From: Dictyobacter arantiisoli
GTDB taxonomy: Bacteria; Chloroflexota; Ktedonobacteria; Ktedonobacterales; Ktedonobacteraceae
Assembly (NCBI RefSeq): GCF_008326305.1
Contig: NZ_BIXY01000084.1
Location: forward strand, 1-32,940
DNA: 32,940 nt
Reading direction: 5' to 3'
Below, in pieces: positions 1 to 32,940 of this stretch; the first letter of the stretch is position 1; each line of letters starts with the position of its first letter. The position numbers and the translations under genes were made by a program. The notes under the pieces are model-generated. The model made no database searches and was not told the origin of the DNA. It saw only the letters and a list, made by a program, of their open reading frames with translations.

Positions 1-110
1 GTGTGAGACCGAAGCGGGAGGGCTGATTCAAAGGTTCCCGTGCTCTGGCAACTGGCGATGAAGCAGGAACAACTGACCGCTCTGGCGTGTCTTGCACACG
101 TTTGAGTATG
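1..110 (+). mobile_element. Possible right-end remnant of an IS605-type (tnpB) element
   Basis: No intact gene is visible here. The stretch containing gatgaagcaggaac (about 57-70) resembles the GAAGCAGGAA tract that I recall near the 3' end of tnpB/omega-RNA regions in Chloroflexota. Short open frames cross it but carry stops on both sides. The attribution comes from remembered sequence style and is weak. It could equally be the tail of an unrelated upstream gene. Confidence 0.22.
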
Positions 111-125
111 AGAAAGGTAGCAGTA

Positions 126-134
126 TGGTATACT
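126..134 (+). promoter_or_regulatory. Extended -10 promoter for the 178-699 gene
   Basis: TGGTATACT is an extended -10 box (TGn plus TATACT). The best upstream -35 candidate, TTGAGT at 102-107, is too far away (21-bp spacer), so the extended -10 would have to carry recognition. The gene starts about 44 bp downstream, behind an AGGAGA-type ribosome site. This is pattern matching only. Confidence 0.4.
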
Positions 135-177
135 AGGGGCAGAGGAATGCTGTGAGAAAGGAGAGACTGAATCCATT

Positions 178-699
178 ATGACAACCATTGATGCACCCAG
201 GACTACCCCAACGATACACACGCTAGCTCAGATTTTTTCTGAGATCGAGCGCCAGGTACCGGGGGCACCGTGGGTTCCTTTGGGAAATTTCCAAATGGAC
301 TTTTTTCGCAACTATTCAGAACATCAAGCAAGCCTGCTTGCCGATCCGATTCAGGAACAGCCGCACAAGCCGGGTCCTGAAGCAACAGAGCAAGAACGAG
401 AACTATATCAATGGGCTGTTTTTTGCGCGGCTAGCGCTGAATATCTCGCCCATACCTATGGGCTGGAGGTTCCAACGTGGGCTAATGATCCTGCCTATAG
501 CTGTCTCGATGATGCCTGGTACTTCGCCCCTATGGCCTACGAGGTGGAGAGTGTGAAGGAGCGAGAGATCGCCACCACACCAGTAGAGTTTGCCCGACGC
601 AACATCTTTTGCGGAGCCAAGATCCACGTCGATAAACATGCCGAAGCCCAGAAGTTTATCGAACGCAAGCGCCTCAAGCGCCTACGAAAAACCGCATAG
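178..699 (+). CDS. Hypothetical protein, 173 aa
   Basis: I do not recognise the family. The protein is soluble, with no signal peptide or membrane segment. It is rich in aromatic residues in the middle (YQWAVFCAASAEYLAHTYGL, then a WYFAP stretch) and ends in a strongly basic tail (ERKRLKRLRK) that could bind nucleic acid. Two cysteines (AYSCLDD, IFCGAK) are too far apart for an obvious metal site. The ATG follows GAAAGGAGAGAC at good spacing, an extended -10 promoter lies upstream, and a strong terminator follows. These support a real, singly transcribed gene. It could be part of an IS-linked accessory unit, but nothing proves that. Confidence 0.75.
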   Translation: MTTIDAPRTTPTIHTLAQIFSEIERQVPGAPWVPLGNFQMDFFRNYSEHQASLLADPIQEQPHKPGPEATEQERELYQWAVFCAASAEYLAHTYGLEVPTWANDPAYSCLDDAWYFAPMAYEVESVKEREIATTPVEFARRNIFCGAKIHVDKHAEAQKFIERKRLKRLRKTA

Positions 700-742
700 G
701 ATAACATTAGGCCTACAGCCAACAAAAGAAAAAGTAAGCAAT

Positions 743-771
743 ACGCAGCTCCTTCGGGAGCGCGTTTTTTT
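743..771 (+). terminator. Intrinsic terminator after the 178-699 gene
   Basis: A 9-bp stem with one bulged A encloses a TTCG tetraloop (acgcagctcc / ggagcgcgt) and is followed by seven T residues. It sits 44 bp after the stop codon and is the clearest rho-independent terminator in the window. Confidence 0.88.
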
Positions 772-805
772 ATGTTCACTTCGATTAACGATCCCTAATA
801 GAGGT

Positions 806-855
806 CACAAGATTACGGCGGGCAAAACATACGCTAAGCCCGCCGTAATCTTGTG
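806..855. repeat. 18-bp perfect inverted repeat, 14-nt loop
   Basis: Arms 806-823 (cacaagattacggcgggc) and 838-855 are perfect reverse complements around a 14-nt loop. There is no T-tract on the plus strand, so it is not a canonical terminator for the upstream gene, which already has one at 743-771. It may be a minus-strand attenuator, a REP-like hairpin or the relic of a small element. Confidence 0.8.
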
Positions 856-919
856 CTGGACACTGTCAGAACGCCGCCTTGTTTCCCACTTCCTTTTTTT
901 GAGGGAGATCCAAAACCTC

Positions 920-950
920 TTGACTTAGAGCGCTCTAAGTTCTTTATACT
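920..950 (+). promoter_or_regulatory. Promoter with 18-bp palindromic operator
   Basis: The -35 box TTGACT (920-925) and a -10 region (TTATAC at 944-949, 18-bp spacer) flank a perfect palindrome, ACTTAGAGCGCTCTAAGT (923-940), lying inside the spacer. This layout is typical of TetR-family repression. No intact repressor gene is adjacent; the nearest TetR is at 5365-6009 and no link to it is shown. Only 5 bp after the -10, the sequence is already internal codons of a dehydrogenase, so the promoter has lost its original start region. Confidence 0.65.
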
Positions 951-955
951 ACACG

Positions 956-1447
956 GTTCTTCCACATTTACGGGCGCAAGGTGGCGGTCGCATTATTCAA
1001 CTTTCCGCCTCTGGCGGTCAGTTCGCTGGCTCCGGTGCTTCCCTCTATCACGCCAGCAAGTGGGGGATTGAAGGCTTTATGGAAGCGGTGATGCAGGAAG
1101 TCGCGCCCTTCAATATCGGAGTCACCATCGTCGAGCCGGGCGGGGCGCGCACCGCGTTCGGGTTGGGCAGCTTACAACTCGGCGCGAAGCTGGAAGCGTA
1201 CGAAGGCACCCCGGCAGGAATGCTCCGTCATATTCTTCAAGATACGTCGCGTCTTTCGATTGGTGATCCCAGCAAAATGGTCACGATCATGATCGACAGC
1301 GTTGACCAGAAGCCAGCACCACAGCGGATCGTACTTGGCAGTGACTCTTTTACCGCAATCCAAAGGGCGTTGACGGAGCGTCTGGCGGTGGTTGAAGCGC
1401 AGCATGTACATCCAAAGAAAAATATGAGTCATCCTGATTCGGGATGA
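956..1447 (+). pseudogene. Short-chain dehydrogenase/reductase (SDR), 5'-truncated
   Basis: Reading from 956 gives VLPHLRAQGGGRIIQLSASG, then a catalytic YHASK (Tyr-x-x-x-Lys), then TIVEPGGARTAF and an SDR-like C-terminus. This is the second half of a classical SDR, about 163 codons of the usual 250-290. The N-terminal Rossmann TGxxxGxG segment and the catalytic-Ser approach are missing, and no start codon with a ribosome site precedes the homology. A promoter/operator is joined almost directly to codon ~110 of the gene, so a deletion removed the 5' half. An internal ATG at 1079 could only give a non-functional fragment. The stop codon lies in a hairpin. Confidence 0.8.
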
Positions 1448-1454
1448 CTCATAT
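1422..1454. terminator. Hairpin at the SDR stop codon, between convergent genes
   Basis: A 13-bp perfect stem (atatgagtcatcc / ggatgactcatat) with a 7-nt loop contains the SDR stop codon. It lies 10 bp before the end of the convergent regulator gene. The T-tracts are weak on both strands. It probably works as a bidirectional terminator or RNA-stability hairpin. Confidence 0.6.
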
Positions 1455-1464
1455 CAGTTAAAAA

Positions 1465-2364
1465 TCACAACAAGAAAGAGGCAAACACAGCGCGTGTCGC
1501 CTCATCGTCTGGCAAAAGCGCCGCGACCGCCGGAGAGGTCCTGCCGCTGATGGCGATCTGCATATAGCGTAGACGTATGGGAACCAGCTCGCCTGTTATC
1601 GCCGTGCGTGCAAGCATGTGCTTTACCGGTGCCACCTCCTGTCTGCTGGCGATTCGCGCCTTCTCCCAGTAGTTGCGAAAGCCTGGAAGCTCACACCACT
1701 CACGAATGTACTGCTGATACCAGGGCTCGTACTGCGAGAGTGCGTTCTGCCGCATGAAAAGTTGAAAACAAAAAAGCGCGTGTTGCTGCCAGAGTGCGCG
1801 CGCCTCTGCACTCATCGTCGAACGCCTGCAAATATCCGGGTGCAAGAGGAAATGAGGCGTCGTACGCTGCTGTGGTGGAATCGTAGCGAGCGGCGGCAGC
1901 CCAAAGAGGTGCAGAAAGAGTTCATTGGCAGCATGCACCTGGAACGTGTGCGTGACTACAGCAGCCGGATAGGGTAATGTGACCATAATCTGTTGCGCAT
2001 ACTCCAGGGCGCGCTGCAAATCGGCGCTCTCCCACTCAGGCTGTTCGGGCACATATTGTGCGGCCAGTAGCAGTTCGTTGCGCTCACTAAGACTGCACTC
2101 AAGATAGTCAGCAATCTGCATCAGCATCGCACGTTCCGGCAAACGCCGGGAGCGCCCTATGAGCCAGTTTTTATAGGTCGGGCAGGCTTCGTCGTTGAGT
2201 TCTTGTTGTGTAAAACGCTTCAACTGTAGATGGCGCTGCTCGCGATACTGCTCCTGACGCCTGATGCGCACCGCCTCAATGGCCACCAGAAGCTGCTGCA
2301 ATACATGCGCGTGCTCTCTGGAGAGCGCATCATCCTCTCTCTTCTCAGGAATATGTAATGACAT
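1465..2364 (-). CDS. XRE-family regulator with MmyB-type ligand-binding domain
   Basis: Predicted cytoplasmic transcription factor, 299 aa. Residues ~30-100 form an XRE-type helix-turn-helix (FTQQELNDEACPTYKNWLIG, then LPERAMLMQIADYLECSLSE). The remainder resembles the MmyB-like ligand-binding domain: an LPYPAAVVTHTFQVHAANEL core, LFGLPP, and a C-terminal strand region. In actinobacteria such regulators often sit beside SDR genes, as I recall. Here the convergent neighbour is a broken SDR and the divergent neighbour is an LLM oxidoreductase. I chose the ATG at 2364 because GAGGGAAC lies just upstream. A TTG at 2379 is possible but would place that ribosome site inside the coding region. The ligand is unknown. 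Confidence 0.85.
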   Translation of the reverse strand: MSLHIPEKREDDALSREHAHVLQQLLVAIEAVRIRRQEQYREQRHLQLKRFTQQELNDEACPTYKNWLIGRSRRLPERAMLMQIADYLECSLSERNELLLAAQYVPEQPEWESADLQRALEYAQQIMVTLPYPAAVVTHTFQVHAANELFLHLFGLPPLATIPPQQRTTPHFLLHPDICRRSTMSAEARALWQQHALFCFQLFMRQNALSQYEPWYQQYIREWCELPGFRNYWEKARIASRQEVAPVKHMLARTAITGELVPIRLRYMQIAISGRTSPAVAALLPDDEATRAVFASFLL

Positions 2365-2636
2365 TGTTCCCTCATTCAACCTAAGATTGATCCCCGGGTG
2401 CAGAGTCGCACGCCAGGTGTAGTTCTACTCTTGGTACAACATCCGTTTGTGTCTATACTATTCCCAGAAAGTGAGGTTGCTCCAGGCGACGGCTTTGCAT
2501 GGTCCCGCCTGACAACAGTCCGCAGCAGGCGCTTTCGCCACCCATTTGAGTAATAGATGGCATATATATACCAGAGGTAGCATGTTAAATTTCAAGGCGA
2601 CAAGAAAAGGCATTTAAAAGGGGAGAGAAAGATTCT

Positions 2637-3560
2637 ATGGCACAGATTCAATTTGGTTTTAACCCCATGGCCATCGGCAACCTGGGTTCTTCACAGCACG
2701 AGCATCTCAATCAGCTCCGTGCCGCGCTTGACACAATTGTAGGACACTTTGATGGTGTCTGGCTCCCTGATCACGTTCAGTTTGGTACAACTCCAATTCT
2801 GGAAAATTGGACGACGTTGACTTATCTCGCGGGAATGCGCCCAGAATTACGCTATGGACATCTCGTGCTCAACCAGCTCTTTCGCAATCCTGCTTTGCTG
2901 GCGAAGATGGCAGCTACGTTTCAATATATGAGCCAGGGTCATTTTATTCTGGGTATCGGCGCTGGCTGGGCCGAGGAAGAGGCAAGAGCCTATAACCGTC
3001 CCTTTCCACCAGCCGGGCAGCGAATCAGCGAACTGGAAGAGCAGTTGCAGATCATCAATGCATTGTGGCGTGAAGAGAGCGTCACTTTTGAGGGCAAGTA
3101 TCACCAGGTACACAACGCGAAGTGTCTGCCTCGTCCTGAGCCGCTTCCTCCCATACTTATCGCCGGCGTTCAGCCGCGTATGCTGCGCCTCGTTGTTCGC
3201 TACGCTGATTGGTGGAATACAACAGCTACGACCTTAGATAAGGCCAGAGAGCAGTTGAAGGCTCTGGATGCCGCCTGTGAAGAGATAGGACGTGACCCAA
3301 AGACGCTGCGCCGCACCTTACTGGTGAAATGCTATTGTGCTCCAACAGAGCAAAAGTTGGACGAAAATCTGGTAAAGCTGCAGGAGCCCATTGGCATGCA
3401 CATTACAGGAACGCCTGCACAGATTGTAGAACAGCTGCAGCCGTGTATTGAAATGGGCTTTGATTATTATATCATCGTGGCCAGAGACTTTCCTCGTGAG
3501 CTTACCACGCTGGAGCTATTAGCTCACGAGGTGCTACCTGCCCTGAATAAAGCACACTGA
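2637..3560 (+). CDS. LLM-class (luciferase-like) flavin/F420-dependent oxidoreductase
   Basis: A 307-aa soluble TIM-barrel monooxygenase/reductase of the bacterial luciferase family. Evidence includes the FGFNPMAIG N-terminus, the VWLPDHVQ segment, the NQLFRNPALLAKMAATFQYM helix, and ILGIGAGWAEEEARAYNRPF, the usual glycine-rich cofactor loop with conserved Ala-Gly-Trp. PPILIAGVQPRML follows. Length fits the family. A GGGGAGAG ribosome site precedes the ATG. The family uses FMN or F420; which one, and the substrate, cannot be told from sequence. It is divergent from the XRE/MmyB regulator and convergent with a second, unlike LLM gene (3764-4738). Confidence 0.92.
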   Translation: MAQIQFGFNPMAIGNLGSSQHEHLNQLRAALDTIVGHFDGVWLPDHVQFGTTPILENWTTLTYLAGMRPELRYGHLVLNQLFRNPALLAKMAATFQYMSQGHFILGIGAGWAEEEARAYNRPFPPAGQRISELEEQLQIINALWREESVTFEGKYHQVHNAKCLPRPEPLPPILIAGVQPRMLRLVVRYADWWNTTATTLDKAREQLKALDAACEEIGRDPKTLRRTLLVKCYCAPTEQKLDENLVKLQEPIGMHITGTPAQIVEQLQPCIEMGFDYYIIVARDFPRELTTLELLAHEVLPALNKAH

Positions 3561-3599
3561 CATACTTCCCCTTCGGCGTCAGTAGAGGTAATATACGTG

Positions 3600-3652
3600 T
3601 GGAATGAGTTTTCCTGTTCCAGGCAGAGCCTGGAACAGGAAAACTCATTCCA
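3600..3652. terminator. 25-bp perfect hairpin between convergent LLM genes
   Basis: Arms 3600-3624 and 3628-3652 are fully complementary around a 3-nt loop (aga). No long T-tract follows on either strand. The position, midway between two convergent stop codons, suggests a bidirectional terminator. The length and perfection are unusual and could also reflect a small inverted-repeat element. Confidence 0.6.
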
Positions 3653-3763
3653 TGATTCCTCTCCCTTGCTATCTCTGTCGGTTTGTCTCGACAAGTTAAC
3701 GCCTAAACGCCTATGGGAACCATCCCATCTCTTCCCGTCTCTCTCGCGTGTGTCTAACAAAAG

Positions 3764-4738
3764 CTAAGCGATGAACTCCTGTGCGAAGCGCCGGATCATA
3801 TCGAGGTTCAGTGGCTCAGGAAACCTGAAGAGCAATTCCTGTGCGCCTGCTTCCTCGTACTCTATGATACGTTTGCGAATCGTCGCGGGACTGCCAACCA
3901 GCGCGGAGAAGCTCATAAAGGGTCTTAATCCCTCAGGAACTTTTGCCAGAGCCTGCTCATCAGTATCTCCAAGAATACAGACCAGCCCCACGGTGCGATG
4001 AATACTCTGATAGTTGCGCTCGGCAGTCTCACAATGCCGTTTCAGTACTGCCAACTTGTGCTCAATCGTGGCGGGATCGCCAGATAAGTTACAGGCATCC
4101 CCATACAGAGCCACCTGTTTAAGCGTGACCTTCTCGCCGCTGCCAGCAATCAGCAAGGGGATATGAGGCTGTTGCACCCCTTTGGGCTGATTGATTGCTC
4201 CTTTTACCTGATAATATGTTCCTTCAAATGTGGCCTTCTCCTGAGTCCACATGGCGAGGAGAATTTGAACTGCTTCGTCTAATTGGGCAGAGAGAACAGG
4301 GAACGTTGGATAGTCGTTGCCGTAGTACGCATGAAACTGAGGAGCATGGGTAGGGCTACCTGCCCCGATTCCTAATGTGAGCCGACCATGACTTATGACA
4401 TCAACCGTACTCGCCATTTTCGCGAGCAGTGCTGGATGGCGAAAGACATTGTTGGTGACCATCTGACCAATGCGCACATGACTGGTATCACGTGCCAGTG
4501 CTGCCGTCGTCATCCAACACTCAAAGAGAAACTCTTCCCAAGGTTGTGTCGTTTCAATAGCACTCCCAAGCCAATTATCAGGCCACAACCGATCAGAAAC
4601 CCAGACCGTATCAAAGCCTACTTCCTCAGCTGTCAGAGCAACGTTCGTCATCGTTTCATAGGCTTCTATCGGATCTTTGATTCCCACCAGTTCATTAACT
4701 ATACCATTGGGTACTGCTACACCAAATTTCATGGACAT
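3764..4738 (-). CDS. LLM-class flavin/F420-dependent oxidoreductase, MarR-linked
   Basis: A 324-aa luciferase-family enzyme. It shows MKFGVAVPNG at the start, a VGFDTVWVSDRLWPDNW strand/helix, the HVRIGQMVTNNVFRHPALLA helix, LTLGIGAGSPTHAPQFHAYY and PHIPLLIAGSGEKVTLKQVA. These are the standard LLM blocks, in order. I start it at the ATG at 4738 because GGAGG lies 9 nt upstream; an upstream in-frame extension to 4795 has no ribosome site. It follows the MarR gene on the same strand with a 67-bp gap and is probably co-transcribed and repressed by it. That would fit a stress or xenobiotic response. The substrate is unknown. Confidence 0.92.
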   Translation of the reverse strand: MSMKFGVAVPNGIVNELVGIKDPIEAYETMTNVALTAEEVGFDTVWVSDRLWPDNWLGSAIETTQPWEEFLFECWMTTAALARDTSHVRIGQMVTNNVFRHPALLAKMASTVDVISHGRLTLGIGAGSPTHAPQFHAYYGNDYPTFPVLSAQLDEAVQILLAMWTQEKATFEGTYYQVKGAINQPKGVQQPHIPLLIAGSGEKVTLKQVALYGDACNLSGDPATIEHKLAVLKRHCETAERNYQSIHRTVGLVCILGDTDEQALAKVPEGLRPFMSFSALVGSPATIRKRIIEYEEAGAQELLFRFPEPLNLDMIRRFAQEFIA

Positions 4739-4805
4739 AAATCTATCCTCCATTTTATTCATACCTGCACTGTACATATATGAACTATAGGACAAAAAAA
4801 TGAGA

Positions 4806-5252
4806 TTAAGCCCAGGCCTTTTCCAGGCGACTTAAAAGTATGATAAGTTGATCTCGCTCCTCCTGACTAAAGTAGGTACCTAGTTCTTGCACAACCTGAC
4901 GCTCAAGTTGTGACGCAGCCTCAAAGCGGCGGTGTCCCTCTTGTGTGATTTGTGCTAGTACCCGTCGTCGATCAGCAGGATCAAAGACGCGCTCAACGAG
5001 TCCTTCAGCCGCCAGACGATCGACCATCTGAGTCACATTTGAACGCACGCTGTGCAACTTTTCGGCTATCAGTCCCAATGGTAGAGGCTCTCCAGCCATG
5101 ATGAGATGTTGGAGCACCTGATGCTGCGCACACGTCAAACCGATTGGTTGCAACAACGGGTTGATGTGTGCTTCAGTTGTTTTCTCGGTTCGATACAGCA
5201 GACCAAGGAGACGCAAGATCTTTTCGTCTATCCCGTCAATTTTTTCGTTCAC
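4806..5252 (-). CDS. MarR-family transcriptional regulator
   Basis: A winged-helix repressor of about 148 aa. It has an N-terminal dimerisation helix, then LTCAQHQVLQHLIMAGEPLP, a recognition region (IAEKLHSVRSNVTQMVDRLA), and the wing (LVERVFDPADRRRVLAQIT) with the D-x-R-D/A-x-R motif. A C-terminal helix follows. The first in-frame ATG is at 5270, but a near-consensus promoter has its -10 at 5259-5264, downstream of that ATG. I therefore prefer the GTG at 5252, about 7 nt after the -10, which would make the message leaderless. If another promoter is used, the ATG at 5270 adds six residues. The LLM gene follows in the same direction and is the likely target. Confidence 0.87.
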   Translation of the reverse strand: MNEKIDGIDEKILRLLGLLYRTEKTTEAHINPLLQPIGLTCAQHQVLQHLIMAGEPLPLGLIAEKLHSVRSNVTQMVDRLAAEGLVERVFDPADRRRVLAQITQEGHRRFEAASQLERQVVQELGTYFSQEERDQLIILLSRLEKAWA

Positions 5253-5288
5253 ATGTGAAGTATATGGCATCGACGCCTACCGTGTCAA
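5248..5288 (-). promoter_or_regulatory. Near-consensus promoter and palindromic operator of the MarR-LLM operon
   Basis: On the minus strand, TTGACA (5288-5283), an 18-bp spacer and TATACT (5264-5259) make a strong sigma-70-type promoter. A perfect 12-bp palindrome, TTCACATGTGAA (5248-5259), begins at the edge of the -10 and covers the start site. This is where a MarR protein would autorepress. Confidence 0.7.
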
Positions 5289-5364
5289 CCCCCCCTGCTA
5301 GAAATGGATGCATTTGATGGTTTTATCGAGATGGGCTTGCATGGATCGAGTTCCAAGAACCATG

Positions 5365-6009
5365 TCAGGGTCTGGGTCTGAGCAGGAGTTCAAGTTGTTC
5401 CAGGCAGCGGGTGATGTCGTCGGGCTGCGCGTCTAGCTGCAGGGTGATCCCTTTGACGAAGGCGATGATCATGCGTGCCGTACTTTGTAGCTCAAGATCT
5501 TTCCGAATCGTGCCTTCCTGCATGCCGGTATCCAGGATGTTAATGAGATATGCTTCCCAGAGTGCGTCCGTTTTTACAATCAGACGGTGGATGCGCTCGT
5601 CGCGTCCGGCACGTAAAAAGAGTTCACACATCGCACGGAACAACAACGCGTCCTCAGGAATACGCCGTTGCAGTTCCGCAGTATAACGCTGAAAAAGAGA
5701 GAGTGACGTTTCCCCATCTTGCGCCTGGGGATATAACGTCGTATTTGCGCTCAGGTTCAAGCCAACAATATATTCAGCTACGTCTTTAATCAAGGCCTCT
5801 TTCGTCGGAAAATAATAATGAATGGTCGCTTGATTAATACCAACCACAGCAGCAACCCTGCGTAAGCGCAATCCTTCAAATCCTTTTTCAGCGATCTCAG
5901 CATAAGCGGCCCGTACAAGCGCCAGACGCCGTTCATCATTGTCAACGGTGTGAGAAGATCGTGGTACCGTAGAAAGCTGGCTTCCGTCATCGATTGGCTG
6001 CGTCATCAT
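5365..6009 (-). CDS. TetR-family transcriptional regulator
   Basis: A 214-aa repressor. Residues ~28-75 form the TetR helix-turn-helix: LALVRAAYAEIAEKGFEGLR, then VAAVVGINQATIHYYFPTKE, with the typical Y-Y-F-x-x-K-E. The rest is an all-helical ligand-binding domain (IPEDALLFRAMCELFLRAG, MIIAFVKGITLQL). The ATG is set by an excellent AGGAGGATT placed over the end of the upstream DUF2798 gene, only 3 bp away. The two are translationally close and probably one transcript. HlyD lies further upstream on the same strand. It could regulate these membrane/efflux functions; the ligand is unknown. Confidence 0.92.
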   Translation of the reverse strand: MMTQPIDDGSQLSTVPRSSHTVDNDERRLALVRAAYAEIAEKGFEGLRLRRVAAVVGINQATIHYYFPTKEALIKDVAEYIVGLNLSANTTLYPQAQDGETSLSLFQRYTAELQRRIPEDALLFRAMCELFLRAGRDERIHRLIVKTDALWEAYLINILDTGMQEGTIRKDLELQSTARMIIAFVKGITLQLDAQPDDITRCLEQLELLLRPRP

Positions 6010-6012
6010 TAT

Positions 6013-6240
6013 CTAATCCTCCTGAATAATGCACTTACTCACAATCACCCGTACCACAGGAACAGCCACTATTGCCACTGGAATGGATATGGCGATCCCG
6101 ATCAGCGTGTTGGTTATCAACATCATAGCAAAAGCAGGCGTGAAACCCATACTGATCAATGTTAACACAAATGAGGCCGGAATTGTCATAACAATCGAGA
6201 TAAAAATTCCCAACAGAAGAGATTCGTAACAGAGAGACAA
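6013..6240 (-). CDS. DUF2798-type small membrane protein
   Basis: A 75-aa protein with two predicted membrane helices: LLLGIFISIVMTIPASFVLT and, after a short loop (MGFTPAFAMM), NTLIGIAISIPVAIVAVPVV ending in R-x-I. This two-helix pattern with G-F-x-x-x-F and a C-terminal A-x-P-x-V-R matches DUF2798 as I know it. The function of the family is not established. The start is a TTG at 6240 with no convincing ribosome site, so the N-terminus is uncertain. The stop codon sits 3 bp before the TetR gene. Confidence 0.72.
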   Translation of the reverse strand: MSLCYESLLLGIFISIVMTIPASFVLTLISMGFTPAFAMMLITNTLIGIAISIPVAIVAVPVVRVIVSKCIIQED

Positions 6241-6284
6241 AAGAAACAGCTTGAGAAGAGAAGCCAGGAGGAGGATTTACCGAA

Positions 6285-6339
6285 GGAAGAGCCAGAAAGC
6301 CCCGCTCTTTTAAGTAAGGCGAGGCTTTCTGGCTCTTCC
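6285..6339. terminator. 17-bp inverted-repeat hairpin after the HlyD gene
   Basis: Arms 6285-6301 (ggaagagccagaaagcc) and 6323-6339 are perfectly complementary around a 21-nt loop, which can itself extend the stem. It lies 28 bp past the HlyD stop and ahead of DUF2798. No strong T-tract follows. It probably separates the HlyD transcript from the DUF2798-TetR pair. Confidence 0.6.
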
Positions 6340-6367
6340 CTGTAACACTTCATCTTTAATGAATCTT

Positions 6368-7831
6368 TTATGGCGAGATGACGACGTTTCCGGTCATACC
6401 TGAGAAGAGACCAGAGTCATGGGTACTTTCTGGGGGTATAGAGATGAACACCGGAAATCTGGTATTTGTAGTGTTCGGATAGCCTAATCCGTTGGCAGAA
6501 ATCTCGTTGACGGTGCCGGTGAGCTTGCGCTTTCCCAGCGCTTTCAGCGTGAAGACGGCAGTTTGTCCAAATTGCACTTTGGAGATATCCGTTTCATCCA
6601 CGAAACACTGGATCGCGTTGATATGGTCAATGTCAACGAGCTGAATGAAGGTGAGACCGCCATGATCACTCTGGATTTCAAGGCCACCGGAGGGCACAAG
6701 ATTATTGACCGCGCCAGGCTGTCCACCAATGGAACCGATGATCGCTGTGACGACTGCATCATGCGGGGCGCGTAAGGCGGTAAAGGACAGGAGTTGTTCG
6801 GCGATCAGCAGGTTCGCAAGCGAGGTGCGATAAGTGAACTCGGCAGCTGTGAGGGATAAGAATGCGTTGCTGCGATCAGGATTGGCCTGCGCCACCTGGA
6901 TGCTCGCGGCAGCTTCCGCGATACGTCCCGCTGCCGCGACCAGACTCACATCAGCGTTAGCGAAAGCTTGCTGGAGAGCCGCTTCATCCTTTCGCACGGT
7001 CCCCTGCGCTGTTACAACGCTCACACGGGCGGAGGTGGTGGCGACTCTAAAGGCCGCTTCAGCCGCTTGTATACAGCTTTGCAGGGGTGATGGTTGGGAC
7101 GCGCCATCCGAGCCATTCCCATTGGTGGGGGTCGCGGTGGCGGCGGCGGTCTGACAGGCCTGTAATGCCGAGATCAGGGTCAACCGGGCGGACGCCACTG
7201 AGGCTTCAGCGGCCTCGATGACCGCACGCAGGGTATTTCGATCAGCCTGCAAGGTCACGCGGGCAAAACGAATATTCGCCTGCGCCTGCCGGATCAAGGC
7301 CTGACGATTGTTTCTCTCCGCCTGCAAGGTTACCCGGGCCAGATGGACCGAGGCGGCAATAAAACGATCTTCGGCCTCCAGATGGATGATTGCGGCCCGC
7401 ACTTCCTCACGGGCAGCATCCACCGCCACCTGAGCCGCATGGACCTGTGCCACATAGGTATTTAGTCCCAGATGGGAGAGGACCTGGTTTTCCACAACAT
7501 GCTGCCCAATGGCGACATCAATATCACTGATCACGCCCGTGACGGACGAGCTAAAGACCAGATTAAAGGTTGGAGCTTGCAGAACACCATAGGCATTGAT
7601 GCCCGGTCCTTGCGTCGGCCTCATCAATTGTCCAGGAAAGCCTATAGCCCAATCCAGCGGCCTGAAGAAGAAGCCCCCCAGCACGATAATCAAGAGGATA
7701 AAAGGAATCCAGATAGCATTTTTACGTTGCCGCCATTTCGGCGGTGCCAGCGGTGGATCGCCTGTCAGTAAAGTAGTGTCTTCAACCATTTCTGGTGGCG
7801 GGCAGAGTGCCCTGCCAGGTGTTTGTAGCAT
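6368..7831 (-). CDS. HlyD/MFP-family membrane fusion (adaptor) protein
   Basis: A 487-aa single-pass periplasmic-adaptor-like protein. One N-terminal helix spans ~39-58 (IWIPFILLIIVLGGFFF). A biotinyl-lipoyl half-motif follows (VTGVISDIDVAIGQHVVENQ), then a long alanine-rich coiled-coil region (~120-330) with repeated VTLQAERNNRQALIRQAQAN-like heptads. A second lipoyl half (LRAPHDAVVTAIIGSIGGQP) and a beta-barrel (VFTLKALGKRKLTGTVNEI) finish it. Adaptors normally partner with an ABC or RND pump, but none is adjacent. In a monoderm-like Chloroflexota cell it may link to an ABC exporter encoded elsewhere. The start follows GAGGAG at slightly long spacing. A short GS-rich insert (TPTNGNGSDGASQPS) lies in the coil. 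Confidence 0.88.
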   Translation of the reverse strand: MLQTPGRALCPPPEMVEDTTLLTGDPPLAPPKWRQRKNAIWIPFILLIIVLGGFFFRPLDWAIGFPGQLMRPTQGPGINAYGVLQAPTFNLVFSSSVTGVISDIDVAIGQHVVENQVLSHLGLNTYVAQVHAAQVAVDAAREEVRAAIIHLEAEDRFIAASVHLARVTLQAERNNRQALIRQAQANIRFARVTLQADRNTLRAVIEAAEASVASARLTLISALQACQTAAATATPTNGNGSDGASQPSPLQSCIQAAEAAFRVATTSARVSVVTAQGTVRKDEAALQQAFANADVSLVAAAGRIAEAAASIQVAQANPDRSNAFLSLTAAEFTYRTSLANLLIAEQLLSFTALRAPHDAVVTAIIGSIGGQPGAVNNLVPSGGLEIQSDHGGLTFIQLVDIDHINAIQCFVDETDISKVQFGQTAVFTLKALGKRKLTGTVNEISANGLGYPNTTNTRFPVFISIPPESTHDSGLFSGMTGNVVISP

Positions 7832-8089
7832 ACGACGATCATCTCCTCATTGAAATACTGCCAACCATGCAAGATGATGACCTCTTGTACGATAGACGTG
7901 ACAGAAAGATGAGAGAACAAATAAAGGACGCACAGTACGTCATTTCAGCTTTAGTATATAGAAACAGTGAAGCGACCAAGACTGATTAATTATGCAGAAA
8001 TGAGCTAATCCTGACTGGACGCTTTCTTGATGAAGTCTTTGATCTATGCGATACTGATGAGGAACAAGCGAGAGAAAAGAGGGAATGCT

Positions 8090-8665
8090 ATGTGCGCTAG
8101 AAACGCGAATGCCAGACAAGAAATCCAGCATCTGATCCTGAAAAACCAGCAACCGCTCATTGTGCGGCACGCCGAGCCAGGGGATGCCGAGCAGCTCCTG
8201 GCCTACTTCGAGCAGATCGCGAACGAGAGCGAAAACATCGGCTTCGGGCCGGGTGAATTCGAGCTGAGCGTCGAGGAAGAACGCAACTATCTCCAGCAAA
8301 TCGCAGCCACGACAGACAGCTGCTATCTCATCGCCGAAGTTGCCGGTAACATTGCCGGAGTGCTCACTTTCAGCCCTGGCAAACGGCAGCGAACACGGCA
8401 TGCAGGCGAATTCGGCATCACCGTCATCCAGAAATACTGGAACCTCGGCCTCGGAAACCATCTCCTCACCACCTTCCTGGCCTGGGCGCGGCAAACCGGC
8501 ACGCTCCGCAAAATCAACCTGCGCGTACGGACCGACAACCTGGCCGCCATTCATCTCTACCAGAAACACGGCTTCCTCCAGGAAGGCATCATCACCCGCG
8601 ACATGTACCTGCACGATACATTTATCGACGCCTATCTAATGGGCCTCCCCCTCGATCCGCTATAA
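8090..8665 (+). CDS. GNAT-family N-acetyltransferase
   Basis: A 191-aa acetyltransferase. The central strand-helix block reads CYLIAEVAGNIAGVLTFSPG, and the acetyl-CoA loop FGITVIQKYWNLGLGNHLLT corresponds to the Q/R-x-x-G-x-G/A motif A. Motif B follows: INLRVRTDNLAAIHLYQKHG, with the usual N-x-x-A-x-x-L-Y-x-x-x-G-F. It resembles RimI/RimL- or spermidine-type GNATs, but the substrate cannot be assigned. The ATG at 8090 is set by AGAGGGAA; an upstream in-frame ATG at 8027 lacks a ribosome site. It is divergent from the HlyD gene. Confidence 0.92.
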   Translation: MCARNANARQEIQHLILKNQQPLIVRHAEPGDAEQLLAYFEQIANESENIGFGPGEFELSVEEERNYLQQIAATTDSCYLIAEVAGNIAGVLTFSPGKRQRTRHAGEFGITVIQKYWNLGLGNHLLTTFLAWARQTGTLRKINLRVRTDNLAAIHLYQKHGFLQEGIITRDMYLHDTFIDAYLMGLPLDPL

Positions 8666-8690
8666 ACATCCTCTACGATTGATATTTGTG

Positions 8691-8718
8691 CAATTCCCCA
8701 AATCCCTGCTGGGGATTG
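8691..8718 (+). terminator. Possible terminator after the GNAT gene
   Basis: caattcccc and ggggattg can pair (8 bp with one bulged T) around a loop of about 11 nt, 26 bp after the stop. No T-tract follows, so this is a weak call. Confidence 0.35.
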
Positions 8719-8948
8719 TGAGATTATAGACGAGAGGGTCGTGCGATCAAGAGAGCGCGGACCTTGCGACGCTGCGTGCCGCGCCTACGGCTTCCTATCT
8801 ATACATCACAACTTGATGGCTTCGGTGGCGTATAGAGAGAATTCCCATCCCAGCAACGGAAGTTCACTAACTATAAGAAGGCGTTGTGGGGTATACTACA
8901 TTCATGACACTTTCTTTTTAGGCTGAATGTCAATAGAGGAGAAGGATC

Positions 8949-9776
8949 ATGTCAACTGATGAGTCGAGTATGGTGACGGGTATGTTCCGTGACCGCACGC
9001 TTGCAGAACAGGCGTTGGACGAGCTTGAAGGTTTGGGCTGGGATCGTAGCGAGATGCGTGTTGTAGGGCATCACTCTGGCGGCGTGCTTCCCTCACTCAA
9101 GAAGCTCTTTACCGATCCAGAGACGAATCGGGGGCAACCGGATGCGGCATTTGCCGATCTGGATCTGCCTGAAGATCAGCAGCAAACCTATCAAGAGGAT
9201 TTGGAGCAGGGTTCGACGCTGGTCGCGGTCGAGCCAAAGGACCGCTATCTTGAGGTGCAGGATCTCCTGCATCGCAATGGTGCTTATCATGTGTTTCTCC
9301 CCATGACCCCGGGTGATGATCGCACGATCGAGGTGCGCCAGGAGGTCGCAAAGGTCAACAAACAGGTCGTCAGCGCTGGCGAGATACGCATCCATAAGGA
9401 AGTGATTACCGAAAACAAGACCTTTACTGTACCCGTACGACGAGAAATCGTCACGATTGAACGTCTCTCACGCGAGCAGGTAGAGCAGCAGGTGCCCACA
9501 ATGCATCCTGAGACCAGTAGTAGCCCCAACCTGAATTACCCACAATCCATGCAATCCTCTCAATCCACAGGCACCGCAGATCCGTCCGCAACACCGGAGG
9601 ATGAGGCGCTACCAGGGGATGGGGCGATCCGGGTGCTGGTGCGTGAAGAGCAGGTCTTGATCTCCAAACAGACGGTCGTCGTAGAAGAGATCCTGATCCG
9701 CAAAGAGAGTGTACAGGAGATACACCATTTTGAGGAAACGCTCAAGCATGAAGTGTATTGTTTCCCCTCATCGTGA
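8949..9776 (+). CDS. Stress-response protein: 17M-like domain plus DUF2382 (YsnF/AvaK type)
   Basis: A 275-aa soluble protein. Residues 1-100 look like the general-stress-protein 17M/YflT-like domain (MVTGMFRDRTLAEQALDELE, then GSTLVAVEPKDRYLEVQDLL). Two DUF2382 blocks follow: EIRIHKEVITENKTFTVPVR with REIVTIERL, and IRVLVREEQVLISKQTVVVE with EILIRKESVQE. A low-complexity linker separates them. The biochemical role of DUF2382 is unknown; relatives are linked to oxidative or desiccation stress. A GAGGAGAAGG ribosome site fixes the ATG. The final codons (VYCFPSS) do not look like a natural DUF2382 end and are encoded by an inverted copy of a VOC gene fragment at 9852-9873, so the C-terminus was rewritten by rearrangement. 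Confidence 0.87.
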   Translation: MSTDESSMVTGMFRDRTLAEQALDELEGLGWDRSEMRVVGHHSGGVLPSLKKLFTDPETNRGQPDAAFADLDLPEDQQQTYQEDLEQGSTLVAVEPKDRYLEVQDLLHRNGAYHVFLPMTPGDDRTIEVRQEVAKVNKQVVSAGEIRIHKEVITENKTFTVPVRREIVTIERLSREQVEQQVPTMHPETSSSPNLNYPQSMQSSQSTGTADPSATPEDEALPGDGAIRVLVREEQVLISKQTVVVEEILIRKESVQEIHHFEETLKHEVYCFPSS

Positions 9777-9873
9777 CTCAGGCCGAAGTACCCTCATCGT
9801 GCCCGCAGGAGAGAGAGAAAAAGCATGTCTCTTTGTGAAAACGCAGCAGATACGATGAGGGGAAACAATACAC
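9753..9873. repeat. 22-bp inverted repeat linking the DUF2382 3' end and a VOC fragment
   Basis: Arms 9753-9774 and 9852-9873 are perfect reverse complements, separated by 77 bp. The left arm encodes the last residues of the DUF2382 protein. The right arm is in frame with the VOC remnant. A shorter direct copy of ccctcatcgtg (9765-9775 and 9791-9801) lies between them. Confidence 0.85.
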
Positions 9874-9949
9874 CTTTGAAACGCCCTTCGGCGTCTACTT
9901 CGCGCTCGTCAATGATCCCGACGGCTACACGATCCTGCTCTCCGCCTGA
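9854..9949 (+). pseudogene. VOC/glyoxalase-family C-terminal fragment
   Basis: This frame reads DEGKQYTFETPFGVYFALVN followed by DPDGYTILLSA and a stop. It is the terminal beta-strand unit of a vicinal-oxygen-chelate/glyoxalase-like protein: the F-x-D-P-D-G-Y/N-x-I/L-x-L signature. Only about 31 codons remain, with a stop upstream and no start. It is a gene relic whose 5' border coincides with the inverted repeat. Confidence 0.65.
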
Positions 9950-9994
9950 GCCTTCCAGGCTTCGGAACAAACAAACGATAAAAGAACTGAATGG

Positions 9995-10021
9995 AGCCAT
10001 CATCTGCAAAGAGTGATGGCT
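9995..10021 (+). terminator. Weak hairpin terminator after the VOC fragment
   Basis: An 8-bp stem (agccatca / tgatggct) with an 11-nt loop is followed by ttatcc. It may be the original terminator of the lost VOC gene. Confidence 0.4.
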
Positions 10022-10093
10022 TTATCCAATAAATACATACAATCGATCATCTCCCCAACGCCAACACACCCTGACACAGAGATGCATTTGGGG

Positions 10094-10399
10094 AAAATCC
10101 CCAACAGAGAAGGCCGCACCTTCACGGTGAGGCTCCGTTTATCGTACGAACTTCTCGCCCCCTGGTGATGGATTCGAACCCGCATGGTAGGTGAGGTACG
10201 GCCTACGGGCGCGTGGCTCGTGCGTGATGAGGAAAGCGCACCTCGGCTGCGGCCTTGGCACGCACCTACATCGCTATCCCAACGTTCAGTTCCCTGCTCT
10301 GGCATTATTACTGCTTATGGGCGCGATGTCGGTACGTGGGACGGGAAAGTGGGACTCACGTTCGTTCGTGCCGCACCTACGTCTTTATTGGGGATTTTT
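10094..10399. mobile_element. Non-coding terminal-repeat element, degenerate copy (copy D)
   Basis: The outer ends aaaatccccaa (10094-10104) and ttggggatttt (10389-10399) are inverted copies. Inside are a 41-bp block (10231-10271) that by eye is identical to 31077-31117, a 25-bp block (10106-10130) that is the exact reverse complement of 31016-31040, and a diverged third block (10325-10383) sharing gatgtcggtacg with 31058-31069. No real gene is encoded. The structure suggests a MITE-like or nested element, older and more damaged than the copies at 30.8 and 32.7 kb. The rest of the 9777-10474 gap holds only the VOC relic and hairpin. Confidence 0.65.
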
Positions 10400-10474
10400 T
10401 ATTTTTGGCAGGATATACGTCTATTGATAGTAGAGTAGAGAGTAACCTGTGTAGATGTCAGGAGGATATTTTGT

Positions 10475-10807
10475 ATGGCGTGGGATGCTTTTATGACGGC
10501 TCGGGCGGAGTTGCGGCGCACTGATGGCTTTGTGCTGGCACGTCGGATTGCGGCGGGCATCATTGATATGTTTTTGCTTTCTCAGCTCCAGATGTGGATC
10601 GATCAGCTCTTTGGGGTCGTTCCAGGTCCGAACAGTATGTCCTATGGATTGTATGGCGGGGGGATGGTGATGGGTTGGAGCGGGGCAGCTGTTGATGTGA
10701 GCTGGTTAGTGTTGATTGTGGTGCTGTACTTTTTTGTCAGGGCGGTTGGAAAGTGGCAGATGTGGCGATATCTCCGCGATGACGATAAAGGTGCATTTGC
10801 TGCCTGA
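10475..10807 (+). CDS. Small RDD-like membrane protein
   Basis: A 110-aa protein with two or three likely membrane segments: AAGIIDMFLLSQLQMWIDQL, GLYGGGMVMGWSGAAVDVSW leading into LVLIVVLYFFVRAV, and a basic/acidic tail (RYLRDDDKG). The R-R-I-A-A-G-I-I-D start resembles the RDD membrane domain (conserved Arg then Asp in helix 1), but it is shorter than usual and the second Asp is not clear. A TCAGGAGGATA ribosome site supports the start. It lies directly after a repeat element. The function is unknown; RDD proteins have been linked to small-solute or ion transport. Confidence 0.68.
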   Translation: MAWDAFMTARAELRRTDGFVLARRIAAGIIDMFLLSQLQMWIDQLFGVVPGPNSMSYGLYGGGMVMGWSGAAVDVSWLVLIVVLYFFVRAVGKWQMWRYLRDDDKGAFAA

Positions 10808-10907
10808 ATAGGAAAAACATAATAATATCTTCACAGTGGGCCTCTTCCAGAATGCCCGGGTCTGGTATCCTCTATTTTAAAACGGTTACTGACACAGAGA
10901 AAAATAG

Positions 10908-10958
10908 TGCCAGGATTTGGGGAAAGCACCTGAAAAGGGGGCCCTGCCCATCCTGGCA
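10908..10958. repeat. Stem-loop between convergent genes
   Basis: tgccaggat (10908-10916) pairs with atcctggca (10950-10958), a 9-bp stem with a 33-nt loop containing gggggccctgccc. It lies between the RDD-like gene and the convergent nitroreductase. It may serve termination; the T-tracts are poor. Confidence 0.45.
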
Positions 10959-10983
10959 ACGGAATATGGAGTGTCTGGTCGGG

Positions 10984-11607
10984 TTAAGCCTGGGCATCCG
11001 GGGCGGCTTGCTTCCAGCTTCCTTCGAAGACGAATTCTTCAAGAGGCTTGCGCTCACGGGGGGCCAGTTCGCGCTCGCGCAGGACGGGATGCAGGTCGTC
11101 GGCAGAGCCGGGATAGCCAAGGGCGATGACGGTGAGGGCATTATAACCGGCTGGAATATTGAAGAGTTCACGCGCCTTGTCGGCGTCAAATCCGCCCATC
11201 TGATGAACAACCAGGCCAAGATCGCCAGCCTGGATGACCAGGTTCTCGACAGCCATGCCCAGGTCGTAGTAGCTGTGGTATTCTCGACCGGCGAAGTCAT
11301 AGAGTTTGGCGACGGTAATGATTAGAACTGGAGCCTCTTTCGCCCAACCGGCATTATTGGGAACCAGCGTCTCAAGGATACGTGCATGATCCTCGGCATG
11401 CTCTTTGACGGCGAAAATAAAGGACCAGGGCTGAAAATTGGCAGCTGAGGCGGCCCAACGCGCAGCCTCAAAGATGCTGTGTAATTTCTGGTGCTCAACA
11501 GGCCGGGTCGAAAACGCACGCGGGCTCCAACGCTCACTGATCAGTTCATGGATGGGATGGGCAGCCTCGGCAGGCTTGCGCAATGGGGTAATATTAGTAT
11601 TGCTCAT
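10984..11607 (-). CDS. Nitroreductase-family FMN oxidoreductase
   Basis: A 207-aa flavoprotein of the nitroreductase fold. The N-terminal block ERWSPRAFSTRPVEHQKLHS then EAARWAASAANFQPWSFIFA gives the R-x-S-x-R-x-F and A-P/A-S-x-x-N-x-Q-P-W motifs that bind FMN phosphate and ring. The C-terminal VIALGYPGSADDL matches the family's G-Y-P segment. It probably reduces nitroaromatics, quinones or similar with NAD(P)H. The ATG at 11607 follows AAAGGAAATA; a frame extension to 11727 has no ribosome site. It is convergent with the RDD-like gene. Confidence 0.92.
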   Translation of the reverse strand: MSNTNITPLRKPAEAAHPIHELISERWSPRAFSTRPVEHQKLHSIFEAARWAASAANFQPWSFIFAVKEHAEDHARILETLVPNNAGWAKEAPVLIITVAKLYDFAGREYHSYYDLGMAVENLVIQAGDLGLVVHQMGGFDADKARELFNIPAGYNALTVIALGYPGSADDLHPVLRERELAPRERKPLEEFVFEGSWKQAAPDAQA

Positions 11608-11684
11608 CTTCGTATTTCCTTTCGCGTTCCATAACAATATATGTATGTACATTGTGTTGACTGATAGGGTGTCTTGTCTGTCCA

Positions 11685-11724
11685 TCTGACCATACGCGTA
11701 GAACACGTATATTCTCAGGTCAGA
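11685..11724. promoter_or_regulatory. Nested inverted repeat upstream of the nitroreductase gene
   Basis: Outer arms tctgacc (11685-11691) and ggtcaga (11718-11724) enclose inner arms atacg and cgtat (11692-11696, 11706-11710). It lies about 80 bp upstream of the start codon and may be a regulator site. I found no convincing -35/-10 pair at this spot for the minus strand. Confidence 0.4.
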
Positions 11725-11911
11725 CACATCAGATTGTTACACTGCACACCCCGGTCAACAGTGACGCGAACCAATACGATCATCCTTTACATAATCCACA
11801 AGGCTCCGTCTCATGGCGCGTAAAGCATCTTCAGCAACAGGTACGGGGACGTTGTGCGTTCTTGAGCCGCGCTATCCACAGCAAGCGCTGACTCAATTCT
11901 TTCTTTCTTAT

Positions 11912-11961
11912 ACTGTAACCCTGATAGATACAGTTTATCCAATCGAAGGGGAAAAAGTCAA
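11912..11961 (-). promoter_or_regulatory. Orphan minus-strand promoter with operator-like repeat
   Basis: TTGACT (11961-11956), an 18-bp spacer and TAAACT (11937-11932) point leftward. An inverted repeat, actgta ... tacagt (11912-11934), overlaps the -10. The next gene in that direction, the nitroreductase, starts about 300 bp away, and I could not read a coding frame in between. The rest of 11608-12019 shows nothing else I can support. Confidence 0.4.
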
Positions 11962-12019
11962 GCATACAATCAAGGCAATCTAGAGTTTGCCGCTACGAGG
12001 ACGGTATCATTCCCACGTA

Positions 12020-13237
12020 TCAGAGTCGTGTGGAGGTGTGCAGGCGTTGCCGGGAACGATGGCTATGGGTATCCTTGAACTCAGCAATCAGGCGGTGATA
12101 GAGGACTTCCCATTGCTCCAAAACTTTGACATAATCATGTTCGGCGATGATTTTTAAGCTTTCGGCCCCCATACGAGCATGCATGGCCTCATCCGTCAGC
12201 ACTTGATCCATGCGCTGAGCCAGTTCATCACTCGCGCCCGGCTGGAACAGGAACCCATTTTGCTCATGATGGACTAATTCGGGCAGGGCATAGGAATCGG
12301 CGGCCAGCACGGGCAGGCCACAGGCCATCGCCTCCATCAGGGCCATACTCTGTAAATCGGCCTCGGAAGGAATGACAAACAGGCGGGCAGAGCGGCGCAG
12401 TGGGATCAAATCGGCGTCGCGTACAAAGCCCAGGAAGGTGACACGATCAGCGATCTGGAGTCGTTCAACCTGCGCTCGCAACTCCGCCTCCGCCGGTCCC
12501 GTGCTTGCCAGCGCCACATGGGCGGGCGTCTTCATCTTCGCCACGGCATCCAAAAGCACATCAATGCGCTTCTCTGGACTCAGACGATTGATATGAAGGA
12601 TCACAGGCCGATCCTCGGGCAGGCCCAGGCGACGCAGCACCTCCGGCTCAGGCGGTCCCGGCGCATAATTACTCAGATCGATGCCATTGGAGATCACGCC
12701 GGATGGCGCACGTAGTCCATGTTCGAGCAAGAGATTGAGGGCGGTACGCGTGGGAGAGGTCACATACTCGCAGCGATTATAAAATTGGACCAGATAGGAA
12801 TAGGTAATATCACTCAATGGCTTGCCAAAAATAGGATCGGCCAGCACTTCGCGGCTCAACATATTGCTGGGCACATAATGATTGGTCGCCACCACCGGCT
12901 TGCGTAGATTTGCCGCCAGCATCCGGCCAATATTGCCCAGCACAATTGGCGAATGCACATGCACAATATCCGGCTTGCTCTGCTTGATCAACTGGCGAAT
13001 CGAGGCGAACGGCAAAAAAGGAATGCGTAAATCCTTATAGGTCGGCCACTCAAAGGACGAAAAACGGCTGACAGCCACGCCATTTTCACTGCGCCGGATC
13101 GTACGTGCACCATAGCTAGGTGCAATCACCCAGACCTGATGGCCGCGCTTCACAAAACTGGTAGCAAGGCCAAAAGTCACATTGGGTACCCCACCAACCA
13201 TCGGCGGATACTGGTCCGTTACAATCATAATGCGCAT
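12020..13237 (-). CDS. GT4-family glycosyltransferase
   Basis: A 405-aa GT-B-fold retaining glycosyltransferase. The N-terminal Rossmann domain carries MIVTDQYPPMVGGVPNVTFG, the usual acceptor-side G-G-V/I. The C-terminal donor-binding domain has HINRLSPEKRIDVLLDAV, FLGFVRDADL and the E-x7-E region in PSEADLQSMALMEAMACGLP, which binds the nucleotide-sugar. Closest remembered relatives are PimB/MgdA-like enzymes that glycosylate a membrane lipid; the acceptor here is unknown. No N-terminal signal is visible. The start is the ATG at 13237 with a modest ribosome site. The gene stands alone, divergent from a membrane protein gene. Confidence 0.92.
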   Translation of the reverse strand: MRIMIVTDQYPPMVGGVPNVTFGLATSFVKRGHQVWVIAPSYGARTIRRSENGVAVSRFSSFEWPTYKDLRIPFLPFASIRQLIKQSKPDIVHVHSPIVLGNIGRMLAANLRKPVVATNHYVPSNMLSREVLADPIFGKPLSDITYSYLVQFYNRCEYVTSPTRTALNLLLEHGLRAPSGVISNGIDLSNYAPGPPEPEVLRRLGLPEDRPVILHINRLSPEKRIDVLLDAVAKMKTPAHVALASTGPAEAELRAQVERLQIADRVTFLGFVRDADLIPLRRSARLFVIPSEADLQSMALMEAMACGLPVLAADSYALPELVHHEQNGFLFQPGASDELAQRMDQVLTDEAMHARMGAESLKIIAEHDYVKVLEQWEVLYHRLIAEFKDTHSHRSRQRLHTSTRL

Positions 13238-13437
13238 GCTCGCCGCTCACTTTCTCACTAAAAAACAGGTGTTCAATTCTTCCTTAGAGCAGTATTTTAG
13301 CACATTTTGCAATTCCAACTCCTGCCTTCTCCAGAGCTTTCAGATAATCACAGAAGAATAAATTTCAAAAGAAAAATGATCATAAGGATCTCTAACCTTA
13401 TCCTCTCCTTTAAAACGCCAGGCTTCCTGGTTCCGCT

Positions 13438-13464
13438 GACCCATATGACCCATACGACCCGTAC
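13438..13464 (+). repeat. Three 9-bp direct repeats (gacccatat-type)
   Basis: Three adjacent units (gacccatat, gacccatac, gacccgtac) lie in the 317-bp gap between the divergent glycosyltransferase and membrane protein genes. Two further imperfect repeats (aggcgtgatgcttg and aggcgtaatgcttg) follow near 13491-13520. They could be regulator sites or chance slippage. I saw no other gene in this gap. Confidence 0.55.
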
Positions 13465-13554
13465 TATGGCCTGTAACGATTGGATGCTACCAGGCGTGAT
13501 GCTTGTGCAGGCGTAATGCTTGCAGGCTATGTATGTTAAGAAAGGGGCCCGGAT

Positions 13555-14127
13555 ATGAAGGAAAGAACTATCGTACGGAGAAGAGGCAGCCCGGCATTAG
13601 AGCAGGGAATTGTCTTTGGTATCCTGCTGGGTGTGATTCAGGTCGCGCTCCGTCTGTTGGGTCGGACGGTGCATGATGGGAATGTGCTCTTTGCAATCAG
13701 CGTATTCGGCCTGGTGATTGTGCTGTTTATGTATCTGGCGGCGGGCCAGCGGGCAGCTCAGGAGACGGGACGTGTGGGCACAGGCGCGTTCGCAGGCCTG
13801 TGGACCGGCATTATTAGTTCCCTGGTTGCTTTTCTTGGCTCACTCCTGCTAGCCATCGCCCATCTCTCCGTCCTGCGTCGAGAAGCCGAGACCATCATCC
13901 AGGCCACCACACAAAATCTGCATCCCCCCTTCTCGACCACCGCTGACCAGCTCCTGCTGCGCGCCATCGGTATCGGCGGACTCAACAATCTGATCATCTC
14001 CATCTCCGTCGGCCTGCTCCTGGGAGCCATTGGGGGCATTGCCGGCAAAGCCGCCAGCAACCGCCGCAACCAGATCCTACAAGAACAAGCCTACGATAGC
14101 GCGCCAGCCGCACCTAAAGCAGGATAA
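13555..14127 (+). CDS. Four-helix integral membrane protein, unknown function
   Basis: A 190-aa protein with four likely membrane helices: GIVFGILLGVIQVALRLLG, VLFAISVFGLVIVLFMYLAA, FAGLWTGIISSLVAFLGSLL, and LNNLIISISVGLLLGAIGGI. A basic, Arg-rich N-terminus and a charged C-terminal tail suggest both ends face the cytoplasm. Between helices 3 and 4 lies an amphipathic segment (REAETIIQATTQNLHPPFST) that may be outside the membrane. I cannot name the family. An AAAGGGGCCC ribosome site precedes the ATG. It is followed by a hairpin terminator and faces the convergent lectin gene. Confidence 0.8.
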   Translation: MKERTIVRRRGSPALEQGIVFGILLGVIQVALRLLGRTVHDGNVLFAISVFGLVIVLFMYLAAGQRAAQETGRVGTGAFAGLWTGIISSLVAFLGSLLLAIAHLSVLRREAETIIQATTQNLHPPFSTTADQLLLRAIGIGGLNNLIISISVGLLLGAIGGIAGKAASNRRNQILQEQAYDSAPAAPKAG

Positions 14128-14156
14128 CCTATTAAACGTTTTCTCAGGTAAGATGG

Positions 14157-14194
14157 AGAGATGGAGGTGGTGCCAGGGCCGCACCTCCATCTCT
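14157..14194 (+). terminator. 13-bp hairpin after the membrane protein gene
   Basis: Arms agagatggaggtg (14157-14169) and its complement (14182-14194) enclose a 12-nt loop. The following tract is T-rich only in part (tcgtcattcttcg). It is probably a terminator between convergent genes. Confidence 0.55.
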
Positions 14195-14272
14195 TCGTCA
14201 TTCTTCGTCATTCTCGTTCTTTGAGCGGTATTGTCCAGGCCGGGTTTTGGGGCGTCTGGTGTGGGTGTGGAT

Positions 14273-14908
14273 CTAGAAGGCGGGAACGAAGCGCCAGCGC
14301 TGGTTGTTGGAGGGCGGGAAGTTGCGGGGATACGAGATGATGGGCGCGCCAGCCTCGGTACTGCTTCCGCTGATATCCAGCACATAGCCATTCAAGCGAC
14401 TGACAATATAGCCCTGTGAAGACACATACCATTTCTGATTGTCAGAAGGTGGGATGTTCTTTGGATAGGCGATAATCCGTGCGCCAGGAGCGGTACTGCC
14501 ACCGTTAATGTCCAGCACAAAGCCGGTCAACAGGCTGACAATATAGCCATCTCCCGCCAGATACCAGAGCTGGTTATAGGAGAAAGGCGTATTACGGGGA
14601 TATGCGATTAGCGGGGTAGCAGGCGCGTGGCTACCGCCACTGACGTCCAACACATAGTCATCCAACAAACTGGTAATATAGAAAATACCTACCGGCGCAG
14701 CCTGTATCTGATGCACCTTTGAAGTGTCCTGATGCGCCGAAGCTGCCAGCGTCGTAGGGACCATCCCGGCCAGCATGGTAGTCCCGCCCAGTGCGCCAGC
14801 CGCCAGCTTCAAAAAGCCAGCCCGCGACAGACTTGCATGCTCAGACTGCCCAATGGTATGGGATACGTTTGATTCTACTGTGGATGTAACATCATCATTA
14901 TGGCTCAT
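14273..14908 (-). CDS. Secreted ricin-type beta-trefoil lectin, Tat-like signal
   Basis: A 211-aa exported protein. Residues ~26-56 form a Tat-like signal (LSRAGFLKLAAGALGG, then AGMVPTTLAASA); the second Arg of the usual R-R pair is Ala, so the route is uncertain. The rest is three tandem ~43-residue units, each of the form G-Y-I-V-S-x-L-x-G-Y/F-V-L-D-I-x-G-G/S ... P-x-x-N-Q-x-W. The N-Q-x-W ends are the ricin Q-x-W signature of a beta-trefoil carbohydrate-binding domain. No catalytic domain is attached. The ATG at 14908 follows GGAGAG. It may bind polysaccharide outside the cell. Confidence 0.85.
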   Translation of the reverse strand: MSHNDDVTSTVESNVSHTIGQSEHASLSRAGFLKLAAGALGGTTMLAGMVPTTLAASAHQDTSKVHQIQAAPVGIFYITSLLDDYVLDVSGGSHAPATPLIAYPRNTPFSYNQLWYLAGDGYIVSLLTGFVLDINGGSTAPGARIIAYPKNIPPSDNQKWYVSSQGYIVSRLNGYVLDISGSSTEAGAPIISYPRNFPPSNNQRWRFVPAF

Positions 14909-15165
14909 AAAAACTCTCCAATTAACGTAGAAACTCTTCGGATCGTCAAAAACGATCACTCTTTGACTATAAGGAGAGCTAGAATAAGCGCATATATATA
15001 CGTAGAGAAAAAAGACAGCTCTAAACTATCTTCCATCTCTGGCTTGAAATGCCGACCTCTTTCATCATTTCGGGCAAGCCTGAAACGTGTTTTATTTCCG
15101 GCACTAATGGTTAAAATGTCCATTTCACTAAATTTTTTTCTGTGCAATTTGCCCAGTTTATAAGC

Positions 15166-15944
15166 ACCTCGCGTTGCTCTTTGCAATAGCCTCTGTTCAC
15201 CTGCTCGTGCTTCCATTTCTAGACGGACCCGCTGGCCTGGTTGGAGTGCATGAGCTTGGAGTGCTTCAAGGGTCAAGGTCATACGTTCCTCTGCTAAGAG
15301 TGCTGCAACCGTCTCCACGAGCCAATCTCTCAAGATCCCAATACACCCACACTCCATTCGGCAAACCACCGCCATTCTTTCAACAGGCGATCTACATCAC
15401 AGGTCAGCGGAACGTGTGAGAGTAAATAGTGAAGGGCTCCTACAAACTCAGCACGTTCCGCTTTTTGCTCGATGCGGCAGCGAGGAAAATGAATATCTCG
15501 TCCACGTCGGGCCGCTTGTCCATTGAGATTACGAAACTCGAACAGATCATAGGAGCCTACCAGTACATGCAGGACCTGGGTATGATTGGTCATGCTTTTC
15601 AGCCACTCCAGTTGGTCCACAGGCCGAAGTGGTGCCTGCACTTGCATCAAATTCTGAGCTTCATCGATCACGATGGCTTTGACCTGCAACCGTTCTAACG
15701 CATACTCGACGGCTTCACGCAGATCAAGCGATTCGACCACATCCATCATCTTTCGGCCAGCTCTGGGTATGAGAGCGACTTGCATGAGTCGATCTTTCAC
15801 GGCGGCATGTTCTCGAAGGGCCGTGAGAACCTGGCGATAGTAATCCAGACGGGCATAGGTCCCGTAATCGCCAGGACGTGCTTCTACCCAGACCACCGGA
15901 ACAAATGCCCGGTTCGACTCTTCAGCGAGAAAACGCGAGGCGAG
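15166..15944 (-). pseudogene. TnsC/TniB-like transposition ATPase, truncated and frameshifted
   Basis: The remnant reads FVPVVWVEARPGDYGTYARL, then a Walker B motif (VKAIVIDEAQNLMQVQ), LEWLKSMTNHTQVLHVLVGS and the C-terminal helices of a TnsC/TniB-type AAA regulator. The Walker A (P-loop) half is absent because a deletion joins it directly to tnsB codons at about 15944. A second frame break near 15350 (probably one lost T) moves the end (CIGILRDWLVETVAALLAEE and on to ARAGEQRL) into another frame. That frame stays open to 14956 but no longer resembles TnsC. The ATPase cannot function. Confidence 0.75.
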
Positions 15945-16787
15945 ATGGCGCTGGACACAGAGTCGCAAGATCATCATCGCAGATCGATAACTGGGGGATC
16001 GTAACTTAGATAGCAGGCCAAAATGCGTCGGCTGTAGGCGTCAGTGAGCAGCGTGAGCCAGGGTTTTTCTAATGGTTTCCCTGTGACCGAGGAAACCAAC
16101 AGAATATCCAACTCTGTATGATCCAGATGGGCCAGCTCAAAAGGACGCTCCCCGTGACGTGGCGTCATCTGGTCCAGGTAGAAGAAGAGTGGTTGATCTT
16201 TGTAGGCGGCTCGGCGTCCCAAGCGAGCCGCCGTCACTTCTGGAGTAGCAAAACGTGCTCGCTCTCGATAGAAGGTTCGTTCACTCACAGGAGGGAGATG
16301 TGTGCGTTCACACGCTGAGACATAGAGTTGGTAGAGCGCCGCAGCACGTTTCGCTTGGGGAGTTGCGTAATGCTCTTTCAGGAAGGTGTAAAGCAACTGC
16401 ATCGAGGCTTCAGGAGCACGTCTGGTCCGATTGCCACGCTCCGCTACCCGATCCAGAAGTCCAATGTAGCCGCATCCATGCAGTTCTTCGGCCTGTTGAT
16501 AGGCATGAAGCCAACGTTGAATGCTGCGCGTTGGTGTGGTCGCCTCTACCCCCTGAACATAGAGGAGGATGTGTTCTAGACGTTGATTCGCTCGCTTCTA
16601 CATGCTGGCTTTCAAATTGGATGGAGACGCCCATCTTGGGGCTAGGATAGCGGCCAGTCACATTCTGTGCACGCCCTCGCACCTTACGCACAGGAGAAGA
16701 TTCCCGAATAGTTGTAATGAGCGCCTCTGTTTCGGGTGTCAGCTGAAGGCGCTGACACCAAGCATGAAACTCCTCGGTTGTCAACAT
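15945..16787 (-). pseudogene. TnsB-like Mu/Tn7-type DDE transposase, multiply broken
   Basis: The N-terminus (EEFHAWCQRLQLTPETEALI, VRGRAQNVTGRYPSPKMGVS) matches Chloroflexota Tn7-like transposase N-termini as I recall them. Near 16595 the frame changes and a TnsA-like internal region seems deleted. Reading continues in a second frame with SIQRWLHAYQQAEELHGCGY, VSERTFYRERARF, and the catalytic core HLDHTELDILLVSSVTGKPL ... WLTLLTDAYSRR, carrying the first two Asp of the DDE triad. A one-base loss in a run of five G (15993-15997, plus strand) shifts the frame again at YLSYDPP, restored as SYRSAMMILRLCVQRH. The gene then fuses to tnsC, so the third catalytic residue is missing. No tnsD/tniQ, cas genes or CRISPR are nearby. 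Confidence 0.78.
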
Positions 16788-16915
16788 GCATGTCCATCCT
16801 TTCAGGGCTTTTTAATTTTTGCCAGGTTTCCAACGTCAAAGGGAAGCCAAAGGCAAAGATCTCGTATAAGTACGGGGACAGCATATCTATTGACAGAGCG
16901 GCGCTCCTGGGCTTA

Positions 16916-18250
16916 TTAAGACATGTCGCCCTTACATAATTCGGCCATATTTTGCACGGTTGCGGCTGCCATGCTATGTCCATTCAGGACGCTGATATAA
17001 CTACTCGTGATATCCTCGGAGCACGGATACCAGACAAAGGCAGCCGAGGCGACGTAGGTATGAGGTATTTGCGCCAGGCCAACTTTGCTGGCAGGATTCT
17101 GAGCATAGTAGTGCTGCAAGCTCTGACTATTATAGGCACTCTGCCGTATGGGCAGATTGCCTGTCTGCGGTACAAAAGAGATACTCGACGCGGTACTCGT
17201 AAGGAACTTCATGAAGTCCCAGGCAGCGTTGCGTGTATCGACGCTGACTCCACTGAACAAGGCCAGGTTGTTTCCATAGAGTGCAGTGAACTGGCCAGCG
17301 GGACCTCCGGGAAAGGCGACTTCATTAAAGTCAAATGTGCTGCCGCCATGTGCTTTGAGAAATGGATAACTGGCGCTTGTACCTAATGCGAAGGCTGCTT
17401 TCTGGCTAGTAAAATCGTTCTGCCAGCTATATCCAGTGGTGACGTGTACGGCACCTGTTTTTGCCAGTGGTGCGAACAGATCGAGTGCCTGCTGAGCATA
17501 TTGTGCGTCGCTACCCTGATCAAAGAGCGTGGACCGAGAATCTGATGAGAGGAAGTTTTTGCCACCCAGATCTTTGAAGATCGTGGCCCATTCATCCGTG
17601 CTCGGAGTCATAGACAATCCCCACTGTGAGCCGTCGGATTTCGTGAGTTTCTTAATATCGGTAACAAAGTCAGTCAGCGTCGTCGGCGGCTGCATGTTGT
17701 TTTTCTTCAGGAGAGTGGCATTATAGTACAGAACTTCATCACTTTTGTTAAAGGGCAACGCATATTGCTCACCATCAACTTGACCATCTTTCAGAAGTGG
17801 TGCATAAAAGTCTGACAGGTCCGACTGACTCAGCCCATTTTTCCCGGTAATATATGGTTTTAGGGGAACGATACCACCGCTCTCCTGATACAATGTAAAC
17901 CAGCTGTCATTGACTTGCACGATGGCTGGTGCCTGTTTGGCTGCGGTAGCTGTGTTTAACTGTTCCCCCAACGTGCTGGAGTCGTATGACTGTACGTTGA
18001 TTTTGACATTTTTATGAGCATTGGTGTATTGCTTCACCAGACTAGCCAGGGTAGTTTTATTGGCGCCTGTATCCAAAGCCTCCCAGAAGTTCACTGTGTA
18101 CTGTTTGTGGGGGTCCAGGACGCCAGGATTGGGGCCAGGATTAATATTCGTGATCGTGCTTGTGCTCGTGCCCGGTAAACTACACCCCGATAAGATAACG
18201 AGCGTGATCACTGCACATGCAGACAACAGATATGATAATTTATTTATCAT
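16916..18250 (-). CDS. Extracellular solute-binding lipoprotein, family 1 (sugar ABC type)
   Basis: A 444-aa binding protein. A type II signal peptide ends in LVILSGCS, with the lipidated cysteine at residue 23, so it is anchored outside the membrane. The mature part has YTVNFWEALDTGANKTTLAS, IVQVNDSWFTLYQESGGIVP, YALPFNKSDEVLYYN and TRNAAWDFMKFLTS. These are the standard blocks of MalE/UgpB-type sugar or glycerol-phosphate binding proteins. No permease or ATPase is adjacent, so it is an orphan that would need distant partners, possibly separated from them by the transposon debris on both sides. The ATG follows GAAAGAAAG. Confidence 0.9.
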   Translation of the reverse strand: MINKLSYLLSACAVITLVILSGCSLPGTSTSTITNINPGPNPGVLDPHKQYTVNFWEALDTGANKTTLASLVKQYTNAHKNVKINVQSYDSSTLGEQLNTATAAKQAPAIVQVNDSWFTLYQESGGIVPLKPYITGKNGLSQSDLSDFYAPLLKDGQVDGEQYALPFNKSDEVLYYNATLLKKNNMQPPTTLTDFVTDIKKLTKSDGSQWGLSMTPSTDEWATIFKDLGGKNFLSSDSRSTLFDQGSDAQYAQQALDLFAPLAKTGAVHVTTGYSWQNDFTSQKAAFALGTSASYPFLKAHGGSTFDFNEVAFPGGPAGQFTALYGNNLALFSGVSVDTRNAAWDFMKFLTSTASSISFVPQTGNLPIRQSAYNSQSLQHYYAQNPASKVGLAQIPHTYVASAAFVWYPCSEDITSSYISVLNGHSMAAATVQNMAELCKGDMS

Positions 18251-18404
18251 AAAAATCTTTCTTTCAATAACAGTACTAATAGCCTATAAATTGATATTAA
18301 CATATATTCAGTGGGATAAAAAGGTAGTACTACACAATTTCAAAGAGACAATCCATTTACAGTGATGATAACAAAAAACGTCACGAAACGAGGACTCACC
18401 CTAG

Positions 18405-18692
18405 ATGAACTATAACATAGTCAATGAAGCCAGGGAACTGGCAGGATGGAACGCGGAGAGCGAAGCATTCTCGATCTACGAGGCCATGATGAAACTCACA
18501 GATACACGAGGAAAGCATGGAAAGAGATATTCGTTAGCACTCATACTGACCTTTGTCCTGCTCGCGAAAATGGCGGGAGCAACGACGCTGCAGGCGATAA
18601 CTGATTGGGTACGGTACCGCCCCTGGTTGCAACAAGCCCTGCCATCCTTTCCCTCAATATTTCGTTTTCTGATTACTTGCGATGTGGAATGA
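18405..18692 (+). pseudogene. ISAs1-family transposase, N-terminal fragment
   Basis: A 95-codon frame reads SIYEAMMKLTDTRGKHGKRY, then LALILTFVLLAKMAGATTLQ and AITDWVRYRPWLQQALPSFP. This is the transposase-associated N-terminal domain of ISAs1-family elements (D-x-R-G-x-x-G-x-R-Y). The full protein would be about 350-400 aa with a DDE core; the sequence stops after the N-terminal domain and the catalytic part is gone. It is probably not functional. No intact terminal inverted repeats were recognised. Confidence 0.78.
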
Positions 18693-19043
18693 GCGCTAAT
18701 CGCTTTGGGAGGGGCAGGTTCAACCTGATAGACTGAGTAAGTGTCTAACGAATGCGACGATACATGAGCACCTGCTCTTCTTTGGGCACCTCTTCCCCTG
18801 GTACATCTTCGACAGACCATACTTGACGCCGACCGGCGTTGGGAATGAGGGGATAGTGGGAATAATGCGGCGCGCAACATCTTAAAAAAGGCACTGGATG
18901 GTAGCGTCGGGCAGACGGAAACCAACACCCCTGCGCGGGTGTAAAACGCTCCTGGACATCTGGCCCCTACCACTGGTGAACAATCACCAGTGGCACGTCG
19001 GATGAAAGGTAGCAGAATCCCTCGGCATTTATGCCAGGCAGTG
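18693..19043. other. Transposon debris with possible IS605-type right end
   Basis: No intact gene is present. A small palindrome, caggttcaacctg, lies at 18715-18727. A 10-bp perfect hairpin (ccactggtga / tcaccagtgg) lies at 18970-18993. The last stretch (agcagaatccctcggcatttatgcc and gtgtcaa, about 19011-19046) resembles the terminal hairpin of IS605-type elements as I remember it. Its final bases run into the stop codon of the ABC-2 permease. A minus-strand frame ending near 18749 (WSVEDVPGEEVPKEEQVLMY) may be the tail of another lost gene. Confidence 0.4.
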
Positions 19044-19808
19044 TCAATTCCAGCGGGTCAGAATGGTTTCGCGCTGAAACAGTTGGGTGGCACTCCAGGT
19101 CAAGAGTAGTGCGATGGGGATCAGGATGATGATGACAATGACCGCCACCTGTACGGTGAGCTCAAACTGGCCTGAGAGCTCGCCCAGGATGAGCCCGATG
19201 ATTGGAACAACCGCCCAGATCGAGAGTTGTTGCGCGGTACGCGTATCGTTGACCCGCGATGAAATGACCGTCATGATGGCGACCGCGATCAGGCCTAAGA
19301 GAGGGGTGCCAGCAATGAAGAGCGTCAGCCAGCCCGCTGTGGCAACGTGGGAGACGACATTCGCATCAGCAACAATGGCTAATTCAGCGATGAAAAGGCC
19401 ACCACTGATCCAGGTGACTATGATCGCCGGCAGCAACGCCGACAGAATCTTGCCCGTCAACAGTTGCCACCTGCGCACGGGCGTTGCCAGCACCGGCTCA
19501 AGCGTGCGGTTGTTCTTCTCTCCAATGATACTATAGGCCGCAATAATACTGGGAACGATCATCGGCAGCAGAATATACAGGTTCGAGAACGCCGTTCCGA
19601 GCACTCCCTGGGTGTACTCATGAAGCGTCAACCCGCCGAGTGACGGAATGGAAAGAGCACTGGCACGCGACCCATTGCCGTTCCGTAGCAGGAAAATGAG
19701 GGGGATTACTGCGAACAGCAAAGGCGGGAGGAGAATACTGAACAGGAGGATCCGTTGCTGGACAATCTCGATGAACTCTTTCCGTAGGATCACAAAGACT
19801 TTGTGCAT
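19044..19808 (-). CDS. ABC-2 type transporter permease
   Basis: A 254-aa membrane protein with six likely helices. It begins with KEFIEIVQQRILLFSILLPP and continues through YILLPMIVPSIIAAYSIIGE-KNNRTLEPVLATPV, the characteristic ABC-2 cytoplasmic loop (E-K-x-x-x-T-x-E-x-L-L/A-x-x-P). Later helices are typical of NatB/LinI-like exporters. It follows the ATPase gene by 26 bp and forms a two-gene export or natural-product-resistance pump with it. The stop codon coincides with the border of transposon debris, so the extreme C-terminus may have been altered. A GGAG ribosome site precedes the start. Confidence 0.9.
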   Translation of the reverse strand: MHKVFVILRKEFIEIVQQRILLFSILLPPLLFAVIPLIFLLRNGNGSRASALSIPSLGGLTLHEYTQGVLGTAFSNLYILLPMIVPSIIAAYSIIGEKNNRTLEPVLATPVRRWQLLTGKILSALLPAIIVTWISGGLFIAELAIVADANVVSHVATAGWLTLFIAGTPLLGLIAVAIMTVISSRVNDTRTAQQLSIWAVVPIIGLILGELSGQFELTVQVAVIVIIILIPIALLLTWSATQLFQRETILTRWN

Positions 19809-19834
19809 ACTCGTTTTTGCTCCATTTTCATGAT

Positions 19835-20779
19835 TTAGTGGCTGACAGCCGCAACTTCGCGCTCATTCTCCACCAGTTCCAAGTAGACCTCCTCGAGCGA
19901 ATGGGAGATCGGTTCCACCGTGCGTATCTGTGCACCTGCATTCACGAGGGTTCGCACCAGCGCCGGATTCTGATCATCGGGATGATCGATACGGACAAAG
20001 AGCGTGTTCTCTTCAGCATTCGCCTCATGAACAAAGGACAGGGCGCGGACGGTCTCGATCCACTGTGTGGCATCTCCGACGACGCGCACCTGGGTACCTG
20101 TGCCAAACATGCCAGTGCGTAAATTTGCTGGCGTGCCCAGGCGCAGGAGCCGCGAGCGAAAAACGCCGATCAGATCGCAGAGTTCATCGGCCTCTGGTAG
20201 ATTATGCGTGGTGAGAAAGATGGTCCGTCCCTCGGCCCGCAATTCCTTGATGAAGTCGCGCACCACGCGCGCGGCTTCAGGATCGAGGCCAGACGTTGGC
20301 TCATCCAGGAAGATCACCTTTGGTTCGTGCAGCAAGGCGCGTGCAATCGCCAGTTTCTGACGCATGCCTTTGGAGAAGCCACCGACCCTGTCGCCGCGCC
20401 TCTCCCAGAGGTCGAGCATCCGCAGGAAGCGTTCGACCTGAGAGGCGGCTCGCTCGGCTGGGAGATCATACAACTGCGCAAAGAACAGCAGGTTCTGCCA
20501 GGCGCTCAGTCGGTCATACAACCCCGGCGTCTCGGTGAGGATACCAATGGATTGCCGAATAGCCTCGTTGTTCTCGCCCAGGCGATGTCCCGCCACTGTA
20601 GCAGTGCCGCGAGTGGGGGCAATTAAGGCCGAGAGCATGCGCACGGTGGTCGTTTTGCCTGCACCATTCGGTCCCAAAAAACCAAAGACGGTCCCCTCTG
20701 GAATGGCAAGCGTCAAGTCGTCCACAGCCACCAGGCTACCGAAGGTACGCGTCAAGTTGTTGATTTCAATCGCGTTCAT
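19835..20779 (-). CDS. ABC transporter ATP-binding protein (exporter, drug/Na+ type)
   Basis: A 314-aa ATPase. Walker A is GFLGPNGAGKTTTVRML; the signature is VGGFSKGMRQKLAIARALL, where the usual LSGGQ is F-S-K-G-M as in DrrA/CcmA-type exporters. Walker B is VIFLDEPTSGLDP, followed by the switch His in FLTTHNLPEADELC. A ~100-residue C-terminal extension (LSFVHEANAEENTLFVRIDH, then ISHSLEEVYLELVE) is typical of DrrA-like ATPases. The ATG at 20779 follows an AAAGAAAG tract; an upstream extension to 20845 is unsupported. It is operonic with the ABC-2 permease. The substrate is unknown. Confidence 0.92.
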   Translation of the reverse strand: MNAIEINNLTRTFGSLVAVDDLTLAIPEGTVFGFLGPNGAGKTTTVRMLSALIAPTRGTATVAGHRLGENNEAIRQSIGILTETPGLYDRLSAWQNLLFFAQLYDLPAERAASQVERFLRMLDLWERRGDRVGGFSKGMRQKLAIARALLHEPKVIFLDEPTSGLDPEAARVVRDFIKELRAEGRTIFLTTHNLPEADELCDLIGVFRSRLLRLGTPANLRTGMFGTGTQVRVVGDATQWIETVRALSFVHEANAEENTLFVRIDHPDDQNPALVRTLVNAGAQIRTVEPISHSLEEVYLELVENEREVAAVSH

Positions 20780-21045
20780 AGGTTCTGCTTTCTTTCTTTC
20801 AAAATTGCAGGGTATAATCGTGTTTATAATTTGACATCCATTCATAAATCGATGTACCAGAACTTCCTACTTTCAAGGATCGTGCGTGGCGTTGACAAGA
20901 ATGGCCCGTCAATACAGCACCAGGCACAAAATGGTTGTCGCAGGCAGCATACAGACGCGGATCGTTCCGAATGTGGCCACAAAGCCTTGGATAGGATATC
21001 AGATATAACATGTTGTTATGCACCTTCTTCTGAAGAGTCTACTGC

Positions 21046-21066
21046 AAAAAAGGAAGGATGTCTTCC
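21046..21066 (-). terminator. Intrinsic terminator of the LuxR gene
   Basis: On the minus strand ggaag-acatc-cttcc is followed by six to seven T residues, starting 11 bp after the LuxR stop. The stem is short but the T-tract is clear. A larger hairpin (ccctcc / ggaggg) overlaps it. Confidence 0.65.
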
Positions 21067-21076
21067 CTCCAAAGAG

Positions 21077-24000
21077 TTATTGGGAGGGAGCCATGTGATC
21101 TTCACGTGTGAGGATGTGTAACGCACGCGCACGGGCCACTGCCTGGGTGCGATTCGTGGCACCCAGTTTGGCCAGAAGATGCTTGACATGGAGTTTGACG
21201 GTGTGCAGGCTGAGCATCAGGCGCTGCGCGATCTGCTGATTGGAGAGACCTTCGGCTACAAGCTGGAGGACCTCGCGCTCTCGCTCACTCAGCGGCTCAA
21301 CGGGCGACGGGAGTGGTGCTGGGAGATCCGAAACAGCGGGCCGGGCAGCTCGCACGGGGGCAATCGCTACCTGGATGCGCTGAAGGTAGTCAGGCGAGGC
21401 GGTAGTAAACGGGGCTATCAGCGCGAGCAGGTCCGCCATCATCTCTCCTTCGTCGGCAAACAGGCGCAGATAGCCTTCTGGCTCGGCCTGGGCGAGAATT
21501 GGCCCCAGGGTGACCAGCGCCTGCCTGGTCTTGCCCTGGGCGTGCAGCGCTAGCGCGCGCAGCATCTGGATCTCGATGCGCCAACCATGAGCGCCTGTCC
21601 CGACGGCGATCTCCAGCAGATGGTCCAACAGAATCTGTGCTTGAGAGAGCGCCAGGGCATTCGAGTGGCCTCGTCCACGCGCGATCAAAACCCGCGCCAA
21701 CGTGACATAGCCCGCGTAGCGACCCTTCCCCAGGGAACTCGTGAACGGATCGTCAGCGTGGAACCCGCAGGTTGAGGCCCACTGCAAGGCCGGATCAAGC
21801 TGCCCGCAGCGCAGGGCAAGGCGGACCGGAAGCAGGATCAACACGTCTTTGCTCGCCTGGGGAACTGGAAACTGCGCCACGTCAAACGCTTCGCTCTCCA
21901 GGAGCTGCCTGGCCCGCTCGCTGTGGCCTTGCGCCAGGGCCACACGCGCCAGGACTCCGAGCCCGAGCAGTGTCAGCCAGGGGCTGTGACGAGCAAGATC
22001 CAGGTGTGGAACCAGTTCGAGGGATTGCCGGGCCTCGGACTCCGCTTCTTGCAGGCGATTCCACTCATACAACAGGACTCCATAGCGCTGATGCGCCAGG
22101 GCGAGAGCCAGGGACGGGAGATGGTGGTGCCAGGCGAGCGCGCGGAACAGGTCCTCATAGAGTCGTCCCAGTTCGCGTAATCGCCCCAGCTCTTCGTACA
22201 GCTCATCGAGACTGGCGATGACCACGAAATTGGGGCTGGTTCCGCCAGCAGGCAAGGCTTGCCGCAAGGTCTGCTCCGAGGACTCCAGATCCCCACTGAC
22301 GCGATAGGCAGCCCCAAGGAGCACCTGCTGACGCCAGAGGGTGAACCGACTCCAGGCCGTCTCAGGTCCCGTGAGCGAACGCGTCATCTCCGCAGCGCGG
22401 GAAAGCGCCTGCGGGATATCCCCTCGGGCCAGCGCCTGCGTTGCCTGTTGCAGCGTCAGCTCCCGCTGCAGATCTGCCTGTGTCTCGGGATCGTCCTTTT
22501 CATGCGTCTTGAGCAGCACTGTGAGGCGCTCGATGACCCTCTCCGGGTCATGTGGCTGCGACGTGCGCAGGGGCTGGGTCCAGATCCAGGCGAGAGAGAG
22601 GGACACCGAGGCCGCGATGATCTCCTGCGGAAGCCGATCCAGCCAGTGGCCGAGGCGCACAAGCTTCCCTTGCTCTACCAAAGATGGCACCAGCTCCGCC
22701 AGCAAGCGTGCCACGTGAGGCAGGTCGCCAGCTCGATACGCATACTCACAGGCGTCCTCTGCCCACCCGTGCTGTTCATACCAGCGACTGACTCGACGAT
22801 ACAATTCCGGCACCAGCGCTGGCTCCTGCTTCTGTAGCTGTGTGCGCAGCGCTTCGGCAAAGAGCGGATGGTAGCGGTACCAGGTGTCGGTGGCATCCAG
22901 CGCACTGACGAAGAGATTCGCCTGCAGCAGGCTCTCCAGCTTCTGCTGTCCACCACCCGCTTCAGCAACACTCTCGCAGAGCGGCCCGGTGAGCCGATCC
23001 AGCACGCTTGTTTGGAGCAAAAAGCGCTGCATCTCAGGTGATTGCTGGAGCAAGATTTCTTCACACACATACTCCAGGAGAAAGCGAGGGGTCACATCCG
23101 TCGCCCGGAGCACTTCTGCAGCATCGGCGTGCCCGCGCAGGACCAGCATCAGCAATTGGATCCCGGCAATCCACCCCTCGGTCCGCTCTTCCAGCAGACG
23201 GATCGCCTCAGAGCCGAGCGAGAGTCCCATCGCCTGCGCAAACGCCTCGACTTCGGAGGGCACAAACCCCAAAGCTTCTCTGCGCAGTTCAGCGATCTGC
23301 TGACGTGCCCGCAAGCGCGCAAGCCTCGGCGGATCCACCCGTGTGCCGATCAGCAGATGCAGGCGCGAGGGAAGATGGTTCAGCAGAAAGAGCAGCAGGG
23401 CCTGACTCGCCTCGGTCATGAGAGCGTGGACGTCATCCAGGATCAAGACCGTCTCGTGCTGGAGCAGGCGTTCAAGATCGTTGAGGAGACGAGTCAGGAT
23501 CCGTTCGTGCTCACAGGGATGCCAGGGCCGATCGGTCTGAGCTATGGTGCCCAGGCGCGCATCGACGCGCGCAAAAGCTGCGATGAGTGAGGAAAGGAAG
23601 CGCGCCGGGTCGTTCTCCCCCTCCTCGCAGGAAAGCCAGACCACCGGTCTCGTGGTCATGGCAGCCCATTCGGCCAGCAGCGTGGTTTTGCCAGAGCCAG
23701 CAGGAGCCGAGACCAGCGTCACTGGCCCTCGCAGGCCCTGCTCCAGGAGCGCGAGCAGGTGGGGGCGCGCAACATGCTGCATCGGCAGGCGCGGTGGAGT
23801 GATGGTGCTCTGCAGGATCACGCTCGACGTCAGCCCCTCAAACGAGAGGGGAACGTGCGAAAGTGGCGGCGCACTTTCATCTGCGTGACTGCTTCCTCTA
23901 CCTTCAGCATCTGCTGCCAGGCGGCTCGCCGCCTCACGCAGTTTCGCCAGGGTGAGATTGGGGGAGACGCCCAGGTAACAGCGGGAGAGTCGTCCTCGCT

Positions 24001-24223
24001 TGCGCCGATAGGCTCGCCAGTACCACCCACCGCGCTGATTGCCAGCGCGTGCTTTGTGCGCGGTAAAGGTTCCCTCCTCGCAGGTAAACGTGAAAGTGGT
24101 CGCTGTTTCCAGCCAGGCGTACCAGGAAGGGGTATCGAGCAGCACGACCACGTTCTGCCCCTGCTGCTCGTATACCAAACAGCCGTTGCGAACTGCTCCG
24201 GCGGTTGATGAGACCTTCTCCAT
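21077..24223 (-). CDS. Large MalT-type LuxR-family regulator (LAL/STAND ATPase)
   Basis: A 1048-aa signal-transduction ATPase and transcription activator. Residues ~35-105 form an N-terminal domain with WYWRAYRRKRGRLSRCYLG then LTLAKLREAASRL, which recalls an integrase Arm/AP2-like DNA-binding fold. Walker A is SAPAGSGKTTLLAEWA (~172-187); Walker B is VLILDDVHAL (~259-268), followed by the arginine-rich winged-helix region. Residues ~450-950 are TPR-like helical repeats. The C-terminus is a LuxR helix-turn-helix: LSEREREVLQLVAEGLSNQQ, then SLHTVKLHVKHLLAKLGATN. The ATG at 24223 has GGAG upstream; the longer frame to 24316 would overlap the promoter. The inducer and regulon are unknown. The nearest genes are the ABC-2 exporter downstream and the divergent amidohydrolase operon. 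Confidence 0.9.
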   Translation of the reverse strand: MEKVSSTAGAVRNGCLVYEQQGQNVVVLLDTPSWYAWLETATTFTFTCEEGTFTAHKARAGNQRGGWYWRAYRRKRGRLSRCYLGVSPNLTLAKLREAASRLAADAEGRGSSHADESAPPLSHVPLSFEGLTSSVILQSTITPPRLPMQHVARPHLLALLEQGLRGPVTLVSAPAGSGKTTLLAEWAAMTTRPVVWLSCEEGENDPARFLSSLIAAFARVDARLGTIAQTDRPWHPCEHERILTRLLNDLERLLQHETVLILDDVHALMTEASQALLLFLLNHLPSRLHLLIGTRVDPPRLARLRARQQIAELRREALGFVPSEVEAFAQAMGLSLGSEAIRLLEERTEGWIAGIQLLMLVLRGHADAAEVLRATDVTPRFLLEYVCEEILLQQSPEMQRFLLQTSVLDRLTGPLCESVAEAGGGQQKLESLLQANLFVSALDATDTWYRYHPLFAEALRTQLQKQEPALVPELYRRVSRWYEQHGWAEDACEYAYRAGDLPHVARLLAELVPSLVEQGKLVRLGHWLDRLPQEIIAASVSLSLAWIWTQPLRTSQPHDPERVIERLTVLLKTHEKDDPETQADLQRELTLQQATQALARGDIPQALSRAAEMTRSLTGPETAWSRFTLWRQQVLLGAAYRVSGDLESSEQTLRQALPAGGTSPNFVVIASLDELYEELGRLRELGRLYEDLFRALAWHHHLPSLALALAHQRYGVLLYEWNRLQEAESEARQSLELVPHLDLARHSPWLTLLGLGVLARVALAQGHSERARQLLESEAFDVAQFPVPQASKDVLILLPVRLALRCGQLDPALQWASTCGFHADDPFTSSLGKGRYAGYVTLARVLIARGRGHSNALALSQAQILLDHLLEIAVGTGAHGWRIEIQMLRALALHAQGKTRQALVTLGPILAQAEPEGYLRLFADEGEMMADLLALIAPFTTASPDYLQRIQVAIAPVRAARPAVSDLPAPLPSPVEPLSEREREVLQLVAEGLSNQQIAQRLMLSLHTVKLHVKHLLAKLGATNRTQAVARARALHILTREDHMAPSQ

Positions 24224-24253
24224 GAGACGACACTCCGTGAGAAAAGTGACGGA

Positions 24254-24316
24254 TGTTAGGGATACTCCAAACAGTTCCCTAACACCAAGTATAGCAGGGT
24301 GGGGACGAAACCTCAA
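24254..24316 (-). promoter_or_regulatory. LuxR promoter with inverted repeat at the start site
   Basis: On the minus strand, TTGAGG (24316-24311), a 17-bp spacer and TATACT (24293-24288) give a good promoter. Immediately downstream, tgttaggga (24254-24262) and tccctaaca (24276-24284) form a 9-bp inverted repeat across the transcription start and leader. It could be an autoregulatory operator or a leader hairpin. Confidence 0.68.
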
Positions 24317-24567
24317 GGCTCACATAGAACAATAGAACAAAGTGTCATCACGTGCAAGTTGAACGAGGCATCGCCTCATTTGCTCGCTGGACACCTCCTC
24401 ATGTTCACTCTTCGTCTTTCGTGTTGCATTCTTGCTGCGTAGAAGAAAGCCAAAATACCGTGAGTCCCTGATCAATTGGGCGGGAGATAGTGATTCGGGC
24501 TTGCAATAGTCGGGTGATGAGTAGGTGAATTATATATAGTATGAAATGAAAGAATGTGTTTTATAAC

Positions 24568-24624
24568 CTGTTATTATGAGAAGAGGTGGTTTATAATCAT
24601 GACTAAGTTGATCAATTAACTTAG
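24568..24624 (+). promoter_or_regulatory. Promoter and palindrome of the amidohydrolase operon
   Basis: A perfect -10 (TATAAT, 24592-24597) with a poor -35 (around ctgttat, 24568-24574) is followed by ctaagtt ... aacttag (24603-24609, 24618-24624) at the expected start site. The weak -35 suggests activator dependence; the adjacent LuxR protein is a candidate. The remaining ~100 bp to the first gene and the 24317-24560 stretch hold no recognisable gene. Confidence 0.5.
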
Positions 24625-24740
24625 ATGACCTGTCGGCATTGTTTTTGCGTGGGCGGTAGAGGACATGGTTAAGAGCAAGCAGGATGTAAATAGAATGCAG
24701 ACAGGACAGAAGCAGGATGCAAAGGAGAAAGGGCGACACG

Positions 24741-25835
24741 ATGACGATACTTTCGACTGATGAGACACTTGCACAGGATAAACAGCGTCCGACTGATCCG
24801 ATTATTGATTTAGATGTCCATGAGACATTTACCTCCTGGAATGAATTGCTCCCCTATTTGAAGAATCCCTGGCGCAAGTTACTGGAACAGGGTGCCTGGA
24901 CGCCTCCAAGTTTTCCCTTTGCCTACTGGACCGGGCATGGTCTGAATCGCGCCGATTCTCATCCTGCCGATGGCACGCCCGCTGGCTCAAACTTTGAGCT
25001 CTTTCGCGAACAGGTGCTGGATCAGTATCCAATTGAGTATGCGGTGTTGACGGGACAGTTTATGCCCGGTGATCTGGAATCACAGTATGAGTTCGCGTCC
25101 GCGCTGGGTTCGGCCTATAATGATTGGGTGCTTGAACATTGGGTGGCACGCGATCCACGCATCAAGACGAGTATCCATGTGGCCCCACAAGATCCACAGG
25201 CGGCGGCCCGTGAAATTCATCGGCTAGGCGATCATCCTGGAGTAGTGCAGGTGATGCTCCCGATTGGGAACAGAGCCTATGGGGATCCCTTCTATCATCC
25301 CATCTTTGAGGCGGCACAACAACATAATCTGGTGATCGCAATGCATCATGCCGATCCACTGCGTAGCGCGCTTGGCAAGGGCCGCTACTATATCGAATGG
25401 CATGTCAATGTGCCGCAGGGCGCGATGTCGGAGGTCACCAGTCTGGTCATTAATGGGGTCTTCGACAAATTCCCGGCACTGCAATTTACGATTGTCGAGA
25501 GCGGCTGGAGCTGGCTCCCCCATCTGCTCTGGCGACTGGATCAGAATTATCGCTCACTCTACCATGAGATCCCCTGGGTCAAACAGCTCCCCTCAAAATA
25601 TATCCGCGAGCGCATCAAGTTCTCAACACAACCTACCGAGGATTTCAGTGCCGCGAACTGGCTCCGCCTGATCGAGATGCTGGAGACTGATCGTATGCTT
25701 GTCTTCTCAACCGATTATCCCCACTGGGACTTCGATGCGCCACAGGAGTCGATTCCCCGCGAGCTGCCGGATGAGTTGCGCCGCCGCATCTTTTATAAGA
25801 ATGCCCGCGAACTCTATGGCAAGAAGTTAGGATAA
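24741..25835 (+). CDS. Amidohydrolase_2-family metal-dependent hydrolase/decarboxylase
   Basis: A 364-aa TIM-barrel enzyme of the amidohydrolase-2 (ACMSD-like) group. The first metal motif is IIDLDVHETF (D-x-D-x-H variant). A central His lies in LVIAMHHADPL, and the C-terminal Asp in VFSTDYPHWDFDAP, the typical S-x-D-x-P-H-W-D. WSWLPHLLWRLD and the final RRIFYKNARELYG helix also fit. Members hydrolyse or decarboxylate small aromatic or carboxylic substrates; which applies here is unknown. The ATG at 24741 lies after AAAGGAGAAAGG; the ATG at 24717 would place that site inside the gene. It is the first gene of the Rieske-ABC importer operon, 17 bp before the Rieske gene. Confidence 0.88.
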   Translation: MTILSTDETLAQDKQRPTDPIIDLDVHETFTSWNELLPYLKNPWRKLLEQGAWTPPSFPFAYWTGHGLNRADSHPADGTPAGSNFELFREQVLDQYPIEYAVLTGQFMPGDLESQYEFASALGSAYNDWVLEHWVARDPRIKTSIHVAPQDPQAAAREIHRLGDHPGVVQVMLPIGNRAYGDPFYHPIFEAAQQHNLVIAMHHADPLRSALGKGRYYIEWHVNVPQGAMSEVTSLVINGVFDKFPALQFTIVESGWSWLPHLLWRLDQNYRSLYHEIPWVKQLPSKYIRERIKFSTQPTEDFSAANWLRLIEMLETDRMLVFSTDYPHWDFDAPQESIPRELPDELRRRIFYKNARELYGKKLG

Positions 25836-25852
25836 GCAAGATAGAGGAAACG

Positions 25853-26206
25853 ATGAAGTATTTGGTTGGCAATGTCGCGGAGGTCCCACGCGGCGAGAAA
25901 CGCTCCTATAAGATCAAGAATATCCCGATTGTCGTGATCCATAGCGCGCAGGATCAGTTTTATGCGCTCTATGAACGCTGTCCACATCAGGGGGTAAGCC
26001 TGGGAAACGGGACACTGGGAGGCACAACCTGCGCCACCGGTCCTGGCGCGGCCTTTGATTATACACGCGAGGGCGAGATTCTGCGCTGCCCCTGGCATGG
26101 CTTTAGTTTTGATGTCACGAACGGTGCCTGTGTGAACGCAGAATCGTTGCGCGTCCGCACCTATCCACTCACCATCGATAACAGTCAAATTTTTCTCGAT
26201 CTGTAG
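25853..26206 (+). CDS. Rieske [2Fe-2S] ferredoxin-like protein
   Basis: A 117-aa soluble Rieske protein. Cluster ligands are C-x-H in ERCPHQGVSLGNG and C-x-x-H in LRCPWHGFSFDVTNG, about 50 residues apart. An unusual insert between them (GGTTCATGPGAAFDYTREGE) has an extra Cys. The domain is stand-alone, with no oxygenase alpha-subunit catalytic part, so it should act as an electron-transfer partner. It follows the amidohydrolase by 17 bp with a good AGAGGAAACG ribosome site. No matching oxygenase or reductase is in the window; a partner elsewhere, or a role with the amidohydrolase, must be assumed. Confidence 0.9.
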   Translation: MKYLVGNVAEVPRGEKRSYKIKNIPIVVIHSAQDQFYALYERCPHQGVSLGNGTLGGTTCATGPGAAFDYTREGEILRCPWHGFSFDVTNGACVNAESLRVRTYPLTIDNSQIFLDL

Positions 26207-26462
26207 GGAGCTTACAACAGTGATGAAAAATGTGTAAAAATGTGTACACCCCCTACGGCTTCTACATATATTGACGCATTTCGATTGAAATAGGGGCAAT
26301 CCAATGTTACAATACACCAATAGAACAAAAGAACTATTTCATGGCGAAGCATCAAGAAGCACACGAGGAGAACGCAAACAAGCGCTCAAACAGGAAGCGG
26401 CTCTGTTTCCTTCGCAACGCCTTGAACTGTTCCTCAGCATCAACGCTCATGAGAGGAGGGGG

Positions 26463-27576
26463 ACCATGTTACTGACCACGAAGATCAAGCTGAAGCTCTC
26501 TGAGCAAGATGCAATGACGCTCGAATTCATGCAGTCAAAGTGCAGAGCGCTTTACAATTGGCAGGTGATGCAACTCCGAGGGGGAGCAACATGGAACCTC
26601 TATGAGGCGAAAAAGAGCCTGCACGCCAGTAAAATCTATGATCCAGAACTCAAACACGTGTATGGCAAACTGCTGCAGGAAGTCTTCTTCCGGCTGGATA
26701 AAGCCATGACAGCTTTTTTCCAACGCGTCAAGGCAGGGGAGACTGCCGGGTTCCCTCGTGTGCGTCCACGGCATTGCTTCTTTACCCTGTGTTATCCTGC
26801 CAGTTACCTCAAGATCGAAGGGAACACGGTGATCTTGCCAACGGGTGGAAAAGGGAAAAAGAACAAGCGCTACCCCAATGTCCGAGCTCATTTGACAGAA
26901 ACGCCCCCCCAGGCATTTAAAGAAGTGGCTATTAGTCGGGATGGCAGGGGCGACTATTATGCATCGTTTGTCGCAGAACGGCACGAGGAGGCCCAGCAGA
27001 AGGGACACGTGGTGGCCTTTGATCTCGGCATAAAAACCTTGGCAACGGGTATCAATGAGCAGGGGCGCATGTACCATGTGGGAGGATTTAAAGGATAGCC
27101 TGCATAAGGCATCCCATCTTATCGCCCACAAAACGGTTGAAAGAACTATTGTGGTTGGAGACCTCTCCCAGAGACAAATGGTCATGAAGCAGCATCGAGA
27201 GCGCAACAAGAAGCTCAATCGCATGGTATTCAACGATTGGGGTGTATCCCTCTTTCTCCAGATGCTGACTTACAAGTGCCAACGCTACGGGAAAGAGTTA
27301 CAGATAGAAGATGAACGTGACACCAGCAAGATGTGTAGTAACTGTAAGCATCTCCAGAAGATGCCCTTGTGGAAACGCACCTACTGTTGTCACAAATGTG
27401 GACTCGTCATGGACCGTGATGAAAATAGCGCGGTAAACATTTTGACGAGGTTCCTTGCGCGGCTAGCGCCACACACTCCTCCTGAGGAGTGCGGTGTACT
27501 GCGAGACGATCAAAACAGTGCAGAAGTCACGGTGACTTCCTGTCCGATGGTCGCGCAGCAACTAAGTATGTTTTAA
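26463..27576 (+). pseudogene. tnpB: tnpB (IS605 OrfB-type RNA-guided nuclease), internally deleted
   Basis: The N-terminal part (MLLTTKIKLKLSEQDAMTLE through a RuvC-I block VVAFDLGIKTLATG) is in one frame and stops at 27098 after HVGGFKG. The C-terminal part resumes in another frame with LHKASHLIAHKTVERTIVVG. It continues into a zinc ribbon (CSNC ... CHKC) and RuvC-III (MDRDENSAVNIL). The segment expected between the halves, about 50 residues of basic helix, is absent, so a deletion with frame change broke the gene. RuvC-I and RuvC-III Asp are intact. The RuvC-II position is Gly (IVVGDLSQRQM, codon 27157-27159), with glutamates 50 and 52 residues later as possible substitutes. GAGAGGAGGGGG precedes the ATG at 26463. 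It is inserted inside the Rieske-ABC importer operon. Confidence 0.82.
27474..27539 (+). ncRNA. Possible omega-RNA scaffold at the tnpB 3' end
   Basis: Two perfect hairpins lie inside the last part of tnpB: cactcctc/gaggagtg (27474-27491) and gaagtca/tgacttc (27523-27539). Known TnpB guide RNAs overlap the gene's 3' end and run into the right end of the element. Position and hairpins fit that, but this is inference and the RNA boundaries are unknown. Confidence 0.35.
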
Positions 27577-27600
27577 CACATTTTAGAAAGCAGGCAAGGC

Positions 27601-28509
27601 ATGAAGCTGGAAGATCAACCCGATAGCGCTACAGAATTAGTATCTTTGAAAGATGTTTCGCAAGATGTCGCGCACAGCATACAAAAGCAGCAGATACTTG
27701 TTTCACAAAGCAAGTTCAGATGGGACGGGCAAAGAGGCCTGCAAGGAGTTCTGTTGCGCTTCATTCCCCTGATCACGCTACTGGTGGCGCTGCTGCTCTG
27801 GCAACTGGTGACAGCCCTGAATCTCGTTTCACCGATTGCGCTCCCCGCGCCGGTCGCCGTCTGGCAATCCCTGATCGGTCTGCTGACGGGTGGCTTCGCC
27901 GGTCAAACGCTCTTCGCCGACATCTGGATCAGCTTCCTGCGCATTCTGGCTGGCTTTGTTGCAGCCGTGATCATCGGCATCCCGGTGGGCATCTTAATGG
28001 CTCGGAATGTCATCATCTTCCGCATCATCGATCCATTCTTACAATTTATCCGGCCCGTGCCGCCGCTGGCCTATATTCCGCTCCTGGTCCTCTGGTTTGG
28101 CATCAACGAACTGCCCAAGATCATCCTGATCATGATCGGCACACTACCGATCATCCTGATCAGTACTGTTTCGGGCGTGCGCAGTACCCCGGTACAGCGC
28201 ATCCGTGTCGCGCAATGCCTGGGCGCGACGCCGCTCCAACTCTTCTGGCATACCATCCTGCCATCCGCGCTACCGGAAATCTTCACCGGCATGCGCATTG
28301 GCATCGGCATCGCCTGGAGTTGTCTGGTGGCAGCCGAGTTTATCGCCGCCTCAGCCGGGCTGGGCTTCCTGGTCCAATACGCGGGACAGCAATTACAGGC
28401 TGACATCATTTTTGTCGGTATTATCGCTATTGGATTACTAGGTTATGCGATGGAACTCCTGATACGTGGTCTGGAAAGACTCGTTGTGCCCTGGAAAGGA
28501 CACGTCTAA
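27601..28509 (+). CDS. ABC importer permease, SsuC/TauC/NrtB type
   Basis: A 302-aa permease with about six membrane helices after a ~45-residue soluble N-terminus. It starts LLVALLLWQLVTALNLVSPI and PAPVAVWQSLIGLL, the usual opening of sulfonate/nitrate/taurine permeases. The EAA-like cytoplasmic loop reads VAQCLGATPLQLFWHTILPS-ALPEIFTGMRIGIG. It works with the binding protein (next gene, 51-bp gap) and the ATPase (29945). Its distance from the Rieske gene is due to the tnpB insertion. An AGGCAAGGC tract precedes the ATG. The substrate class (sulfonate, nitrate, pyrimidine precursor, aromatic acid) cannot be fixed. Confidence 0.92.
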   Translation: MKLEDQPDSATELVSLKDVSQDVAHSIQKQQILVSQSKFRWDGQRGLQGVLLRFIPLITLLVALLLWQLVTALNLVSPIALPAPVAVWQSLIGLLTGGFAGQTLFADIWISFLRILAGFVAAVIIGIPVGILMARNVIIFRIIDPFLQFIRPVPPLAYIPLLVLWFGINELPKIILIMIGTLPIILISTVSGVRSTPVQRIRVAQCLGATPLQLFWHTILPSALPEIFTGMRIGIGIAWSCLVAAEFIAASAGLGFLVQYAGQQLQADIIFVGIIAIGLLGYAMELLIRGLERLVVPWKGHV

Positions 28510-28560
28510 GCATTCATCTATTTATTTATCGAACAGCTAGTTCAAGAGATGAGAGAAATT

Positions 28561-29634
28561 ATGAGATTCACATCGATCCCTACGACACAGCGGAGACGCC
28601 TCAATCTGGCAACGATCACGCTGCTAGTGCTCAGTCTGCTATTGGCGGCCTGTGGAGGAGCAAACGCCAGCAGTGGCTCCAACGCAGGCTCGAAGCCCAC
28701 GGTCGTAATCGGCTATATGGATGATGGCGCGGAGCCTGAGCTGATCGCTATCGCGCAAAAGCTCTTTGAAAAAGACATGCATGCCAATGTGCAGATCAAA
28801 TATTTCGACTCTGGTCCCGCCTCGCTGGGCGCGATCGCCTCGGGTTCGCTGCAATTCATGACCGGCATCGGGAATCCGCCCGTCGTGTCCGCGATCACCA
28901 AAGGCATACCTTTACAGGCCATCTGGGTACAGGAACTCTACAATCAGGACGAGGGATTGGTTGCCAACAAGAGCGCGGGCATTAGCTCGATCAAGGATCT
29001 CAAGGGGAAATCGGTAGCCCTGGTCCTGGGTTCGACCTCCGAATATGCCCTGAATGCCACGCTGAACAAGGCCGGGGTAGATCCCAAGAGCGTTCATAAG
29101 CTGAATATGGCTCCGCCCGCTATGCGCACCGCATGGCTCAATCATTCGATTGATGCCGCCTATGTCTGGGACCCCGTGCTGGATGCCTTGCATCAGAATA
29201 ATGGCACCTTGCTGGGCACTGATCTGGATGTCAAGCAGGAGGCGCCGGTGTATAACCTCTCGGTGGTCAATTCCTCCTGGGCAAAGGACAATGCAGCACT
29301 TGTCAAAGGCTTCATCCAGGCGCAGAGCGAGGCCGTGACCTATTATCAACAGCATAGCGAGGATGCCCTGAAAATCATGGCGAAGCAGGATAGTATTTCC
29401 GTGGATGTGGCACGCACTGAGATGACCGGCTTCCAGGTCTTCAGCGCCCAGGATCAATCGAGCGCCGATGGATTGGGACAAAGCAATGCGACCGCGCAAA
29501 GCCTGGTCGCGAAATCCTTCGTTGCCTCAGCCGCCTTTATGAAAAGTATTGGCACCCTGGCCAGCGCGCCCACCGACTTCAGTCAGAATGTCAATCCAGG
29601 CTATGTCAACGACTATCTGAAAGCCAGCAAATAA
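28561..29634 (+). CDS. ABC importer substrate-binding lipoprotein, SsuA/NrtA/NMT1 type
   Basis: A 357-aa lipoprotein. The signal peptide ends LLVLSLLLAACGG, with the lipidated cysteine at residue 31 of the chosen start. The mature domain has VVIGYMDDGAEPELIAIAQK, ISSIKDLKGKSVALVLGSTS, TRANSFER-type core HSIDAAYVWDPVLDALHQNN and NPGYVNDYLKASK, matching the SsuA/TauA/NMT1-like periplasmic-binding group. The D-A-A-Y-V-W-D-P segment is typical of the family. I chose the ATG at 28561 (GAGAGAAATT upstream); an ATG at 28549 is also possible. It should deliver the substrate to the 27601 permease. Confidence 0.9.
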   Translation: MRFTSIPTTQRRRLNLATITLLVLSLLLAACGGANASSGSNAGSKPTVVIGYMDDGAEPELIAIAQKLFEKDMHANVQIKYFDSGPASLGAIASGSLQFMTGIGNPPVVSAITKGIPLQAIWVQELYNQDEGLVANKSAGISSIKDLKGKSVALVLGSTSEYALNATLNKAGVDPKSVHKLNMAPPAMRTAWLNHSIDAAYVWDPVLDALHQNNGTLLGTDLDVKQEAPVYNLSVVNSSWAKDNAALVKGFIQAQSEAVTYYQQHSEDALKIMAKQDSISVDVARTEMTGFQVFSAQDQSSADGLGQSNATAQSLVAKSFVASAAFMKSIGTLASAPTDFSQNVNPGYVNDYLKASK

Positions 29635-29696
29635 TCACGAGCTAGCTCGCTGAGATAACGAAGACCAGGAACACGGGGCACCGCATGAAGATGGTA

Positions 29697-29724
29697 CTCC
29701 CGTGGCTCATACGCAGCACGGGAG
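29697..29724 (+). terminator. Hairpin after the binding-protein gene
   Basis: ctcccgtg (29697-29704) and cacgggag (29717-29724) form an 8-bp stem with a 12-nt loop, 63 bp past the stop. No T-tract is present, so it is more likely an RNA-processing or stability hairpin that lowers ATPase expression than a strict terminator. Confidence 0.45.
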
Positions 29725-29739
29725 CACTACTCTCTCAAG

Positions 29740-29897
29740 CTTCATTTGAAGGGCAGGAGTGCAGGGGGATGCAATCCCATAGGTGCGAACAGAAGCGGGA
29801 TTGTTAAGGGTTGCACCCTTAACCTGGGGTTCGGGGCTGTACCCCGGTCTCTTCCCCCCCCCACCTGCCCGCGTAGCGGGCAACCCATCAAATGAAG
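29740..29897 (+). repeat. Multi-hairpin cassette inserted between binding protein and ATPase genes
   Basis: Ends cttcatttga (29740-29749) and tcaaatgaag (29888-29897) are 10-bp inverted repeats. Between them lie consecutive hairpins: caatccc/gggattg (29772-29778, 29797-29803), ttaagggt-tgc-acccttaa (29804-29822), ggggt/acccc (29826-29830, 29841-29845), and tgcccgc-gta-gcgggca (29866-29882). There is no coding frame. The build suggests a MITE-like element or a structured RNA. It fills most of the 310-bp gap between two genes of one operon. Confidence 0.65.
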
Positions 29898-29944
29898 GAT
29901 GACAGAGTAGTACCGACGGTCGCGCAAAGAGAGAGGTGATAGAG

Positions 29945-30730
29945 ATGATTAGTATCGAAAAGATTACGAAGACATATCCCGGTCGCCGGGCAGGCGAGCC
30001 CACGATTGCACTGCAAGATGTTTCGCTGGAGATCCAAAAGCAGGAATTTGTGGTTGCGGTCGGCCCCAGTGGCTGCGGCAAAACCACCCTCCTGAATCTA
30101 CTGGCTGGCTTTGAAGAGCCGAGCCAGGGCAGTATCCACTTCGATGGACGTGTGTTGCGGGGTCCAGGCGCGGAACGTGTGGTCGTCTTCCAGCAACCCA
30201 CCCTCTATCCCTGGCTCGCGGTCCGCGACAATATCGCGCTGGGACTCAAGCTCAAAAAGCTCCGCCCTATTGATTGGGAGCGCGTCGACTACTTCATTGA
30301 GATGATGGGCCTGCAAGGCTTTGCGAAGCACAGTCCCTATCAGCTCTCAGGTGGCATGCAACAACGCGTCGCCATCGCCCGTGCCCTGATCGTCGAGCCC
30401 GCGGTGCTCCTCATGGACGAACCCTTTGGCGCGCTTGACGCCCAGACCCGCAACGACATGCAAGAATTCCTGCTCAACCTCTGGGAACGCATCAAAGCCA
30501 CTATCTTCTTCATCACCCATGACGTCGAAGAGGCTATTCTGCTTGCCGACCGTGTCGTTGTCATGACCGCGCATCCTGGTCGCATCGCCTCCGAAATAAC
30601 TGTCACCCTGCCGCGCCCGCGCACCTGGAACATGATCCTCAGCGAAGAATTCCTCGATCTCAAACGCCAGGTCCTCGAAATCCTGCGCCCCGACCTCACC
30701 CCACTCACCAGCATCACGCAAAACGGATAA
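29945..30730 (+). CDS. ABC importer ATPase, SsuB/TauB/NrtD type
   Basis: A 261-aa ATPase. Walker A is VGPSGCGKTTLLNLLAGFEE; the Q-loop is VVFQQPTLYPWLAVRDNIAL; the signature is YQLSGGMQQRVAIARALIVE; Walker B is VLLMDEPFGALDAQTR; the switch is FFITHDVEEAILLADRVVVM. All are intact and the pattern is that of sulfonate/nitrate/taurine importers. The GTG at 29936 is possible, but the ATG at 29945 has GAGAGG at proper spacing and is preferred. It completes the importer with the 27601 permease and 28561 binding protein. A repeat copy begins 34 bp after its stop. Confidence 0.94.
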   Translation: MISIEKITKTYPGRRAGEPTIALQDVSLEIQKQEFVVAVGPSGCGKTTLLNLLAGFEEPSQGSIHFDGRVLRGPGAERVVVFQQPTLYPWLAVRDNIALGLKLKKLRPIDWERVDYFIEMMGLQGFAKHSPYQLSGGMQQRVAIARALIVEPAVLLMDEPFGALDAQTRNDMQEFLLNLWERIKATIFFITHDVEEAILLADRVVVMTAHPGRIASEITVTLPRPRTWNMILSEEFLDLKRQVLEILRPDLTPLTSITQNG

Positions 30731-30764
30731 TAAGCAACAATAATAGAGCAGAGCGTCGGGCCAC

Positions 30765-31117
30765 GATGTAGGTGCGTGCCGAGGTCGCAACCGAGGTGCG
30801 CTTTCCCGTTCATCGTACCATCCCCTCGGTCGAGACATGGAGTTGAGCATTAGGGGGATGCTGGTCGGTATAATCCCCATAAAGAAGCCCGAACCCTTGC
30901 GGTCGGGTCTTCTGGCTCGTACCGCAATCTCGCCCATAGGCCATCCGTACCCCAACATCCGTGCCGGGGACATGGGAGATACGTTGGGGCGGGGTGGTCG
31001 TACGTGAACGAAGCTTCACCGTGAAGGTGCGGCCTTCTCTCGGTGGGGCGGTGGCGAGATGTCGGTACGAGGAACAGGAAAGCGCACCTCGGCTGCGGCC
31101 TTGGCACGCACCTACAT
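30765..31117. mobile_element. Non-coding element with ~54-bp terminal inverted repeats (copy A)
   Basis: The left end (30765-30819) and right end (31064-31117) are inverted copies, agreeing at about 49 of 54 positions by eye. The core of the repeat is agcgcacctcggctgcggcc followed by ttggcacgcacctacat. The 353-bp unit has no convincing gene. The left end, with its 16-bp flank (30749-30806), is repeated at 32655-32712 with two mismatches. The right 41 bp recur at 10231-10271. It has the form of a MITE: small, terminal repeats, no transposase. I did not see a clear target-site duplication. Confidence 0.75.
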
Positions 31118-31295
31118 TTTTGGTTATTACCTCTGTTTTCTGTGATTTGCGATACCAGAGAGATGTGTTTCGAATTTGGGGATGCGGGGTGGATTGTTGT
31201 TCAGTAATGCGATACTTTTGGGAGTTTATGCGTTACTATTGATGAGGATAAATAAAACTCAGCCAGGCCCGTTATTGAGATAGAGGAAGTATTGA

Positions 31296-32621
31296 ATGCA
31301 TACATTATTGAAGCATCTATATGTACATAGGGTGCTCTATGCAGGGATAGCGATCCATATCCTATTCTATATTTCCGTGCTTTTTACTGGCTGGTTTGAT
31401 GTGTTTTTTACGGGCGCGGCGCTGCATGTGGGGGCGAAGGGGATCGATTATTATCAGGTGCCGCGTGGGGCCTGGGCCTTCTTCCACGGCGGTTCGCTGA
31501 CGGGGGTGCCGCTGCCGGATGGGAGCATCTATGGCAAGGAGTTTTACTCGAATAGCAATGTCTATCATCCCTACTTTACGATTACAGTCGGTTCGCTCTT
31601 GAGCGCGTTTCCGGCTGCGCAGTCGCCCTACTTCTGGCTGGGGATCAAGTTTGTCCTGACGATGCTTGTGGTAATCTATCTATATCGCAGTTTCCGGGGG
31701 CATCGGTATGTGGAATGGGGCATCTTCTTGCTGCTCACCAACTTCAGCGTCTATCTGGAACTGGAGGCGTGGCAATTTCACTATGTCTTGAATCTCTTTT
31801 TTCTGCTCATGCTCATCTCCATCGCTAAAAATCAATCCAGGATCTGGGGTGGATTTTATTATGCGCTCAGCCTGCTCGTCAAGCCGATTGGCATCCTCTT
31901 TATCCCCATTCTCCTCATCAAGAGACGCTGGCCGGTTGTCGTCGTAGGAATCCTCATCTTCCTTGTCTGCACCTTCTCTTTCTGGCTCAATGGTAGCGGG
32001 CTCTACTATATAGATAATCTCAAGTCCAATCTGCTGGATCACAACAAATATGGGCCCAACCAGATCATCGCCTTAAACGCCTTCCTGCAATACAGTCCAC
32101 TCACCAACTGGCCCGCGCCCGTCTACCAGATCATCCAATACGCCGCGCTGCTGCTGGCCGTGGGGATCGGGGCGCTGCACAGCACCTCAATCTATAAGGC
32201 CATCTTTCTGATGGTTGCTTACTATCTCTGCTTCTACGACCTCGTCTTTGAATATCAATGGTCCACGCTAGCGATCATCTGCGCCATCTGCCTGATCCTC
32301 GTACCAGAATTCCAGACCCGCTGGTCGCGCATCTGCCTGATCCTGATCAACCTGCCCGGCTGCTTCATCCTCTTCGTCCTGCTGCACAACGGCATCACCA
32401 GCGATCCCAAATTCGGCCTGCTACCCAGCGACACCGTCTGGGAATGGATGGTCGTCAGCAAAGTCGTGCCGCTCCTGCTGCTCTGCATCAGCGTCTGCGC
32501 AGGAGATCCCAGACGCATCGCCCAACAATGCCGCAGCCTCTGGACACGATCCCACAAAGTAACCGACCTGCGCCACCTCTTCGGCGAACCCCGGCACGAA
32601 GAGCAACCCCAGCCATCCTGA
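31296..32621 (+). CDS. Multi-pass GT87/DUF2029-like membrane glycosyltransferase
   Basis: A 441-aa integral membrane protein with about ten helices, for example LYAGIAIHILFYISVLFTGW, GIKFVLTMLVVIYLYRSFRG and LLLTNFSVYLELEAWQFHYV. An N-terminal extracytoplasmic loop carries D-Y-Y-Q-V and SNVYHPYFTITVGSLLSAFP; LVKPIGILFIPILLIKRRWP follows. This resembles DUF2029/GT87 polyprenol-phosphate-sugar-dependent mannosyltransferases: an acidic D-Y in loop 1 and the later L-x-K-P. The activity and sugar are not proven. An AGAGGAAGTA ribosome site supports the ATG. Repeat copies A and B lie immediately before and after it. Confidence 0.75.
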   Translation: MHTLLKHLYVHRVLYAGIAIHILFYISVLFTGWFDVFFTGAALHVGAKGIDYYQVPRGAWAFFHGGSLTGVPLPDGSIYGKEFYSNSNVYHPYFTITVGSLLSAFPAAQSPYFWLGIKFVLTMLVVIYLYRSFRGHRYVEWGIFLLLTNFSVYLELEAWQFHYVLNLFFLLMLISIAKNQSRIWGGFYYALSLLVKPIGILFIPILLIKRRWPVVVVGILIFLVCTFSFWLNGSGLYYIDNLKSNLLDHNKYGPNQIIALNAFLQYSPLTNWPAPVYQIIQYAALLLAVGIGALHSTSIYKAIFLMVAYYLCFYDLVFEYQWSTLAIICAICLILVPEFQTRWSRICLILINLPGCFILFVLLHNGITSDPKFGLLPSDTVWEWMVVSKVVPLLLLCISVCAGDPRRIAQQCRSLWTRSHKVTDLRHLFGEPRHEEQPQPS

Positions 32622-32670
32622 AACGGCTATCACCATACTTCCCCTGGCAAGGGACAGAGCGTCGGGAAAC

Positions 32671-32834
32671 GATGTAGGTGCGTGCCGAGGTCGCAACCGA
32701 GGTGCGCTTTCCTCGTCACGTACGATATGCTCACACGTAGGTCCATCCCTACCCCATCATCATGCCAGCGGCGAGATTACGGTACGATGAACCGGAAAGC
32801 GCACCTCGGTTGCGACCCTGTCTGTTACCCACAT
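32671..32834. mobile_element. Non-coding element with terminal inverted repeats (copy B, short)
   Basis: The left end 32671-32712 is identical by eye to 30765-30806 of copy A. The right end 32781-32834 (ggtacgatgaaccgg, gcacctcggttgcgaccctg ...) is the inverted copy with a diverged last third. The 164-bp unit is an internal-deletion form of copy A. It starts 49 bp after the membrane protein's stop and its right edge abuts the IS4-like remnant. Confidence 0.72.
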
Positions 32835-32838
32835 ATTT

Positions 32839-32940
32839 CTATTCAAGTGTGAGTTCAGAAGCCAGGTGAATTCCTTCTACAAGCGTTTGGATGTATAGCC
32901 AACCTTTCCAGAGGGTTTTCCAGCCTGGCTCTCCGTCTCC
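32839..32940 (-). pseudogene. C-terminal end of an IS4-like transposase, cut by the window edge
   Basis: Read on the minus strand from the window edge, the frame gives GDGEPGWKTLWKGWLYIQTL, then VEGIHLASELTLE and a stop. The P-G-W-K-T-L-W-x-G-W-x-x-x-Q-x-L-V-E-G motif is the usual end of IS4-family-type DDE transposases as I know them. Only about 33 codons are in view, so I cannot say whether the gene is intact. The repeat copy B ends 4 bp past its stop. Confidence 0.6.

Follow-up and report, generated by a model that had tools for sequence, protein, structure and literature searches.

GTAG-tagged REP units and inverted doublets in Dictyobacter arantiisoli, with a candidate RAYT partner

What are the repeated non-coding blocks in this stretch of chromosome, and by what means have they spread? 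The window (genome G000, contig C84, positions 1-32940; all 32,940 nucleotides analysed here) belongs to a 7.21-Mb draft genome of 256 contigs. A sequence-only reading of it had proposed a dispersed non-coding family with long inverted ends in at least three copies, designated A, B and D (Table 1), and had held that the lack of any other copies would count against it. Other copies do exist, and the family, mostly intergenic, is borne out: a 36-nt REP pattern, allowing up to 3 mismatches, matches the genome 134 times (57 + 77), and its reversed version not once. A profile built iteratively on the 40-nt core gave 113 hits at E ≤0.01 in 722 kb, made up of the window and 40 stretches picked for holding repeats. 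The best explanation, with a probability of about 0.88, is that A, B and D are part of a population of GTAG-tagged REPs and inverted doublets (REPINs, BIME-like mosaics) spread by a RAYT.

Table 1. Repeat copies, their constituent units and the adjoining insertion sequence, in window coordinates.
Feature	Start	End	Strand
Copy A: HH doublet, long and composite, REPIN/BIME-like, outer ends both GTAG-tagged	30765	31117	
Copy A, left REP unit; GTAG at 30768-30771	30767	30806	+
Copy A, right REP unit; loop variant GGCCGCAGCC	31077	31116	-
Copy B: HH doublet, right unit cut	32673	32817	
Copy B, complete REP unit	32673	32712	+
Copy B, REP unit truncated at hairpin core GGTTGCGACC	32794	32817	-
End of IS4-family (Tn5/IS50-like) insertion sequence, within REP core; contig end inside IS	32818	32940	
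Copy D, canonical REP unit	10231	10270	-
Copy D, variant GTAG-tagged hairpin	10349	10380	-
Copy D, arm 94% complementary to copy A interior 31007-31040	10106	10139	
Degenerate unit: module often 5' of GTAG tag, then GGAGGTG...CACCTCC palindrome	14204	14233	-

A repeat search of the window confirms the blocks noticed by eye. Copies A and B have 58 nt in common at 97% (30749-30806 and 32655-32712), and 43 nt of copy D (10231-10273) match copy A in inverse orientation at 93%. The inverted arms of copy A (30766-30828 and 31055-31117) are 63 nt long and 86% complementary, and those of copy B (32672-32712 and 32794-32834) measure 41 nt at 80%. Inverted ends are therefore present in both copies, as had been claimed, except that the last 17 nt of copy B (32818-32834) are the end of an insertion sequence and not repeat. 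Copy D, which had been called degraded, holds one canonical unit, a variant GTAG hairpin and a partial arm. An additional degenerate unit of the REP mosaic lies at approximately 14160-14233, with a perfect GGAGGTG/CACCTCC palindrome. The suggested folding check gave a clear result for copy A, which as RNA reaches -206.8 kcal/mol, 11 SD below dinucleotide shuffles (z -11.1); copy B, folded as DNA, gives a z of -5.9. Elsewhere in the window, a 135-bp sequence stands twice in tandem (14300-14569; 70% identity) and overlaps a 228-aa frame, and an inverted repeat at 3600-3652, perfect over 25 bp and with 3 nt in its loop, is perhaps a terminator.

The block common to the copies is a 34-nt unit composed of a GTAG tag, two unpaired bases and an imperfect hairpin. 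In the predicted fold, GTAG and GT are followed by a stem of 7 bp, two of them G-T pairs; above it come a 2x2 internal loop (GA/GA), an upper stem of 3 bp and a loop of 4 nt. Conservation was assessed in an ungapped alignment of 22 distinct variants, whose rows are variants and not events. The tag bases are invariant or at least 90% conserved, and the stem is paired in 94.5% of 220 cells, against 84.6% in shuffled alignments and only 29-47% (maximum 46.8%) when the partner strand is slid. Cells changed on both sides number 19, compared with 6.1 in shuffles, and four pairs are altered in this way; the variants keep the hairpin through double changes. Against the hairpin, 8 of the 22 variants lack pairing between columns 11 and 30. 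Single units folded alone as DNA are no more stable than shuffles. A REP of GTAG type was defined by GTAG or GTGG 0-2 nt 5' of the hairpin foot (a spacing rule from PMC6006769), a basal stem of 7-20 bp with a GC content of at least 50%, a bulge of 1-3 nt, an upper stem of 1-10 bp, high copy number and a tnpA-REP gene no more than 1000 nt from one of the members. The unit conforms in tag position, in the dimensions and GC content of stem and bulge, in copy number and, with the RAYT gene described below, in distance to a tnpA-REP gene.

Units occur singly, as inverted pairs and as tandem arrays, one of which (L046, 8613-9077) holds five units about 106 bp apart. Neighbours within 300 bp comprise 25 HH (GTAG outside), 13 HT and 2 TT pairs. 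For a REPIN or BIME, two inverse REPs may be at most 150 nt apart, and 23 of the 25 HH pairs lie within this distance. Eighteen doublets carry both tags, and 16 of them span 128-183 bp; the remaining two, copy A included, are longer, and the excess of copy A over the usual doublet length counts against the preferred explanation. The sequence-only reading had seen in A and B the form of a MITE, an account in which the arms would be terminal inverted repeats of a DDE transposon, mobilised in trans. The long inverted arms and compact interior of both copies fit that form, and elements of a mobile type with inverted ends, with a transposase gene among the copies, are indeed what is found; the signs of a DDE-type MITE are missing. 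The target duplications that might have been expected do not appear, with no direct repeat longer than 4 nt beside any of the 18 complete doublets (mean 1.33, against 1.06 when shuffled, with 2.6% of shuffles reaching this value). A further point against terminal repeats is that covariation marks each unit as a hairpin in its own right. Because duplications flank none of 18 doublets, single units and HT arrays are common, and the transposase among the repeats is a RAYT, a HuH/Tyr single-strand enzyme, a MITE in the usual sense is not supported and is highly improbable. An unsystematic look through 722 kb of the 7.21-Mb genome noticed no autonomous element with the same terminal repeats.

The RAYT gene was located with the RAYT-specific model NF047646, whose one hit in this genome (G000:C23:27639-28046) scores 82.3 bits against a cut-off of 80; so narrow an excess counts against the preferred explanation. 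The gene is intact; its frame (L121, 1426-1986) encodes 186 aa and is flanked on both sides by REP clusters (L047, 15165-15473 and 16151-16499), with units about 90 bp upstream and about 190 bp downstream. By chance, about 0.04 REPs would be expected within 2 kb of a gene (Poisson P for at least two, about 7e-4). Most REP units lie far from the RAYT gene, which also counts against the preferred explanation. In an alignment of nine RAYT-like proteins, hand-picked from NF047646 hit loci, HLH79-81 and Y151 are invariant in all nine. The E. coli motif WQ....EH..R has its counterpart in W130, Q131, E136, H137 and R140, the segment WQMSFYEHIIR aligning with WQPRFWEHAIR of 4er8. The E. coli residues W94, Q95, E100, H101 and R104 are discussed as GTAG-recognising in PMC6006769. 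Among PDB structures, an AlphaFold model of the protein (mean pLDDT 77.7) matches this same 4er8 best (E 7.4e-8), which holds E. coli TnpA-REP together with a REP hairpin; IS200/IS605 transposases come next. Membership in the RAYT group was judged on the HuH and Tyr residues, the W-Q...E-H..R motif and an NF047646 score above cut-off, all found here. Absence of a RAYT from the genome had been considered and was rejected: two whole-genome searches with Pfam Y1_Tnp missed it, returning an IS605-type TnpA as their sole hit, and NF047646 then recovered the gene, which as a single protein passes Y1_Tnp with 26.1 bits (cut-off 23). Across the class, NF047646 matches at E ≤0.001 in 36 of 47 genomes and exceeds its cut-off in only 4, and many of the weak matches coincide with IS200-type hits. 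Given the GTAG hairpin anatomy, the doublets and a RAYT between repeat clusters, copies A and B are read as REPINs; the RAYT, linked to the repeats and carrying the motifs, may mobilise them.

Locus L009 (G000:C50) carries an IS605-type tnpA beside a tnpB-like frame, the only Y1 transposase in the genome by the genome-wide Pfam search. Non-autonomous derivatives of IS200/IS605 elements are called PATE-like, and the repeats might be such derivatives of the genome's own element, moved by its TnpA instead of the RAYT. The presence of one tnpA-tnpB pair and the relatedness of the two enzymes lend this some plausibility. The ends of the IS605 element were nevertheless rejected as a source of REPs, since the stretches on either side, both read, contain no GTAG REP unit of the main family, and it is the RAYT, not the IS605 TnpA, that the repeats flank. 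Movement by TnpA is accordingly very unlikely.

Further variety lies in how the units are combined. Mosaics were mapped with models of three modules, U1, REP and D1, the first being a conserved upstream module found 5' of the tag in many copies. Among 52 U1 hits (E ≤0.05), the main unit comes next in 25, a GTGCGG form in 2, a GCATTG-type form in 2 and other GTAGG or GGAGG starts in 6, with none of these forms in 17. In many cases U1 opens with one half of a further hairpin, GTAGNARCCACCCTTCACGGGTGG. This hairpin is matched 76 times in the genome and never in four sisters; its class is GTAG-tagged and forms doublets of mostly 125 bp (L183-L200). Contigs C46, C83 and C132 begin with identical sequence 234 bases before a hairpin of this second class, which is therefore embedded in a longer repeat. 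A related hairpin gives 16 genome matches against 0 for its control, a few of the places with 3 mismatches being the main unit. In copy A and several other elements, hairpins of more than one class are joined into longer composites. A tentative and rather doubtful extension is that one RAYT serves several GTAG hairpin classes alike in structure and different in sequence (the main unit and the GTGCGGCCCGACG, GCATTG...CAATGC and CCACCCTTCACGGGTGG forms), reading shape and GTAG and not stem sequence, while the classes swap between common flanking modules and build composites of up to about 350 bp. A single enzyme would then be common to all classes.

The truncation of copy B has a separate cause. 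Its right unit stops at the hairpin core, exactly where the element end CTGTCTGTTACCCACA starts, and the contig terminates inside this IS4-family element. The same end (window 32818-32940; L155, L156 and L158-L165), at up to 1 mismatch, occurs at 14 places in the genome, adjoining a REP hairpin core in 10 and lying outside REPs in 4. Two other IS ends read CAGAAACTG and CAGTTTCTG, the pattern expected of a 9-bp duplication. In contig C68, about 1.55 kb separates the two ends of a copy whose transposase is broken and carries Tn5-type DNA-binding and dimerisation domains. On this reading, a Tn5-like IS with a preference for the REP core as its target later split the doublet of copy B.

The positions of the repeats relative to genes bear on another explanation, in which they would be selected RNA elements, terminators or mRNA stabilisers, spreading by helping expression of the upstream gene. 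Copies A and B do lie within about 50 bp past stop codons, as first described, and the strong RNA fold of copy A fits such a role. With frames called naively at a minimum of 120 aa, 49 of 73 REP clusters fall within clean gaps (tandem 27, convergent 17, divergent 5); of the remaining 24, 13 run into a called frame and 11 are clear of any. Per base, convergent gaps are over-represented and divergent gaps under-represented (chi-square P 0.005, 49 clusters), in a sample drawn from stretches chosen for repeats. Against an RNA function, no Rfam family reaches gathering score in the window, the repeats are private to one lineage, and known REPs are also reported to be biased downstream of genes (PMC3733652). 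The gap bias may be a by-effect, and RNA selection, whose probability is very low, would leave the copy number unexplained. That peptides have been mis-annotated from frames within the repeats, as also proposed, is plausible.

Of the 47 class genomes, only its own contains the REP core at the DNA level. The proposed search thus yielded many copies at home and none in the 46 other class genomes. Sister species were surveyed by BLAST in 20-kb stretches and by a simple scan beside RAYT-like genes, the candidates from the scan being mostly unconvincing. One sister, G023, has a different 19-nt hairpin with 141 matches, against 0, 2, 0 and 1 in G000, G024, G025 and G026, and copies of it stand beside 2 of the 4 RAYT-like genes examined. 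Of 9 copies, 2 have GTAG as the four bases 5' of this hairpin, each next to the RAYT-like gene in L135, and the other 7 have ATAN; because of the latter, the tag is not strict in G023. Around copy A, the GT87 neighbour is present in 8 of 31 genomes, its own included, a first search of genome contigs having found no related locus; the preceding ABC ATPase occurs at 0 of 9 relative loci tested, each with about 1.5 kb per side, and at none of these do the two neighbours of copy A stand together.

A single dedicated enzyme acting on single-stranded DNA, with its gene among the repeats, has probably spread them through the genome. Where replication or transcription leaves a region single-stranded, each unit would fold; the RAYT would bind hairpin and GTAG, nick beside the tag through its HuH/Tyr site, and excise and re-insert single units or doublets, resulting in slow intergenic spread without target duplication. 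Mosaic and tandem forms could arise from later rearrangement between palindromes.

GTAG hairpin repeats are a kind known from other bacteria. The present case is a well-documented REP/RAYT partnership in a genome that is large and lies beyond the groups mostly studied, and a sister species has a different hairpin next to its own RAYT-like genes. Common flanks carrying different hairpins offer a test of RAYT target recognition. The REP population also explains why this genome has long palindromes and short spurious frames, and why some of its contigs break. No report of REPs in Ktedonobacteria appears among the literature matches listed. T. roseum is reportedly the Chloroflexi case among the GTAG repeats of Di Nocera and colleagues from 2013. 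That study (Di Nocera et al. 2013, PMC3733652) includes Chloroflexi among the bacteria with GTAG repeats and mentions T. roseum as carrying GTAG-23 elements. Its families, as described, resemble ours in the GTAG tag, the imperfect GC-rich hairpin, clustering, intergenic bias and HH dimers mostly 20-100 bp apart. In the REPINs, BIMEs and RAYT REPtron of Quentin et al. (2018, PMC6006769), each REP type likewise has a single RAYT, and REPs of that type flank it; the present unit fits the hairpin rules given there. Unlike those REPINs and BIMEs, several elements here, copy A among them, are longer and combine hairpins of more than one class. Insertion at the axis of the REP palindrome is shared with ISRm22, of the IS4 family, which was always found in REPs (Tobes and Pareja 2006, PMC1525189), in contrast to the IS ends of this genome, four of which lie elsewhere.
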